Shown: piece by piece, positions 1 to 64,000 of the stretch | How positions within the stretch are numbered: position 1 is the stretch's first letter | How the letters are laid out: each line of letters opens with the position of its first letter | Assembly (NCBI RefSeq): GCF_000758165.1 | Contig: NZ_JNUP01000001.1 | Location: 1 to 64,000, forward strand | Source of the DNA: Spirochaeta lutea | GTDB lineage: Bacteria; Spirochaetota; Spirochaetia; DSM-27196; Salinispiraceae | Reading direction: 5' to 3' | Length of the DNA stretch: 64,000 bases | Translations under genes and position numbers: made by a program | The notes under the pieces: model-generated | What the model was told of the DNA's origin: nothing | The model's database searches: none | What the model saw: only the letters and a program-made list of their open reading frames with translations

Positions 1-51
1 GCTTCAAGGGTGGGGGAAGGTTTGTAAAAAGTTACAGGGTTTTGCGCACTA

Positions 52-1182
52 TCAAAGATTTAGATTATACGTGCCTTTTCCGTTTAGTAAATTTCCAAGA
101 TTTGGCTCCTCGAAGAAGGGGGACAAAGAATCCTGATCATACACGCGCAGAATAATCTCAGCAGTCAGGCGTGATGGAGAAACAATTTCCAGGCGGTTTA
201 GTTTTTTCTTTATTTCTGGGGTTATTTCTACAGTTTCTACAACCACCATTCTGTCTATGAACCCCGCTTCGCTGAGCTCAGCAAGGCGTTCCACCGCTGG
301 CTGTGAAAATACCGGATGCACTACGGCTACATGAACGGAACCAACACCACGATTTCTCAGTTCCTTTACCAAAGCATACAGAGAACCCCCGGTGTCTATC
401 ATATCGTCCACAATCCAGATTGTTTTATTTTGAAGGGATGTATCTGATAGAACCTTGATGCTCTCTATTGAGTTAGCACGATTATAATTTCTCTTTTTAT
501 GTGCAATGATTAAATCAGCGCCGAACGCTTTTGCGTATTGCCGGGCTAATCCTTCACCCCCAGCATCCACTGAACAAAAGGCCCAATTCTTAACCCCTTG
601 GGCTGAGGAAGACCCCAATAGGTCTGTGGAGGTTCTGGCGATGTACTCCATTAATAACCCTGTTACTGGGACATCATCAATAAGTACCCTGGTGGGATCT
701 ACTGCTGTCTTTGATTTATCGCTGTGTAGTTGATAGGTGATTATATGATTGATCCCCAAGCTTGCAAGTGTTTTGTAATGTACCCAGAACCCCACGGAGT
801 TACGCCTCGTAGTCCTGTCCGAACGGGAGCATGTCATATAGGGTTCAATAAGAATTATCCGCTGTGCAGCTGAACGGCGAATGGCATCAACAGCATGGTA
901 CAATTCCACCTTCGCCTCGTTGAGGGGAATCCCTGCTGCATTTCGGGCACAACTAGCCAGTAAAAATACCTGTTTCCCACGTAAACTGGTAAGGATTTCC
1001 ACCTCCATCTCGCCGTCAGCAAAGGTTCGTGTCTGCATTCTACCAGAAACGCCGGTCTGAAAATTACGATCATAATAATCGGGAAAGGTACGTAGTTGTT
1101 GGGTCACAGAATTACAGAACCACTGCATAGATCGGGTGGTAACGATGGAGAATCCACAGTTCATACCACTAGAATAGTCCAT
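52..1182 (-). CDS. prs: Ribose-phosphate pyrophosphokinase, divergent type
   Basis: Makes PRPP from ribose 5-phosphate and ATP in the cytoplasm, feeding nucleotide, histidine and NAD synthesis. The PRPP-binding loop VDDMIDTGGS lies at about residues 258-267, and the upstream half has the paired-domain layout of the family. At 376 residues it is longer than the usual ~315 because of an N-terminal extension and a short C-terminal tail. The nucleotide-site motif reads SRSDR instead of the common ARQDR, and the metal-site DLH reads QLH, so it is a divergent member. Start chosen at 1182, preceded by GGAG four bases upstream. Transcribed divergently from recA. The family call is firm; activity is inferred. 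Confidence 0.85.
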   Translation of the reverse strand: MDYSSGMNCGFSIVTTRSMQWFCNSVTQQLRTFPDYYDRNFQTGVSGRMQTRTFADGEMEVEILTSLRGKQVFLLASCARNAAGIPLNEAKVELYHAVDAIRRSAAQRIILIEPYMTCSRSDRTTRRNSVGFWVHYKTLASLGINHIITYQLHSDKSKTAVDPTRVLIDDVPVTGLLMEYIARTSTDLLGSSSAQGVKNWAFCSVDAGGEGLARQYAKAFGADLIIAHKKRNYNRANSIESIKVLSDTSLQNKTIWIVDDMIDTGGSLYALVKELRNRGVGSVHVAVVHPVFSQPAVERLAELSEAGFIDRMVVVETVEITPEIKKKLNRLEIVSPSRLTAEIILRVYDQDSLSPFFEEPNLGNLLNGKGTYNLNL

Positions 1183-1193
1183 AAAACTCCGCC

Positions 1194-1223
1194 TTGACCA
1201 GTATCTTTTTAAAACCGTATACT
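1194..1223 (+). promoter_or_regulatory. Sigma-70 promoter of recA
   Basis: TTGACC (1194-1199), an 18-base spacer and TATACT (1218-1223) lie about 80 bases before recA. This is a near-consensus housekeeping promoter. No clear GAAC-N4-GTTC type LexA box is visible in the 120-base intergenic region, so SOS control cannot be claimed from sequence. Confidence 0.7.
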
Positions 1224-1303
1224 ATTTCAACGAAATTTGAATCAGAACTGAATTTTATTTTGGTAATAACAGATAACATCACCGAATAAAAAAAGGAAAC
1301 GAT

Positions 1304-2443
1304 ATGGCTAAAGGAACTCCCAAGGAATTACACAGTCCTAGTAACCAACAAGAAAAAATCAAGGCACTAGAAGCCGCCCGACTCCAGATTGAACAACAAT
1401 TCGGAAAAGGGTCCCTCATGAAGCTGGGTACAGGGGTAGAACGAATAAATATCGAGTGTATTCCCTCCGGTTCTATCCTTTTAGATGAAGCACTAGGCCT
1501 TGGGGGTTACCCCAAAGGCAGGATCATTGAAATATATGGTCCCGAGTCCAGCGGAAAAACAACCTTGGCGCTGCATGCTATTGCGGAAACGCAAAAACGC
1601 GGCGGAATAGCCGCATTCATTGATGCGGAGCATGCCCTTGATCCAGTATATGCCCGAAACCTCGGTGTCAATATAGATGAGCTTTGGGTCAGCCAGCCGG
1701 ATAATGGAGAACAGGCACTAGAGATTGCGGAAAGTCTGGTCCGTTCTGGTGCAGTCGATATGATTGTTGTCGATTCAGTGGCAGCCCTTACCCCCCAAGC
1801 AGAGATCCAGGGAGAAATGGGGGACAGCCACGTCGGTCTACAAGCACGCCTAATGAGCCAAGCCTTACGGAAACTGACTGGAACGATCTCAAAATCCGGG
1901 GCCTGTCTGGTCTTTATCAACCAGATTAGAATGAAGATAGGGGTTATGTTTGGCAACCCGGAAACAACCACCGGAGGGAACGCCTTAAAGTTTTACGCAT
2001 CTGTACGGCTTGAAGTCCGCCGGGTAGAAACCATTACCCAAGGTTCAGACAACGCCATCGGGAATACTGTTCGTGTTAAGGTGGTGAAAAACAAGGTTGC
2101 TCCTCCCTTTAAAAAGGTAGAGATGGATATCATGTTCGGTAAAGGTGTGTCGTGGTCGGGAAGTCTGCTCGATGCCGCAGTTAAATACGACATGATCAAA
2201 AAAAGTGGCTCTTGGTATTCCTTCGGCGAAGAACGGATCGGCCAAGGAAAGGAAAATGCAAAAACCTTTCTTGAGTCTAATCCTGAAATTGCCACAAAAT
2301 TGGAAAAATCACTACGAGAGCAACTGTTCCCCAATGAAATTCTGGTTGGCAGCGATCCCAAACCGGAAACAGGGAAGGATGAAAAGAAACAAGCTGACCA
2401 GAAAACAACAGGGAAGAGTACGAACTCGAAGGAACTCTTTTAA
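1304..2443 (+). CDS. recA: Recombinase RecA
   Basis: ATP-dependent strand-exchange recombinase that forms filaments on single-stranded DNA and stimulates LexA-type self-cleavage. 379 residues, with Walker [10 protein letters not shown] at about 79-87, Walker B followed by [12 protein letters not shown], and the conserved loop-2 region with [12 protein letters not shown]. The C-terminal ~40 residues are a low-complexity K/E/T tail, normal for the family. RBS AAGGAAA sits eight bases before the ATG. It is the first gene of a plus-strand run; the next gene starts three bases after its stop. Confidence 0.98.
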
Positions 2444-2446
2444 TTC

Positions 2447-3055
2447 GTGAGAGTGGTGATAGGCCTGGGGGGAAATGTAGGGAATGTGCCCAAGACCTTT
2501 GAGGAGGCAATTTCACATATACAATATCGGATACTTCGTTATCATCGGGGGTATTTAAAGAAGATCGCCCCCCTGATCTCATCCGATCCAGTCGACTACC
2601 TTGAACAACCGCGCTTTCTCAACACGGGGATTTTACTTCAATGGTCCAGTTCATTACACCAATTATTACGCATATGCCAAGAGATTGAAACAGCACTTGG
2701 ACGTGACCGGGAACATGAGATCATTAAAGGTCCCAGACCCATAGATATCGACATTTTGTACGCTGGCAGAAACCATGTTCTGCGCCATCCCAGGATCACC
2801 GTACCTCATCCTAGGCTTCATCAACGGGGATTTGCCCTGATCACCCTTTTAAGCCTATTGCCTAGCGCGGTAGATCCATTGACCGACCGCGCCTATCAAG
2901 CATACCTGGAGGAAGTTTCTACCCAGGGTATTTACTATGAGGAATGGGAATACTATAATGCCGCCACCAAGGAGATGCGCGGAGTTCATGGATCAATTAC
3001 CAATGCCCCTGGAGGAGGGGACTCAAAAACAGACCTTTCGGATCCAGGATTTTGA
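2447..3055 (+). CDS. folK: Hydroxymethyldihydropterin pyrophosphokinase
   Basis: Transfers pyrophosphate from ATP to 6-hydroxymethyl-7,8-dihydropterin in folate synthesis. The N-terminal GLGGNVG motif and the GPRPIDIDIL motif, which binds ATP and magnesium, identify it. It is 202 residues with a GTG start at 2447, three bases after the recA stop. The last ~35 residues run past the usual end of the family (~160 residues) and overlap the start of scpA, so the extreme C-terminus may be non-essential sequence. No other folate gene is seen nearby. Confidence 0.92.
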   Translation: MRVVIGLGGNVGNVPKTFEEAISHIQYRILRYHRGYLKKIAPLISSDPVDYLEQPRFLNTGILLQWSSSLHQLLRICQEIETALGRDREHEIIKGPRPIDIDILYAGRNHVLRHPRITVPHPRLHQRGFALITLLSLLPSAVDPLTDRAYQAYLEEVSTQGIYYEEWEYYNAATKEMRGVHGSITNAPGGGDSKTDLSDPGF

Positions 3056-3776
3056 GGGACCTCTCGACTTATTACTATTTCTAATTAAAAAAAATGAAGT
3101 AAATATCTATGATATCCCGATTGCCCAGGTGACAGAACAGTATGTTAGTTACCTAAATGATGACGTAAATAGAGATTTAGATAATTTGACGGATTTCTAC
3201 CTTATGGCTGCGACCCTGCTCTATATAAAAAGCAGGATGCTCCTTCCAGTCGAGATCGATCTCGATGACGAGCTAGGTGACCCGCGTAAAGATCTTGTAG
3301 AACGGCTCATAGAATACCAGCGCTTTAAAAAATTGTCGGATCTTATGATTGAACGAAATGATGATACAGATGTATTAATCGAACGAAGGGGAAGTCAAAG
3401 GACTATTCCTTTCGGGGTTGAGGATCCCTGGCAGGATATAGAGGTATGGGATCTACTGAAATCTTTTTCCACTGTTATGGCCGGATTGACCTCTGAAAAA
3501 ATCATTAATCTGTATGAAGAGGTTTCGGTTAACGAAAAAATCAGTCTAATTTATGAACTTTTAGAGGAACATGAGCATTTCTCATTCCAGGATCTTATCA
3601 CAAAACAGAATTCAGTTATGGAGTTGGTCTGCGCATTTCTCGCAGTATTAGAAACGGTAAAAATGCGGCAAATCCGCATTCAACAGCATGTTTTCTTCGG
3701 TGACATCCGTATAATTCGGCGGGAAGATGCTGCCGATTTTACCATAGATGAGTCCATCGAGGAGGAAGGAGGTTGA
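2988..3776 (+). CDS. scpA: Segregation and condensation protein A
   Basis: Kleisin subunit that bridges the two SMC heads, with ScpB, in the bacterial condensin. The opening stretch FEGPLDLLLFLIKK is the ScpA hallmark, and the C-terminal winged-helix region ends with VKMRQIRIQQ. I chose the ATG at 2988 (262 residues) with AAGGAG upstream; an earlier in-frame ATG at 2937 would only add a tail unlike the family. It overlaps folK by 68 bases and scpB by four, which suggests translational coupling. Its SMC partner is encoded about 47 kb away in this window, on the other strand. Confidence 0.95.
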   Translation: MDQLPMPLEEGTQKQTFRIQDFEGPLDLLLFLIKKNEVNIYDIPIAQVTEQYVSYLNDDVNRDLDNLTDFYLMAATLLYIKSRMLLPVEIDLDDELGDPRKDLVERLIEYQRFKKLSDLMIERNDDTDVLIERRGSQRTIPFGVEDPWQDIEVWDLLKSFSTVMAGLTSEKIINLYEEVSVNEKISLIYELLEEHEHFSFQDLITKQNSVMELVCAFLAVLETVKMRQIRIQQHVFFGDIRIIRREDAADFTIDESIEEEGG

Positions 3777-4318
3777 AGCTGAAACGAGAAACTGCCCTTA
3801 TCGAAGCGGTTCTTTTTCTAGAAACAGAGCCCATATCTATTAAATCACTCTCAAAAATAACCGGGCTATCGCCGGATGCTGTGGAAACCGTTGTGGCACA
3901 ACTATCGGAACTCTACAATGAGGATGAGGTCCATGGGCTTGAGCTAAGTCAATTGGACGATGGCTATCTCTTTATACCGAAGGCATCTCTGTGGAATTCC
4001 TTGAAACATCGCTATGGCAGGAAGAACGAAAATAAACTAAGCCGAGCAGCCATGGAGACCCTGTCAATCATAGCGTACTCCCAGCCTATAACAAGAGGTG
4101 AAATTGAGAATATTCGAGGCGTAGCATCGGACAGTATGATCAAACTACTTGCAACTAAAGAACTAATAAAAGAGGTCGGTAAAAAAGATGCACCAGGTAG
4201 ACCGGCCCAATATGGAACAACCAGGCAATTTTTAAAGGTATTTCGCCTTTCTAGTATTGCCGACCTACCCAAACTAGACGAACTGGAAAGCGAAAGATTT
4301 AAATTAAATGCAACATAA
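3773..4318 (+). CDS. scpB: Segregation and condensation protein B
   Basis: Dimeric winged-helix protein that binds ScpA in the SMC-ScpAB condensin. The 181 residues contain the conserved segment AAMETLSIIAYSQPITRGEIE followed by IRGV, the typical second winged-helix signature. Translation begins at a TTG that overlaps the scpA stop (TTGA), directly after a strong GGAGGAAGGAGG ribosome site inside the end of scpA. The order scpA-scpB-pseudouridine synthase-cmk is widespread in bacteria. Confidence 0.95.
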   Translation: MKLKRETALIEAVLFLETEPISIKSLSKITGLSPDAVETVVAQLSELYNEDEVHGLELSQLDDGYLFIPKASLWNSLKHRYGRKNENKLSRAAMETLSIIAYSQPITRGEIENIRGVASDSMIKLLATKELIKEVGKKDAPGRPAQYGTTRQFLKVFRLSSIADLPKLDELESERFKLNAT

Positions 4319-5228
4319 TATTAATGAGGATAGCAACACTATCCGTTTACAGGTATATGTCTCAAAAAGCGGAGCGGCTTCAAGACGAGAAGCTGCAGAG
4401 ATTATCACGGAAGGAAGAATTACAGTTGACGGGGTTGTTATATCAGAACCCGGTTATCGAATATCCGGTAATGAAGAGATTGCTCTGGATGGTGAAATCC
4501 TCCATCAAACCAAAAATCACGCCTATGTGGTTCTCAATAAACCAGTTGGATACATATGCACCAATAAGGATCCCCAGGGCAGGCCAACAGCTGTCGGTCT
4601 TGTACAGCCGCAATTCGCCCAGAGATTATTCACCGTAGGGCGCCTTGACTTTCAATCCTCAGGCCTCATCCTCTGTACCAGCGATGGTTCTTTTGCCGAT
4701 TCTGTTATGCATCCATCAAAGCGTGTAGAAAAAGAGTATCTTGTCGAAACGCAACAGGAGATACCGGCACAAATCCTAACCGAGTGGAAGCGAGGCATCC
4801 GGATTGCTGGCGAACGGTACATCTTAAAACGATTCTCCATCCTTAATCCTAGAAGAGTACGCGTGGTTCTTGAAGAAGGGAAAAACCGAGAAATACGGAA
4901 TGTATTTGCACATTTCCGAATAACGATCCGTAAATTACATCGCATTCGTTTTGGCCAACTAGAACTCGGCGATCTTCCATCTGGAAGCTATAGGGCGATG
5001 TCAAAATCTAAAATTATCGAAATGGTTTTCGGTGATGTTAGTCACGATCCCCAACTCACTACCGACAATGGTATGCCAGCAGAAAAGAGCAATAAAAGGA
5101 AAACACCGCGTAAACAGGGCTGGGCCAAACCAAAGGGTAGTAAATCTAGAATGCGATCTAACACTAATTCCAAGCGATCCGTCACCAAGTCTAAAAAGCA
5201 AAGGAAACACGATGATAATCGCCATTGA
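4308..5228 (+). CDS. rluB: 23S rRNA pseudouridine synthase, RluB/RsuA type
   Basis: Isomerises a uridine in ribosomal RNA. An S4 RNA-binding domain occupies about residues 13-60, followed by the catalytic domain with GRLDFQSSGLIL, whose Asp is the expected nucleophile, and KNREIRNVFAHF. The gene overlaps scpB by 11 bases. The last ~60 residues form a strongly basic, Ser/Lys-rich tail that extends into the cmk start; such tails are common in RluB. The family is secure; RluB over RsuA rests on the scpB-linked position and on the tail, not on a direct specificity residue. Confidence 0.88.
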   Translation: MQHNINEDSNTIRLQVYVSKSGAASRREAAEIITEGRITVDGVVISEPGYRISGNEEIALDGEILHQTKNHAYVVLNKPVGYICTNKDPQGRPTAVGLVQPQFAQRLFTVGRLDFQSSGLILCTSDGSFADSVMHPSKRVEKEYLVETQQEIPAQILTEWKRGIRIAGERYILKRFSILNPRRVRVVLEEGKNREIRNVFAHFRITIRKLHRIRFGQLELGDLPSGSYRAMSKSKIIEMVFGDVSHDPQLTTDNGMPAEKSNKRKTPRKQGWAKPKGSKSRMRSNTNSKRSVTKSKKQRKHDDNRH

Positions 5229-5865
5229 TGGCCCTGCAGGAAGTGGGAAGAGTACTGTTGCTCGTTATATTGCTGATAAGCTGGGGTTTCTCTATGTGAA
5301 TTCTGGGCGGGTATACCGTACCGTCACCTTTCTTTGTTTGGAGAAGGATCTAAGTATTTCGGAAGAAGCAATTTTTAAATCCATCCCATGGAATGAAATT
5401 AGCATTCACCGTGATTACATAGCGGTCAATCTACAGCAATTATCCGACGAGCTGCATCATCAACGTATCGACAAGTTGGTACCGAGGATAAGTTCTTTTC
5501 CGATGATTCGAAAAGCAGTAAACAATATAATTGTAAACACCTCAAAGAATGAAAATGTCGTAGCAGAAGGCCGGGATATGACTACGGTAGTTTTTCCGGA
5601 TGCGGATATTAAGGTGTATCTCGATGCTTCTATTGAATCTCGGGCGATGCGCAGATTCAACCAAGGAATCTCTGACCAAACCTTCGAGGAGATATATAAA
5701 GCTATTGAGGAACGAGACCAAGTTGATCAGAAAAAAGCCGTGGGTGCGCTACGCCGTTCAACGGACGCACTGTATTTAGATACATCCGGCTTGACCATTG
5801 AACAAGTTTGTGAGAAAGTAATTAAATCCATCCAAGGACATAAAACACATCAGGAGTTATTATAA
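5212..5865 (+). CDS. cmk: Cytidylate kinase
   Basis: Phosphorylates CMP and dCMP with ATP. The P-loop GPAGSGKST is near the N-terminus and the CMP-binding REDMTT-like segment reads AEGRDMTTVVFPDA. I set the start at the ATG 5212, just after AAGGAA and 17 bases inside the preceding gene; a longer in-frame ORF from 5032 would put ~60 unrelated residues before the P-loop. 217 residues is normal. The usual DTGAMYR motif reads NSGRVYR, a divergent form. rpsA begins three bases after its stop. Confidence 0.93.
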   Translation: MIIAIDGPAGSGKSTVARYIADKLGFLYVNSGRVYRTVTFLCLEKDLSISEEAIFKSIPWNEISIHRDYIAVNLQQLSDELHHQRIDKLVPRISSFPMIRKAVNNIIVNTSKNENVVAEGRDMTTVVFPDADIKVYLDASIESRAMRRFNQGISDQTFEEIYKAIEERDQVDQKKAVGALRRSTDALYLDTSGLTIEQVCEKVIKSIQGHKTHQELL

Positions 5866-5868
5866 ATC

Positions 5869-7575
5869 ATGGTAGATAAAGAACAGCAAAGCTCAGCCGA
5901 AAAAACAACAAAGCAGGAGTTGCTGCAAGAAGAGTATCTTAAATCCTTGGATGAGCTGGAAGTCGGTCAGCTCGTCGAAGGTACTGTAGTGGCCGTCTCG
6001 GACGATCAGGTTTTTGTTGATGTTGGTTACAAATCTGAAGGTAAAATCGCAACCACGGAATTTGATGAAGTTCCTTCGGTTGGTGAAACGGTTCAGGTTG
6101 TGCTCGTAACGAAAGAAGGCCGGAACGGCGAGGTGGTTGTTTCAAAACGCAAGGCAGATGAACGGATTGTTTGGAAGGATATAAAACAGGCATTCCAGGA
6201 TCATCAGCCTATAACCGGAAAGGTTGCTAAGACCGTAAAAGGTGGTTTTGAAATCAATCTTGGGGGAGGAACCAGAGGGTTCAACCCAATTTCAAAGATG
6301 GATCTCTTCAGAATTGATGATCCAGACTCCTACGTGGGTATGGATACACAGTTCTACATTGAGCGTTTATACAGCGATAACCGAGTTAACATTATCCTCT
6401 CAAGAAGAGCCTGGCTCGAAGAAGAGGTGGATAAAAAAAGGTCGGAATTTTTTGCCTCAGTCCAAGAAGGTGATGTTGTAAAAGGTATCGTGAAGTCTTT
6501 CACAAGTTTTGGTGCCTTCGTTGATCTCGGCGGCTTTGATGGTCTATTGCATATTAATGATATGAGCTGGGGCCATGTTGCTCGCCCGAAGGATTTCGTA
6601 AAGCGCGGCCAGGAATTAGAATTGAAGGTTGTTCGACTGGATCATGAGAATCAGAAGATAAACCTTTCACTCAAGGATATGCGGGAGATTCCCTGGGATA
6701 GCTTCCATGAGCGGTACGAACTCGACCAGGAAGTAACCGGGACGGTTACAAAATTAACCGATTTCGGTGCGTTCATTGAACTTGAGGAAGGAATTGAAGG
6801 ACTTGCCCATATATCTGAACTCTCTTGGACCAAGCGAATCAACCATCCCAAAGAGGTTTTAAAGATTGGTGACAGTGTCGAAGCCAAGATTCTTGGATTT
6901 GACCTAGATGCCCATAAGGTGAGTCTTGGTGTAAAGCAAGTACAGCCCAATCCTTGGGATGAAATCAATGAAACCTATCCTGAAGGAATGCGACTTACAC
7001 GGGTTGTAAAGAAAATTACCAATAGCGGTGCGTTTGTAGAGCTTGAAGAGGGTATAGACGGATTCTTACATGTTGATGACCTTTCGTGGACAAAAAAATA
7101 CAAAAACCCCGGTGCCGTTCTTAAGGAAGGCGAAGAAGTCGAGGTTGTTGTCCTTTCTTCGGATCCTGATGCTAAAAACATCCGTCTAGGAATTAAGCAG
7201 CTTTCTGATGACCCTTGGGATTCATTAAAGAAAGCTTTCCCGGAAGGTTCTATCATTGATGGGGAAGTTACCAATGTGACCGATTTCGGTGTTTTTGTAC
7301 GCGTACAGGGTGGAATCGAAGGGTTAATCAACAAGTCTCAATTGGTTGATCCTCGGGTTGAAAGTCCCGAATCCGCTCTTCAGAAGGTAACTATTGGCCA
7401 GGAAGTGAAAGCAGTAATTACCGAAATTAACCCTATGCGACAGAAGCTCTCCCTAAGCCTCCGTGAACTGGAAAGGCAGAAGGAACGGAAAGAGATCGAA
7501 AAGTACATCCATGATGATGGTGATATTGAAACCACCACCACAATGGCTGACTTCTTCAAGAAAGAAGAAGACTAA
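5869..7575 (+). CDS. rpsA: 30S ribosomal protein S1
   Basis: Binds mRNA on the small subunit and helps initiation on structured or weak-SD messages. The 568 residues contain six S1 (OB-fold) repeats; the typical element FGAFV(D/E)L followed by G(L/F)(L/A)HI is clear in repeats 3-5, while repeats 1, 2 and 6 are more divergent, as usual. It starts three bases after cmk, so both are probably one transcript. Length and repeat number match the full-size S1 of proteobacteria rather than the four-repeat Gram-positive form. Confidence 0.97.
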   Translation: MVDKEQQSSAEKTTKQELLQEEYLKSLDELEVGQLVEGTVVAVSDDQVFVDVGYKSEGKIATTEFDEVPSVGETVQVVLVTKEGRNGEVVVSKRKADERIVWKDIKQAFQDHQPITGKVAKTVKGGFEINLGGGTRGFNPISKMDLFRIDDPDSYVGMDTQFYIERLYSDNRVNIILSRRAWLEEEVDKKRSEFFASVQEGDVVKGIVKSFTSFGAFVDLGGFDGLLHINDMSWGHVARPKDFVKRGQELELKVVRLDHENQKINLSLKDMREIPWDSFHERYELDQEVTGTVTKLTDFGAFIELEEGIEGLAHISELSWTKRINHPKEVLKIGDSVEAKILGFDLDAHKVSLGVKQVQPNPWDEINETYPEGMRLTRVVKKITNSGAFVELEEGIDGFLHVDDLSWTKKYKNPGAVLKEGEEVEVVVLSSDPDAKNIRLGIKQLSDDPWDSLKKAFPEGSIIDGEVTNVTDFGVFVRVQGGIEGLINKSQLVDPRVESPESALQKVTIGQEVKAVITEINPMRQKLSLSLRELERQKERKEIEKYIHDDGDIETTTTMADFFKKEED

Positions 7576-7589
7576 CTACAGGGGTACAT

Positions 7590-9098
7590 ATGTTTAACTC
7601 AGCGGAGGATACGAAGAAAATCGAAACCCTCATAGAGTTAAACAGTCTCATTAACTCGGACTATACAGATCTGAATGCATTGCTGACTCGTATCACCGAG
7701 TCAGCAATGATTCTTACTGGGGGAGAGGCGTCATCGTTATTGCTATTAAATACCTTTGAACAGAAGCTGTATTTTGAAGTAGCTCTTGGGAGCAAGGGCG
7801 ATGCTGTCCAAAAGTTTTCTTTAAAAATAGGGGAAGGCATCGCCGGTTGGGTTGCTAAACACAATAAGAGTTTAATTGTAAACGATGTAGAGAAGGATTC
7901 CCGGTTTTTCTCCGATATAAGCAAGAGCATAGGGTATAAGACTAGTTCTATACTAGCAGCCCCTATGAGGATAAAAGATGCTTGTATAGGCGTCATTGAG
8001 TTGATCAACAAAAAAAATGCGAGGCATTTCACTGAAAACGATCTTCAGTGGCTCGAAATATTTGCAAATCAGGCCGCTTTGGCAATCTCTAATGCCAGAG
8101 TGTATCAGAAAACCCAAAACGAAATTGCCGCGCTTCAGGATAGTATTCAAAGCCATGCGGGCTTTCACCCCTTGAAATTTGCAAGCCAAGAATTCGAATC
8201 AGTGATGTCTATTGTGAAGCGTGTTGGCGTAACAAATTCCTCTGTTCTAATCCTCGGGGAGAGTGGCGTTGGTAAAGAGCTGATTGCTGAACAAATTCAT
8301 TTAGCAAGCAAACATGCAAATGGCCCTTTTATTAGAGTGAACTGTGCAGCGTTACCAGAGGGAATGATTGAGAGTGAGTTATTCGGCCACATTAAAGGGT
8401 CTTTTACTGATGCAATTAACGATAGGGTGGGGAAATTTGAAACAGCTTCTAATGGTACGATTTTCTTAGACGAAATTGGTGAACTATCGTTAGCAGTACA
8501 AGCAAAACTGTTACGTGTTTTAGAGGAAGGGATTTATGAGCCTCTAGGCTCAAATGAACAAAAAAAGGTTCAGGCAAGAATTCTTTTTGCAACCAACAGG
8601 GATTTAGCTAAATTGGTTGAAGAAAAGCATTTTCGGCAAGATCTTTATTATCGATTAAATGTAATTCCCATCAATGTACCCCCCTTAAGGAAGAGATTGG
8701 CCGATATTCCGGTACTAACCGATTTTTTTCTTCAAAATGCCTGTAGAGAGATGAACAAGCCAGACGGTGGTATTGAAGCCACTGCTATGGAAGCACTTCT
8801 TGATTTTCCGTGGCCTGGGAATGTACGAGAACTGAAAAATGTTATCGAACGAGCTGTGGTATTATCTCCGGATGGAGTTATCCGACGGGAGGGACTGCAA
8901 TTAGGAAACCAACATTTAGATAAAGGATTATATTTTAAAGGTAAGCGGTTAAAAGAGTCAGTTAATGTATTTAAGAAACACTTTATAATTTCATGTCTAG
9001 AAGAGAATAGTTGGAACCAAACCATTACGGCGCGACAACTAGGAATACAACGAACATATCTATCCAGACTCATGCGTGAGCTGGAAATTAATCACTAG
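7590..9098 (+). CDS. GAF-domain sigma-54-dependent transcription activator
   Basis: Probable enhancer-binding activator of RpoN promoters. An N-terminal GAF domain (about 15-165) precedes an AAA+ domain with Walker A GESGVGKE and Walker B-like FLDEIGEL, then a Fis-type helix-turn-helix at the C-terminus (TARQLGIQRTYLSRLM). The architecture matches NifA-like regulators, with no receiver domain. The sigma-54 contact loop, usually GAFTGA, reads GSFTDA, so productive contact with sigma-54 is not certain. RBS AGGGG. It sits between rpsA and a TPR gene with short gaps. Target genes and the GAF ligand cannot be read from the sequence. Confidence 0.85.
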   Translation: MFNSAEDTKKIETLIELNSLINSDYTDLNALLTRITESAMILTGGEASSLLLLNTFEQKLYFEVALGSKGDAVQKFSLKIGEGIAGWVAKHNKSLIVNDVEKDSRFFSDISKSIGYKTSSILAAPMRIKDACIGVIELINKKNARHFTENDLQWLEIFANQAALAISNARVYQKTQNEIAALQDSIQSHAGFHPLKFASQEFESVMSIVKRVGVTNSSVLILGESGVGKELIAEQIHLASKHANGPFIRVNCAALPEGMIESELFGHIKGSFTDAINDRVGKFETASNGTIFLDEIGELSLAVQAKLLRVLEEGIYEPLGSNEQKKVQARILFATNRDLAKLVEEKHFRQDLYYRLNVIPINVPPLRKRLADIPVLTDFFLQNACREMNKPDGGIEATAMEALLDFPWPGNVRELKNVIERAVVLSPDGVIRREGLQLGNQHLDKGLYFKGKRLKESVNVFKKHFIISCLEENSWNQTITARQLGIQRTYLSRLMRELEINH

Positions 9099-9109
9099 GA
9101 GAATAGTTA

Positions 9110-9805
9110 ATGCCTGTTATTGAAAACTCATCAAAAAGCACACTGCGTGATAAATTCAATGGTTTTTTGGCAAGAAACCGCCGCATAATCATTTGGTTAA
9201 GTGTTGTTTTTATCTTAGCAGTAGCTGCCACGATCATCATCACTGAAATTAGTAACAATACCGCCCTGGAACAGGCCGCGGCTCTTGAAAAGTTAGAAGA
9301 TGAATATGCTGCATTCATGTCTGAAGATGATGATGCAGGCGAAGCGGGCCAGGAAGCCTTAATGGCCGAGATTGACGATGTAAAGAAGAGCTTTCCAAAT
9401 ACTATTGCAGATCAAAGAGCAACCATGATACTCGGTGAGCTCGAACAGAAAAATGGTAATTATGAAGCTGCTTTCGAATATTTCACTCAGGCTTCCACTA
9501 TTCAAGAAAAAACGTATCTATCGGTACCTATTTTGATCCAGGCGTACAAAACGGCTGAATTATCCGGTAATATCGATATCGCTGTAGAAACACTAGAGTC
9601 TCTGTTGGATAAACATGGAAATGAATCTGTTGAGGCCCCGCGAGTCCTGTTTAATCTCGGTCGATTATCTGAACTAAAAAATGACCCGTCTGAAGCAAAC
9701 ACTTATTATGAGCGACTTCTCTTGGAATATCCCTCAAGCAGTTGGACAAACCTAGCCCAGGACCGTATACTTTATTTAACAGCGACAGGGGTCATTATAG
9801 ACTGA
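9110..9805 (+). CDS. Membrane-anchored TPR protein
   Basis: 231 residues with a cytoplasmic N-terminal stretch, one transmembrane helix at about 27-47, then a helical periplasmic part containing two or three degenerate tetratricopeptide repeats (for example GNYEAAFEYFTQAS and GNIDIAVETLESLLDKHG). The plan resembles YfgM, the ancillary subunit of the periplasmic chaperone network, but resemblance is at the level of architecture only. RBS AGGAGA. It follows the activator gene by 11 bases and is probably co-transcribed. Confidence 0.65.
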   Translation: MPVIENSSKSTLRDKFNGFLARNRRIIIWLSVVFILAVAATIIITEISNNTALEQAAALEKLEDEYAAFMSEDDDAGEAGQEALMAEIDDVKKSFPNTIADQRATMILGELEQKNGNYEAAFEYFTQASTIQEKTYLSVPILIQAYKTAELSGNIDIAVETLESLLDKHGNESVEAPRVLFNLGRLSELKNDPSEANTYYERLLLEYPSSSWTNLAQDRILYLTATGVIID

Positions 9806-9889
9806 TAATAGGCCTATTACCGTTTAAGTAGGCCATAATTTGGATGCTGGAACTATAGATTTTGTAAAACAACAGTTCTGCGATTGGCG

Positions 9890-9924
9890 TGAGGTTCTTT
9901 GAAATTTTGTTTTGAAGAACCTCA
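9890..9924. repeat. 10-bp perfect inverted repeat in the cyclase leader
   Basis: TGAGGTTCTT and AAGAACCTCA flank a 15-base AT-rich loop, 33 bases before the adenylate cyclase start. A second, weaker repeat (GGCCTA/TAGGCC) lies near 9810-9832 just after the TPR gene. Neither is followed by a T-run, so a simple terminator is unlikely; an operator or mRNA hairpin is possible. Confidence 0.5.
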
Positions 9925-9956
9925 ATTGTTTAGATCGATGACTCCAGGGAGGTGCT

Positions 9957-12338
9957 ATGAAAAAAAAATCATTATTAACTCGGCTTCTTGATGTTCGTTT
10001 TTTTGGTTTTTTCATAGCACTGCTGGTAGCTGCGGTGTTTTTGCTTGCAGCAAACGGGTTGGTTATTTTTAAAGGTCTTGATCAACTGATACTTGATATC
10101 CATTTCAGGTTAAGAAATAGTACTCAGGAACGCGTGTTGCAGCAAGGCGCAGTTATGCAGGATCGTTCCCTTTCTATCAGCCCAGATATCATGATTTTGG
10201 GTATCGACAATAGAACATTGGAGCGCTTTGGAAGATGGCCGTTTCCCCGCTACAGACACGCCGATTTGCTAAATACCCTTTCTAGAATTAAAGATCAGCA
10301 AGAGCGGGAGCGTTCAATACTGTTGGATTTTTTCTTTTTCGAGTATACAGACGATCCAGTTTCCGATGTTCTACTTAGGGATGCCATTAACGAAAATGGA
10401 AGAACCTTTTTGGAGACAGTGCTCTCACCCGCACCTCTGACTACCGACAATCCCGCGGAGCTAAATCAACGTTTTGATGAAATCATTGCACGGGGTGAGG
10501 TAATCAACTCAATTAATGGTGACAAAGAAAAGTTGCCCGCCTGGCTAGGAATTGAATCACCGATTCTTCCATTAAGCAAGACGAATGCCTCGATCGGCCA
10601 TGCTAGTTTTGTCAGTGATCTTGACGGTGTGTTCAGGCGGCAACCTTTAATTATTCGATATCGAAAGGAAGTTGAGCAGATCTCTCTCGGTACCCTACAA
10701 GAATCCAGGGAAGCGATTCAAGATAGATTACTCGCGGATGATCTGGATATAGGGTTCTACTCCGCCACAGGGTATCCGCACACCTTGCCGGATCCTGACA
10801 ATAACCAAATTTTGGAAGACATCATCGAGCGCGTTCAAAAAGATGGAATACCAATAGCAAGCGATTCAGATTCCGTACTGGATAATTATACGGTATCGTT
10901 ATTTAAAGATTACTACGTCCCATCAATTACTTTGAGACTCGCAGCAGATTACCTTAGGGTTCCTCTTTCAGACGTATCAATTGAAATTGGTAATAAAATA
11001 ATCTTACCTGAACCTAAAATGCGTAATATTGAAAATGGTTCAATCGAACCCTATGCAATAATGATAAAACAACCAGAATACAATGAAACTGGCGAAATTA
11101 TTGAACCTGGGGAGTTTAAAACCGTGGATATTATCGAAATTCCAATCGATGAACATGGGTATATGGTAATAAACTTCATGGGTCCTAGATCAAGCTCTGA
11201 TCCTAGCGGCAATCAAACCTTTCCTGTAAGAAGTTTCGGAAGTTATGCTGCTAGAGCCACGGGGCCCTTTTTTGATACCTGGCCTGAATCTTTACGACTC
11301 AGAAATAAGATTCTTCTTGCAGGTGCTTTTAGTCCAGGAATGGCTGAAGATGAGAAACTCACACCCCTTGGTGGTATGTATGGTATTGAGGTGCATGCAA
11401 ATGCACTAAATACTATAATTATGGACAATTTTATTATTGAAATGTCGTACAGTTACTATCTTATCTTCATCCTTGCCTTGGTTATCATTGTAGCCCTTTA
11501 TTCGAGACGAACCTCTACGATTATTTCGTTTATCATTACTGTTCTCCTTCTTGTAATTCTTTTCTTTGTTACAACGTTTATTTTTGATACCTATTCCTAT
11601 CTTATACCCTACGCAGTTCCAGCATTGTCAGCCTTCTTCACATTTTTAAGTATTATTGTATATAGAGTAATGACTGAAGAAAAAGATAAGAAACGAATTA
11701 GAAATATGTTTGGAAAATACGTCAGTCCTCGGGTTGTGGACCAAATACTTGCGAATCCTCCTGAATTGGGTGGGGTAGATAAAGAATTGACTGTTTTTTT
11801 CTCTGACATCCGTGGTTTCACCACTCTATCAGAATCAATGACACCTCAAGAATTGGTAAATCACTTGAATATTTACCTTACAGCCATGACCGATATCATC
11901 CTAGAATTCCAAGGTACTCTCGATAAGTATGTGGGCGATGAAATAATGTGCTTTTGGGGTGCTCCGCTTCCCCAGAATGAGCATGCGATTTTGGCATGTA
12001 AATGTGCCCTAGCTCAAATAAATAAACTCAATGAATTGAACTCCCAATGGCCAATAGAAAAACAAATACATATCGGTATTGGAATAAACAGCGGTATCAT
12101 GACAGTTGGAAACATGGGTAGCTTGGGCAGGATGAACTACACCCTGATGGGAGATAATGTTAACCTCGGGGCGCGTCTTGAAGGTACAAATAAAACGTAT
12201 TTAACAGAGATAATTATATCGGAATATACATATGGTTTGGTCAAGGATAGGGTGGTAGCACGTGAACTCGATAACATCCGTGTTAAAGGAAAAAATAAAC
12301 CTGTGGTTATTTATGAACTGGTGGATGTCCTTGAATAA
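9957..12338 (+). CDS. CHASE2-domain class III adenylate cyclase
   Basis: Membrane receptor cyclase, predicted to make cAMP. One N-terminal transmembrane helix (about 16-38), a large extracytoplasmic CHASE2 sensor, three closely spaced helices at about 500-575, then a catalytic domain from about 611. Metal Asp residues are in FSDIRGFT (D617) and VGDEIM (D661), the adenine-selecting Lys is K657, and the transition-state Asn/Arg are in NVNLGAR. The second purine-selecting position is Thr (YTLMGD), the mark of class IIIb enzymes, which include bicarbonate-responsive ones. RBS GGGAGGTG. Family is firm; cAMP specificity and the ligand are inferred. Confidence 0.9.
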   Translation: MKKKSLLTRLLDVRFFGFFIALLVAAVFLLAANGLVIFKGLDQLILDIHFRLRNSTQERVLQQGAVMQDRSLSISPDIMILGIDNRTLERFGRWPFPRYRHADLLNTLSRIKDQQERERSILLDFFFFEYTDDPVSDVLLRDAINENGRTFLETVLSPAPLTTDNPAELNQRFDEIIARGEVINSINGDKEKLPAWLGIESPILPLSKTNASIGHASFVSDLDGVFRRQPLIIRYRKEVEQISLGTLQESREAIQDRLLADDLDIGFYSATGYPHTLPDPDNNQILEDIIERVQKDGIPIASDSDSVLDNYTVSLFKDYYVPSITLRLAADYLRVPLSDVSIEIGNKIILPEPKMRNIENGSIEPYAIMIKQPEYNETGEIIEPGEFKTVDIIEIPIDEHGYMVINFMGPRSSSDPSGNQTFPVRSFGSYAARATGPFFDTWPESLRLRNKILLAGAFSPGMAEDEKLTPLGGMYGIEVHANALNTIIMDNFIIEMSYSYYLIFILALVIIVALYSRRTSTIISFIITVLLLVILFFVTTFIFDTYSYLIPYAVPALSAFFTFLSIIVYRVMTEEKDKKRIRNMFGKYVSPRVVDQILANPPELGGVDKELTVFFSDIRGFTTLSESMTPQELVNHLNIYLTAMTDIILEFQGTLDKYVGDEIMCFWGAPLPQNEHAILACKCALAQINKLNELNSQWPIEKQIHIGIGINSGIMTVGNMGSLGRMNYTLMGDNVNLGARLEGTNKTYLTEIIISEYTYGLVKDRVVARELDNIRVKGKNKPVVIYELVDVLE

Positions 12339-12393
12339 AAGAGTTTGCACCTCTTTGGCACATAAAAAAAGTCGGACCGCATTGACTATATAT

Positions 12394-12969
12394 ATGGCGT
12401 ACAGTCGGCTAATCATCCTCGGAATACTGGGTATCCTGTTTTCCTGCGGTCTGCCGACAGTAGGACCTCCTTCACCCGGTAGTCTTGTAGAATTGAATTC
12501 CCCAGGAGATAACCACCTTCAATTTACTGCAAAAGTTTTAGTGAACTCCGCACAACTTTTCCTCCTCTTACGGGCTGTGGATCCTGAAGACATTGAAGAA
12601 CTAAAAGACAAGGTCACAGATTCGATTGTTCCCAACACATTACTCAGCAGTGCATACGGGTTTTATAATTATAATAATGAAAATAATTCCCCTTCAATCA
12701 AATTAGAGGACGACCTAGCGGGGAAGGAGCTTAAGTTTGATTTATACCTTTCCGCGGAAGAAACAGTAACAAACGGTGTCCGTATTCGCGTCGTAGAAGA
12801 CACTGTTTTAAAGATAGATTCTGCACTCGTGTATGAATTAGAACAAGAGATCCCCAGTGATAGCAGATTCATTATCGCGGCCTACCTTCAGGTGCAACAA
12901 TTTGATTCGAGCAATTCTAAAATACTTTTTAATTTTGATTATCCATTGAAATTCGGTGTAGGGAACTGA
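12394..12969 (+). CDS. Predicted lipoprotein of unknown function
   Basis: No family recognised. From the ATG at 12394 the product has a short hydrophobic signal peptide ending in LFSC, a lipobox with Cys at about residue 17, so it should be a lipid-anchored envelope protein of ~190 residues. The rest is a mixed Asp/Glu-rich sequence without obvious repeats. A longer in-frame ORF starting inside the cyclase gene (12262) and a TTG at 12382 are alternatives; the lipobox spacing favours 12394. No good RBS is visible. The next gene starts one base after its stop. Confidence 0.6.
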   Translation: MAYSRLIILGILGILFSCGLPTVGPPSPGSLVELNSPGDNHLQFTAKVLVNSAQLFLLLRAVDPEDIEELKDKVTDSIVPNTLLSSAYGFYNYNNENNSPSIKLEDDLAGKELKFDLYLSAEETVTNGVRIRVVEDTVLKIDSALVYELEQEIPSDSRFIIAAYLQVQQFDSSNSKILFNFDYPLKFGVGN

Positions 12970-12970
12970 T

Positions 12971-13291
12971 ATGCTGTTGATTGTTTTCATTATTCTTGGT
13001 CCAGTACTCCTCATGACTGGTTCTTTTTCTTATTTGTATGCTCGTTACAGTTCATTTTTGCTGTTGTTAATCATCTCATTTATAGGGGGAATCTTATTTG
13101 CCTTTCTTGGTATCAGAGTAAGTGATGGTATCATTGCGGCCCATAAGCAATTTGTATATACCTTGAGTCTCAATACTGGTATAAGTCTATCCTTTATGAA
13201 TCAACTCTTTCGGCTAATGACCTCAATTCTCGGAGCTGCTATCTTTAATCTTCTTCTAGTGGGCTCGATGAAGTTTAATCGCAATATGTAA
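12971..13291 (+). CDS. Small membrane protein of unknown function
   Basis: 106 residues, mostly hydrophobic, with two N-terminal helices (about 3-22 and 27-48) and one near the C-terminus (about 82-100), separated by a polar segment. RBS AGGGA precedes the ATG. It lies one base after the lipoprotein gene, so both are likely translated from one message and may act together in the envelope. I recognise no family. Confidence 0.6.
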   Translation: MLLIVFIILGPVLLMTGSFSYLYARYSSFLLLLIISFIGGILFAFLGIRVSDGIIAAHKQFVYTLSLNTGISLSFMNQLFRLMTSILGAAIFNLLLVGSMKFNRNM

Positions 13292-13429
13292 ATACTTAAA
13301 CTTGTGTATATATTCTATACGCCCTTTGTTAGATCCTTCCTATCCGTTCGGTGATTTAATTGGTTACTACGTATAATATATATTCTGTCTACTAGAATCT
13401 GCTTTCTATGTAGTGCATTGTATCAGCTG

Positions 13430-14743
13430 TTAGTATCGGTATCGGTTCAAGCCAACATTTAGTATTAATCCAATACCTATCATCGCAGAAAGGAGATTTG
13501 ATCCCCCGTAACTGATAAATAGTAAGGGAATCCCAGTTACAGGCATTATACCCATGGTCATACCAATATTAATTAAGAAATGCGACAATAACATGGTTAA
13601 GATACCCACAGTCAGATATCCGCCGAAGGCATCACGTGCTTGTCGTGCGATTCTAAGTCCTCTGAATAATATTATGCTATATAACAGAAAAACACTGATT
13701 CCCCCGATGAACCCCCACTCCTCCGAAAGGATGGAGAAAATAAAATCGGTACTCTGTTCAGGAAGATACTGCAGGTGACTTTGGGGACCATTTAAAAGGC
13801 CTTTGCCGTATAATCCTCCGGATCCTATGGCGATTACTGATTGTATAATGTTCCATCCAGAACCTAAACGATCAACGTAGGGGTCAATAAATACTATCAA
13901 TCGCATTATTTGATACTCTTTTAGGACGAATCGTACTAAAAAGGAAGAAAGATAGGCAGCAAGTAATAAAAAGGCACTGTAAACCAACCAGTAAAAGAGC
14001 ATTTTCTTTTTCAGTAGAAAATACCCGGTCAGCCCTATTATAATAGTAATAGATATAAATACTATACTACCTATAATAATTTCTTTATTTCTGAATATGT
14101 CAACCAATGGTATTCTGCTTTGAACTATTCGATTCTCCCAGCTGGGCAACACACTGAATAGTAATGTGAGAATACTGAAAAGCAATATAAAATTTAGATA
14201 CCGTAATTTCGCGCCACCAAAATACAGCATGGCTAAAAAGACAGGTAAAAAAACAATTGCAGTCCCCAGATCCGGTTGAAGCAATACTGCACCCATGGCA
14301 GCAATCAATAAGAGAATAGGTTTAATTAATCCATTCGCTGACTGTAACTGTCCCTGCCTTCCTTCCATGTGATTCGCTAATATCATTATGAAGGCAATCT
14401 TCAAAAATTCTGAAGGCTGTATTCCCAGTTGACCAACACCAACCCACGCTCTTGCACCGTTTATTGTCCTTCCAATTAAAAGAGTAAGTAGAACAAGCAG
14501 AAAGAATAAAATAAAAACATAAACAGATAGACTTTTTAGATAATCATACCTGATTAATGTTATCGAAATTAACAGAAATAGACCTATGATTGCCCAAATG
14601 ATTTGTTTTATAAACTGGTTTGAAAACACCACTCCAGTCGAACTCACACCACTGGAATAGATAAAAAGTATTCCAATTGAAATGAGTCCTACCAAGGCAA
14701 GCAAAATAGAAATATCAATATTTAAAAGCAATCGTTTTTTCAT
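13430..14743 (-). CDS. rodA: SEDS peptidoglycan glycosyltransferase RodA
   Basis: Polymerises lipid II during lateral wall growth with PBP2. The 437 residues form about ten transmembrane helices. Family signatures include the conserved loop VLLQPDLGTAIVFLP and the C-terminal segment ending MTMGIMPVTGIPLLFISYGG. I start it at the ATG 14743, one base after the mrdA stop; an upstream in-frame ATG would overlap mrdA. It is the last gene of the mreB-mreC-mreD-mrdA-rodA operon. Confidence 0.96.
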   Translation of the reverse strand: MKKRLLLNIDISILLALVGLISIGILFIYSSGVSSTGVVFSNQFIKQIIWAIIGLFLLISITLIRYDYLKSLSVYVFILFFLLVLLTLLIGRTINGARAWVGVGQLGIQPSEFLKIAFIMILANHMEGRQGQLQSANGLIKPILLLIAAMGAVLLQPDLGTAIVFLPVFLAMLYFGGAKLRYLNFILLFSILTLLFSVLPSWENRIVQSRIPLVDIFRNKEIIIGSIVFISITIIIGLTGYFLLKKKMLFYWLVYSAFLLLAAYLSSFLVRFVLKEYQIMRLIVFIDPYVDRLGSGWNIIQSVIAIGSGGLYGKGLLNGPQSHLQYLPEQSTDFIFSILSEEWGFIGGISVFLLYSIILFRGLRIARQARDAFGGYLTVGILTMLLSHFLINIGMTMGIMPVTGIPLLFISYGGSNLLSAMIGIGLILNVGLNRYRY

Positions 14744-14744
14744 A

Positions 14745-16595
14745 CTATAAATACCAAAGAGGTTTAAGATCCTCCACAACCTCTTCATAATTCATTTCAT
14801 TGAAGTATCCATGGAGTATAATATTTGCAGCTTTCGGCGCCCACCAATCCCATTCATTTTTTGCATCGATCCATACAACCACCACAATCGTCTCATCCGT
14901 ACTAACACCAACTTCATAGGGTGCATAGGAAACAAACCAGGAATGTTTATTACCTTCATAGCCAGTCTGAGCTGTACCCGTCTTTGCTGCAACCTCGACG
15001 GCATCGGTTGTAACAACAACATTGGCAGTCCCGTCAGTAATTACCTTCCGCATGCTTTCTTTGAGTATTCTGATAGTCTCTTGCTGGAAATTCAGATCTT
15101 TTATTAGCTCCGGCTCAATATTTTGAACAACCTTAAATGAAACCGGATCCCGAATTTCCCGAACAACATGGGGTCTGTAGACTTTTCCATCATTAATAAT
15201 TGCACTAACCATATTGGCTAATTGTAGAGGGGTCACGGTTAAATACCCCTGTCCTATGGATAGATTGACTGTGTCTCCCCCGACCCAAGGAGCATCGTAG
15301 GTTCGCTCTTTCCAATCCTGAGTGGGTACTAGTCCCCGAACTTCACCAGGAATATCTATACCAGAATTTTGTCCAAATCCTATCTTTCTTGCATAATCGA
15401 TTATCAAGTTTTCTTTCAGTATTTCATAACCTAAGTGATAAAAATATACATTACAGGACATTGCAATGGCATCATATAAATCCACATGCCCATGTCCACT
15501 CGGATCCCAGCAATTGAAACGTCTATCCCCGATATCCAAATGGCCTTCACAAAACACGGTATCATTTGGGTCTATGAGGTTTTCTTCAAGAGCCGTAAGA
15601 GCCATCAATAACTTAAAGGTTGAGGCCGGTGGCGCGGCAGCTTGGATTGCTCTATTCAGGAATGGACTCGAAGGATCATTATTCACCTCATTAAAACCAT
15701 CTCCACCGAGGGGACCGTAAAAAACATTGGGGTCATAACTAGGATGGTTTACCATAGCTAGTATTTCACCGCTAGCAGGCTTCAATACTATCGCCGACCC
15801 AATTCGATTTCCAAGTGCTTTTGATGCCAATTCTTGGGTGTTTCTATCAATGGTGAGAATGAGGGTATTTCCAATTGTTGGTGTTTTTTGCAGAATTGTA
15901 TCCTGCAGACCGGCATCCCTACCGAGAGCATCTACTTGACGTATAGCCAAGCCATCTACACCCCTAAGCACCTTGTCATACGCCCCCTCAACTCCTGTTT
16001 TACCGATTAGGGATGATTGATTATAGCCTTGGTTAAATAGCACTTGTAACTCTTCTTGGGTAATATTCCCAATATACCCGAGAACATGGGAGAACAACGA
16101 CCCATAAGGATAAATCCTCAATGGTTGTTGAGACCAAGAAATTCCTGGATACAATTCTATGCGTTCAGCCAGCCTGGAAATAATGTTATATTCCAAACCA
16201 GATAAAATCACCTTTTTTTCATGGGATCGATAGGATCTTGGGACTATTTGTTCTAGGAAAGTGACTGGATAATCGAGCACCTGGGTTAGGTTTTGAATTA
16301 TGGCACTCCGATTTTCCTCATTTCCTACTAACGCAGGGGTTATTTCCAAATTAAAACTACTTCTATTGGTAGCAATCGGTACATCAGCATTTCTATCGTA
16401 AATCTCTCCTCTTTGACTTGATATGATCACTGAGCGATTGGACACCCGACTAGCACGATCCTCGTATATGTAGTTTTCCACAATTTGCATTGAGAATAGT
16501 TTGTATGCGTAAATAAGAATTAAGGAGATAATAAGTATAATAAATACATAGTAACGCTTGCTATTAAATTGCTCATTTTTTCCAGAACGCTTCAT
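14745..16595 (-). CDS. mrdA: Penicillin-binding protein 2 (transpeptidase)
   Basis: Class B PBP that cross-links peptidoglycan for elongation together with RodA. One transmembrane helix lies at about 14-34, then the pedestal domain, then the transpeptidase domain with all three active-site motifs: STFK (S325/K328), SCN (380-382) and KTG (538-540). The 616 residues are normal. It starts directly at the mreD stop. The order mreBCD-mrdA-rodA is the classic shape operon. Confidence 0.96.
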   Translation of the reverse strand: MKRSGKNEQFNSKRYYVFIILIISLILIYAYKLFSMQIVENYIYEDRASRVSNRSVIISSQRGEIYDRNADVPIATNRSSFNLEITPALVGNEENRSAIIQNLTQVLDYPVTFLEQIVPRSYRSHEKKVILSGLEYNIISRLAERIELYPGISWSQQPLRIYPYGSLFSHVLGYIGNITQEELQVLFNQGYNQSSLIGKTGVEGAYDKVLRGVDGLAIRQVDALGRDAGLQDTILQKTPTIGNTLILTIDRNTQELASKALGNRIGSAIVLKPASGEILAMVNHPSYDPNVFYGPLGGDGFNEVNNDPSSPFLNRAIQAAAPPASTFKLLMALTALEENLIDPNDTVFCEGHLDIGDRRFNCWDPSGHGHVDLYDAIAMSCNVYFYHLGYEILKENLIIDYARKIGFGQNSGIDIPGEVRGLVPTQDWKERTYDAPWVGGDTVNLSIGQGYLTVTPLQLANMVSAIINDGKVYRPHVVREIRDPVSFKVVQNIEPELIKDLNFQQETIRILKESMRKVITDGTANVVVTTDAVEVAAKTGTAQTGYEGNKHSWFVSYAPYEVGVSTDETIVVVVWIDAKNEWDWWAPKAANIILHGYFNEMNYEEVVEDLKPLWYL

Positions 16596-17105
16596 TTACC
16601 GTGTACCACCTGGCCTTCTTGTAATTAGTAGTTCAAGTCTTCCAAGTATGAAAAATAACAGGGGTGCAAACAGGACTGTATAGAGTATTTCCAGTAAATT
16701 TGCTATGGCGAATATTTGATCATTAAGATTAAGGTTAAAGATGAATGATAGAAAAATTAGGATTACATTCCACAGAATCATTGAAATGAAGGTGATACCG
16801 ATTGGCCAGAACAACCAATGAGTAGAGACAAAAGCGTTCCGGAGTCTTCCAACAAGGTATCCAATAAGAGTACAAAGAAGAATAAAGAGACCAAAGGGTA
16901 AAACACCGACAAGATCGTAGGTTAACCCTATAAGGGTACCTACGATTTCTCCCAGAAAAGAACCATTGGTAACCGCAAAAAAAACAAGTAGAATTAACGC
17001 AGTATTGGGCAATGCACCGCCTAGGAGATTAGCTGCAGAAAAAGCCGTTCCTTGAAAAATTACTAGTAAGGAGCCCATAAGAGCAAAAATTAAGACACGT
17101 AGCAT
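16596..17105 (-). CDS. mreD: Rod shape-determining protein MreD
   Basis: Integral membrane component of the elongasome. 169 residues with five or six hydrophobic helices and little else conserved, as usual for MreD; identification depends on size, topology and position between mreC and mrdA. Two bases separate it from mreC. Confidence 0.9.
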   Translation of the reverse strand: MLRVLIFALMGSLLVIFQGTAFSAANLLGGALPNTALILLVFFAVTNGSFLGEIVGTLIGLTYDLVGVLPFGLFILLCTLIGYLVGRLRNAFVSTHWLFWPIGITFISMILWNVILIFLSFIFNLNLNDQIFAIANLLEILYTVLFAPLLFFILGRLELLITRRPGGTR

Positions 17106-17107
17106 AG

Positions 17108-17971
17108 CTACTCCCTAAACTGATTTGATTCTGCATGTTTTAATACAAACACTGCCTCTAGTGTAGCAAAAGAGACTGAGGGACGTACCGAAAGATGAAT
17201 AGAAGTTTCCCAGGATTGAGCGTGTATTTCTTCTATGGTCCCTATTTGTATTCCTCGAGGAAAAATAGAATCAAGGCCCGATGTGATGATCATATCACCG
17301 ACAGACAAAATGTTCCTTGCATCACGATCCACATAATCCATATTCAATGATTTTCTATCGATCCCGGATCCAGATACAAGACCCTCATATCTGGATTTTT
17401 GCAGCCTGGCTGCAATAAAGTGATTGTTTGAGGTTATGGGCAATACTCTACTCGTAAATGTGTTTACGTCTACTACCCTTCCAACTAAAGCCTGTTGATC
17501 ACCGGCAAGGGCAACTACCGGAAGGCCCTCAGCTATCCCGTCGGCTCTTCCTTTATTTATTGTAAAAACCTCAATTGTTGAAGTTGGATTTTTAGCCACA
17601 ATGAAGGCCGGAACGGTCTCAAAGCTGGACTTCTCCTTAAACTCCAGCATTTCTCGAAGTTGCTGGTTTTCAAATTTTACGTCCTCAAAATCATTCAGTG
17701 ACTGCTCCAAGTCCTGTAATCTTTCGACAACCGTATCGTATTCTTTTTGAAGACTCGCGAGCTCTGATACTGATGTTAAGGTGTTTTTAAAAAATCGTCC
17801 TACGGAGGCTGCTCCGGTTTGCAATCCCCCAGTAAAATCCTCACCCAAGTTCCTGAGCGCCATAGATCCAGAGTCACTACTAATAATTAGTGAGATTGTG
17901 GTAATTACCATCACAATTAAAAGATAGAAAGAATCTTTATGCTTTTTTATGGCACTGCTGAGACGTAACAT
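17108..17971 (-). CDS. mreC: Rod shape-determining protein MreC
   Basis: Bitopic scaffold linking cytoplasmic MreB to the periplasmic synthases. 287 residues: short cytoplasmic part, one transmembrane helix at about 15-32, a coiled coil at about 65-110, then the beta-rich periplasmic domain with VVDVNTFTSRVLPITS and GDMIITSGLDSIFPRGIQIG, the latter typical of MreC. It lies 12 bases after mreB and two before mreD. Confidence 0.95.
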   Translation of the reverse strand: MLRLSSAIKKHKDSFYLLIVMVITTISLIISSDSGSMALRNLGEDFTGGLQTGAASVGRFFKNTLTSVSELASLQKEYDTVVERLQDLEQSLNDFEDVKFENQQLREMLEFKEKSSFETVPAFIVAKNPTSTIEVFTINKGRADGIAEGLPVVALAGDQQALVGRVVDVNTFTSRVLPITSNNHFIAARLQKSRYEGLVSGSGIDRKSLNMDYVDRDARNILSVGDMIITSGLDSIFPRGIQIGTIEEIHAQSWETSIHLSVRPSVSFATLEAVFVLKHAESNQFRE

Positions 17972-17983
17972 TCGGACTTACAC

Positions 17984-19021
17984 TTACGGGTTCAAACTAT
18001 CGTAAATCATACGATTTGAATCAATCCCCCTCACCTGCTCAAAATATAAACCTGCGCCGATTGCAACACAGTCTAGTGGTGCTTCTGCACGGAATGCGGG
18101 GACTCCTGTCTCATTAGAAATAAGTGTGTCTAATCCCTTTAAGAGGCTGCCGCCCCCTGTCATCACGATTCCTCGTTCTACAATATCGGCAGCAAGTTCC
18201 GGCGGTGTTTGACCTAAGGTTTTTTTAATCTCTTCAATAATTGCGCCAATGGGCTCTTGTAGTGCTTCACGGACTTCTACACTATCAATCTCGAGTCTTC
18301 TGGGTAGTCCGGTTATAGCATCAGTCCCTTTGATTTCCATTTTATCAATTTTCTTGTCGGGTGTTGCATTCCCGATGCTCTTTTTTAGTTCCTCCGCTGT
18401 CCGCTCACCAATAATTAAATTATGGATCCCCCGTACATGCTTAATGATTGCTTCATCAAACTCATCGCCTCCCAAACGGATTGCATTGGTTACAACCATT
18501 CCTCCCAAGGAGATGACAGAAATTTCACTCGTACCGCCGCCGATATCAACCACCATATGTCCCGCTGGTTCATGGATTGGTATATTTGCTCCAATTGCAG
18601 CAGCAAGAGATTCTTCAATGACCTTTACTTCGCGTGCTCCAGCCTTGTAGGCGCTCTCTTCAACAGCCCTTCTTTCAACCTCGGTGATGCATGAGGGAAC
18701 ACCGATTACCATTCGAGGCTTAATGAACAATCTACGGGGTAATACCTTGGAGATAAAGTAACGAATCATTTTTTCTGTAGTTTCAAGATCGGCGATCACA
18801 CCATCCCGCAATGGTCTTATAGCAATGATATCTCCGGGTGTCTTCCAGAGCATACGCTTGGCCTCTTCGCCTACCGCGACAACCTTCCTAGTGCCACGCT
18901 CCACTGCCACAACAGATGGCTCATTGGCTAGAATTCCCTTCCCGCGCAGATATACCAGGGTGTTGCAAGTACCAAGATCAATACCGATGTCAGTAGTAAA
19001 GGAATTAGAAAATTTACCCAT
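17984..19021 (-). CDS. mreB: Actin-like shape protein MreB
   Basis: Forms membrane-bound antiparallel filaments that orient cell-wall synthesis. 345 residues with the actin-fold phosphate loops [13 protein letters not shown] near the N-terminus and [18 protein letters not shown] in the middle, plus [10 protein letters not shown] near the C-terminus. A GGGGA ribosome site precedes the ATG. It heads the conserved mreBCD group and follows a TPR gene by 14 bases. In spirochaetes, whose shape also depends on periplasmic flagella, the gene is usually kept. Confidence 0.98.
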
Positions 19022-19035
19022 GTATTGGTTCCCCT

Positions 19036-19995
19036 TTAAGAGTTTAAACGAAGTATTGCACCAGCATGCTTCGGATTTAGTTCATACGCTTCTCGCCACA
19101 ACGCACGGGCAAGCACAGTGTTTCCTTCAGCAGCAGCAATCTCACCTAAATAGTATTTAGCGTCCGCAGATGAAGGATTGAGCTCCTCCAGCTCAAGATA
19201 CATCACCTCCGCCTCTTCTAAATTATTTAATTTTCGGTATCCTTCACCTGCGAGCAAAAAACCCTGTTCTTTAACATAATTTTCCGATGATTCATCAATG
19301 GCTTTCCGTGCATAGAATGCAGTTTTTTCGAAATCCTCCAATGAATCATATAATCGGGCGACTGACAGCAGTATAATAGCACGATTATTTTCCTCGTGTG
19401 AAGCAAGAAGGTACTCAATCCCTTTTCTCGGAAGCCCAAGTTCCGCACTGGTCAGCCCTAAATACTCAAAACTATCGGGTTGGTGGTAGCCAAGACTTTC
19501 TGCAAATTCAAAGTACTTAAGGGAAAGGTCATAATAATAGTATCCGGCATGATAATATGCTTTCCCCAATATATAGTGTACCTGCCCAGTGATTGATGAC
19601 ACAGAATCCAAACTCAGGAGCCTTCGAAGAGATTGAATAGATTGATTGTAATGGAATAACTGGGTTTCGTAATTGACTTCTGATTGTCCGATATAGAAGT
19701 GTGCAAAGCCATCGAACCGTAATGCTTCTACATTGAATGGCTGCTTATCAAGAATGCTATTGGTTCTCTCAACAATTTCGCTGTATGCTTCTTCGGACCA
19801 CAATTCCTGTAGCTCATTCCCCATACGAAAATTTATTGAAAGCCCCTCAAGCGGTTTAACCTGAATAAAAATAACCGTTCCACTCACTAAAATTACAACA
19901 CAGAGGATAATGAATAGCCAGGTATACCTCCGACTTGCGCCGGTCTTGCTGTTCTTGTTGTCGTTGTTTGAAAATTTCCTCTGCATTGATTTCAT
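19036..19995 (-). CDS. Membrane-anchored TPR protein upstream of mreB
   Basis: 319 residues: a basic cytoplasmic start, one transmembrane helix at about 25-47, then helical repeats. Typical TPR turns appear around [37 protein letters not shown] and [21 protein letters not shown] second ATG three codons downstream is possible; neither has a strong RBS. Its position as first gene before mreBCD suggests a role with the elongasome, by context only. It begins just after the 3' end of RNase P RNA. Confidence 0.7.
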
Positions 19996-20012
19996 TGGGT
20001 ATCTCTAAAAAA

Positions 20013-20342
20013 AGGCTAGTAAGCCGGGTTCTGTTTCAGATTGTCATCTATCTCAATTCATAGTTACCCATGAACTATAGCAATCTACCCGCCAGGCATT
20101 TTGAATACAAAACTCTTCCTGACTGCTTGATCTTGCTCCTGACAAGGTTTACCAGCACACTGGGTTACCCCAATGCCGGTGGGCTCTTACCCCACCCTTT
20201 CACCCTTACTGGATATCCAGCGGTCTAATTTCTGTGGCACTTTCTGTAGGGAAATCCCTCCCGGTCATTAACCGGTGTCAACTTTATGGAGCCCGGACTT
20301 TCCTCTTACATAGTAAAAATATGTAAGCGACAACCTAGCCTC
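20013..20342 (-). ncRNA. rnpB: RNase P RNA, bacterial type A
   Basis: Catalytic RNA that trims tRNA 5' leaders. Read on the minus strand, the 5' end has the hallmark GAGGAAAGTCCGGGC, followed by ACAGAAA, then AGGGTGAAAGGGTGGGGTA and GTAAGAGCCCACC, and the 3' end has the conserved ACAGAACCCGGCTTA. Helix P1 is clear: AGGCTAG at the 5' end pairs with CTAGCCT at the 3' end. P2 (GGTTGTC/GACAATC) and the P3 hairpin also pair. A run of seven T follows the last P1 strand and may stop transcription. The 5' end is only about five bases after the stop codon of the zinc-ribbon gene. Confidence 0.97.
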
Positions 20343-20346
20343 TAAA

Positions 20347-21342
20347 TTACTCTTCTATCTCCTCATCCAAAAGATCATCCTCTCCGTCATCTAAATCATC
20401 GTCAAGATCATCGTCCAACACCTCTTCCTCATCGGATGAGTCGTCCTGGTCATCATCTTCATCATCGTCGTCGTCTTCCTCTTCCTCGTCTAAATCATCG
20501 AGATCTTCTTCATCGTCACCGATGGAATCGTCAAAATCATCCATATCATCTGCGAAATCATCATCAAATTCGGACTCGTCAAAGAGATCAGCGGTGTCTT
20601 CCAGATCCAGATTCTCAAGTGCATCTTCGGATCCGGCTTCTTGATAAAATAAAATCATCGAGCAGTAGGGGCAAAAGTGTATTTGCTCGCCGCTCCGGAC
20701 ATCATTCACAAATTGCAACGGAAGAATCATATTACATCCAGTACAAACACCTTTTTGAAGAGGAACGATGCCCTTTCCTTCCTTGGACCTAATAATCCGT
20801 TTGAACTTAAATACAATTTCCCCATCAATATCGGGGGTTATAGCTTGTTCTTGATTGTCAAGCTCTGTCAATAATGACTCTCGGTCCTGGGTCTCTTGAT
20901 GTATTTTTTCTTGTTCAAGGGTGAGCTCTTTTTCCTGGTCCTTTATCAACAGTTCTTCACGCTCGATCGCTTTTTCTAGTTCTTCAAAAGCCTTTTCTTC
21001 CCTTTGGAGTTCTTTTCGATAGTTTTGTTCGCGTTCCCCAGCATCCCGTATCTCTTTAACCAATGCTTCATATTCACGTTGAGTACTTATTTCTGCAATC
21101 TTTCCTTCATAATTCTCGCGTTCAGTCTCTGCATCACGCATCTTAATACGCAAATCATTAATATATGATTTCGCAGCTGTAAGACGTTCATGTTTTTCGA
21201 TAAAACTCTTTTTTAAGCGATTTACCAGCTCTGACTTGGTGGTCAATGACCTAGGCAATTCTTTTAGTTCACTTTCTATTAAATATTTCTGAGCCAAAAT
21301 ATCTTGTAAAGACTTTAATTTTTCCAGGGTCTCAGTAATCAT
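20347..21342 (-). CDS. Coiled-coil zinc-ribbon protein with long acidic tail
   Basis: 331 residues in three parts: a long antiparallel coiled coil (about 1-165), a four-cysteine zinc ribbon (CTGC and CPYC, about 195-225), and a ~95-residue tail made almost wholly of Asp, Glu and a few Leu. The first two parts match the COG1579 family of C4 zinc-ribbon proteins, whose function is poorly known; a nucleic-acid or chaperone role is often suggested. The acidic tail is unusual. Encoded between rpoD and rnpB on the same strand. Confidence 0.8.
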   Translation of the reverse strand: MITETLEKLKSLQDILAQKYLIESELKELPRSLTTKSELVNRLKKSFIEKHERLTAAKSYINDLRIKMRDAETERENYEGKIAEISTQREYEALVKEIRDAGEREQNYRKELQREEKAFEELEKAIEREELLIKDQEKELTLEQEKIHQETQDRESLLTELDNQEQAITPDIDGEIVFKFKRIIRSKEGKGIVPLQKGVCTGCNMILPLQFVNDVRSGEQIHFCPYCSMILFYQEAGSEDALENLDLEDTADLFDESEFDDDFADDMDDFDDSIGDDEEDLDDLDEEEEDDDDDEDDDQDDSSDEEEVLDDDLDDDLDDGEDDLLDEEIEE

Positions 21343-21381
21343 GTCTATGCCGCTCCTTATTATTGGTACCAGTAACGATAA

Positions 21382-23208
21382 CTAATTATCTAAATAATCT
21401 TTCAACCTACGGCTACGTTTTGGATGACGCAATCGGCGTAATGCCTTCGCTTCGATTTGCCGTATTCGCTCTCTTGTAACATTAAAATACAGTCCAACCT
21501 CTTCTAAGGTGAGACTGTATCCATCCTCAAGACCAAAACGCATTTTCAGAACCTCTTGTTCTCTCTCAGGCAATGTACCCAACACTTCCCGGAGTTGTTC
21601 CTGGAGAAGCGTGAAGGCAGTTTGATGCGCAGGATTCTCTACATCCTTATCTTCTATAAAATCCCCTAAAAGGCTATCTTCTTCCTCTCCAATGGGTGTT
21701 TCTAGACTAATCGGTTCTCGTGCAACGTTTTTAACGCTCTTCACCCGTGCAGGTGTCCAACCTAAACGCTCCGCAACCTCCTCATCAGTAGGCTCCCTAC
21801 CCAATACCTGCATTAACTGCCGTGACTCTCGTACAACCTTGTTTATTTGTTCAATCATATGGACAGGAACTCGGATGGTCCGTGCCTGATCCGAAATTGA
21901 ACGAGTTATAGCTTGGCGAATCCACCAAGTGGCGTAGGTAGAAAACTTATATCCCTTACGGTATTCAAACTTTTCTACTGCTTTAATTAAACCTATATTT
22001 CCTTCTTGCACAAGATCAAAGAAGTGTAACCCACGATTTGTATATTTTTTTGCAATGGATACCACAAGCCGTAGATTTGCTTTAATCAAACGGTCTTTGG
22101 CATTTTGCATCATAATTTTGCCATGCTCAATCTCGTCCGACATTTCCAAGATTTGTTCAATGGTATTCTCAAACTCCAGTTCCAAATTGCGGAGCTTTTT
22201 ATCGGTTAACTGAATGTCGCGGATCATCTCCTTAATTTCATCCGCAGTTAAACCGAGTTCCGATTCAATTTGATCTCTTTCATCCGCAATAATGAGACTT
22301 CGACCGAGACTTCTCAACTCTCGAGGGCTTGAGACCTTCAACCGCTTCTCGGTTCGTGATATATCTCTCTTGTAAATATGGATTTTCTTGGCTGCATTAA
22401 GGAATTTATCGGAAAAATGGGTAATTTCATCTGGATGAAGCTCAATTGCACCTAGATCAAGCACCAGTACTGAACGTTTATCACTCAATTCAGGATCTTC
22501 TAAAACATCTACACCCTTCGATACCAGCTTCCGCTTATGCTCTATATATGTCTTAAGATCCGAAAGGATCGGTCTCAGTGGATCTCGGTAAAAACTGGAC
22601 AGTCTTCTTCGCTCCGCAAGATACTCACTTATTTCTTTCTTGGTTAAATTCATCTCCCGCGGATCTTTCTTCGAGAAGGCTCGTGTGGCAAGGTTATAAA
22701 ATTCGGGTATCATCATCCCAGATTTTTTAATCACCTGTTTGATGATGTTTTCACCGTCCTCCATTTTTTTTGACAGCTCAACTTCTTGATCAGCAGTCAG
22801 CAAGTTTTCTTTTCCAATCTCACGCAAATAGAGCCTTATAGGATCATCAATCGCAGACTCTTTATCACCGTAAATAACCTTGCTTTTTTTTTGTTTACCA
22901 GACTCATCCTCTGGCGTACTATCGGAGGCAACAGGAGGTTTTTTATCCTCCCCCTGACCATGAGCTTGTGCTTCAGCAGGCTCCTGCTCAGCAGCATTCT
23001 CCTCTTCTTGACCCAACCTCGCTGCAGCAATTTCATCTTCCAATCGGATATCGTAATTACCAAGAATTACCATTACCTCTTCGATTAATACTGAGTTAAC
23101 GATTTCCTCGGGCAGAAGATCATTCATCTCTTCAAAGCTAATAGTTTTCTTTTTTTTCGCATAATCGATGAGTTTTATTACAGCAGGATTATTCTGCAGG
23201 TCTATCAT
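21382..23208 (-). CDS. rpoD: Primary sigma factor RpoD (sigma-70)
   Basis: Directs RNA polymerase to housekeeping promoters. 608 residues: region 1.1 at the N-terminus, an acidic/Gln-rich linker (about 65-110), region 1.2 ([12 protein letters not shown]), the non-conserved insert, region 2 ([20 protein letters not shown] and [13 protein letters not shown]), region 3, and region 4 with [18 protein letters not shown]. Its start overlaps the end of dnaG by 20 bases, so the two are translationally linked, as in the dnaG-rpoD operon of many bacteria. rpsU, often first in that operon, is absent here. Confidence 0.98.
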
Positions 23209-25033
23209 GTATAGTCACCTTTAATTTATTCAAAGCTTGATCAATGTAAATTTTCTCTGTGAGTAGTTCATGCAGCTTTTTTTGTTCATCGGTAGACATG
23301 AACACCTTTTTTAACTGCATTTCAATTTCTCGTCGTTGCCGAAGTAATTTATCAATTTTCACCTGTCGGATTCCATCAAGAATCAATGCTTCAGGATTCA
23401 CAAGAAACTCTTCCAAGGCTTGCTTTTCCAAAAGGAACGAGATCAAATCCTCATCCTCAATTCTTGCAAGAATACTCTCTTGTGTTAACTCATTAGCTCG
23501 AAAGCTTTCCTCCAGCACGATATATAACTCCATTGCCCATGGATCTCTTAAATCCTCTTGGTGTACTTCTCTTCGAACCTTCTGAAAATACTGAAAATTG
23601 AGTACCACTGCAATCATCAGAAACAGATCCCCTGTTAATTTGGATGGTACTATCTGCCTCTTACTGCTCTCAGACTCCTTTTCAATGAAATCAGAATCAT
23701 TCTTCTCAAAACGGGTAGCTTTATTAACTCCTCTAGGTGCCGGTTTTGAAACTTCTAGTCTCTGATTAAAATCAGTTTTTAAACTTTCAACAGATAATTC
23801 AAAGTACTCTGCTATCTGTTTAAAGACTCCCTCTCTCTTAACAGCAGAATTTATAGATTCAATATAATCAAAAAGCTGTTCCACAGCCTGTCTTTTCCCC
23901 TCTGGGGTTGAAACAGGAAACCTCGAAACAGCTTGTTTGAGTAGAAAATCTAATGCATTTGATGTTGAATATACAATATTTTGTACACCTTGTGAACCAC
24001 TTTTTTCAAGGATATCACTAGGATCTTCTCCTGAAGAAAGCAGACCCACAGATATGGTAAAATTTTTGCTTTCCAATAATTGCAATGCTTTTTGCGAAGC
24101 ATTAATCCCGGCTTGGTCACCATCAAAAAGCAGTAATACCTCTTTAGCGTACCGATGCAATAATGTAGCCTGCTCCGGAGTGAAGGCGGTACCGAGAGGG
24201 GCAACGGCATGATGAAGCCCCCCTTGGGAAAGCGCAAGGACATCCATGTATCCTTCACATACAATTGCTTCTTTTTTTTTTCGAATCTCCTCTTTAGCTT
24301 GCCACAAGCCATAAATTGTAGAAGATTTATGGTACAGAATCGTCTCGGGAGAATTTAAGTACTTTGGACCATCTCCCTCTAGAATTCTACCTCCAAAAGC
24401 TACCACGCGGCCGCTATTATCCAAAATAGGAAACATAAGCCTGTTTGAAAACAAACTCCTGCTGCTATTTTTCCTGGTAAATAACCCCGAATCCTGGAGG
24501 AACCCCTCTGAATACCCCTTTGAAACCAGAAACTTCTTAAGCCAAAACGGATCCCTGGGGGCGTACCCAAGTTGAAACCTTGTAATCGTTTCTATATCAA
24601 TTCCTCGGCCAGAGATATAATCCAGCGCTTTAGCACCATCCTTTGACTTAACAAGCAGATGATGAAACATACCAGCCACACGGGCATTTAGTTGTTGCAG
24701 AGATAGACGTTTTTTTTGAGCATCATTCTGCTCAGAGCCCTCCATGGTCAATTCGATACCAAGTTTTTGTGCTAGATACTCCAGTGCTTCTGGATAGGTT
24801 AAGCCTTCCATCTCCATAACGAACTGCACGACCCCACCGCCTTTTTGGGTACTAAAACAGTAGTATGCATTTTTTTCCGGGGTCACGGTAAAAGAGGGGG
24901 TTTTTTCATTTTTAAAGGGACTCAAGCCCCATAGACGGCCTCCTTTTGGGGTTAAAGTAACGTAGTCGGAAACAATTTCCTCAATCCGAGCCCTTTCTAA
25001 TATCTCTTGCACGATGTGACTTGGAATCCGCAT
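23189..25033 (-). CDS. dnaG: DNA primase with degenerate zinc-binding domain
   Basis: Synthesises RNA primers at the replication fork. 614 residues: N-terminal CHC2-type domain (about 30-95), RNA polymerase core, TOPRIM motifs ([10 protein letters not shown] and LLFDGDQAG), and a C-terminal helicase-binding region. The CHC2 zinc ligands are mostly lost: the usual CPFH reads SPFK and the usual CFGC reads CFST, leaving one Cys of four ligands. The catalytic core looks intact. It lies 16 bases downstream of the large surface-protein gene and overlaps rpoD. Confidence 0.95.
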
Positions 25034-25049
25034 GGTAACCGCTAAACTC

Positions 25050-28000
25050 CTACCGTTCTAGAATAAACTCAACCCGGCGGTTTTTCCATCGGTTGTCTAC
25101 ATCCGAATGCGGCACAATTGGCTTACTTCCACCCACACCGAGAATCTCAATTCTATTAGGATTCATACCCTGTGCAACTAGGGCTTGTTTCACAGACATA
25201 CTACGGTCACGGGACAACGGGATCAGCTCCTCCTCCTGTTCCCGTTGAGTACCGGTGATATTGACCGCATGACCCTCAATTCTTATACCGTAGGAAGGAT
25301 ATTTAGCGAACAACTCTATGAGACGGTTCAAAATCAGAGCATTGCGTAGACCTTGTGGTGTGTCTTGACTCAAAACAAGCTCGGGACTATTCGGCAAAAA
25401 GGTGATACTGGCAATTTGTATCTTTAATTGATTGCCGTCCCTAATCACAAAGATATCAATAGTGATAACACCGCGGCTTTGAGACTCATTACCCCACCGG
25501 TCGATGGTGGTAAACGTATACGTGTAGTCTTCGGCTGCTAGGACCTTCTCACCTTCTGCAGAAATCCCATCCCAATATAGATTGGGAGGTACATCACCTT
25601 CAGATTCAAAGGTGTTAAATAGTTTACCGTTTCTATCAAAAATACTGAACTGCCATGCCTGAATTGAACTTTCATCAACGGCACGAAGGTTAATTATCAA
25701 TTCATCATTAAGACCGTCACCATCGGGTGAAAAAGGAGTGTTTTCCAGACTCACAGATTGTTCTGGGCCAGAGACATCCACGACAAAGCTTTGGCTTCTC
25801 GCTTCAGGACTATCACCCTTTTCATAGACCGCGGTAAAGAATGCAGTATAGGCCCCTTCCATAATGTTACCATGAGAATTCCTGCCATCCCAGGTAATGG
25901 TGAACTGGTCCGATGCCTCGACACCTTCTCGCAGAAAGACGGTATTCATCGACGCATCTTGCACCTCGAAGGCCCATCTCTCAAGTCCCTGTACAATATT
26001 CATGAACAATCCGAACTCAATCGTTTCGTAATAGCCATCATTATTCGGCGCAAGCCCTGCCTGGTTTAAGGTAATGAATACGGCTGCCTTACGAGTATCA
26101 AGGGCAAAGGGCTCTGATTGCTTAACGGTTTTATTTCCTGCCGCATCCTCAGACATGATTACTAATCGGTAATCGCCATCATCCACGATATTTCCTGTTG
26201 AATCCCGACCATCCCACTCAAAGCTCTCCAAGGCATCAGTCCATCGGAACTCGGTTACCACAGATCCATCGATGGATTGTATCTCTCCTCTGAACTCCGG
26301 TTCCTCGCTTGAATCAAGAATAAATCTGAATGTGTCTTTACGTGAATCGCCATCAGGCGAAAAAATATCATCTTCTGTGGATATTGTAATTTGCGGGAAT
26401 CGGGTATCAATAGTTATAGCCGAGGTCTTGGCAGTGCCAACAGAACCGTTATTATGCGTAACCTGGAGTTGAGCGTAATAGATGCCGTCAGCAACTGGCC
26501 GACCTTGATCGGTTTTACCATCCCATCTAACGGAGTTTGGTATAGAATTTTCTCCAGAATAGGTCCTTACAGAACCTTCAGAATTTGCAGACATAATCGT
26601 TATAGTATAACTCTGAACCGAAGACCGAGATCTCTGAGTAATGAAGAGTCTATTTTCATCTTTCACACCATCGGCATTCGGACTGAAGGCTGAAAACTCT
26701 GGCGTTATAAGATACTCGGCGCCGCTTGTATCCTTGGTAAAGGTAACCGGATCAGAGGTGAATCTATTCCCTGCTGCATCTTCAGCTCTGAGGCGATATC
26801 GGTAATCCCCATCCTCAACCAGCCTTGTGTCCCCATCAATACCATCCCATCTTAGCTGGAATGGCACCGTACGGTCCCAAATGTACTGTTTAACTATTCG
26901 ATTTCCCTCATCGATGATTTCACCTACCCATCTCGACTCTTCGGTAAACACTTCTTGATAGAATAGGATCTCATCCTGCTCCCCATCAGAATCTGGAGAA
27001 AAGATCGACCATTCTTTACTAACCAAACCTTGAGGCGGGGTCACATCAACCTGAAAAATACCACTCATCGCCTGGGGTTTATTTCCACTAGTATAGGTTA
27101 CTGATAATTCTGCCTTGTAACTTCCCTCGGGAAGAAGTGCCTCGGTATTGTCGCGGCCATCAAATAGTATCTGACGTGGTGGAATCCCCTGACCTGTATA
27201 GGTACGTACAGTCGTGTCCCGCGTATCCATGACTCGAATTGACCAACCTTGTACTCCATCAAGCTTAGTCAATTCTGGGCGGAACTCAATAGAATCGCGA
27301 AACCCATCTCCATTCGGACTGAAAGCTTGGTCGGAAATGGATAATCGAACGGGACTTATATAGGAATTAAGCAAGATATTATCCAGAACAGCAGAGTTTC
27401 GATTTCCAGCCCTATCCGTTGCATGGATCCGATAGGAATAAACACCATCAGGGAGGATCTCACCGGTAGAATCTGTACCATCCCAGGTTAAGTCTTGAGG
27501 TCTTTGATCGTTCATTGCAATTTCATAAACTACAATCCCTTGTTGATTAAGGAACTCCATCACCCATAAATCTTCTTTGCTACCGGTTTGTGGAATTCGT
27601 AGATAGTCCTTATTTCCGTCTCCATTGGGACTAAAAATTTTCTCATCCTGAGTTAATGATCCGATGCTAATTTCTGGCTTTTCGGTATCGATAAAAAGGA
27701 CGGCAATCTCCTTGTTCGTGGAGTTCCCATATTTGTCGGTGGCATCTAGGTAGATAGAATATCGTCCGTCTGGCAATACGGTTCCATCTTGACCCCTTCC
27801 GTTAACCACAATGGAAAAAGCCCCAACCACCATGTCTGGATTCGAGGTCAAATGGGAGAGAAAAGCCCCAATAGAATTGATCTGTGGTATCAGGCTTGCT
27901 TCCCCCGCAGAAAATACTTCGCGGCTATTTCCATCAAGAACAGACCACCGATATTCTGAAATTCCTGATGGATCAGTGAGTTGAATAGCAAGTTCCTGCC

Positions 28001-29054
28001 TGTCTTGTATTCCGTCGTTATTTGGGGAAAGCTCAATATAGTTTATTGAACTTTCAATTTCTGGACCTTGGATATCACCCCGCTTCAACGGCAATGATAC
28101 CCCGGCTCCTATACCTACTATTCCATCATACCAAGAAGCCAGACTCATGGTAGTGAGTACGCCTGGGGTTAATGATGGTTTTTTATCGTTTCCGGTGGGA
28201 ATCCTAAAGGTAAAAGAAATCCGTGGTAATAGGGATGCGGCATCAACGGAGTCCATGGTAAGCTGCGCGACATCAAGAGAGAAGCTCAGACTTACATCAA
28301 CAATATTAAAAAAGCCAAAATCACTTCCAATCTCAGCCCTAAAGTTTTGGAATCCCGGGACTGAAATACCTACAGAAGGTCGTATTGAAATGAAAGAGTT
28401 TTTCACTACTGTAGCTTGGATACCAAACGATGGTGTAAAGGAAGACTCAAGGGCAGAACGTCCAGCCACTGGACGGTAATCCTTCCCCATCCCCCGGATT
28501 GCAAAAGCCCATGTCAGATCATGTATTCCACTCAGGGAGGTATAGGTTTTACTGATTCCAAAATCAGCACCGATCCCCATATCTGTTATCGACGACACTC
28601 CACCTACGTAAGTCCGCAGACCAACCCCCAGGGTTAATCTGCCTGGGAAAGAACGTGCCCAGGAAGCTCCTAGTCCGACTACCGTCCCGGTGTTTGCAAT
28701 TCCATAATCGATATTATGTAACTCTGAGGTGACTCCGAGGGATCCCACCTTCAATGGTAAACCGAGGCTAATAACTGCGCTGTGTCCGGACAATTGATAT
28801 TGGTCGGTTATATTTTCCAAAAAGCCGACATAACTAATATCCAAAATTGGAATAGTAAAATCCGAAAAAGAACTCGGATTACCTCGTCGATCATGGACAA
28901 ATCGATTGTTTACAGGATTACCACTCTGTTGAGTGGCCGTAAATTGCAAAATATCCTCGCCACCGAGGGGTGGATTGTATTCGGCAAATAGAGAACTTCC
29001 CAATACTGAAAATACGAATGCAAAAAAAAGAGTATTAATCCTGTGCTTTTTCAA
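25050..29054 (-). CDS. Large outer-envelope protein: barrel-like domain, FlgD-type Ig repeats, OmpA domain
   Basis: 1334 residues. Signal peptide at 1-24 (cleavage after LFA), a Gly-rich beta domain at about 30-325 resembling an outer-membrane barrel of the PorV/PorP kind, then about eight ~100-residue repeats, and a C-terminal OmpA-like peptidoglycan-binding domain (about 1215-1334, ending NRWKNRRVEFILE). Each repeat opens with a (F/L)SPN.DG..D motif, seen eight times, and closes with a FlgD-like strand pattern (WDG.D..G....DG.Y.Y...A.D.AGN). Probable surface or periplasm-spanning structural protein; partner unknown. Overlaps the preceding small gene by four bases (ATGA). Confidence 0.75.
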   Translation of the reverse strand: MKKHRINTLFFAFVFSVLGSSLFAEYNPPLGGEDILQFTATQQSGNPVNNRFVHDRRGNPSSFSDFTIPILDISYVGFLENITDQYQLSGHSAVISLGLPLKVGSLGVTSELHNIDYGIANTGTVVGLGASWARSFPGRLTLGVGLRTYVGGVSSITDMGIGADFGISKTYTSLSGIHDLTWAFAIRGMGKDYRPVAGRSALESSFTPSFGIQATVVKNSFISIRPSVGISVPGFQNFRAEIGSDFGFFNIVDVSLSFSLDVAQLTMDSVDAASLLPRISFTFRIPTGNDKKPSLTPGVLTTMSLASWYDGIVGIGAGVSLPLKRGDIQGPEIESSINYIELSPNNDGIQDRQELAIQLTDPSGISEYRWSVLDGNSREVFSAGEASLIPQINSIGAFLSHLTSNPDMVVGAFSIVVNGRGQDGTVLPDGRYSIYLDATDKYGNSTNKEIAVLFIDTEKPEISIGSLTQDEKIFSPNGDGNKDYLRIPQTGSKEDLWVMEFLNQQGIVVYEIAMNDQRPQDLTWDGTDSTGEILPDGVYSYRIHATDRAGNRNSAVLDNILLNSYISPVRLSISDQAFSPNGDGFRDSIEFRPELTKLDGVQGWSIRVMDTRDTTVRTYTGQGIPPRQILFDGRDNTEALLPEGSYKAELSVTYTSGNKPQAMSGIFQVDVTPPQGLVSKEWSIFSPDSDGEQDEILFYQEVFTEESRWVGEIIDEGNRIVKQYIWDRTVPFQLRWDGIDGDTRLVEDGDYRYRLRAEDAAGNRFTSDPVTFTKDTSGAEYLITPEFSAFSPNADGVKDENRLFITQRSRSSVQSYTITIMSANSEGSVRTYSGENSIPNSVRWDGKTDQGRPVADGIYYAQLQVTHNNGSVGTAKTSAITIDTRFPQITISTEDDIFSPDGDSRKDTFRFILDSSEEPEFRGEIQSIDGSVVTEFRWTDALESFEWDGRDSTGNIVDDGDYRLVIMSEDAAGNKTVKQSEPFALDTRKAAVFITLNQAGLAPNNDGYYETIEFGLFMNIVQGLERWAFEVQDASMNTVFLREGVEASDQFTITWDGRNSHGNIMEGAYTAFFTAVYEKGDSPEARSQSFVVDVSGPEQSVSLENTPFSPDGDGLNDELIINLRAVDESSIQAWQFSIFDRNGKLFNTFESEGDVPPNLYWDGISAEGEKVLAAEDYTYTFTTIDRWGNESQSRGVITIDIFVIRDGNQLKIQIASITFLPNSPELVLSQDTPQGLRNALILNRLIELFAKYPSYGIRIEGHAVNITGTQREQEEELIPLSRDRSMSVKQALVAQGMNPNRIEILGVGGSKPIVPHSDVDNRWKNRRVEFILER

Positions 29055-29287
29055 AGTCCCCCCCCATGGTGATGTTCATCATCCTTAAAAACATGTTCAA
29101 ACTCACATCCCTCAGAATAAAGCTGCTCGATATTCTCAAAATCCGATATTCGTAATGCCGAGAAAAGCTGATGTTCAATGGTTTTGTATAAGATCTCCAA
29201 CTCGTGGTCTAAGCTCTGTTCCTTTTTCATTACTATAAATAAACCAACCAATTGTCTTGGAGTAACGGGTAATGATGCCCTAATCAT
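29051..29287 (-). CDS. Small protein with His-rich C-terminus
   Basis: 78 residues, no family recognised. Helical, with an acidic middle and a C-terminus reading DDEHHHGGG that could bind metal. The ATG at 29287 has AGGTGG upstream; an internal ATG (MKKEQ, about residue 20) is an alternative start. Its stop overlaps the start of the 1334-residue envelope protein gene (ATGA), which supports it as a real, co-translated gene. Confidence 0.55.
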   Translation of the reverse strand: MIRASLPVTPRQLVGLFIVMKKEQSLDHELEILYKTIEHQLFSALRISDFENIEQLYSEGCEFEHVFKDDEHHHGGGL

Positions 29288-29359
29288 GCCACCTGCCTTT
29301 TCCTGAGGGATTGCCCATCAAAGTACTACAAGGCTGAAGAATCGGATTTACTGATATTT

Positions 29360-29797
29360 TCACTCTTCGGTAAACGGTTCAGCTTTTCGAAGATCAATCC
29401 ACCTTTTTATTGTATCTCCTGGGTGGTGTTTTCCAATGTTAACACCAGGACACTCTTTTTCAACCTGATCCCATGCTTCCTGGCTATGTAGATGAGAATT
29501 CCAAAACGGGTATGATTTACACTGGAGTGGGCGAACGGGATAAACCGAACAACCACCTTCCGACCAAAATATACAGTCAAAGTTCTCCTGCTCCAGGAGG
29601 GTCCGCCGTTTTGCCACCCCTAGGTCCACCATGCGAGTGTATTTTTTTTTAAATTCATCTTGTGAAATAGAAAAGAAAGCAGCGAGCTTACCTATATCGT
29701 TATCGGAGAGAAACACATATCCCGACTCATGCCTACAACACATATTACACCGAGTACACGAAAAGCGTAATCCATGGTCGAAAAATGTTTTATCCAT
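29360..29797 (-). CDS. YkgJ-family cysteine-cluster protein
   Basis: 145 residues. The cluster CTRCNMCC near the N-terminus and the later pair C....GGCSVYP.RP..C match the YkgJ/UPF0153 family, thought to bind an iron-sulfur or zinc centre; the function is not established. I use the ATG at 29797. The longer ORF upstream runs through tRNA-Tyr, its terminator and tRNA-Thr, so it is not coding there. Confidence 0.85.
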   Translation of the reverse strand: MDKTFFDHGLRFSCTRCNMCCRHESGYVFLSDNDIGKLAAFFSISQDEFKKKYTRMVDLGVAKRRTLLEQENFDCIFWSEGGCSVYPVRPLQCKSYPFWNSHLHSQEAWDQVEKECPGVNIGKHHPGDTIKRWIDLRKAEPFTEE

Positions 29798-29813
29798 TAT
29801 TCCCCCTAGTAAC

Positions 29814-29846
29814 AAAAAAGCCAGTGCTCCAAGGAACACTGGCTTT
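29814..29846 (-). terminator. Rho-independent terminator after tRNA-Tyr
   Basis: On the minus strand AAAGCCAGTG pairs with CACTGGCTTT around a small loop with an inner TCC/GGA pairing, followed by TTTTTTG. It lies directly after the 3' end of tRNA-Tyr and before the YkgJ-family gene. Confidence 0.85.
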
Positions 29847-29847
29847 A

Positions 29848-29929
29848 TGGGGAGTGAAGGATTCGAACCTTCGAAGGCTGAGCCAACAGATTTACAGTCT
29901 GCCCCCTTTGACCGCTCGGGAAACTCCCC
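29848..29929 (-). tRNA. tRNA-Tyr (anticodon GTA)
   Basis: Class II cloverleaf of 82 bases with GGGGAGT/ACTCCCC acceptor stem, anticodon loop CTGTAAA, a long variable arm and the T-loop GGTTCGAATCC. Discriminator A; the CCA end is not encoded, so the CCA-adding enzyme at 36961 is needed. A possible promoter (TTGAAC, 17 bases, TACAAA) lies between it and tRNA-Thr. Confidence 0.97.
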
Positions 29930-29970
29930 TTGATGCGTCCAATTTGTAGCACACATCGTTTTTTTGTTCA

Positions 29971-30044
29971 AGCCATCTGTCGGATTCGAACCGACGACCC
30001 CGAGATTACAAGTCACGTGCTCTGGCCAGCTGAGCTAAGATGGC
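29971..30044 (-). tRNA. tRNA-Thr (anticodon TGT)
   Basis: 74 bases with GCCATCT/AGATGGC acceptor stem, D-arm GCTC...GAGC, anticodon loop CTTGTAA and T-arm GTCGG TTCGAAT CCGAC. The anticodon stem CGTGA/TCTCG has a T-T mismatch at position 29-41. The discriminator is T and CCA is not encoded. It precedes tRNA-Tyr by 41 bases. Confidence 0.95.
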
Positions 30045-30059
30045 ATTAACGGTTAGCAA

Positions 30060-30088
30060 GCCTAACGTAAGAGCGGATTCTGTGTCAA
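30060..30088 (-). promoter_or_regulatory. Putative promoter of tRNA-Thr
   Basis: A perfect TTGACA (complement of 30083-30088) is followed after 17 bases by TTAGGC, a weak -10. The -10 ends about 15 bases before the tRNA 5' end. The -35 is strong; the -10 assignment is tentative. Confidence 0.45.
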
Positions 30089-30110
30089 TACGTGACTGTG
30101 AGTAGTTATT

Positions 30111-30971
30111 CTAGAAGAACAGGGGATGCTTTAGGAGAGTATCATTAAAAACAGAATACCCTGGCAAGGATACTAGCTCACCAGGATTTTTTTTATTCCC
30201 CTGCTCACCCGTCCACACAGAGAATTCAAATTGGGCGGAAAGTGCTGAGGGTCTTGTGGAAATTGACCAGCCATCCTCCCCAACGGTAAGTTCATGAGGA
30301 TTTCCTTGCCTCCTGGATATAAGAACCGGTTCTATATTTAGCACGCTGTTTTGTGGGATACGGTGCAGCTTTGCCTCTGAGAACAATGGATCCTTGGGTG
30401 AAAACGGTATATGCGGGGGCTGATGTAGATTTTCTCCTATCCCGTGGCCATAACAACCTGGGAGGATATCAAATTTATAATACCGTGCGGTGTCTACGGC
30501 GGTTAACGAGATATCGGATATTGTTTTACCCGTAATTGCGGTGCGAACAGACAAAATTGAAGTTTTCCAGGCCACGGATAACAACCGCAACTTCAATGCA
30601 AGTTCATCATCAGCGAGCTGATCGTGAAGCGGTTCGTTCTTTTTCCGTACCAGATACGTCCATGCACCATCAACATATAGGCCATGCATACAACCCACGA
30701 TATCGATGGTACATAGGTCTAACCGTTCGAAGGGGGTATCATTCGGCACACCATGGACGGCTACATTATTAGCAGAAATACTACAGACGGCTGGAAACCC
30801 ACGGTATCCCAATAAACCTGGCTGTAACCCCTTTTTTTCAAGCAAAGATTTGACTATCTCTTCAATGTCCCTCCCGCTAATTCCGGGCTCAATAACGTGG
30901 GAAAGATATTCAAAACACTCGAACAACCTCTGATTAGCATACCGGATGAGGGGTAAACTCTGCAGGTTCAT
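30111..30971 (-). CDS. map: Methionine aminopeptidase, type I
   Basis: Removes the initiator Met from new proteins. 286 residues. The dinuclear metal site is complete: Asp in CTIDIVG, Asp eleven residues later in YVDGAW, His in GHGIGENLH, Glu in NIEPVL and Glu in AQFEFSVW; the substrate His is in AVHGVP. The segment between the last two Glu is longer than in E. coli MAP and more variable. The start overlaps aroH by four bases (ATGA). Confidence 0.93.
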   Translation of the reverse strand: MNLQSLPLIRYANQRLFECFEYLSHVIEPGISGRDIEEIVKSLLEKKGLQPGLLGYRGFPAVCSISANNVAVHGVPNDTPFERLDLCTIDIVGCMHGLYVDGAWTYLVRKKNEPLHDQLADDELALKLRLLSVAWKTSILSVRTAITGKTISDISLTAVDTARYYKFDILPGCYGHGIGENLHQPPHIPFSPKDPLFSEAKLHRIPQNSVLNIEPVLISRRQGNPHELTVGEDGWSISTRPSALSAQFEFSVWTGEQGNKKNPGELVSLPGYSVFNDTLLKHPLFF

Positions 30972-31333
30972 GGAAACACTAAATCACTTCTTAAGTTTTC
31001 AGCACCGTTTTTATAAACAGGTTTTGGTCGTATCTGTGCATCGGTTTGAAAAGTCATGAGTATTCGAATCATTTTTTTTAAGGTATTTGGATATTCCGGC
31101 TCAGCAGTACAAAACAACGGAACATGATCAAACCCTCCTGAGGATCGAAGAGCACGGGCTGGGTTTTCGGAGCGGATATCCGTGGTTTGACTGAAAATAA
31201 TGTTAATAATATTCTCGGAATCAATTCCATTATGTTCTAATAACTCTCGCACTGTTTCGACAGTCCAATACTTAACATTTTCTGGAGTGTCATCATCAAC
31301 CCTCACAGCCCCACGAACACTTAAAACCCTCAT
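30968..31333 (-). CDS. aroH: Chorismate mutase, AroH type
   Basis: Rearranges chorismate to prephenate for Phe/Tyr synthesis. The 121 residues follow the monofunctional AroH family: RGAVRVDDDTPE at the N-terminus, ELLEHNGI, IFSQTTDI, and PLFCTAEP followed by IRILM. Its ATG shares one base with the stop of the preceding membrane-protein gene (TAATG), and it overlaps map, so the three form a tight operon. Confidence 0.88.
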   Translation of the reverse strand: MRVLSVRGAVRVDDDTPENVKYWTVETVRELLEHNGIDSENIINIIFSQTTDIRSENPARALRSSGGFDHVPLFCTAEPEYPNTLKKMIRILMTFQTDAQIRPKPVYKNGAENLRSDLVFP

Positions 31334-31680
31334 TAAAAAACCCCCTCAATCGTAGTTTGAAATCCTAAGGATATGACTGCCACAAAGCCGGATACAACTA
31401 TTCCAATACCGAGACCTAGTAACCGTCGGATACGTGGTTTAAAGGAATCAACGAACCCTCCGATCACCGAGAGGACAAAGGCATAGATAAAAAGTATGAA
31501 CAACACCGAGTTACCTATACTCAAGGCAAATAGCAGTAGTTTCATGGTAGAATCCATGAAGCGTTGATAATTACCCATAATAAAACTGCTCAAGATAATA
31601 AGGGTTCCCAAAAGAATGGTTATAGAAATGCGGACAATTACCGTCTCATGGATAAGGAATAAAGTTCTTCTGGTGTTCAT
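31333..31680 (-). CDS. Small three-helix membrane protein
   Basis: 115 residues with hydrophobic helices at about 15-35, 45-75 and 88-108. No family recognised. It is the first gene of the operon with aroH and map, and ends at the aroH start codon. The upstream region is divergent with the SPFH-like gene at 31744. Confidence 0.6.
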   Translation of the reverse strand: MNTRRTLFLIHETVIVRISITILLGTLIILSSFIMGNYQRFMDSTMKLLLFALSIGNSVLFILFIYAFVLSVIGGFVDSFKPRIRRLLGLGIGIVVSGFVAVISLGFQTTIEGVF

Positions 31681-31743
31681 ACTTGAATCAATATATGCTA
31701 TCTTTTAGTATTTCTACAAGGTTTGCAGTCAAGGGGAATAGAG

Positions 31744-32607
31744 ATGAAGAAATTTATAATCAGCCTTCTTATATTGGTAATTATCGGGGGCGTTGTTTTT
31801 TTCTTCGGATGGGTTCAATTGAAGCTTTCCCCCGGCGAAGGACTCATACTCTTTTCAAAAACCAACGGATGGGAATCAGAGCTACTGAAGCCAGGTGACT
31901 TCCATTGGCGATGGCAGGCCTTATTGCCAACCAATGTTACTATGTACCGGGTTCCTACCTATCGGAAAACCGAAAGCATCTCTTTTTCAGGAGATTTGCC
32001 TAGCGGTGATGTGTATGCAACATTTATAAACGAACCGGGGGCATTTAGGTTTCAGGTTGATTTATCCGTAGAATACCAGATTAATTCTGATGCGTGGGTT
32101 TCATTAATTCAGGACGGTCGATTTGATCCTGAGTCCCCAGAGCAATTTTTCTTGACAGTTAATCAATCCTTATCGGCAAGCATACCGACCTTCCTCTCAT
32201 CTGCCGCTTCTATTCTTTCCGAGGGTCAAAGCGAAAATGCCCTTGATACCCTCCAAGAACGGCTTACCTCATTTCTAAACTCTCAAATTGACGAAATTAC
32301 TGTAACAAGCACGTCTCTCAAATCAATTTCGTTGCCCGATACGAGCCTCTACCAAACAACACGGGATGCGTACAATGCTGTTGTCCAAGCAACCGCTGAA
32401 GGCAAGGCTGAAGCGGCTCGAGAATCTACGTTCGAACAAGACAGATTATCCGAACGCGTCCGGCAATTGGGCGAATATGGACGGGTTCTGGAGGAATACC
32501 CCACCTTACTTGAGTATTTTTCTCTACAGAGCACCACAGGACGAGACCCTCTAAATCTCCAAGCACTTCTGACCTCCATTATCCAGGATACAGGAAGCGA
32601 TGAGTGA
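31744..32607 (+). CDS. Membrane-anchored SPFH-like protein
   Basis: 287 residues. One N-terminal transmembrane helix (about 4-24) followed by KLSPGEGLILFSK, a beta-rich domain, and a helical C-terminal half with an Ala/Glu-rich coiled segment. This order resembles the stomatin/prohibitin/flotillin (SPFH) group, which scaffolds membranes and proteases, but the similarity is weak and I treat it as a suggestion. I start at ATG 31744 with AGGGGA upstream instead of 31723. It overlaps the next gene by eight bases. Confidence 0.55.
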   Translation: MKKFIISLLILVIIGGVVFFFGWVQLKLSPGEGLILFSKTNGWESELLKPGDFHWRWQALLPTNVTMYRVPTYRKTESISFSGDLPSGDVYATFINEPGAFRFQVDLSVEYQINSDAWVSLIQDGRFDPESPEQFFLTVNQSLSASIPTFLSSAASILSEGQSENALDTLQERLTSFLNSQIDEITVTSTSLKSISLPDTSLYQTTRDAYNAVVQATAEGKAEAARESTFEQDRLSERVRQLGEYGRVLEEYPTLLEYFSLQSTTGRDPLNLQALLTSIIQDTGSDE

Positions 32608-33115
32608 CTTTTTTTTCAACTTCCAAAAGATTACATATATCCACGGACCTAAGCCGCCCGGGTGCATTTTATGCTCTATTATAAATCATAGCGATGAGGT
32701 GGAACGATTGGTGGTAGCCGAGCATCGTCTTTTTGTTGTTGCAGTCAATCTCTACCCATTTAATGCAGGACATAGTTTAATTTTTCCGAAACGGCACATA
32801 ACAGATATTCGCGAAATGACAGCAGAAGAAGTTTCGATTCACGGTGAGATTCGGACAGTTCTGATGGACTGTATTGAGGACCTATACCATGCCCAAGGTT
32901 TTAATATAGGATTCAATAATGGAAGGGTTTCCGGCGCTTCGATAGAACATATTCACGAACATATAATTCCACGCTTTCCTTCGGAGCTCGGAATCGCAGA
33001 TCTGCTTTCTGGAAATCGAATTATGATCGAACCCCCCTACACTACCTGTAAACGGCTTACAGAGGCCATTCGGGTTCATCCACAAGCCCATGCGATTAAC
33101 CTCACCACGTATTAA
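32600..33115 (+). CDS. HIT-family nucleotide hydrolase/transferase
   Basis: 171 residues with the histidine triad EHIHEHII at about 113-120, preceded by FNAGHSLIFPKRH, the usual partner strand. The size and the CILC motif near the N-terminus resemble Ap4A phosphorylase-like HIT proteins that cleave dinucleoside polyphosphates. Exact substrate is not determined by sequence. It is co-translated with the SPFH-like gene and meets the following minus-strand gene tail to tail. Confidence 0.88.
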   Translation: MSDFFFNFQKITYIHGPKPPGCILCSIINHSDEVERLVVAEHRLFVVAVNLYPFNAGHSLIFPKRHITDIREMTAEEVSIHGEIRTVLMDCIEDLYHAQGFNIGFNNGRVSGASIEHIHEHIIPRFPSELGIADLLSGNRIMIEPPYTTCKRLTEAIRVHPQAHAINLTTY

Positions 33116-33122
33116 TCTTGGT

Positions 33123-33998
33123 CTATCCCTTTGCCTTTATGGTTTGTACTGAATGCGTTACAGACTCTTCTTGATGAACCAGCAATTCTAGCTTTATTAT
33201 TTTTATAATTGAGGTGTATTGGATTCTCAAGGCTTTCAGGTAATCCCCCAATGTCTTTGGTAGCACTCCTTCCCCGCTCACTGATTTCATTTGCAGCGCA
33301 TCAAATCCAATCCTATTCTGGGGAGCCGGTCTTCGTAATTCTTCTTGCAGAGCCTCCATCTTCGAACCCAGGATTACGTCAAAGGTTTCATGTAACACGG
33401 TAATATCATCCAGGTACCTCTGGATTATTTCTACGGCACTTCGTTCACGCTGTGCCATTAGATTCCGGAACGCCCGCTGCTGGGTAATATCTTGCAGAGC
33501 GCCACGTTGGAGACGTAAATATGATTTCCCATCCTCGGTCTCCGGTGAGAATCCCTCATCAAATCGTTCTATTTCTCCAGCTGCATCCTCTAGTGAAGCA
33601 GACTTGAAAAGCAGATTGTTTTCTATATCCCGCATACGCGGCGGGATAATTTTTGCTACCATTCTAAGGCTCTCACACTGCTGGGGAAGAAACCATTGTA
33701 GTATAAAATTATATAGTGTCGTTAATGCATCAGTTGCGGCAAAATGCGTCATTCCTGCCACCGGCGGGGAACTCCGTTCATTTTCTAAATTAATTAAGGG
33801 CCGCAGTTCATTTCGAAAGATTTTCTTTTTAGATATGGTCAAGTATTCGTTACGAATGGCTGCGAAAGAGGTGTCAAGTTCATCTAGTACCCGTAATGTG
33901 ATGGCATTCTTGTAAAAATCCTTAATCTTTAGACGCGGGGTATAGGCTATAAATCGATAGAAGGGATCATTGTACCCAACCCGCAACAAGTCCGCCAT
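33123..33998 (-). pseudogene. 3' part of a split gene of unknown function
   Basis: Encodes ~291 residues, mainly helical with charged stretches. It overlaps the 3' end of the next upstream ORF by 52 bases in the -1 frame. Before its first ATG the same frame is open back to a stop near 34020 and could continue the upstream protein. Together they would make one ~630-residue protein, reminiscent of the spirochaete-specific DUF5312 proteins (recalled, not searched). A missing T in the run at 34011-34015 would explain the break. It could still be a separate gene. Confidence 0.5.
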
Positions 33999-35005
33999 CG
34001 ATATCTTGTTAAAAATCCCTCGATATGATCAGCCGTCTGCGTAAAGGCTCTATTTAATGCTTCTAGCTGCTCCTTGGGTACCGATGCAATCTCATCTGGA
34101 TGCCCGGGAACATCCTCCTCTTGGAGAAGTAATTCTGTATTGGTAACCAGATAGAATGATAACAGTTCGGAATGCACAGTCCCGCATTCACGGGTCTTAC
34201 TCGCACTGTAGAGTGCATATGCTAAGTGCTCGATGTATTCGAGGGCTTGAGCGAGGGATACAGGCTTAAAATCAGGAACCGACTGTTCTTGGTAGTCGTC
34301 CAAATCAACCCGAAAAAGAGAAAAGAAGGATGTAAACGGAAACTGTGATAGTTTCTTCATAAAATACAGAGGGAGTATCCCTTCCTCTATAAAAGAAAAC
34401 ACCTCGTTAGGAATAGTCTGTAAATAGGTACTAACCTCATTGAGAATCTTTTCTTTTAAAACCGTCCTGCTTTCATGAATACCGTAGAGTTCCACCAGCT
34501 GGTCAAATTGAATAAATCGAAATAGTGATGATTTTGCCTCCGGAACCTTACCAGCCATCACAAACTCCACAGCTCTGCGTAAATTTTCGGGTTTCTCCCA
34601 GAAAAAGAGAACAGCCTCGTTTGGGACAATGAGTTTTTTATATAGAGTAAATACTTCTTCCGCAAAGAACGTCGTTAAAAACTCGGTATCTCTTTCAAGC
34701 ACCGGATGAGAACTTGATCGTAATTTTCTAAGACTTCGCCGCACTAAAATCTCTGATGCTATCTCCTCCTGGGTTTTTGTGGAGAATATATTACGTATCC
34801 ATAGTATGAAACGTTCCCAAAACCCCATTTTACGAATTTCCTGGGCAACTATATCTTTTTTTTGCCCTTCCTCTTGGATCCTATGATAAATTTCCTGTCG
34901 ATCGGTATTATGTACACTCAGGCTCTTCCTAATCTTTTCAAGTAACGCCGTTCGTTCTTGAGGACTTAAGGCAAGTGATAATTCGTCAAGGGTAGACCTT
35001 TTCAA
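33947..35005 (-). pseudogene. 5' part of a split gene of unknown function
   Basis: Encodes 352 residues. It starts at a TTG (35005) eight bases after a strong AAGGAGG that overlaps the last codons of thiN. It is helical with a hydrophobic patch (MGFWERFILWIRNIF, about 60-74). The normal-looking protein ends near FLTRYRW; the last ~14 residues look like out-of-frame read-through. The partner frame continues from 34015 downwards. Membership of the DUF5312 group is a recollection of overall character and needs a profile search. Confidence 0.5.
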
Positions 35006-35010
35006 GAATA

Positions 35011-35688
35011 TTACCTCCTTTTCAGCTCATATTGAGTCCGATGGTTTTCTGTAAGTTCCACGATACACAGTAGGCTCCCCTCTTGTACCGTTACAGTTAC
35101 TGTTTCCTGGATTCCTACATTACTTAAACTCATCGGCATTTCCTGCCAAATTACATCTTTTAAATCCCATGCTAACCCCTGGGAATTGCAGACTGTATGT
35201 GTTTGCCCTAGGGGAGTAAAACTCACTCTCCTGTCTTTCATTTTTGCAAGACTGGTTTGACCAGGAAAAAGCATAAATAATTCATCGTACTTGGTTATCC
35301 AAAAAACGGGAACAGATAGCCGACTGACTATATGGATAATAGATAGCGTATGGTCTAGCCTTCCGCCACCTCCTCCTAGAATCAGTAATTCCGTGGCACC
35401 TCGTTCCAATGCAAATTGTATTGCCAGTTCAGTGTCGGAAAAGTCCTTTTCCTTGGGATACTTTATCACCCGGTCTGGATCCATTTTTCTCAGGGACTCC
35501 CTATGTACTAGAGAATCCATATCACCTATAACGAGGTCAGGCTCTAAACCAGCATCCAGAACAGTATCGAATCCACTATCTGCAGCTATCAAAAAACTAC
35601 ATCCATGCAGAATTCGTTGTAATACAGGGTTGGTAGGTGCTTCGCCACCGATAACGATAGACACAGTTTGATGTAAACAACTTTCCAT
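35011..35688 (-). CDS. thiN: Thiamine pyrophosphokinase
   Basis: Converts thiamine to thiamine diphosphate with ATP. 225 residues; family motifs are AADSGFD, VIGDMDSL, KDFSDTELA and GGGGGRLDHTLS. No TPP riboswitch is visible upstream. The last codons double as the ribosome site of the next gene. It is divergent from flaB. Confidence 0.92.
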   Translation of the reverse strand: MESCLHQTVSIVIGGEAPTNPVLQRILHGCSFLIAADSGFDTVLDAGLEPDLVIGDMDSLVHRESLRKMDPDRVIKYPKEKDFSDTELAIQFALERGATELLILGGGGGRLDHTLSIIHIVSRLSVPVFWITKYDELFMLFPGQTSLAKMKDRRVSFTPLGQTHTVCNSQGLAWDLKDVIWQEMPMSLSNVGIQETVTVTVQEGSLLCIVELTENHRTQYELKRR

Positions 35689-35938
35689 ATCGACAGGATG
35701 TACTATTCATCCAGGTATAGCAAGGCGTTCAAATTACCCTACTCTCCATTCATATCTCTTTGGGCTGTCATGGTGTGAACTCCGAATTTTAGCAGCAGTG
35801 CTCGTAAATGGTTGTAGCATCGCGCCTAAGCGGTGCTGCTCCTGGGGCCGGAATCCTATTATCCACCCTATATCCGATGTGGGTTACTTCCGAATGCGCA
35901 GTTTTTCTACATCAATGGAAAATTTTTATTTCACAGCC
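35689..35938. other. Non-coding part of the thiN-flaB divergent region
   Basis: Together with the flaB promoter and leader this leaves 342 bases without a gene. An open frame runs through it into flaB, but its residues do not look like a protein and the flagellin starts at 36031. I see no clear further element in this part. Confidence 0.5.
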
Positions 35939-35965
35939 TAAAGAAACCATTCTATGTTCCGATAT
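35939..35965 (+). promoter_or_regulatory. Sigma-28 (FliA) flagellin promoter
   Basis: TAAA (35939-35942), exactly 15 bases, then TCCGATAT (35958-35965), against the consensus TAAA-N15-GCCGATAA. This places the start near 35972 and gives a leader of about 60 bases. Flagellins are the classic late-class FliA targets. Confidence 0.85.
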
Positions 35966-35973
35966 TCAATCTA

Positions 35974-36026
35974 AAGGAACAAGGAAGTTCCTTAAATGGG
36001 TGTTTACCCAGATCGATCAAGGAGGA
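35974..36026 (+). promoter_or_regulatory. Structured flaB leader with two CsrA-like sites
   Basis: Hairpin 1 (35974-35993) pairs AAGGAAC with GTTCCTT and shows AAGGAA in the loop; the string ACAAGGAAGT matches the CsrA consensus ACARGGAUGU at all but one base. Hairpin 2 (35997-36010) pairs TGGGT with ACCCA. The Shine-Dalgarno itself (TCAAGGAGG, 36017-36025) is a second GGA site. The layout resembles leaders of flagellin genes repressed by CsrA in Bacillus and Borrelia. The regulation is inferred. Confidence 0.55.
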
Positions 36027-36030
36027 TTGT

Positions 36031-36903
36031 ATGATCATCAATCACAACATGAGCGCTATGTTTGCCCAGCGCCAGAACAAGTTCAACAACATGAGTGTTG
36101 ATTCGAACATCGAGAAGCTATCATCAGGGCTACGGATTAACCGTGCGGGTGATGATGCATCGGGTCTTGCTGTATCCGAAAAAATGCGAGCTCAGATCCG
36201 CGGTTTGAACCAGGCTGAAAGAAACGCATCGGACGGTATTTCCTTTATTCAAACCACTGAAGGTTATCTACAGGAAACTCAAGATATTCTTCAGCGGATC
36301 CGGGAATTGGCTGTGCAATCTTCGAATGGTATCTATTCCTCAGAGGATAGGATGCAGATTCAGGTAGAGGTATCTCAGCTTGTAGACGAGATCAACCGGG
36401 TAGCATCCCATGCTCAGTTCAATGGGATGAACATTCTTACCGGTCGGTTTGCTGCTGATAACGGGACAAACGTGGTTACCGCAAGCATGTGGTTCCATAT
36501 TGGCGCAAACATGGACCAACGAGAACGTGTTTTCATTGGAACCATGACCGCCCAGGGCCTCGGACTCCAAGGAACTGGTGGTCTCCCTCACACAGCATCA
36601 TTTATCAGTATTTCGACCCCTGAAAAGGCGAATACAGTAATTGGTGTAGTGGATACAGCCTTGAAGACCGTAAGCAAACAGCGCGCAGATCTTGGTGCTT
36701 ACCAGAATCGCCTTGAACTTGCTCAGCAGGGTATTTCTATTGGTGCTGAAAATCTTCAGGCAGCTGAATCTCGTATTCGAGATGTGGATATGGCCAAGGA
36801 AATGGTTGATTTCGTGAAGAATCAAATCCTTGTACAGAGCTCCAACGCAATGCTTGCACAGGCGAACCAGAAGAATCAGAGTGTTCTTCAGCTTCTCCAG
36901 TAA
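36031..36903 (+). CDS. flaB: Flagellin, filament core protein FlaB
   Basis: Main core protein of the periplasmic flagellar filament, exported by the flagellar type III system. 290 residues, beginning [15 protein letters not shown] and continuing with [20 protein letters not shown], the conserved D0/D1 domain; the C-terminal D1/D0 helix has [20 protein letters not shown]. The middle D2/D3 region is short, as in spirochaetal FlaB. Start at ATG 36031, six bases after AAGGAGG. It is monocistronic, with its own sigma-28 promoter and a terminator. Confidence 0.98.
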
Positions 36904-36922
36904 GCAGATCAACCCAAAAAAG

Positions 36923-36949
36923 GCTTCCCACTCAGGGAAGCTTTTTTTT
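36923..36949 (+). terminator. Rho-independent terminator of flaB
   Basis: GCTTCCC and GGGAAGC form a 7-bp stem with a five-base loop, followed by eight T. It starts 20 bases after the flaB stop; the next gene begins just after it. Confidence 0.92.
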
Positions 36950-36960
36950 ATACTATCACG

Positions 36961-38331
36961 ATGAATAAACCGAAATTGCCTAACTTCATTCTGTCTTTTG
37001 CCCAAGTGTTCATACAACACGGGTTTCAATTGTTCCTGGTTGGCGGTGCTGTACGAAATATTGGACTTGGGATCACACCAAAAGACTGGGATTTTGCCAG
37101 TGATGCAGAACCGGAGGAAGTTATATCACTATTTAAACGGGTGATACCAACGGGCATATCCCATGGGACAGTCACGGTATTATACCGCTCCCACCACTTT
37201 GAGGTGACGACCTTTCGGATCGACGGGAGCTACACGGATAATCGTCGGCCAGATTCGGTAGAATTTACCAAGGACATACGGGAGGATCTTGACCGGAGAG
37301 ATTTTACCATCAATTCAATGGCCATTCAGCTTCCCGAAATCAAATTTTTTGATCCCCACAATGGTTTGAATGATCTTTCATCCAAGATTATTCGATGCGT
37401 CGGAGATCCGAATCTCCGGTTTAAAGAAGACGCCCTGCGGATCCTCCGTGCAATTCGCTTTTCATCACAATTAGGATTCACTATCGAAGCACAGACTTGG
37501 CAGGGTATGAAAAACCATAGAGATGGACTTGCTTCAGTTTCCATAGAACGCATCCGTGATGAGTTTACAAAAATAATCTTATCCGACCAAGCATCCTCGG
37601 GGGTAAGACAACTTGAAGAGATTGGGCTCTACCAGTATTTTATTCCAGAAATAAGCAAGTGTGTAGAAGCGGATTTGTTTACGCATCTCGTAAACACGGT
37701 TCAGGCGCTACCAATCACTGCCACCCTTCCCCTCCGTCTTGCTGCCTTTCTCCACGATATTGAAAAACCTACTACGGAGAGCTGTACCTCCGACGGTGCT
37801 ATCCACTACCTTGGTCATGACCAGAAAGGAGCAGAAACAGTACAGGCGATTCTCACACGCTTACGATATCCTAATCAGATCGTGGAGCGAACTCGGCGGC
37901 TAGTCCAACACCATATGTTCGAGTATACGTTAACCCACGATTCTGCTATCAGGAGACTGATTGCACGGGTTGGAAAAGATCTTATCTTCGACCTCATCCT
38001 TTTAAAACGAGCTGATATTCTAGGAAAATTCTTAAGAGTACCCAACCGAGCCCCAGCGGCTATTCTCCAAATCGATGATTTAGAAGGCCGTATTAAAGAA
38101 ATCCTTGAGGGATCCCCTCCCCTTACCGTAAAAGATCTTGCCATAAATGGAAGACAGCTGATGGAACATATTAAGGTGAAACCCGGTCCACATATTGGGC
38201 TTATCCTTGACGAATTATTAGAGACAGTACTGGCTGATCCAGCCATGAACCAGGCAGAGAAACTGCTCAGCCTAGCTAAAAATTTTTATGAAACCCGTAT
38301 CAACGGGCCTGCCCAGAAGAGTAGCGAGTAG
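36961..38331 (+). CDS. cca: tRNA nucleotidyltransferase (CCA-adding type)
   Basis: Adds or repairs the 3' CCA of tRNAs. 456 residues: N-terminal nucleotidyltransferase with LVGGAVRN and the catalytic DWDFAS, then the RNA-binding motifs RRDFTINSMAI and EDALRILRAIRF, and a C-terminal HD-like region with LAAFLHDIEKP. It fits class II CCA enzymes; a poly(A) polymerase or an A-adding form cannot be excluded by sequence alone. The three tRNAs in this window lack encoded CCA, which fits its need. It starts 11 bases after the flaB terminator, with a weak RBS. Confidence 0.85.
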   Translation: MNKPKLPNFILSFAQVFIQHGFQLFLVGGAVRNIGLGITPKDWDFASDAEPEEVISLFKRVIPTGISHGTVTVLYRSHHFEVTTFRIDGSYTDNRRPDSVEFTKDIREDLDRRDFTINSMAIQLPEIKFFDPHNGLNDLSSKIIRCVGDPNLRFKEDALRILRAIRFSSQLGFTIEAQTWQGMKNHRDGLASVSIERIRDEFTKIILSDQASSGVRQLEEIGLYQYFIPEISKCVEADLFTHLVNTVQALPITATLPLRLAAFLHDIEKPTTESCTSDGAIHYLGHDQKGAETVQAILTRLRYPNQIVERTRRLVQHHMFEYTLTHDSAIRRLIARVGKDLIFDLILLKRADILGKFLRVPNRAPAAILQIDDLEGRIKEILEGSPPLTVKDLAINGRQLMEHIKVKPGPHIGLILDELLETVLADPAMNQAEKLLSLAKNFYETRINGPAQKSSE

Positions 38332-38352
38332 ATTGTCTCTTGTCAGTACGTA

Positions 38353-39105
38353 CTATTCATCAGTGATGTCAAGATCATTATACGCAAGCCTTGCGGCCTT
38401 TTGCTCGGCTTCTTTTTTGTTTCTCCCCTGGCCTGGTCCATAGGTTTTCTCCAAAACCGTAACCTCCATCCAGAACACCTTAGCATGATCCGGCCCGGTT
38501 TTCTTAATGAGATGATACTTAGGGTAAGTCTTGTATTCCTTTTGAACGTATTCCTGGAGAAGTGTCTTATAATCTTTATGGTGTTTATTCTGTAATACTT
38601 TGTTTATCTCTGGAATTAAATATTTTAATATAAAGCGCTTAGCTGGTTTAAATCCTGAATCTAAAAAATACGCACCGATCACCGCTTCCATCGCATCGGC
38701 TAGTAGGGCTCGTTTATTTCGACCCCCGGAGTGCTCTTCACCCTTGCCAATGAGAATGTAGTCGTCAATGTGCAGATCCCGGGCGATATCAGCCAGGCTA
38801 ACCTCGGAGACAACAAAGGACTTAATTTTTGCCAGGTCACCTTCACTCTTATCGTGCAATTCCGTGAACAGGTATTCAGCCACAACGAGCCCCAGAACAG
38901 AATCCCCGAGGAATTCTAATTTTTCATTGTTGCCGATGGCGTTTGTGGTTTCGTTTGCAAAGGATCGATGGCAAAAAGCAAGGTTCAGAAGATCAATTCT
39001 CCTGAACCTTATACCTGATTGCTTTTCGAATAGCGTCAGTTCCTTACGCCGTTCCGGTGTTACCGTTGGAGCCTGCAGAACCTCGATATTCTTTTGTATG
39101 TTCAC
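38353..39105 (-). CDS. rnc: Ribonuclease III
   Basis: Cuts double-stranded RNA in rRNA and mRNA processing. 250 residues: catalytic domain with the signature NEKLEFLGDSVLGLVVAEYL and ALLADAMEAVIGA, whose acidic residues bind magnesium, then a C-terminal double-stranded RNA-binding domain ending KKEAEQKAARLAYNDL. It lies seven bases after acpP, in the common rpmF-acpP-rnc order but without the fatty-acid genes in between. Confidence 0.96.
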   Translation of the reverse strand: MNIQKNIEVLQAPTVTPERRKELTLFEKQSGIRFRRIDLLNLAFCHRSFANETTNAIGNNEKLEFLGDSVLGLVVAEYLFTELHDKSEGDLAKIKSFVVSEVSLADIARDLHIDDYILIGKGEEHSGGRNKRALLADAMEAVIGAYFLDSGFKPAKRFILKYLIPEINKVLQNKHHKDYKTLLQEYVQKEYKTYPKYHLIKKTGPDHAKVFWMEVTVLEKTYGPGQGRNKKEAEQKAARLAYNDLDITDE

Positions 39106-39112
39106 CAGAAAC

Positions 39113-39349
39113 TTACTTTTGTTGTGACTTAAGAAAATTCAAGGCATCCTGAACAGTTTCAAACTCATTGGTTTGATCATCGGGAATCTGAATACCCATC
39201 TCTTCTTCGATGGCATAAACCAATTCATAGAGATCCAGGCTGTCTGCCCCAAGATCCTGTCGGAAAGAAGCTTCAGGAGTGATCTTCTCCTCTTCAACTT
39301 CCAATTTGTCAGCGATTAGCTTCTTCAATTTTTCCAGCATTTCGTCCAT
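39113..39349 (-). CDS. acpP: Acyl carrier protein
   Basis: Carries acyl chains on a phosphopantetheine arm in fatty-acid synthesis. 78 residues, acidic, with the attachment motif GADSLD (Ser37). I start at the ATG 39349, four bases after GGAGGG; an in-frame ATG four codons upstream would place the start inside the ribosome site. Between rpmF and rnc. Confidence 0.97.
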   Translation of the reverse strand: MDEMLEKLKKLIADKLEVEEEKITPEASFRQDLGADSLDLYELVYAIEEEMGIQIPDDQTNEFETVQDALNFLKSQQK

Positions 39350-39370
39350 TGGACCCTCCATTAGTTGTGA

Positions 39371-39559
39371 TTAAGACAGGGATTCAGGTTCTATAACCTG
39401 CTTACCACGATAAAAGCCGCATTTCGGACACACCCTATGGGGCATTTTCATTGCACCACAGTTGTCACATTCGGACAGGTTTGCCACGTCCAATTTAGCA
39501 TTTATTGAGGCCCTGCGTCTCGTTCTCGCTTTCGAAGCACGATGCTTAGGTACTGCCAT
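39371..39559 (-). CDS. rpmF: 50S ribosomal protein L32
   Basis: 62 residues beginning MAVPKHRASKARTRRRA, with a zinc ribbon formed by CDNC and CPKC, so it is the zinc-binding (C+) form. Start at 39559; an ATG four codons earlier is less likely. First gene of the rpmF-acpP-rnc operon. Confidence 0.97.
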   Translation of the reverse strand: MAVPKHRASKARTRRRASINAKLDVANLSECDNCGAMKMPHRVCPKCGFYRGKQVIEPESLS

Positions 39560-39599
39560 TAGAATCCTCACTTACATATACTATTTCGTAATGTTGATG

Positions 39600-39628
39600 A
39601 CATTACAAAATGAATGGTTTATTGTCAA
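39600..39628 (-). promoter_or_regulatory. Promoter of the rpmF-acpP-rnc operon
   Basis: TTGACA (complement of 39623-39628), 17 bases, then TAATGT. An overlapping TGTAAT at a 15-base spacing is an alternative -10. It lies about 40 bases before rpmF. Confidence 0.55.
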
Positions 39629-39657
39629 GTATAACTGAATCCAATTCAGAAAATACT

Positions 39658-40140
39658 TTATTCTTCTTGATACCGTTTTGCGACTCGGCTCTTGATGGCC
39701 TCTGGTACCATTTCACTGATATCACCACCGAGCCTTGCCAACTCTTTGATTGCTGTTGAACGTAACACAAAATATTTTGGATCTGTTGGCAAGAACATCG
39801 TCTCAACATGGGAGTTAAGGCCCTTATTCAGCATGGAAAGCTCAAATTCATAATTAAAATCCGTAAGGGCCCGAACGCCACGAACCATTACCTTTGCATT
39901 CACGCTTTCCGCAAAGGTTACGATTAGTTTATCCCACGTATGAACTGAAACGTTTTCGTAACCTTGGACCAATTCCTCCAGCATCTGCTTCCGTTCCTCA
40001 GCTGTAAAACTATAGCGTTTTTTTGGATTTACTGCAATAACTACATAAACATGATCAAAGATCCCAGAACACCGATCAATCAGATTGAGATGTCCAAGCG
40101 TTGGGGGATCAAAGGAACCTGGGAAGAGTGCTGTAAGCAT
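39658..40140 (-). CDS. coaD: Phosphopantetheine adenylyltransferase
   Basis: Fourth step of coenzyme A synthesis, making dephospho-CoA. 160 residues with ALFPGSFDPPTLGHLNLI at the N-terminus, holding the TxGH-type catalytic His, and the C-terminal STAIKEL. The start at 40140 is fixed by the family pattern, yet no Shine-Dalgarno is present and a promoter sits only eight bases upstream, so the message may be leaderless. Confidence 0.95.
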   Translation of the reverse strand: MLTALFPGSFDPPTLGHLNLIDRCSGIFDHVYVVIAVNPKKRYSFTAEERKQMLEELVQGYENVSVHTWDKLIVTFAESVNAKVMVRGVRALTDFNYEFELSMLNKGLNSHVETMFLPTDPKYFVLRSTAIKELARLGGDISEMVPEAIKSRVAKRYQEE

Positions 40141-40148
40141 AGTGAGGT

Positions 40149-40177
40149 ATACTACGGATCCTAGGTTCCTATGTCAA
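40149..40177 (-). promoter_or_regulatory. coaD promoter, very close to the start codon
   Basis: TTGACA (complement of 40172-40177), 17 bases, then TAGTAT (complement of 40149-40154). Only eight bases separate the -10 from the coaD ATG, so transcription would begin at or within about two bases of the start codon. Confidence 0.65.
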
Positions 40178-40232
40178 GTAATTCCTCTTCGCCCTATCCT
40201 TTTTAATTCAGAGTATAGTAAACTACATCGAC

Positions 40233-40925
40233 ATGAATACCTGGAGGAGCATCATTCGGATTTTAGTAGTTCTCCTGTTTTCGGTTCCATTGCTGCTTTG
40301 GGGACAGGAAGACAGTGATTGGCAGGTCATTACGCCCAAGCCTTCTAGTGACCTTTCTGAAGTCGATAAAATCACCATGCTCGCCACCTCCGGAAATTAC
40401 GAATTAACCAAATCAGCATTACACTTCCTGCTCGATGATGTAAAAAGCGGCAATAGCGATGTCCGAATTGATGAAACCCGTCAGATACTCACAAGGATTG
40501 TTCACCATGCAAGCCAGCCCGGCAATGCTCTGATGCCCTCAGAGATAGTACTACTGCACCAGATTGCCGTTCGAATTCCCGGAGTACCGGGTGCACAGCT
40601 TTCATCGAAGATATTAATGCTATCCACGGATGATGCAATAAGATACTCACTTCTGCAGGAATTAAGCTCTGAATCAGTACTGTTAACTGCTGACCTGGAT
40701 CAAAGTCTTATTGAAATACTAGAAGGACAACGTTCCCGGATACCCCACCCGGATTACTTAATTATTAAGATCATTAGCCAGTATCTACGAGGGCAATTCG
40801 TAGACCGTTCCGTTATACCGAGCAAACAGCTACTGGAATTGTTGATATCTATTATTCCCAGGATTCATGTATCTGAAATCCGTTCACACCTGTATGAGAC
40901 CCTGGATTTAATCATCACCTTTTGA
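40233..40925 (+). CDS. Secreted helical protein of unknown function
   Basis: 230 residues with a signal peptide (about 1-24, ending LLLWG). The mature part is a chain of short amphipathic helices resembling HEAT-like repeats (TMLATSGNYELTKSALHFLL and similar). No family recognised. A -10-like TATAGT ends 13 bases before the ATG and no RBS is visible, so its leader may also be very short. Its 3' end faces the small ORF on the other strand. Confidence 0.6.
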   Translation: MNTWRSIIRILVVLLFSVPLLLWGQEDSDWQVITPKPSSDLSEVDKITMLATSGNYELTKSALHFLLDDVKSGNSDVRIDETRQILTRIVHHASQPGNALMPSEIVLLHQIAVRIPGVPGAQLSSKILMLSTDDAIRYSLLQELSSESVLLTADLDQSLIEILEGQRSRIPHPDYLIIKIISQYLRGQFVDRSVIPSKQLLELLISIIPRIHVSEIRSHLYETLDLIITF

Positions 40926-40930
40926 GCGCG

Positions 40931-41101
40931 TTACAGTGTTGTTGTTGCGTTCCCTGTATTGAAGTGATGTTGAGATAGAAGTTCCGACGAGATGGTAGTG
41001 GCGATTCGCTCAATTGCCCACTCAACATAATATGGATCCTTTAATTTTTTTTGAAGTTCAAGAATTTCTTGGGGTGTCAATTCACGGTCATGATTCATCA
41101 T
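40931..41101 (-). CDS. 56-residue ORF at the end of the rplS-yraN operon
   Basis: Begins ATGATG eight bases after the yraN stop and ends five bases from the convergent gene. The product starts MMNHDRELTPQEILELQ, with a pattern of charged and hydrophobic residues typical of a folded helical protein and two Tyr/Trp-rich turns (DPYYVEWAIERIA). It is too short to be found by usual length cut-offs. No RBS is obvious; translation may be coupled to yraN. Function unknown. Confidence 0.5.
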   Translation of the reverse strand: MMNHDRELTPQEILELQKKLKDPYYVEWAIERIATTISSELLSQHHFNTGNATTTL

Positions 41102-41109
41102 AGGTTCAG

Positions 41110-41469
41110 TTACCCAATGTCCTCATAAAAATCGATGGTTTTTGTTTTCACATTGATGAATAATACATCAATTTGAATACTATGGTCTGAGAAATTATTA
41201 GGTTGCTCAAAAAAGTACCGTACACCCCGTTTAATTTTTCTCAGCTTATTACAATTTACGGCACGCTCCAGCTCAAAAACCGGTGTGTCCGCCCAGGCCT
41301 TAACCTCAATAAAATGTAAAGTCGAGTGTTCTACAGCAATAATATCGACTTCACCGCCGGGATAATTAAAGTTTCTTTTTATTATCTTGAAATTTCTCTG
41401 GGTGAGAAAATCGCAGGCACGCTGTTCACCCCGCCTGCCTTTTTGAACAGTCGAATCAGGTTCTTTCAT
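41110..41469 (-). CDS. yraN: YraN-family putative endonuclease
   Basis: 119 residues of the UPF0102 family. The restriction-endonuclease-like core is visible as GEVDIIAVE followed by FIEVKAW, giving the D...ExK active-site pattern. Its biological role is not settled. It lies in the ribosomal/RNA-processing operon, 17 bases after the HD-GYP gene. Confidence 0.9.
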   Translation of the reverse strand: MKEPDSTVQKGRRGEQRACDFLTQRNFKIIKRNFNYPGGEVDIIAVEHSTLHFIEVKAWADTPVFELERAVNCNKLRKIKRGVRYFFEQPNNFSDHSIQIDVLFINVKTKTIDFYEDIG

Positions 41470-41486
41470 TCCAGCTCTCTGAACGC

Positions 41487-42632
41487 TTAGGTTTGGCCCG
41501 TGGGTAATTCCTTTGGGTTGACTGCCCGGGCAATAAACACACCCTTGGTCTGCATCAAGTCTAGGATTTCCCCCTCATCTTTTAGGTATTGCCGGCCTTC
41601 AGTGTTCACCATGATCTTAATTTCTGGACGCAACGGAGCATCTGGATGATTCTGTACTACCCGGCCTATACTGGCGTCGCTGAGGAGCACAATCGATCCA
41701 ATCGGGTAGATGCCGAGGGTTCGTATAAAAACCTTTACGACCTCGGGGTCAAATCTTCGCCCGTTATCACTCAAAATCGTCCGCATGGCTGTGTATCCAA
41801 TCATCGAATCCCGGTAAGGACGTTCGCTGACCATCGCCTCGAAGGCATCCGCAATGGAAATCACCCTACCTGTTAATAGAATTTCTTTCCCCTTTAACCC
41901 ACGTGGATAGCCCTTTCCATCCCAACGCTCATGGTGTTGTAGGGCTGCCATCCCTACATCTTCTGAGAATTGAAGCTCTTTCGTAATTAATTTGTAGGTG
42001 TGAATTGTATGCGTTTTTATAAGTTGAAGCTCTTTGTTTTCTAACCCGCCCTGCTTCTCCCGGATGGATGCCGGAATTTTTGCCATACCGATATCTCGAA
42101 GGAGGGCTGCTATGGAGAGCTGTTGCAGTTTATGGGGTAACAGAGCTAATTCTTGGCCTACCAGGTAACTGATTATCGTTCCGTTTATAGCATTCTCTAT
42201 GATGGTAGATTCACCCTTTACACCGTAAAGAATCAGCTGAATCATATCTCCACGAAACTCATTCAGGGTATTGGTAATAGAAGCAAGGAGGTTGAGAAGC
42301 CCCTCACGCTCAATCAAAGAGCCTTTTCTAATTTTTTCAAAATACCCAGTTAAGGTTTGACACCAGCCGGTATAATCCTTCATAAGCTTCCGCTGGGTTG
42401 GATTGTTAAATAACAACTGGGCGAGTCCGCGCCGAGGATCGGGATTTTCAGGATCACCCACGAGGATATCCCCAGGGGTTTGCACCATCTCAATGCCCCA
42501 TTTTTTTAAACGCTCAATATCTTTCTCCAAGAGTGCTACATTGGCTGGAATCAATATAGTGTCTTCTTCAATGTAAACACTTTCGGAAAAGATCATTCCG
42601 GGTTGTAATTGGTTAGTTAAAAGCGTTTTCAT
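41487..42632 (-). CDS. Degenerate HD-GYP protein
   Basis: 381 residues from the ATG at 42632 (ORF open further upstream). The C-terminal half is a HD-GYP domain, the family that hydrolyses c-di-GMP: LLRDIGMAKIP, HHERWDGKGYPRGLKG at about 233-248, and RVISIADAFEAM. The HD dyad is changed: the His is Arg (R179-D180), and the earlier His-Ser of the family reads Ile-Asn. At least two metal ligands are therefore missing, so catalysis is doubtful and a binding role is possible. It overlaps the FlhB-like gene by 20 bases. Confidence 0.85.
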   Translation of the reverse strand: MKTLLTNQLQPGMIFSESVYIEEDTILIPANVALLEKDIERLKKWGIEMVQTPGDILVGDPENPDPRRGLAQLLFNNPTQRKLMKDYTGWCQTLTGYFEKIRKGSLIEREGLLNLLASITNTLNEFRGDMIQLILYGVKGESTIIENAINGTIISYLVGQELALLPHKLQQLSIAALLRDIGMAKIPASIREKQGGLENKELQLIKTHTIHTYKLITKELQFSEDVGMAALQHHERWDGKGYPRGLKGKEILLTGRVISIADAFEAMVSERPYRDSMIGYTAMRTILSDNGRRFDPEVVKVFIRTLGIYPIGSIVLLSDASIGRVVQNHPDAPLRPEIKIMVNTEGRQYLKDEGEILDLMQTKGVFIARAVNPKELPTGQT

Positions 42633-42903
42633 GATGTACACCGGCTTCTTGATTCTGGAGAAATGCATATAACGAAGCTACAACGCGATAAAAATCCTCA
42701 GGGATAGGTGTTCCCAAGGGAATTTTTGAAAGAGCTTCAGAAAGAACCTTGTCTTCCCTGATGGTAATATCCAGTTCCCGGGCACGGGTTAACAATAGTT
42801 CTACCTGCTCGCCAAAAGCTTTTGCTATGACCTCTGGGGCAACCTTTTTCGGATCATATCCTAACGCCACCGCTTTCTTCACTTTTTTATCCTTTAATAT
42901 CAA
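42613..42903 (-). CDS. FlhB C-terminal domain paralogue
   Basis: 96 residues matching the cytoplasmic export-switch domain of FlhB/YscU (KKAVALGYDPKKVAPEVIAKAFG, with LGTPIPEDFYRVVASLYAFL) but without the membrane part or the NPTH cleavage motif. Such stand-alone proteins are called FhlX or YlqH. Their role may be in setting export-substrate specificity. It overlaps the genes on both sides, so translation is coupled. Confidence 0.85.
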   Translation of the reverse strand: MILKDKKVKKAVALGYDPKKVAPEVIAKAFGEQVELLLTRARELDITIREDKVLSEALSKIPLGTPIPEDFYRVVASLYAFLQNQEAGVHHENAFN

Positions 42904-43885
42904 CTGATTTTAGTATAGTTGATGGATTATAAATTGAAAACCCATCAAAAACCTGATCATCATTGATATATTGCACTTCCTTGAATCTATGGGCTTCTAC
43001 AAACTTGAGCAACCTTTGTTCTTCTTCACCATCAGGTGAGGTACTAGGGGAATACCCGGTATGATACCAACGCAGGATCTTTCTCTCGGGTTCGACCCAT
43101 GTGAAGAATACGATTTCATTGCTGGTTGTAGACAATGAGACTACCAGCTGACCCGATGAATAATTCTGCCAGAAAAGCAGGTTCCCGATTTTTGTATCCT
43201 CGAGGGTGTAAAAATACCAGCCAGTTTGATTTTCTCTTAGCGTCAGAAGGTTAAGTATCTGAAAGTCATGATCTTCTGAGGCTACATCCCCGGGGGGTTG
43301 ATGAGAAAGGTGTTTGAATACTCGTTGAGTAATGTGTTCCTTGGGATCTAACCCGAGGGAATGCAGGTGGACGCAAATCCCAGCCGGTATCGCTGATTTG
43401 GTTGAGAACACAGGACTATGCTTCTCAAGAAATGCACTCCAGCGCTTAACCGTCCCACCGGATATTTTAAGGTTCCTTGCCATTAATGAGTACACAAGAA
43501 ATAGCCCGTGAGGATTATTCTGCAACGATAACTCGGCTAAAAATCCTTTTACACCTTGGAGCTGGAGATTGAGATACCCCGGGGCGGAGTTAATAGAATC
43601 ATGGTGCGATAAAGACGGGGGGGTACCAGGATTGTTTGACAACTCGATGATAGTCCCCCGAGTAATAGGTTCATCTACCCTAGTCTTCAGTGAAACATGA
43701 AGGGTTGCACCCGGCCGGTCTAGGGATTTTACCGTTAATTCCAACAAGCCAGGCTGTTCTTTTTTCGGAGCAATATCGACTACTGAATATAAACGCCCCC
43801 GGATTCCACCTAGAGGCTGGATCTCGGGGGCTGCTTTATAGAGTATGTTTCTGTTAACGATGTATCTCGGAACAGAACGAATCAT
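42887..43885 (-). CDS. Unknown protein in the YlqG position
   Basis: 332 residues, no family recognised with confidence. It has a beta-rich N-terminal half and a C-terminal half with strands such as QLVVSLSTTSNEIVFFTW, similar in feel to the C-terminal part of flagellar hook-length protein FliK, which binds FlhB. It sits directly before the FlhB-like gene and after rplS; in Bacillus ylqG takes this place before ylqH. A FliK-like partner role is an inference from position. Confidence 0.55.
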   Translation of the reverse strand: MIRSVPRYIVNRNILYKAAPEIQPLGGIRGRLYSVVDIAPKKEQPGLLELTVKSLDRPGATLHVSLKTRVDEPITRGTIIELSNNPGTPPSLSHHDSINSAPGYLNLQLQGVKGFLAELSLQNNPHGLFLVYSLMARNLKISGGTVKRWSAFLEKHSPVFSTKSAIPAGICVHLHSLGLDPKEHITQRVFKHLSHQPPGDVASEDHDFQILNLLTLRENQTGWYFYTLEDTKIGNLLFWQNYSSGQLVVSLSTTSNEIVFFTWVEPERKILRWYHTGYSPSTSPDGEEEQRLLKFVEAHRFKEVQYINDDQVFDGFSIYNPSTILKSVDIKG

Positions 43886-43888
43886 TCA

Positions 43889-44248
43889 TTATGCACGATT
43901 TTTTTTCTTTATGAGTTCTCGAATCTTAGCAGCCTTACCAATGCGGTCTCGCAGATAATACAGCTTCGCACGACGTACTCTACCCCGCCGTTCTACCTCA
44001 ATCTTCGCGATCCGAGGAGAATGAAGGGGGAATACCCGCTCCACACCAACCCCGTAGGAGTTCTTCCTAACGGTAAAGGTAGCACTGGCACCAGAGTTGT
44101 TTCTGGCGATAACAATCCCTTCATATACCTGAATACGCTCGGTCTTCCCCTCTACAATGGTGAAGTGAACCTTGACCGTGTCTCCAATAGAAAATTCCTG
44201 TATAGAATCCTTAATTTGTTCAGCTTCAATAGCCTTTATGAGATCCAT
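43889..44248 (-). CDS. rplS: 50S ribosomal protein L19
   Basis: 119 residues with the L19 core [16 protein letters not shown] and [11 protein letters not shown]. Start at ATG 44248 after GGGAGGAAG; the longer ORF would extend into trmD. It overlaps the end of trmD by 23 bases and is followed by the YlqG-position gene after three bases. Confidence 0.96.
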
Positions 44249-44975
44249 AACTTCCTCCCTGTTCTTCGGCAGCAGCAAGCAATCTTGCATCTTCCTTTGT
44301 TAATTCTTTCTTTGCAAAAAGGTCAGGACGGACATGTTTTGTTTTCCGTAGTTGTTGACCTCTTCGCCATGCATTAATAGCAGCATGGTTCCCCGATAAT
44401 AATACATCTGGGACCCCTATGCCCAGTACCTTTTCCGGTCTGGTAAAATGGGGATATTCGAGCAATCCATCGTTGTGACTCTCTTCCACCAAGGATTCTT
44501 GGTTGATAACACCGTCGACGAGCCGATACACGGCATCTATGATCGTTAACGTGGCAACCTCCCCTGATGATACGACATAATCACCAATGGAAATCTCATC
44601 AGTCACATAGCGTTGGATAACGCGGTGGTCTATCCCTTCGTACCGGCCACAAATAAATACCAATTCTTGTTCGTCAGCGAGGTTTTTCGCAAACTCCTGA
44701 TTAAACAAACGCCCGGAGGGACTCGGGTATACTACCCGTTTTCCCAGGGCTTGAACTGAGTCCAGAGCACCTACCAGGGGTTCCGGTTTTAAGACCATTC
44801 CGGCACCCCCTCCGTAGGGATAATCATCACAGGTACGATGTTTGTCCAAGGCAAAATCACGGATATTAACAGAGCTGTACTCAATTATGTTCTTATCGAC
44901 AGCCTTTGCCATGATTGAGCTTTGAAAAAAAGCATCTACAATTTCTGGAAACAAACTCAACACAGTTATTTTCAT
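44226..44975 (-). CDS. trmD: tRNA (guanine-37-N1)-methyltransferase
   Basis: Methylates G37 of tRNAs with CNN codons' anticodons using SAM, preventing frameshifts. 249 residues of the SPOUT fold with [15 protein letters not shown] and [11 protein letters not shown], the knotted SAM site. The start at 44975 overlaps the rimM stop (ATGA); a start four codons upstream is possible. Part of rpsP-khpA-rimM-trmD-rplS. Confidence 0.96.
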
Positions 44976-45475
44976 TGAAGAATCCATTCATCTACAAGGT
45001 GGATACACTTTTGCGGTATATCAACCTCGGCAATAAACTGATCTATCATGGGGATATGCACTACCCTACCGTCTGTTAATTTTGTCTCCAACAAATCGCT
45101 GGCACTGTTCTCCCAAACCGATACAACCACGCCTCTTGTAGTTTCACTAACACTTATACGGCAACCCACCAAATCGGCAATGTAATATTCACCCTGGCTG
45201 AGCTTGGAAGCCTTATCTCGTTCAACTAAGATTTCTGCGCCTCCAAGTTCTTTTACAGCTTCGGGACTATCCAATCCTTTTATCTTGGCTATGGGATTTT
45301 TCCCGGTTCCTCGTACATGTTCAATTTCTATCTGACGCTCATGTCCGTTAAAGCGGAGTATAGCTGCGGTCAATTCCTTCAAGTGGTTGATTTCACCTGA
45401 ATGGCTGAACAGTTTGCACTCTCCTTTGACCCCGTGGGGGCTCTTTAGGGTTGCAACCACTATCAACCGTTGCAT
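44972..45475 (-). CDS. rimM: 16S rRNA-processing protein RimM
   Basis: Ribosome maturation factor that binds S19 and 30S precursors. 167 residues with the N-terminal motif KSPHGVKGECKLF and the PRC-barrel segment YYIADLVGC. It abuts khpA and overlaps trmD by four bases. Confidence 0.93.
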   Translation of the reverse strand: MQRLIVVATLKSPHGVKGECKLFSHSGEINHLKELTAAILRFNGHERQIEIEHVRGTGKNPIAKIKGLDSPEAVKELGGAEILVERDKASKLSQGEYYIADLVGCRISVSETTRGVVVSVWENSASDLLETKLTDGRVVHIPMIDQFIAEVDIPQKCIHLVDEWILQ

Positions 45476-45708
45476 CAGTCCAGTATCTCTAGAACAACAC
45501 GCTTTCCTGATTTGGTAGCGGAGGCACTGAGCAAGGTTCTGATAGCCTTGGCTATACGTCCATGCTTGCCAATCACCTTACCAACATCGTCTCCTGCTAC
45601 CTTTAGTTCAAGGATGGTAGACTTTTCTCCCTCTATTACATTCACCTCGACACCATCAGGGTTATCAACAAGAGATTTTGCCAGATATTCAATGAGTTCT
45701 CGTTCCAT
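45475..45708 (-). CDS. khpA: KH-domain RNA-binding protein
   Basis: 77 residues. The KH motif VIGKHGRIAKAIRTLL is clear. Homologues in this position (YlqC/KhpA) bind RNA and help control cell division in some Gram-positive bacteria. Start at ATG 45708 rather than the upstream in-frame ATG. It shares one base with the rimM start. Confidence 0.9.
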   Translation of the reverse strand: MERELIEYLAKSLVDNPDGVEVNVIEGEKSTILELKVAGDDVGKVIGKHGRIAKAIRTLLSASATKSGKRVVLEILD

Positions 45709-45748
45709 ACATTCCCTCCTCACTCTTACCTATTTAGGAGGAATACTT

Positions 45749-46000
45749 TTACTTTAGAAAAATATCCTTCTTGTTGAGCAATTTCCGTACGGTATCCGAG
45801 GGAGTTGCACCCTTTTCTAACCATTCCTTAATTTTTTCCTCTTGCACTACCAGCTGTTTATCATCAGCTTCAATAGGATGGTAAAACCCTAGTTCCTCTA
45901 TTGCCTTACCATCCCGGGCGGTACGGGAATCCATTACAACTATCCGGTAGTAGGGCCGCTTCTTACTTCCGAATCTCTTCAATCGAATTTTAACACTCAC
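45749..46000 (-). CDS. rpsP: 30S ribosomal protein S16
   Basis: 83 residues beginning MSVKIRLKRFGSKKRPYYRIVV, the typical S16 start. It lies 140 bases after ffh in the same direction and starts the rpsP-khpA-rimM-trmD-rplS cluster. Confidence 0.97.
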   Translation of the reverse strand: MSVKIRLKRFGSKKRPYYRIVVMDSRTARDGKAIEELGFYHPIEADDKQLVVQEEKIKEWLEKGATPSDTVRKLLNKKDIFLK

Positions 46001-46090
46001 CGTTGATCCTCCTATGATCCAACCAGTTGATCCACAGCTGCTCTGGAGCAGTTGAAGTATCGAATTTGAATTTTGTATCGTAACATTGAT

Positions 46091-46120
46091 GTTCGGATCG
46101 TTTTGCCGCGGAATCCGAAC
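46091..46120 (-). repeat. Hairpin in the ffh-rpsP intergenic region
   Basis: GTTCGGAT and ATCCGAAC pair over a 14-base loop. It lies 20 bases after the ffh stop and 90 before rpsP. A second stem (CTGCT/AGCAG) follows near 46054-46067. Neither has a T-run; possible roles are mRNA processing or a ribosomal-protein leader. Confidence 0.45.
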
Positions 46121-46140
46121 AGTTCTACCGAGTACTAGCC

Positions 46141-47472
46141 TCAGCCTCCGAACTGTCTCATCAATTGCTGCTGATACTTTTTATTTTTTGTCATTTTTTT
46201 CATCATAAGCCGCATCTTTTCAAATTTCTTTAAAAGTTTATTTACATCGTACACCGAAGTGCCGCTGCCTTTTGCGATCCTTTTTCTCCGAGAAGGCCCT
46301 ATGATCAGATGATTATCACGCTCTTTGAGAGTCATGGATAGTAGGATAGCCTCTTCACGTTTCATCTCACCTTCATCCACTGCTTCGGCAGCTTCTTGGG
46401 CCTTCAGTCCCGGAATCATGCCGAGCATAGATTCAACGCTGCCCATTTTTTTCATTTTCTTGAATTGATCAAGGTAGTCAGCCAGGGTAAAACTGGCGGA
46501 CATCATTTTCTTTTGGAGCTCTATTGCTTCCTGCTCATCAAAGGCCTCCTGAGCCTTCTCAACGAGACTTACCACATCCCCCATGCCCAATATGCGGGAT
46601 GCAATCCGTTCGGGGTAAAAGGGTTCGATGTCGGTTATTTTTTCACCAGTACCTATATATTTAATGGGCTGATCGGTAATGGATTTAATAGATAGTGCAG
46701 CACCACCCCGGGTATCCGAATCAAACTTAGTTAAGATTACCCCTGTAAGGCCGATCTGATCGTGGAAGGTCTTTGCAATGTCAACAGCTGCTTGTCCGGT
46801 CATGGCATCAGCAACCAACAAGGCTTCAACAGGATCTACTACCTTTTTGATCCCCTGTAATTCCTTCATTAGATCAAGATCAGCCTGCATTCGACCTGCG
46901 GTATCAACAATCAAGACATCAAACTGCTCTTTCTTCGCTCTCTGCAGGGCCGATTTAGCTACCTTACTGGGATCCTTAGCCTTTTCATCGGCGACCACTG
47001 GGATACCGTGTTGCTCCCCGAGTATCATGAGCTGCTGTATGGCGGCCGGTCTTACAAGATCAGCCGCAGCAAGCATGGGGCGTCTACCCTGGTTTTTTAG
47101 TTCTAGGGCTAGTTTTACCGAGGTCGTCGTTTTACCGGAACCTTGCAGTCCGTATAACAGAATCACACTGGTAGTGTCCGGTCCTTTAAGCTGCAGTTCC
47201 TGGCGGGTATCGCCGAGAAGCTGCACCATCCGATCGTTTATGATTTTTATGAATTGCTGACTCGGTGATACGGCTTTCAGAACCGCATCGCCTTTGGCTT
47301 CCTGGATAGTCCGATTTACAAAACGCCGAACAACCCGCAGATTGACATCCGCCTCTAACAGGGCAATTTTTATTTCCTCAACAGCATCCTCGATGTTCTT
47401 TTCAGAAATTCGAGCCTGTCCTGAGATAGATCTGATAACGTCTGTAAATTTATCTGAAATACGGTCTAACAT
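46141..47472 (-). CDS. ffh: Signal recognition particle GTPase
   Basis: Targets nascent membrane proteins with 4.5S RNA and FtsY. 443 residues: N domain, G domain with GLQGSGKTTTS and DTAGRMQ and TKFDSDTRGG, and a Met-rich M domain at the C-terminus with the SRP RNA-binding helix (RRKRIAKGSG). 4.5S RNA is not found in this window. It leads the ribosomal operon with its own promoter. Confidence 0.97.
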   Translation of the reverse strand: MLDRISDKFTDVIRSISGQARISEKNIEDAVEEIKIALLEADVNLRVVRRFVNRTIQEAKGDAVLKAVSPSQQFIKIINDRMVQLLGDTRQELQLKGPDTTSVILLYGLQGSGKTTTSVKLALELKNQGRRPMLAAADLVRPAAIQQLMILGEQHGIPVVADEKAKDPSKVAKSALQRAKKEQFDVLIVDTAGRMQADLDLMKELQGIKKVVDPVEALLVADAMTGQAAVDIAKTFHDQIGLTGVILTKFDSDTRGGAALSIKSITDQPIKYIGTGEKITDIEPFYPERIASRILGMGDVVSLVEKAQEAFDEQEAIELQKKMMSASFTLADYLDQFKKMKKMGSVESMLGMIPGLKAQEAAEAVDEGEMKREEAILLSMTLKERDNHLIIGPSRRKRIAKGSGTSVYDVNKLLKKFEKMRLMMKKMTKNKKYQQQLMRQFGG

Positions 47473-47503
47473 TCAGCCTATGTCCTAAAGTATAGTAACG
47501 CTA

Positions 47504-47532
47504 CTTATACAGATATAGGCGGGAACTGTCAA
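47504..47532 (-). promoter_or_regulatory. Promoter of the ffh operon
   Basis: TTGACA (complement of 47527-47532), a 17-base spacer, then TATAAG (complement of 47504-47509), 31 bases before the ffh start. This is the best-formed promoter on the minus strand and probably drives ffh and the genes after it. Confidence 0.75.
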
Positions 47533-47551
47533 GGCTTGGGATGAGAAGTCC

Positions 47552-48946
47552 TTACCGTACCAATATATAGTCACGTTCCAGCTGCAATGCCGCCCCTCGA
47601 GCTTGCTGGTAGTGTGTGCTTAGGGGATATTCTTGGAGAAGCCTCCGATACAGCGAAACAGCCGTCTTGATGCTGGTTAGATCCTTTTGGGCAGCCAAAT
47701 CTTGGGCTTGGGCAAATAACACGTCATCTCCGCTCCGAGAGCTCTGTATTGCAAGTTCTTCTTGTTTTATAGCTGACCGGTCAGAAACTGTTCTGAGGGA
47801 TGGGCCCTGGGATACAGGCTCTACCCCTGGAACTTGATTCGGAGCTTCCTGGGGGTAATCTGGGTCTTTATCGGGCTCTGTTTGCATTGATGTAACTATC
47901 GAAATGGATTTCGTATCTTTTTTCCCGCTTTGGAGATTGTACCGTTCTAGGTCCAGGGTAATCGGTTGGGTTAGCTGTGGTTCTGCCAGGGGCTCATCAC
48001 CCGTGGAATTTAAGGTAAGATGCATTCCCTCGGTACCGTACTGTAGTGAAACTACGAGATTAATCTGATCGGCGATGTACCGACCGTCTGAGATGGATAG
48101 AATCTCCCGGGGCTCACTTGCGGCAGAATCCTCTCCCTCCAAGATTCGGGTGACACTCCAGCCGAATCCGGGCAGGAAAACGGATTCCCGAAGCACCTGG
48201 GATAGGGAATACACATCATGGGGGCGTAGCCGGACGGTTTCACCCTCCGGGATTTCAGGGTCCATTTCCAGCTCATTCTGATCGGGTTGCCTTCCGGCAG
48301 CCTCAGCCTGACCGCCTTCTGCCGGCTCTCGGACCTGGCTGGGCGCCAGAGCCACGGATACAACCTCTGGAGGAGCCGTGGGGGATACCGACGGGGGGTT
48401 CGCCTCCGCTACCCTGTCCACCGCTGCAGTTTCACGATCGCCAGTCGAATTTGCCACTCTCGGTGTTGCTTCATGGTTGTCAGGCGTTTCGGGGAGACCC
48501 TGAGACGGATCGGTGGTATTGGGAAGGTTCTCCCCGCGAGAGGTTGGTACTTCAGATACATAACCGCTTTCCACGTCCAGCTTTTCTGAAATCTGCACCA
48601 TCGGCAGGGGTAAGGGCTGCTCCAAGGCTATCGAAGCCGGAGCCGGACTGGGGATGAGGGGAAGCTCGGGCATTTGCCGGCTGCGCGGAATGGACGTCTG
48701 CTTGAGAACTCGGTATATCGGCAGCAACCCTGGGGACGGGGGAGTGGGAATCTCTATCACCGGGTCGGCGGAAGGGGTCCGTCTAGCGCTTATTTCCGGT
48801 AAGGCTTGTTCCGAATCTTCCGTATGCCCTGGCTTCGAGATAGGTATTTGTTGTGGAGATTCTATTGATGGTTGGTTCGGCATGCTCGCGCAGCCTCCCA
48901 GTACCACCGCCATAGTTAAGATCATTAGTCGATTAGCAGTTTTCAT
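47552..48946 (-). CDS. Proline-rich lipoprotein of unknown function
   Basis: 464 residues from the ATG at 48946, chosen because GGGAGGGG lies six bases upstream. A lipobox (VVLGGC) ends the signal peptide. The first ~230 residues are Pro/Ser/Glu-rich low complexity, then a folded part with RLRPHDVYSLSQVL and beta strands, then a C-terminal helical end (LYRRLLQEYP) like a TPR half. Envelope anchor with an exposed flexible linker is likely. No family recognised. Local GC is higher than in most of the window. Confidence 0.6.
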   Translation of the reverse strand: MKTANRLMILTMAVVLGGCASMPNQPSIESPQQIPISKPGHTEDSEQALPEISARRTPSADPVIEIPTPPSPGLLPIYRVLKQTSIPRSRQMPELPLIPSPAPASIALEQPLPLPMVQISEKLDVESGYVSEVPTSRGENLPNTTDPSQGLPETPDNHEATPRVANSTGDRETAAVDRVAEANPPSVSPTAPPEVVSVALAPSQVREPAEGGQAEAAGRQPDQNELEMDPEIPEGETVRLRPHDVYSLSQVLRESVFLPGFGWSVTRILEGEDSAASEPREILSISDGRYIADQINLVVSLQYGTEGMHLTLNSTGDEPLAEPQLTQPITLDLERYNLQSGKKDTKSISIVTSMQTEPDKDPDYPQEAPNQVPGVEPVSQGPSLRTVSDRSAIKQEELAIQSSRSGDDVLFAQAQDLAAQKDLTSIKTAVSLYRRLLQEYPLSTHYQQARGAALQLERDYILVR

Positions 48947-49126
48947 TGCCATCCCCTCCCGTACTAGTATCGGAACGTACCAGGGTGGGTTAAGTACTTT
49001 ATGGTGCACAAACGGTTATACCCGCGCTAGATATAGGGGATAGAGATAGGTGCGGGGTCTTGAAGCCAACCCAGATATAGGTTCGCGGGGGAACACGCTA
49101 CAGGCTTTTAGGTATTACATATGGTA

Positions 49127-49573
49127 TTAATCGATTTCCATCAGCAAATCAAAATACCGCTGGCGGTTCTGTTCTGAGAGGGTGTCGGTTCCAACGGTGA
49201 TGGGATCAACCCAGAACTGTTCTATATCTTCCAGGGTCCATTGGGTTCGCCGGGGACGCTGCTGAATCCAGCCGGGGTTCCAGAAATACTCAATCTCGTT
49301 CGGGATTACCAATTCGGCAGGATCTAGCTCATGGGCGGCCTGCAAGGGATCCGGGAAGGGGGTATTCAAATCTTGTTGAACCGTGGGATCTGAATCCCTC
49401 CTCCCTGGGAGCCCGGCAGAAGCACCGGTATCCCCGGGCTTGGAAGTACATCCACGCATGAGAATCACCATAAAAACCAACAACAGAACGCCAAGTACGA
49501 TAAAGCCAATAATCCGTAATGGAATCTTTTTGAACAGTCCTAAAAACGCCTGTAAGATTTTTCTGGATTCCAT
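49127..49573 (-). CDS. Single-pass membrane protein of unknown function
   Basis: 148 residues: a basic amphipathic start, one transmembrane helix at about 20-40 followed by RGC, a low-complexity Gly/Pro/Asp stretch, and a C-terminal soluble part with two Trp-rich motifs (EYFWNPGW and EDIEQFWVDP). It sits 24 bases after smc in the same direction. No family recognised. Confidence 0.6.
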   Translation of the reverse strand: MESRKILQAFLGLFKKIPLRIIGFIVLGVLLLVFMVILMRGCTSKPGDTGASAGLPGRRDSDPTVQQDLNTPFPDPLQAAHELDPAELVIPNEIEYFWNPGWIQQRPRRTQWTLEDIEQFWVDPITVGTDTLSEQNRQRYFDLLMEID

Positions 49574-49597
49574 GGTGACTCCTCCTTACCGGGGTAT

Positions 49598-52414
49598 CTA
49601 CCCCCTATGGAGATTTTGATCCGGAGTGGTTACCTCACCCTCGCCGCCGATGCGAATGGAGACTACCTTCGAAACACCGGATTCCTCCATTGTAACCCCG
49701 AGGAGGGTTCGTGCGCCGGCAACGGTTTTTTTATTGTGAGTTATCACAATGAACTGACTCGACTGGCCGAATTCCATCAGCATCGTCACAAACCTGCCCA
49801 CATTGCTCTCGTCCAAGGCCGCGTCAATCTCATCGAGGAGACAGAAGGGGCTGGGTTTTACCATGTAGGTTGCAAACAGCAGGGCTACCGCGGTGAGGGA
49901 GCGCTCACCACCCGAGAGGAGGTTTATACTCTCAAGTTTTTTGCCCGGGGGCTGGGCGAAAATCTCGATTCCGGATTCTAGGACACGATCGGGTTCGGTA
50001 AGCCGGATCTCCGCCCGGCCGCCGCCGAATAGTCGTCGGAACATGGCATGAAAGTTTTTCCGGATCTTTTCATAGGTTTGGGTGAACAACTCTGCACTCT
50101 CTTGACGAATCTCAGCGGTGATACGTTCCAGGTCGGATTTGGCCTGGGCAAGATCGTCCATTTGCCCGCGAAGAAATTCATAGCGTTCCTTAACCTCGGC
50201 AAATTCTTCGGGAGCCATAAGGTTCACACTTCCAAGGCTCTTTTGCTCCTCTTTGAGGGTATCCATGTTCTTTTTTAATTCTTGGATACTATCGGTGATC
50301 TCATATATCCGATCTTCATAGGTGCTTAGTTCTTGGGAGTACCGTTCCCTAAAGTTGTTGTACAGATTCTTAATATCCGCGGAGATCTCAGCCAGGGTCA
50401 TTTGCAGTTTTTCAACCTTTGCCTGGGCCTTCCCCAGTCCTGTCATACTCGTCTTAAGCTCTTTTTCCTTGCGGATCATCTCCGCATTCTTGGTGGAGAT
50501 GGTTTTCTCGAGTCGCGAGAGGGTTTTTTGAAGGTTCTTTTCTTCTTTTTCCTGGGATAGCCGTTGAGATTCAACCTCTTTGATTTTATTGGAGAGGCCC
50601 TGCAGTCTTCCCTCATCCTCAGCCATCTGTTTCCGATGTTCCCGCAAGCGAGTGTACATTTCCTCGGTCTGGGTACGGGTTCGATTGATATCTTCCCGTA
50701 TGGAAGCCACCTGATTCTTTAGTTGAACATCTGAAAGTTTGAGGTCTTCCAGGGTTCTTCGGTATTCTTCGACCTTTTTTCGCAGGCTATCATTTTCCTC
50801 GGTAAAATTTGTAATGCGTTCACGGTGGTTTTCAATTTCGTGGCGGAGGCTACGCATTCTTTCATCAATTCCACGTTTTCTCGTAATAATCCCTTCGGGT
50901 GCGATAAAATCATCCAAAAACCGAGGAATTGTTTCTTCCAGTTGGGTGTAGACATGATCCAGGTCGGCTATTTTTCCGTCTATATCTGATAAGCTTTCGA
51001 TGAGGCCACGGATGCGATCCTGGAGTCCTTCTACCTCTCCTGTGCCTGTAAAATCGGATAACAGATCGCGTTTCCCCTGAACCGCAATTCTAATACCCTG
51101 TAACCGACCATGAAAATCTTCCGACAACTCTTCCCGCCGTTTTATAGAATACCCCGATTGTTGCAGCCCCTGATCCAATTGAGCTACGATATCGTCGGTC
51201 AACTCCGCGAGGGATTCCTGTAACCGGGTTTGCTCAGCCTCGATGGTGTGAATTTCTCGGGTGGAGGAATCTATACCCTGCTGATTATCGGCAATCCGGT
51301 CCGAGGTCCTGGTGATGGATGCTGCAAAGAATTGGATGTTTTGCTGGTTCTCCTGGACTCGGGATTCCATGGCTTTCTCAGATTTTTCTTTTTCAAGAAT
51401 CGTATTCTGCACTTCCTCAATACGTTTGGAAATTACCGCTTCGGTCTCTTTATCGGATTTTAATTTATCCGAGATTTCCTGTCCCCGTTCCTGGAGGAGG
51501 GAGATTTGACTGGTCAGGTTATTCTTTTCAAGTTCAATCCCGTATAGCAGTTTTTGGGTCTCGATGAGCTCGGATTCCATGGTATTGACCTGATCGAGAT
51601 TGCTCTCCACAGATTCATTAATAGTATCAATCCGGTGTTTTAATTCATCCCGTTCCTTGGCTGCAACGGCCAGCTCCTTATTCCGCTTATCCTTTGCCTC
51701 TAGGAGATCTCGAAGTTTAAGAAGCTGGATAGATAGCTCAACCGAAAAGGTCTCATCCTTAAGTTCCCGATAGCGTACCGTCTTTTCAGACTGCTTCTTA
51801 AGGGCGTCATAACTGCGCTTGACCTCGGAGAGGATGCTTTCTACCTGCCGCATATTCTCTTCGGTGCGTAAGAGCTTGCGCTCTGCCTCTTGCCCCCTCA
51901 CCTTAAATTTAGTGATGGCGGCGGCTTCCTCAAAAATCAGCCGCCGCTCCTCCGGTTTATTCGAGAGCACCTGATCTATCTTCCCCTGCTCCATGATGGA
52001 GTAGGCTGATTTTCCCACCCCTGTATCATAAAACAGTTCACGGAGTTCCTTGAGGCGCACCGGAGTGTTGTTAATATAGTATTCACTGTCTCCGTTTCGA
52101 TATAAGCGGCGTTTCACCGATACTTCCGGCATGTCCAGGGGTAATAAATTGTGATCGTTTTGCAGGGTAAGTGTGACTTCAGCAACATTGAGTGCCTTCC
52201 GGGCCTCTGTACCATTGAAGATTACATCCTCCATCTTATCTGCCCGTAGGCTCTTCGTGGCCTGCTCACCTAACACCCATTTGATGGCGTCCACCACGTT
52301 GCTCTTCCCGCATCCATTGGGGCCAAGCAGGGCAGATACGCCATCGCTGAATTGGATAAGACTCTTGTCAGCAAATGATTTAAATCCAAAGATTTCAATA
52401 CTCTTGAGAAACAC
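49598..52414 (-). CDS. smc: Chromosome segregation ATPase SMC, short form
   Basis: Condensin ATPase. I use the GTG at 52414 (938 residues) with AGAAGG five bases upstream; an ATG at 52492 adds 26 residues not seen in SMC. Walker A GPNGCGKSN at 31-39, signature LSGGERS at about 833, Walker B FCLLDEIDAALDE at about 856. Both coiled coils are present, but they are short (normal SMC is ~1150-1200 residues). I cannot find the hinge domain: TFLPL and the NPGGSMTGG that ends it are absent, replaced by a ~100-residue linker at about 430-520. Partners scpA and scpB are at 2988-4318. Confidence 0.93.
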   Translation of the reverse strand: MFLKSIEIFGFKSFADKSLIQFSDGVSALLGPNGCGKSNVVDAIKWVLGEQATKSLRADKMEDVIFNGTEARKALNVAEVTLTLQNDHNLLPLDMPEVSVKRRLYRNGDSEYYINNTPVRLKELRELFYDTGVGKSAYSIMEQGKIDQVLSNKPEERRLIFEEAAAITKFKVRGQEAERKLLRTEENMRQVESILSEVKRSYDALKKQSEKTVRYRELKDETFSVELSIQLLKLRDLLEAKDKRNKELAVAAKERDELKHRIDTINESVESNLDQVNTMESELIETQKLLYGIELEKNNLTSQISLLQERGQEISDKLKSDKETEAVISKRIEEVQNTILEKEKSEKAMESRVQENQQNIQFFAASITRTSDRIADNQQGIDSSTREIHTIEAEQTRLQESLAELTDDIVAQLDQGLQQSGYSIKRREELSEDFHGRLQGIRIAVQGKRDLLSDFTGTGEVEGLQDRIRGLIESLSDIDGKIADLDHVYTQLEETIPRFLDDFIAPEGIITRKRGIDERMRSLRHEIENHRERITNFTEENDSLRKKVEEYRRTLEDLKLSDVQLKNQVASIREDINRTRTQTEEMYTRLREHRKQMAEDEGRLQGLSNKIKEVESQRLSQEKEEKNLQKTLSRLEKTISTKNAEMIRKEKELKTSMTGLGKAQAKVEKLQMTLAEISADIKNLYNNFRERYSQELSTYEDRIYEITDSIQELKKNMDTLKEEQKSLGSVNLMAPEEFAEVKERYEFLRGQMDDLAQAKSDLERITAEIRQESAELFTQTYEKIRKNFHAMFRRLFGGGRAEIRLTEPDRVLESGIEIFAQPPGKKLESINLLSGGERSLTAVALLFATYMVKPSPFCLLDEIDAALDESNVGRFVTMLMEFGQSSQFIVITHNKKTVAGARTLLGVTMEESGVSKVVSIRIGGEGEVTTPDQNLHRG

Positions 52415-52479
52415 AGATACCTTCTTTTCTATTCGGCGGTTGAGGGATCTAGTAACGCCGCAGTTGCTATTGTTCACCC

Positions 52480-52508
52480 AAGCTATCACCAAGGGGGTGG
52501 AGCGTCAA
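52480..52508 (-). promoter_or_regulatory. Putative smc promoter
   Basis: TTGACG (complement of 52503-52508), 17 bases, then TAGCTT (complement of 52480-52485), about 65 bases before the GTG start. The -10 is weak. Its -35 is back to back with the -35 of the superoxide reductase promoter. Confidence 0.4.
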
Positions 52509-52513
52509 TATTC

Positions 52514-52542
52514 TTGCAGTTTCACGGGAATACAACTATCCT
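52514..52542 (+). promoter_or_regulatory. Promoter of the superoxide reductase gene
   Basis: TTGCAG (52514-52519), 17 bases, then TATCCT (52537-52542), followed by GGAGGAG before the ATG at 52579. Only five bases separate it from the smc -35 element. Confidence 0.6.
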
Positions 52543-52578
52543 GAGATTATACCAGAAACCAAGATCCTAGGAGGAGTT

Positions 52579-52962
52579 ATGATCAGTTCGAAAATCCAGA
52601 GTGCGGATTGGAAATCCGAAAAGCATGCACCGGTTATTGAGTGCAAACCACAGGGTGAAAAACAGGGTTCATACAGTGTTACTGTAAGTGTGGGAAAGGA
52701 AATTCCACATCCCAATACCACTGAGCACCATATTTCCTGGATCCAGCTTTTTTTCTTGCCCCAGGACGGCACATTTCCCATTCAACTCGGAGAGGCTAGA
52801 TTCACTGCCCATGGTGAGTCGGCTCAGGGTGCGAATCAGGGTCCTGCATACTCCGTACCGGAGGCTCGCTTTCAGGTAACGATCACTGGCCAAGGAACCC
52901 TCCAAGCTATTAGCTACTGCAACATTCACGGCCTATGGCAGAGTGAAATCCCCCTGGCATAA
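52579..52962 (+). CDS. Superoxide reductase, one-iron (neelaredoxin) type
   Basis: Reduces superoxide to peroxide without making oxygen, suiting an anaerobe. 127 residues. The Fe(His)4Cys site is visible: H16 in the EKHAP motif (with E14/K15), H44 and H50, and C114-NI-H117. The N-terminal desulforedoxin centre (four Cys) is missing, as in the Treponema pallidum enzyme. It is divergent from smc and 47 bases before rnhB. Confidence 0.92.
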   Translation: MISSKIQSADWKSEKHAPVIECKPQGEKQGSYSVTVSVGKEIPHPNTTEHHISWIQLFFLPQDGTFPIQLGEARFTAHGESAQGANQGPAYSVPEARFQVTITGQGTLQAISYCNIHGLWQSEIPLA

Positions 52963-53009
52963 CAATGCCCCTGGTCCATACCTAGTTCCATTGCCCTAGC
53001 CGACCATTT

Positions 53010-53633
53010 ATGGTATCTATCAGCACCATGTATGTATGCGGACTTGATGAAGCTGGGCGGGGGCCGCTTTGCGGCCCCGTAACGGCTGGGGCAGTCATAC
53101 TCCCGGAGGAGTATAATCACCCACTGTATAAGGACAGTAAAAAACTCACAGAAAAAAAACGACGACTCATCGCGGAAGAGATTAGGGGATCCTCGCATCC
53201 CTGGGGGATAGGATGGGCCAGCCATCGAGAAATTGACAGTATGAACATCCACAATGCGACCCTGCTTGCCATGACCCGTGCTTGGGAGGATCTTGTACGC
53301 CGGTCCGGTGCAAGTCAGCTTGAGATCATCCTCGAGCAGGGGCTCGCTATCCTGGTGGACGGGAAGTTTGTCCCGCCTATTCCCGGTTTTACCGGGGAGA
53401 TTCTTCCGGTTGTCAAGGGTGATCAATTAGTCACCGCCATTTCTGCTGCATCAATTCTTGCGAAAACCGAACGTGATGCCTGGCTGGATGATTGGTGTAC
53501 TGAGAACGACCAAGATGACCGGTACGGCCTACGAAAGCACAAGGGGTATCCCACCGAATTTCATCGGAAAAAGATCGCCGAGTACGGTCCCAGTGAAATT
53601 CACCGTCTGAGCTTCCGTCTGCCCCAGGGATAA
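53010..53633 (+). CDS. rnhB: Ribonuclease HII
   Basis: Removes RNA from RNA-DNA hybrids, including single ribonucleotides. 207 residues with GLDEAGRGPLCGPV (catalytic Asp-Glu) and SILAKTERDAWL. The start may be the ATG at 53010 or the one at 53028, which is closer to the family pattern. No strong RBS. Confidence 0.94.
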   Translation: MVSISTMYVCGLDEAGRGPLCGPVTAGAVILPEEYNHPLYKDSKKLTEKKRRLIAEEIRGSSHPWGIGWASHREIDSMNIHNATLLAMTRAWEDLVRRSGASQLEIILEQGLAILVDGKFVPPIPGFTGEILPVVKGDQLVTAISAASILAKTERDAWLDDWCTENDQDDRYGLRKHKGYPTEFHRKKIAEYGPSEIHRLSFRLPQG

Positions 53634-53689
53634 TCGCCGACGATATAGAAACTAGCTACGAGAAATTACTTCACTATAAACGAGGATAT

Positions 53690-54496
53690 ATGCGTAACAC
53701 ATCACAAATTCTTCCCCCCGGGGAGGTTATTCGACAATTCATAACGGCCGGTGAAAAGAAGATCCAGCAACCGTCTCGGCAATTTTTTCTGTCGTCAGTA
53801 CTTGGAGGCGCGTATGTGGCCTTGGGTTGTTTATTGGCTCTTGGGGTTGCCGGGGGGATCCCCGGGATTGCTGCAGCCAACCCCGGTCTGCCTAAGCTCC
53901 TGTTCGGGGTAATGTTCCCCCTGGGATTGATTTTGGTGGTATTCACCGGCGCCGATTTGTTTACAAGCGACTGTGCTATCTTTACGGTTTCTTGGTTGAG
54001 CAAACGAACCCCCTTGAAGGCGGTAGCGCCGCGGTTGCTTCTCAGCTACGGGGGCAATTTCATTGGCGCTATGGTGGTTCTATTTATTGTGGCTATACCG
54101 AGCGGTTTTCTTGGCCATGAACCCTGGAGCGCATATTTTGCGGGGATTGCCGAGGGTAAAACGAGTCACAGCTTTTTACTCTCCCTTCTGAAGGGAGTCG
54201 GGGCGAACTGGCTGGTTTGTTTAGCAGCCTGGATGGGGACTGCAGCTTCTGACGCCCCGGGGAAAATGCTAGGGATATGGTTACCGGTTATGGCCTTTGT
54301 CACCCTAGGGCTTGAGCATAGCATTGCGAATTTTTTCCTTATTCCCGGTGGAATGATGAGCGGAAGCACGAATACCATTATCGAGATGTTCGCTACCAAC
54401 ATAATACCGGTAACCCTTGGGAATATGCTCGGAGGGATTTTTCTGGTCGGCGTGCCCCAGACGCTCTTGTTCTTACAGAATGATTCTGCGGAGTAA
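53690..54496 (+). CDS. Formate/nitrite transporter family channel
   Basis: 268 residues, about six transmembrane helices, with the FNT features GADLFTSDCAIF and NWLVCLAAWMGTAA. Members export formate or import nitrite or lactate by a pH-gated pentameric channel; with superoxide reductase nearby it fits mixed-acid fermentation, but the substrate is not readable. RBS CGAGGA. Confidence 0.9.
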   Translation: MRNTSQILPPGEVIRQFITAGEKKIQQPSRQFFLSSVLGGAYVALGCLLALGVAGGIPGIAAANPGLPKLLFGVMFPLGLILVVFTGADLFTSDCAIFTVSWLSKRTPLKAVAPRLLLSYGGNFIGAMVVLFIVAIPSGFLGHEPWSAYFAGIAEGKTSHSFLLSLLKGVGANWLVCLAAWMGTAASDAPGKMLGIWLPVMAFVTLGLEHSIANFFLIPGGMMSGSTNTIIEMFATNIIPVTLGNMLGGIFLVGVPQTLLFLQNDSAE

Positions 54497-54678
54497 TTGC
54501 ACCCCATGTTGATTTGTCGTGATGTTTGTCCCTGTCCTTGCAGCCCACGAACCTGAGTATTCTATATAGTGACCTGCGTACTGGTACTGTACTAACATAC
54601 CAAGTTGTGCCAAGGAAAAAATGTACTGGGGTAAGCCAGGGGAACCCTGGGATAATGAATTATTGGTAGGCGAGAAAG
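54497..54678. other. Gap after the transporter gene
   Basis: 182 bases without a gene. A short palindrome (CCAGGG/CCCTGG near 54638-54651) lies downstream of tRNA-Gly on the minus strand and may be a weak terminator; the T-run is about 15 bases further on. Nothing else recognised. Confidence 0.4.
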
Positions 54679-54750
54679 AGCGTCCGATCGGAATCGAACC
54701 GACATCTCCAGCTTGGAAGGCTGGGGTAATAACCATTATACGACGGACGC
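54679..54750 (-). tRNA. tRNA-Gly (anticodon TCC)
   Basis: 72 bases: GCGTCCG/CGGACGC acceptor stem, anticodon loop CTTCCAA in a CCAGC/GCTGG stem, T-arm TGTCGG TTCGATT CCGAT. Discriminator T, CCA not encoded. Confidence 0.97.
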
Positions 54751-54762
54751 TTGCTGGGCTAA

Positions 54763-54791
54763 TGTATACAGAAATGAAATATTTTTGTCAA
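54763..54791 (-). promoter_or_regulatory. Promoter of tRNA-Gly
   Basis: TTGACA (complement of 54786-54791), 17 bases, TATACA (complement of 54763-54768), 12 bases before the tRNA 5' end. Near-perfect housekeeping promoter. Confidence 0.85.
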
Positions 54792-54969
54792 CAAGGGTTC
54801 GAAAATTGTGTTGCTCTTTATCCGAATACCCTGGGTTGACGGTATACTAGGATCAGGGGCTCGTGCATCTAGTGCCGGAACAATTACCGCAGTTAAGAGA
54901 TCACTTTGGGGTATGATTTTTTGCGCATTCAGGCTATAGTCCCCGAAGAGATTTATGAAGGGAGATAGT

Positions 54970-55362
54970 ATGGTAAAGAAAAGTATTGCCGTTCTTATGT
55001 TAGTATTCCTTAGTATAGCGGGTGTATTTGCTGGGGATTATGATGAACTTCGCGAGGTAATGGAAGAAATACTCGAGGTTCAGCAGGATTTGATTGATGG
55101 ACTTGACGGGGCGGAAACCGCTGAAGAGGTAGCCTCGGTTATCGTCATTTGGGGTGAGGCGTTGAATGAGATTGGTCCGAAGATGACCGCCATTGAGGAA
55201 AAATACCCGGAAATCGTTGATATGCAGGAACCACCCGAAGAAGTGGCCGATATCGCTGCAGAACTTGAAGCTCTCGATGAGAAATTAGCAACTTCCATGA
55301 TGAAGATCTACTCATATTATGAGGATCCGGCGGTACAAGAAGCCATGGAAAGTCTTCAGTAA
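54970..55362 (+). CDS. Small secreted helical protein
   Basis: 130 residues from the ATG at 54970, which directly follows GGGAGA; an ATG five codons upstream exists. A signal peptide ends VFAG at about residue 21. The mature protein is very acidic and predicted all-helical (heptads such as MEEILEVQQDLIDGL). No family recognised. It starts about 220 bases from tRNA-Gly and 18 before the PUR gene. Confidence 0.65.
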   Translation: MVKKSIAVLMLVFLSIAGVFAGDYDELREVMEEILEVQQDLIDGLDGAETAEEVASVIVIWGEALNEIGPKMTAIEEKYPEIVDMQEPPEEVADIAAELEALDEKLATSMMKIYSYYEDPAVQEAMESLQ

Positions 55363-55380
55363 CAGGAAAGGGATGCATAC

Positions 55381-55611
55381 ATGGGCGTACGTGGCGAAAT
55401 TTTTTCTACGAGGGTGATATCTGATCGACGGACATTCTTTTTCAATGTGAAGGAGAATCGTCGGGGAGATAAGTTTCTCAATATTGTAGAAAGCCGAAAA
55501 AATGTGAATGAGGATTTTGACCGCTCTCAGATTATGATTTATGAAGAAGATGTGGACCGTTTCGTTGAGGAACTAGAAAAAGCCGTCAAGGCATTAAAGA
55601 CTCGTTCCTAG
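55381..55611 (+). CDS. PUR-domain nucleic-acid-binding protein
   Basis: 76 residues, the bacterial single PUR repeat (DUF3276): MGVRGEIFSTRV..DRRTFFFNVKENR..DKFLNIVESRK. The Borrelia orthologue BpuR binds DNA and RNA and regulates transcription and translation. RBS AGGAAAGGG. rmuC starts eight bases after it. Confidence 0.88.
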   Translation: MGVRGEIFSTRVISDRRTFFFNVKENRRGDKFLNIVESRKNVNEDFDRSQIMIYEEDVDRFVEELEKAVKALKTRS

Positions 55612-55618
55612 GTACAAA

Positions 55619-56752
55619 ATGGATTGGATATTGGTTCCGTTCCTCATTCTTGGTTGGGTGTTAACTGTTCTGTTCTTTATCCTCTGGCTGCTCAACCGGG
55701 GGATATCGGCCCAACTGAAAAACCAAGTTCAAATAGAACGTGAGCTGCGTCTTGAACAGAGCAGAGATTTTTCCGAGACTCGAGAATACTTGACCAGCGT
55801 ATTGCCCCGCAAAACCTTAGAGCTTCTCGAGTCAAAGGAACACAGCTCTACCAGCCAGCAGATCCAAGTTCTGCAGCAACACTTATCGCCGGTACTTCGG
55901 GAATTAACTCAGCTCAATCAAACCATGCATAGCAGGCAGAAGGATGAGGCCTTTTTTAAAGGGGGACTCGAACGGGAGCTTCAGAACCTGGTGAACCTGA
56001 ATCAGACCCTTTCCGAGGAGGCTCATAATCTTGCCAGGGCGCTGGAAGGTCAGAACAAATCCCAGGGGATCTGGGGTGAGATGGTTCTGGAACGATTGCT
56101 TGAGTCTGCGGGGTTAGAAGCAGGCAGAGATTTTGAGCTTCAAAAAAGCTTCCGGTTGGGAGGAGGAACGATTCTCCGGCCGGACGTTGTAATCACCCTA
56201 CCAAAAGAGCGTTTCCTGGTAATCGATGCGAAGGTAAGTCTTAAGTCCTATATGGATGTTATCGCTGCATCGCAAGAGGTGGAGCGGGCTGCTGCAACGA
56301 AGCGTCTGGTTGGGAGCATACGGGGGCACATTAAGTCCTTGGGAGAAAAACACTATGAGTTGCTTCATAAGTCATCGAGCATTGAGGCTGTATTGCTTTT
56401 CATGCCGATAGAAGGAGCGCTTGCTGCAGCCCTCTCCTCGGATTCCGGAATTTTGGAGTACGCTTTTTCCAAGAGAATCATTATTTGCTCCCCCAGCAGT
56501 CTCTTGCTCACCATTAAGATCGTTAATACCCTCTGGTTACAGGATTCCAAGGACGGCAGAACCGAAGCGCTGTTGGAATTAAGCGATGAGCTGACCCGCA
56601 GCTTAAAGCGATTATTTGAGGATCTGCAGAATCTTGACTCTAAACTTACTGCTTCCCAGGATTTGGTGGATCGTATGCTTACAAGGTTTACCGCGAAACG
56701 CGGAGGACTGCTGCCTACCCTGGATTCTATCGCAAAAAAACGGGACCAATGA
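55619..56752 (+). CDS. rmuC: DNA recombination protein RmuC
   Basis: 377 residues: one N-terminal transmembrane helix (about 5-25), a coiled coil, then the restriction-endonuclease-like core with GIWGEMVLERLLE, RPDVVITLP and FLVIDAKVSL. RmuC limits inversions at repeated sequences in E. coli. It meets the lipid kinase gene tail to tail. Confidence 0.92.
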   Translation: MDWILVPFLILGWVLTVLFFILWLLNRGISAQLKNQVQIERELRLEQSRDFSETREYLTSVLPRKTLELLESKEHSSTSQQIQVLQQHLSPVLRELTQLNQTMHSRQKDEAFFKGGLERELQNLVNLNQTLSEEAHNLARALEGQNKSQGIWGEMVLERLLESAGLEAGRDFELQKSFRLGGGTILRPDVVITLPKERFLVIDAKVSLKSYMDVIAASQEVERAAATKRLVGSIRGHIKSLGEKHYELLHKSSSIEAVLLFMPIEGALAAALSSDSGILEYAFSKRIIICSPSSLLLTIKIVNTLWLQDSKDGRTEALLELSDELTRSLKRLFEDLQNLDSKLTASQDLVDRMLTRFTAKRGGLLPTLDSIAKKRDQ

Positions 56753-56755
56753 CCG

Positions 56756-57664
56756 CTACTGCACAACCACGGGTAAGCGAGATGCAAGAACTTGGACGGT
56801 TCCTCCCTTTTCATCCAGTCGATCACCGTCGAACTGTAAGAAACGACGCCGGCGCGTTTTTATAACCACCTGCTTGGCTTTGTACTGATGAAGATCCTTG
56901 AGATGCTGGCTCTGACCGCTCAACACATTGAACATCATAGTAATCAGAGCGCCGATCCCGGGTTGTTTATAGACCATGACGTGGAGGTACCCGCTATTCA
57001 AACTGGCAGTTGGGTTTATTACAATGCGCCCGGCGTAGTATTTTCCATTGGAAATAATTACCTGATAGCCGCTTACGACGACCTTTTGTAAGTCGTCATC
57101 ATATATTTCAAGGGTTGTGAGGGGCGGCTTTCTTCTGGTGAGGGTCCGGAGAACCGCGAGCACGTAGGCAAACTTCCCGAAGAACTTTTTTTCCGCCTTA
57201 TACACACTGTGGACCGTTAACGCGTCTATGCCCGAGGAAACCATGAGAACGAAGGGATGCTCGTTTATCATTCCCAGGTCAATGTGTTTGATTCGTCCGG
57301 TTCTCCATAGACTCAGGGCCTTAACCGGATCCTGGGGAATAAATAACTCTTTGGATAGTACGTTCGCTGTTCCGTGGGGAATGATAAGTATGGGCAAGGG
57401 ATTGTCGATCATCCCCTCCACTACTTCCCGCACGGTTCCATCTCCTCCCAACACAACCACGGCATCCTTACCTTCCCGGTAGCTTTGAATGATCCTTCCG
57501 CCATCCCCTCGGTGCCTGGTGTACTCAATCTGCAGGGTGATGTTGTGTTGCTCTGCATAGGCGGTGAGCCGATGCATTGTCAGGGTAAGCCACCTCCGCC
57601 GGCCTGCCGCCGGATTGATGATACATAAGAGGGTGGCTGGTTTGTCTGCGTTTTTTCTAATCAA
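56756..57664 (-). CDS. Diacylglycerol/sphingosine kinase-family lipid kinase
   Basis: 302 residues of the DagK/YegS family. Nucleotide motif VVLGGDGTVREVVEGM and IPHGTANVLSKEL identify it; the N-terminal INPAAGRRR binds phosphate. Likely phosphorylates diacylglycerol for phospholipid recycling. Monocistronic as far as can be seen. Confidence 0.88.
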   Translation of the reverse strand: MIRKNADKPATLLCIINPAAGRRRWLTLTMHRLTAYAEQHNITLQIEYTRHRGDGGRIIQSYREGKDAVVVLGGDGTVREVVEGMIDNPLPILIIPHGTANVLSKELFIPQDPVKALSLWRTGRIKHIDLGMINEHPFVLMVSSGIDALTVHSVYKAEKKFFGKFAYVLAVLRTLTRRKPPLTTLEIYDDDLQKVVVSGYQVIISNGKYYAGRIVINPTASLNSGYLHVMVYKQPGIGALITMMFNVLSGQSQHLKDLHQYKAKQVVIKTRRRRFLQFDGDRLDEKGGTVQVLASRLPVVVQ

Positions 57665-57703
57665 GATTATTTACCTTTCCTGAAACTGTTGGTATAACAG
57701 GGT

Positions 57704-58942
57704 ATGCAAAAACCAATTAAAAAAATACTCAATTTGATAATGTTTTTCCAGCTTTTTACCGCTGGGGCGTTCAATCCTATACAGAGTCTCTATTTTACCC
57801 AACATCTTGGTTTTTCAGGAACCCAAACCGGATTAATACTTTCGTTCGCTGTGGTGTCGGCTATTCTGGCGCCGCTGCTGAGTTCCCTGGTGGTGGACCG
57901 GATTCTTTCCGCCCGCAGGCTGCTGATGGTGCTCCATGGCGTTTCGGCAGGTGCGGGAGTGTTTTTTTCTTTCCAGGATAATTTTATCCTCGTCCTGCTG
58001 AGTTATTTTATTTTTATGATCACCCAGGGACCAACGGTAGGGCTTGTAAACGCCGTTACCTTTGCGAACCTACCCGAACCCACAAAAAGTTTCGGCGGCG
58101 TACGGATGTTTGGGACCCTGGGATGGATGGTCGCCGGTTGGTCCTTCGGTTTGGTGGGGCATCTACTCTCGGTCTTGGGGGGTGATGCTTCCGGGACCTC
58201 TGTCCTGCTTCCATGGGCTTTCAGAATTGCTGCGCTAGGATCCCTCTTGACCCTTCTGTTTGCTGCGATCCTTCCGGGAAAACCTAAGCCTGTTTCGGTT
58301 CCACGAAGCCTGAAGGATATGATTCCCCGGGAGGCTTTGGCTGTCTTGGGACGACCGGAGATCCTGCTGCTGATGATGGTGTATTTTGTGTCGGGGATCT
58401 CTGATCGATTTTATGTGTTCGGTGCTGGACCCTATCTTAGCATGATAGGGTTTTCCCAGGCTCAGATCAGTCCCATCCTCACCATAGGGCAGATCGCTGA
58501 GGTTCCTGCCCTCTTTTTCCTCGGACGATTGCTAAAACGATTCGGGTTTAGAACCGTTTTTTCAATAGGATTGATTGCTCAGGTGGCACGATTCGCGATT
58601 TTTGGCTATGGAACCCATCCCGTCCTGGTATTCTTCGCTGTGGGATTAAATAGCCTGGTATTTGGCTTCTTTTACGCGGGGGCTACGGTATTTATTGATA
58701 GCCACACAGACATCGAGAGCCGGAGCAGTGTTCATCAGTTGATTAACCTCGTGTTTATGGGATTGGGAAGCTTAGTTGGAAATACCCTGGCGGGGGTGGT
58801 TTCCGATCTCATACCCGGTACTCAGAAATTTGGGAGCACATTCTGGACAGTCCCCTTCTGGGGTTCAGTCATACTGTTAACCCTGACCTGGGTTTTGGTG
58901 TTTCCACGAATTTTCCGAAAACCATTACAGAGCTCATCATAA
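57704..58942 (+). CDS. Major facilitator superfamily transporter
   Basis: 412 residues, 12 transmembrane helices. The N-terminal FNPIQSLYFTQHLGFSGTQTG resembles the LacY/nucleoside-proton symporter-like branch (MFS_1-like). No substrate residue is decisive. It begins 40 bases from the divergent lipid kinase gene. Confidence 0.8.
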   Translation: MQKPIKKILNLIMFFQLFTAGAFNPIQSLYFTQHLGFSGTQTGLILSFAVVSAILAPLLSSLVVDRILSARRLLMVLHGVSAGAGVFFSFQDNFILVLLSYFIFMITQGPTVGLVNAVTFANLPEPTKSFGGVRMFGTLGWMVAGWSFGLVGHLLSVLGGDASGTSVLLPWAFRIAALGSLLTLLFAAILPGKPKPVSVPRSLKDMIPREALAVLGRPEILLLMMVYFVSGISDRFYVFGAGPYLSMIGFSQAQISPILTIGQIAEVPALFFLGRLLKRFGFRTVFSIGLIAQVARFAIFGYGTHPVLVFFAVGLNSLVFGFFYAGATVFIDSHTDIESRSSVHQLINLVFMGLGSLVGNTLAGVVSDLIPGTQKFGSTFWTVPFWGSVILLTLTWVLVFPRIFRKPLQSSS

Positions 58943-59013
58943 GCTGTGGTACACCCAACATTCATGGTAAAATGCCGTTTCTTCTGTTACACTTGTCTGG
59001 GGAGGATCTTCAT

Positions 59014-61278
59014 TTGAATAGCAGCCACGATCAAGTCACCGATGATCTACTCGTATTTAGCGATGAGTCGACTCCTGATGCCGTTGATTTACCGAAAGAT
59101 GACACCACCTGGAAAATTTTAATTGTTGATGATGATGAACAAGTTCATAAGGTTACCACCCTCGCCCTCTCCCATGTTCTGGTTCACGGAAGGAGTTTAG
59201 AGTTCCTCCATGCCTTCACCTCAGCCGAGGCTATGGAGATCCTACAAACGACTGACGATATCGCCGCATTGTTATTAGATGTAGTGATGGAACGGGATGA
59301 TGCCGGTCTTTTTTTAATCAAGGCGATTAGGGAAGATCTCGGGAACCAGAAAATTCGAATAATTCTCCGTACCGGTCAACCGGGATACGCCCCAGAGCTC
59401 GAGGTCATTCAGCAATACGATATAAACGACTATAAAATGAAGTCGGAGCTGACCCGGACGCGCCTTATAACCTCCATTACAACTGCATTACGATCCTATG
59501 ATCAGATTAAACGGATCGAAGAAAGCCGGCTCGGCCTTCAGCAGATTATCAGGGCCTCCTCTGAGTTACTAAGCATCCATTCCCTGGGAGAGTATTCAGC
59601 AGCGTTGATTCGTCAAATCGGTTCCATTTTGGATACATCAATTCTTTCGGCTGCTTGTCTCCAAGGAAGGCTGCCCCTCTCAAGTGAAAGTACTTCCCTT
59701 CTCTATAGCCTTGGGGACCCTCCCTTCCTGGATGTCAATATGAATGCCCAGGGAGATCCTGAAGACCAAAACCGGGGAGTTATTGATTACCTTGTTCCAA
59801 AATTAGAGAAAAAACGCTCATGGTTTAGGAATGATGAGGCGCTGCTGTTCATTTCTGGTGTGGAAGACCGATGGCATGCAATTTATCTCGTTCTTGATAC
59901 CGTATTAAATGATGGAAAACAGCGATTACTTGAGGTATTTGCAGCCAATCTCGGTGTAGGATTCCGTAACATTGAATTGGTACAAAACTTAGAGAACTTC
60001 GCGTTTTTTGATCCCCTGACCGCCCTTCCAAATAAAACAAGGTTCACAGAGATTATCGATTCTACCCTCAAGTCAAGCAACGTAAACCAACTAGTGGTTA
60101 TGCTGGACATTGATGATTTTTCGGAACTAAACGATAGCCTTGGTCATGAACATGGCGATGCCTTACTTAAAGCAGTGGCGGAACGGCTGGTAAGTAATTA
60201 TACCGGATCCTTTGTCATAGCACGTATAGCCGGGGATACCTTTGGAATTCTTGGCCCTGAGGGATTACTACGACCTCAAATGATTCTAAGCCTCTTCGAG
60301 GAGCCATTCTTAATTTCCGAAACCCCCTTTCCCATCCGAATAACTTTGGGGTTAGTTCACCTCCAAGATGTAGAAACCGGCGCTGAGGCTGTTAAAAACT
60401 CTAATATTGCCATGAAACGGGCAAAATCTAGTGCACGCAGCAGATTTCTGTATTTTTCATCAGCTATGAAGGATACCATTCACCGGCGGATGCTAATTTC
60501 AAAGGATCTGAAGCCAGCGTTGTTGAACAAAGAGTTTATTCTTCACTACCAACCGCAAATAGATTTAACCCGGGGTCAAACCGTAGGCACCGAAGCGTTA
60601 ATACGGTGGAAACGACCCACAGGGGAAATCGTCCCGCCGTTCCATTTCATTTCTGTTGCGGAGAGTTCCGGAATAATAAATGATATAGGAAGATGGGTTT
60701 TCTCCGAGGCATGCAGGCAGGCCTTGGAATGGCATGCCATGGGTGATCCCTCGTGGAAACCCCGGATGGCGATCAACGTATCCATGCGCCAGGTTCATAA
60801 TCCGAACTTTTTACCCTTTTTATCCCATGTTATACGAGACTATGGGATCGAACCCGATTTACTAGAGATTGAGATTACCGAATCTCTCGTCATGCAGGAT
60901 GCTGAGAGGGTCATCGACTTATTGAAAAAAATAAAGGACCTGGGGATGCGGATCGCCATTGATGATTTTGGTACGGGATTTTCCTCGCTTAACTACCTGC
61001 TTCGGCTGCCCATCGATCGCTTAAAAATTGATAGAAGCTTTATTCTCAACCTTGAAACCGACCGCCGGTCCAAGGTGCTTACTGAGGTAGTAATACAGCT
61101 TGCGCAGCAACTGGAATTGGGAGTAATCGCCGAAGGCGTTGAAAACCAGCAACAAATTGAACTCGTTAGATCCATGGGGTGTAATGAGGTTCAAGGTTTC
61201 TTCTATTCAAAGCCCCTGCCCCCGGATGATTTAATCACCTGGGTTCGAAACAGTCACTCAGACATAAACAATTCTTAA
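59014..61278 (+). CDS. Response regulator with degenerate GGDEF and intact EAL domain
   Basis: 754 residues from a TTG at 59014 that follows GGGGAGGA by seven bases; an ATG at 58972 is the alternative. Receiver domain with phosphoacceptor Asp in LLLDVVME, Thr in ILRTG and Lys in YKMKS; then a DUF3369-like sensor; then GGDEF, degenerate (AGDTF); then EAL with all key residues (TEALIRW, INVS, EITES, DDFGTGFSS, KIDRS, AEGVE). So a phosphorylation-controlled c-di-GMP phosphodiesterase is likely. No cognate kinase is adjacent. Confidence 0.9.
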   Translation: MNSSHDQVTDDLLVFSDESTPDAVDLPKDDTTWKILIVDDDEQVHKVTTLALSHVLVHGRSLEFLHAFTSAEAMEILQTTDDIAALLLDVVMERDDAGLFLIKAIREDLGNQKIRIILRTGQPGYAPELEVIQQYDINDYKMKSELTRTRLITSITTALRSYDQIKRIEESRLGLQQIIRASSELLSIHSLGEYSAALIRQIGSILDTSILSAACLQGRLPLSSESTSLLYSLGDPPFLDVNMNAQGDPEDQNRGVIDYLVPKLEKKRSWFRNDEALLFISGVEDRWHAIYLVLDTVLNDGKQRLLEVFAANLGVGFRNIELVQNLENFAFFDPLTALPNKTRFTEIIDSTLKSSNVNQLVVMLDIDDFSELNDSLGHEHGDALLKAVAERLVSNYTGSFVIARIAGDTFGILGPEGLLRPQMILSLFEEPFLISETPFPIRITLGLVHLQDVETGAEAVKNSNIAMKRAKSSARSRFLYFSSAMKDTIHRRMLISKDLKPALLNKEFILHYQPQIDLTRGQTVGTEALIRWKRPTGEIVPPFHFISVAESSGIINDIGRWVFSEACRQALEWHAMGDPSWKPRMAINVSMRQVHNPNFLPFLSHVIRDYGIEPDLLEIEITESLVMQDAERVIDLLKKIKDLGMRIAIDDFGTGFSSLNYLLRLPIDRLKIDRSFILNLETDRRSKVLTEVVIQLAQQLELGVIAEGVENQQQIELVRSMGCNEVQGFFYSKPLPPDDLITWVRNSHSDINNS

Positions 61279-61292
61279 TTAACGAGGTCTTC

Positions 61293-61784
61293 ATGAAAAA
61301 GGTAGAGAACAATAGAGTAGTAACATTGGATTATGAATTACGCGATGCTTCGGACAACACAGTACTAGATTCCTCGGCTGAGAATGGGCGCTTGCCATAC
61401 CTGCATGGAAGCAAGTTCCTGATGCCAGGGCTTGAGGCTGCGTTGGAAGGTAAGAGCCTTGGTGAGCGGGTTGAGCTTACCCTAAGCGGAGACCAAGCCT
61501 ACGGCGACTATGACGAGAAGATGGTTTTCACCATACCTCGGAAGGAATTTCCCGATCATATAGAGGTTGAAGTCGGCCTCGAATTCGAGGCAGAGATACA
61601 AGACGAACTTCGGTATTGTACGGTTACCCAGGCAGAACATGATTTGATCACCGTGAATGCAAATCACCCTCTCGCGGGAAGGACTCTAACCGTATGGGCG
61701 AAAATAACAGATATCCGTGAAGCAAGCCAGGAAGAACTGGAGCATGGACATGTCCACGAGGATGGTGAGGACTGTGACGAATAA
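61293..61784 (+). CDS. slyD: SlyD-like FKBP peptidyl-prolyl isomerase
   Basis: 163 residues with the FKBP core (DYELRD.., DSS..NGRLPYLHGSKFLMPGLEAAL.G) and the inserted IF domain of SlyD. The C-terminal tail is short, ending HVHEDGEDCDE, so little of the His/Cys-rich nickel tail of E. coli SlyD remains. RBS ACGAGG. It is co-transcribed with the EAL gene and overlaps the GGDEF gene. Confidence 0.9.
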   Translation: MKKVENNRVVTLDYELRDASDNTVLDSSAENGRLPYLHGSKFLMPGLEAALEGKSLGERVELTLSGDQAYGDYDEKMVFTIPRKEFPDHIEVEVGLEFEAEIQDELRYCTVTQAEHDLITVNANHPLAGRTLTVWAKITDIREASQEELEHGHVHEDGEDCDE

Positions 61785-62925
61785 TCAAAGTGCTGCGAAG
61801 CGCTTTTCGGAACGTCCCGAGGTTCTCCAAAATTACCCACTCCTGCAAAACCTCGGTGTCTTTGATCATATTGAGGATTTGAAATACCAGATCCGGGATC
61901 TTGAAGAGCTCTTACAGGAGGCTTCAGGGATTTTTTCGCAGAAAACCATCGATGGTCTCATGGACTATATTGTCAGCTGCATCTCGAATAAGTTCATACC
62001 AACGGACCTCACGGTGGTTCTTCATGATAGGAACACAGGAGCGAAGGTTTTTAGTTATAAAAACCTTCGTAAACGTGACACTACCATTGTGATGGACAGT
62101 ATCAAGCCCTTTGAGGATTTTTTCCTGCGTTTTCCTAATACCATCCATTTTGATCTTTTTGAATACCAATTCAACCACCCGGAGTTATTAGAACCATTGA
62201 AGGAGTACCATCCACAGATTGTTGTGCCGGTTATCGGCATGGCGGGTTTATACGGGCTTATTATATTCGGGCCCAAATTACTCGAATCCCAGTACATCGA
62301 TGAAGAGATTGGCTACATTGACAGATTGATGAAATTCACTGCGATTGCCATCCAGAATATCATGAATTACCAAAACGCAGTGACCGATGTAAAGACCGGT
62401 CTTTATAACCATTCTTTTTTTATGAAGCGACTCCATGAGGAATGGTCTAACGCTGAACGGTACCGCAGCGATATTGGATTGCTGATTCTAGACATTGACC
62501 ATTTCAAGACCTTCAATGACCGCTACGGTCATCTTGCAGGCGATGAGGTGATCATCAGTATTGCCGAATGTATCCGGGATTCCGTCCGGACCGGGGATGT
62601 GGTCGCCCGTTTCGGCGGTGAGGAGTTTACCGTCCTCCTCCTCCACAGCGATAGAATAAAGACCTGGAACTCTGCAGAGCGGATACGCCGCAGGATTCAG
62701 GAGACAGAGGTTCTGTATAGGGATGAAATCCTCCGGGTAACGGTAAGTATTGGCTGTGCGACCCTTAGCTATCAGGTTCCTGATACAATGGATGATTTTA
62801 TTCAAAATGCAGATTCAGCGTTATATAAGGCAAAAGACTTGGGTCGAAACCGCTGTATTATGTACGGTGAAAGCCTCTTATTTACGGCCTTAATGTCTGA
62901 GTCAGGGGTTGGGGTCGATTGCTAA
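61762..62925 (+). CDS. GAF-like/GGDEF diguanylate cyclase
   Basis: 387 residues from the ATG at 61762 (a GTG at 61774 or earlier ATGs are possible). N-terminal ~200 residues resemble a GAF sensor; the C-terminal GGDEF domain reads RFGGEEF, an active form, and the product-inhibition site RxxD is RTGD, five residues before it. It overlaps slyD by 23 bases. With the EAL protein it makes an opposing c-di-GMP pair in one operon. Confidence 0.88.
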   Translation: MVRTVTNNQSAAKRFSERPEVLQNYPLLQNLGVFDHIEDLKYQIRDLEELLQEASGIFSQKTIDGLMDYIVSCISNKFIPTDLTVVLHDRNTGAKVFSYKNLRKRDTTIVMDSIKPFEDFFLRFPNTIHFDLFEYQFNHPELLEPLKEYHPQIVVPVIGMAGLYGLIIFGPKLLESQYIDEEIGYIDRLMKFTAIAIQNIMNYQNAVTDVKTGLYNHSFFMKRLHEEWSNAERYRSDIGLLILDIDHFKTFNDRYGHLAGDEVIISIAECIRDSVRTGDVVARFGGEEFTVLLLHSDRIKTWNSAERIRRRIQETEVLYRDEILRVTVSIGCATLSYQVPDTMDDFIQNADSALYKAKDLGRNRCIMYGESLLFTALMSESGVGVDC

Positions 62926-63029
62926 GAATACCCTTCGCCCTGATTGGGTCCGTAATAACAATTCGAAACGCACGTCGTAACGGTATCCAGGGACAATGTG
63001 GCTAAGGTGAGCATTACCTTTTTTTTACC

Positions 63030-63830
63030 CTATATAGTAAGCTTCCCTTGGAACACTATTTTTGCTTTTCCGGAAATATGAACATAGTTTGAGTCTATCT
63101 CTAGATTAATAATTCCTGGGCGATATGAGACCTGCTTGGCAATTAGATGTGATTTACCTAGCGTATCACCCCAATATTTCGCTAATAGAGTATGAACTGA
63201 ACCAGTAACCGGATCTTCATTAACTCCCGCCCAAGGGTTAAAATACCTAGTTTCAAAATCAGCACTAGTACTTTTTTTTGTTATTCCAATTCCGTTTGAA
63301 TAGATACCTTTATTTTGAAACATATATTCATATTTCGGCTTAATTAATTTTATATTGCAATTTTCTTTAATTACTAGAACAACTTTTTTTGTTTTTGTTC
63401 CATAAAAACACTCTTCAATTTCAATGTTTTCAAAAAAATCATTGTAGATTTCTTGTTTTTCAAGTGGAGCATAATCATCTAGTGGAAATTTCATGGAAAT
63501 AGATTCATCTTGCTTTATTTCTACATTGTATTGATTTGCAAAGCTTTTAAAGGTGATATATCTATAATTAAAGGTATCAAAAAGCACTTTACTAGCAGCA
63601 AGTGTGGCATGACCGCATAACGTCATTTCCTTATTTGGAGAAAACCATCGAATAGTATATTCTGTATTATTTATTCTTCTGATAAAAGCGGTTTCAGACT
63701 TTCCCATATCTATCGCAATTTTTAACATTAATTCATCTGGAATGCTCTCTTTGTAAATGATTACGCCGGCAGGATTTCCTTCAGCGAGGTTCTCACTAAA
63801 AGCATTTACAATATATGACTCTAGTTTCAT
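63030..63830 (-). CDS. PhzF-family isomerase
   Basis: 266 residues. PhzF/YddE fold: N-terminal VNAFSENLAEGNPAGV, catalytic Glu in GKSETAFI, GHATLAAS and DPVTGSVHT. Substrates differ between members, so no specific reaction can be given. Its codons are much richer in A and T than the genes before it, which suggests recent transfer. It ends about 100 bases from the GGDEF gene. Confidence 0.88.
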   Translation of the reverse strand: MKLESYIVNAFSENLAEGNPAGVIIYKESIPDELMLKIAIDMGKSETAFIRRINNTEYTIRWFSPNKEMTLCGHATLAASKVLFDTFNYRYITFKSFANQYNVEIKQDESISMKFPLDDYAPLEKQEIYNDFFENIEIEECFYGTKTKKVVLVIKENCNIKLIKPKYEYMFQNKGIYSNGIGITKKSTSADFETRYFNPWAGVNEDPVTGSVHTLLAKYWGDTLGKSHLIAKQVSYRPGIINLEIDSNYVHISGKAKIVFQGKLTI

Positions 63831-64000
63831 TTTTTCTCCACCATCAAAGACATCAGCTTAACCCGTTGTAGGGTGCGCAAGAGCTAGTAACCTGAGATTT
63901 TGAGGACCCTAGCAGCGGTGTGGTTCTGTAGAGCCTACTCAAATATACCGAGGTGGACATTTTTTCTTACTGTCTCGGCGGGGAATAGCTTACCGTTCAT
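63831..64000. other. Window end, no gene seen
   Basis: 170 bases with no convincing ORF. A 7-mer GTTAAGC (complement of 63856-63862) resembles the core end of an integron attC site, but no matching left end is seen in the window. Confidence 0.35.

Follow-up and report, generated by a model that had tools for sequence, protein, structure and literature searches.

The leader of a flagellin gene, flaB, in the 64,000-nucleotide stretch of Spirochaeta lutea DNA analysed here (the window) raises two questions: whether its translation is governed by a CsrA/FliW switch, and what role falls to a small hairpin that lies between its two candidate CsrA sites. The gene (36031..36903, on the forward strand, as are all features given below) encodes a protein of 290 aa with Flagellin_N and Flagellin_C domains, and its ATG is at 36031. 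Upstream of it, a sigma-28-type promoter occupies 35939..35965 (TAAA at 35939-35942, N15, TCCGATAT at 35958-35965). This is followed by hairpin 1, or SL1 (35974..35993), in which a 7-bp stem (AAGGAAC/GTTCCTT) carries the hexaloop AAGGAA (35981-35986), a putative high-affinity CsrA site; as judged by reading the sequence and folding it, the loop displays CAAGGAAG in the context ACAAGGAAGT, with the motif CANGGANG. Hairpin 2 (35997..36010; TGGGT-GTTT-ACCCA) has a 5-bp stem and a 4-nt loop and is proposed to act as a spacer between two CsrA sites. The proposed second site, CAAGGAGG (36018..36025), is also the Shine-Dalgarno sequence, 5 nt upstream of the flaB ATG, and the ribosome-site stretch at 36017-36025 reads TCAAGGAGG. 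In the minimum-energy fold a weak hairpin, SL2 (36011..36036), forms round the ribosome site; in the CsrA register (36015-36028) its loop is AAGGAG and its closing pair C-G. The two GGA cores start at 35983 and 36021, giving an intersite distance of 38 nt, which falls inside the published 10-63 nt range for bridging by CsrA. An intrinsic-terminator-like hairpin with a T-run was noted by eye 3' of flaB (36923..36949). An earlier note on this DNA had described the promoter, the hairpin with the AAGGAA loop, the second hairpin and the CAAGGAGG ribosome site, and all of these were found where it had placed them.

Taken by itself, the fold of the window leader was only mildly unusual. The stretch 35968-36060 had a z score of -1.48, with 14 of 200 shuffles equally stable, and the stretch 35970-36036 a z score of -2.15, with 6 of 200 equally stable; hairpin 2 taken alone gave p values of 0.11 and 0.09 against shuffles. 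As a fold of this kind is weak evidence, comparison across species had to decide. A search of Rfam returned eight matches (E up to 5) within 35700-37000, none of them over the leader at 35939-36030.

The window's genome (3.5 Mb in 69 contigs, 96% complete) was searched for csrA, a check that the earlier note had suggested. One match was found (8.2e-24, 85.7 bits, above the cut-off), immediately 3' of the single fliW match (2.1e-38), in the contiguous order flgL-fliW-csrA; FlgL was named from its flagellin-like domains and from gene order. The CsrA protein is 105 aa long with an extended tail and retains L4 and R44 (counted in the 105-aa translation), residues that are critical for RNA binding (PMC7652899, excerpt). 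CsrA matched PDB chain 5dmb_D at 2.5e-16 and FliW matched 5dmb_A at 4.5e-25. A gene for the sigma factor FliA is also present in the genome (296.5 bits against a cut-off of 189.6).

Across the phylum, csrA seems to be tied to flagella. It was present in 332 of 392 genomes. Flagellin was detected in all 60 of the csrA-bearing genomes searched, and 41 of 59 csrA-less genomes (59 of the 60 were searched) had no flagellin match. The other 18 had a flagellin-family match, weak and partial in the case of G251; 16 of these were also without fliW and the two remaining fliW matches lay at contig ends, so that the absence of csrA looks like the result of assembly gaps. Because of these probable gaps, the csrA-less genomes were uninformative as a natural knockout, and SL1 was still found in 19 of 32 of their leaders. 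In family f17, the csrA-less genomes were all without flagellin, and no f17 genome appeared among the csrA-bearing matches listed.

Leaders of flaB genes were collected from the window's genome, 40 relatives (39 of them with matches), 80 named contigs, the csrA-less genomes and a sample of the phylum. Leaders sharing their last 70 nt were counted once, which gave a set of 367 distinct leaders. Excluded were L028 (23 nt), any leader shorter than 90 nt or with an N in its last 90 nt, and an internal start (L285_-_1527); 15 loci had no detected start, and only those that had been part of an earlier, smaller set were restored (e.g. L063, L072 and L080). SL1, defined as an ANGGA hexa- or heptaloop on a stem of 4 bp or more, was observed in 267 of the 367 leaders, compared with a mean of 6 and a maximum of 11 in 50 dinucleotide shuffles. 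When the core triplet was replaced by any of six alternatives with the SL1 geometry unchanged, 1-14 of the 367 leaders scored. The closing pair was C-G in 238 of the 267. A smaller initial survey had found SL1 in 144 of 177 leaders. The rate dropped with distance, from 87 of 97 leaders at the level of the order to 77 of 105 from the named contigs, 84 of 133 from the phylum sample and 19 of 32 from the csrA-less genomes. The strict test was failed by 100 of the 367 leaders; some of these have interrupted stems, and six leaders of class C (see below) are plainly without GGA.

Circularity in the analysis of pairing was avoided by anchoring leaders on CANGGANG only, without requiring a stem, and 234 of the 367 leaders could be anchored in this way. 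The four flanking pairs, numbered 1 to 4, were standard in 97, 96, 90 and 75% of these, where independent columns would lead one to expect 62, 71, 46 and 37%. Over the four pairs, 836 of 936 cells were paired (permuted mean 504, maximum 536). Every one of the six standard pair types was seen at pair 3, and the 234 leaders contained 175 distinct arm pairs. A protein tree was available for the 223 of 367 leaders with a coding sequence of sufficient length. On this tree, the contrast of G-C with C-G at pair 3 stood at 6.0 to 0.0 (median p 0.031), with few independent contrasts, and the remaining two SL1 contrasts were not significant (medians 0.25 and 0.125). Conservation of hairpin 1 and its GGA loop among relatives was another check named in the earlier note, and it was borne out in 267 of 367 leaders, with a stem that covaries.

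At the ribosome site, CA preceded NGGAG in 307 of 364 flaB leaders (three of the 367 have no GGAG in range), versus 29 of 144 other genes from the same loci, scored over the same range; the Fisher p of 8e-43 is nominal, since the sequences are related. A first Shine-Dalgarno background of 100 of 303 was probably contaminated with flagellin ORFs, and the stricter 29 of 144 was substituted for it. The flaB ribosome site was CANGGAGG in 309 of 367 leaders, which is the CANGGANG motif of SL1 again. Pair 2 of SL2 was A-T in 92 leaders and T-A in 92, and over pairs 2-4 standard pairs filled 536 of 927 cells (permuted maximum 412); at pair 1 the observed rate equalled that expected from independent columns (83% in both cases). 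The covariation of SL2, although plain in bulk, did not reach significance for independent pairs on the protein tree, with pair 2 leaning 4.2 to 0.2 and pair 3 unclear at 2.9 to 1.8 (medians 0.125 and 1). Read from these comparisons, the leader probably combines a strong SL1 with a weak SL2, a plan that matches the one reported for Campylobacter flaA. The predicted paired-hairpin element recurs throughout the sampled phylum.

The consensus of sigma-28 (FliA) promoters is TAAA-N15-GCCGATAA. The pattern T[AC]AA-N13..17-CCGA was present in 113 of the 367 upstream stretches, compared with a mean of 14.25 and a maximum of 22 in 20 shuffles. The spacing from T[AC]AA to CCGA was 16 in 54 stretches and 17 in 55, with just 2-5 stretches at each of the other values within 10-20; measured in this way, the window promoter has a spacing of 16. 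Under a slightly looser pattern, the promoter was found in 30 of 32 class A leaders, which belong to orthologues of the window gene. Among leaders with a promoter match, the gap between CCGA and SL1 varied widely. With both a promoter match and a FliA gene in the genome, the window flaB gene is a predicted member of the sigma-28 (FliA) regulon.

Several characterized systems resemble this arrangement. In Campylobacter jejuni, flaA carries two GGA-hexaloop hairpins (CANGGANG-like) that are 21 nt apart, the second of them on the ribosome site (PMC4894983, excerpt). The likeness covers the plan of SL1 and SL2, compensatory changes and antagonism by FliW, but Campylobacter belongs to a separate phylum and a spacer hairpin goes unmentioned in the excerpted text of PMC4894983. 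The hag leader of Bacillus subtilis is similar in having two sites, one of them at the Shine-Dalgarno sequence, and FliW as the antagonist (PMC7652899 and PMC6529632, excerpts). In Borrelia burgdorferi, CsrA represses FlaB (as cited in excerpts of PMC9481697 and PMC8668096). This species differs in that sigma-28 is absent (PMC11607428, excerpt), and the Borrelia-type leaders in our set (L304-L307) have an ATGGAT or AAGGAT hexaloop hairpin with an A-T closing pair, a GGA-GGA distance of 35-41 nt and no spacer hairpin. CsrA sites near the Shine-Dalgarno sequence are described for flaB1 and flaB2 of Treponema denticola (PMC9481697, excerpt), and Leptospira CsrA binds the flaB3 and flaB4 leader RNAs in EMSA (PMC8668096, excerpt). 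These organisms share with the window the phylum and the gene order flgK-flgL-fliW-csrA, but the sites published in those excerpts are close to the start codon and are not a paired upstream hairpin. Overexpression of csrA in Leptospira interrogans raised some flaB transcripts (PMC8668096, excerpt), so the sign of the CsrA effect can differ.

As the reports on Treponema denticola, Leptospira and Borrelia are published, the CsrA switch itself is already known. What is added here is the phylum-wide paired-hairpin element together with the spacer hairpins, and searches of open-licence PMC papers turned up no description of either. Scattered reports on single species are thereby joined into one conserved RNA element, shared by the majority of flaB leaders in the spirochaete sample, and the element supplies precise pairs and distances for testing.

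From its sequence, the window leader very probably belongs to the known kind of flagellin leader that is controlled by CsrA and FliW. The earlier note had suggested that this switch may operate here, and the presence of csrA and fliW and the conserved, covarying hairpin 1 argue for it. The flaB mRNA transcribed from the sigma-28 promoter would begin with a leader some 60 nt long, counted from the predicted start. One face of a CsrA dimer would bind the strong hexaloop SL1 (CAAGGAAG) and the second face the weaker CAAGGAGG hairpin at the Shine-Dalgarno sequence, and the ribosome would be excluded. While flagellin export is ongoing, free FliW would bind CsrA and lift the block; with a backlog of flagellin in the cell, FliW would be captured, CsrA would be freed and translation would stop. 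Hairpin 2 would most likely serve as a folded spacer that reduces the intersite distance from 38 nt to about 24 nt.

Within the window's genome, only three genes, all flaB, combined both motifs with 4 bp or more of SL1 stem and an open frame, among the 21 examined of 22 pattern matches listed; the match left out overlaps another, and the pattern covers the exact CANGGA and CANGGAG motifs only. The 18 two-site matches outside flaB were rejected. Of these, 17 had an SL1 stem of at most 3 bp, and the other, L203, has a 5-bp stem and a frame that stops at once.

The distance between the two GGA cores bears on hairpin 2. It was sharply peaked in the 215 leaders with less than 35 nt between the cores (median 24, IQR 23-26), and a second group of 52 leaders had 35-83 nt. 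Hairpins with a folding energy of -3 kcal/mol or lower were present between the sites in 45 of the 52 long leaders versus 3 of the 215 short ones, and with the hairpin excised the long leaders had a median of 25 nt (IQR 20-29), next to the linear 24 nt of the short group. The reading that we place first, although we rate its chances as slightly short of even, is that hairpin 2 acts as a ruler: with the excess RNA folded away, SL1 and the ribosome site would lie at a preferred spacing for bridging by a single CsrA dimer. Folding is easier in longer spacers, which weakens the comparison of long with short leaders, and every long spacer was therefore compared with its own dinucleotide shuffles. 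The spacer fold beat these shuffles (p<=0.05) in 31 of the 52 long leaders, and so did the representatives of 12 of 21 crude clusters of spacer similarity. On the protein tree there were at least 12 changes between short leaders and long leaders with a hairpin, and seven independent pairs on supported branches stood at 5.9 to 0.0 with 1.1 undecided (median p 0.031). Eleven leaders chosen by eye, which share their ribosome-site context (L070, L077, L084, L093, L100, L106, L109, L110, L111, L223 and L292; several from Treponema records), have linear distances of 40-57 nt and all come to 19-20 nt on excision. The spacer hairpins of the three flaB members of the window's family (the window, L007 and L009) differ in sequence, and their excised distances are 24, 22 and 29 nt. 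The ruler reading also agrees with the reported limits of CsrA bridging, 10-63 nt with an optimum above 18 nt (PMC7652899, excerpt). With their range of spacer lengths and hairpins, the leaders form a natural series in which distance measurement by a CsrA dimer at two sites can be studied.

Other observations count against a ruler. By the published limits, the 38 nt of the window leader could be bridged even without compaction. Excised distances of 18-30 nt were obtained in 73% of the long leaders, which is only modestly above chance (mean 58% and maximum 73% in 100 shuffles), and the standard deviation of the excised distance, 6.5, was within the shuffled range (mean 8.1, minimum 6.2). No hairpin is present in the 35-41 nt of the four Borrelia-type leaders (L304-L307), and excision leaves 17 nt in L353, whose ribosome-site letters are those of the eleven. 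SL1 is doubtful in a few of the 52 long leaders (L171, L238 and L331), and hairpin 2 of the window alone reached only p 0.09-0.11.

A less probable, though by no means far-fetched, alternative denies hairpin 2 any function as a ruler: it would be neutral inserted sequence or, in certain lineages, an extra CsrA hairpin or the relic of one. The sequence of the spacer hairpin is not conserved, as would suit this explanation, and a GGGA loop (GACAGGGAGTC) is found in the spacer hairpin of L064, L125, L126 and L139. However, neutral insertions should not outfold their own shuffles so often, and the loop of hairpin 2 in the window is GTTT, without GGA.

Leaders with a GGGA-loop spacer hairpin (GACAGGGAGTC) comprise L064, L125, L126 and L137-L139, and such leaders may contain a third CsrA site. 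The first hairpin of L137 and L138 is without its GGA and may have been replaced by the second.

Hairpin 2 is very unlikely to gate the ribosome site directly and independently of CsrA, and the same holds for the 3' arm of hairpin 1. The TTCCTT of that arm is visibly complementary to AAGGAG in the window, but the unpaired probabilities of the Shine-Dalgarno sequence stayed almost constant when hairpin 2 or hairpin 1 was forbidden, and among relatives the arm is free to change, being mostly of the GTCC or GCC type. The suggestion in the earlier note that hairpin 2 may alter access to the ribosome site was accordingly not upheld, as the predicted probabilities were nearly identical with hairpin 2 forbidden, and the comparative pattern favours a spacer role for this hairpin. 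It is just as improbable that SL1 is merely a 5' stabilising hairpin with an incidental GGA loop: it lies a few nt from the predicted transcript start in the window, but its loop is constant (closing C-G in 238 of 267) while the stem varies, alternative core triplets of equal geometry occurred in just 1-14 of 367 leaders, and SL1 lies at widely differing distances from CCGA where a promoter was matched.

The spacer reading can be extended into a broader model, which we regard as possible but on the whole doubtful. Intersite hairpins of unrelated sequence, repeatedly gained and lost, would set a distance of about 20-26 nt for one CsrA dimer, and the flaB paralogues would be tuned by loop type (a hexaloop in classes A and B, often a heptaloop or a lost GGA in class C), so that affinity for CsrA would help to set the order and stoichiometry of flagellins in a mixed filament. 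Spirochaete filaments mix several FlaB proteins, and what sets the ratio of these proteins becomes testable by swapping leaders.

The classes A, B and C comprise 97 leaders that were assigned manually from identity and tandem order. Among the 67 leaders of classes A and B, 62 had a hexaloop, one a heptaloop and 4 no strict hairpin. Class C, the third flaB paralogue (L005, L152, L154-L157, L159-L189 and L195), had 30 leaders, with a hexaloop in 11, a heptaloop in 13 and no strict hairpin in 6. One class C family (L155, L166-L169 and L178) has a loop without GGA (CAATGAGTG and similar).

Upstream of class B flaB genes, two sigma-28-type promoters were observed face to face, one directed toward flaB and the other outward. 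For the second flaB gene this region is at about 2410-2530 of L004, corresponding to about 97,450-97,570 of contig G000:C21, and the same arrangement was seen in L397-L404, L406, L409, L410, L413 and L415. Convergent pairs were present in 14 of 20 class B genes with 420 nt of upstream sequence, a count made with no shuffle control and in which L396 (38 nt) may be false. Among the 222 leaders for which 300 nt or more of upstream sequence was available, 18 had a convergent pair, compared with 0 in 10 shuffles. In the window's genome, the sole outward ORF of at least 60 aa within 1.5 kb overlaps a gene on the same strand. The outward class B promoter could give rise to an antisense RNA to the flaB leader. 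Of 35 class B leaders, 30 had the outward site (shuffle mean 0.8), which was absent from all 32 leaders of class A and all 30 of class C; a wider scan turned up one in class A. The facing -10 boxes are mostly 65-74 nt apart, and by eye AGGG...CCCT is present near both starts. Of 54 outward sites, 25 had a CCGA at a distance of 35-110 nt behind them, compared with 6-8 for control words.
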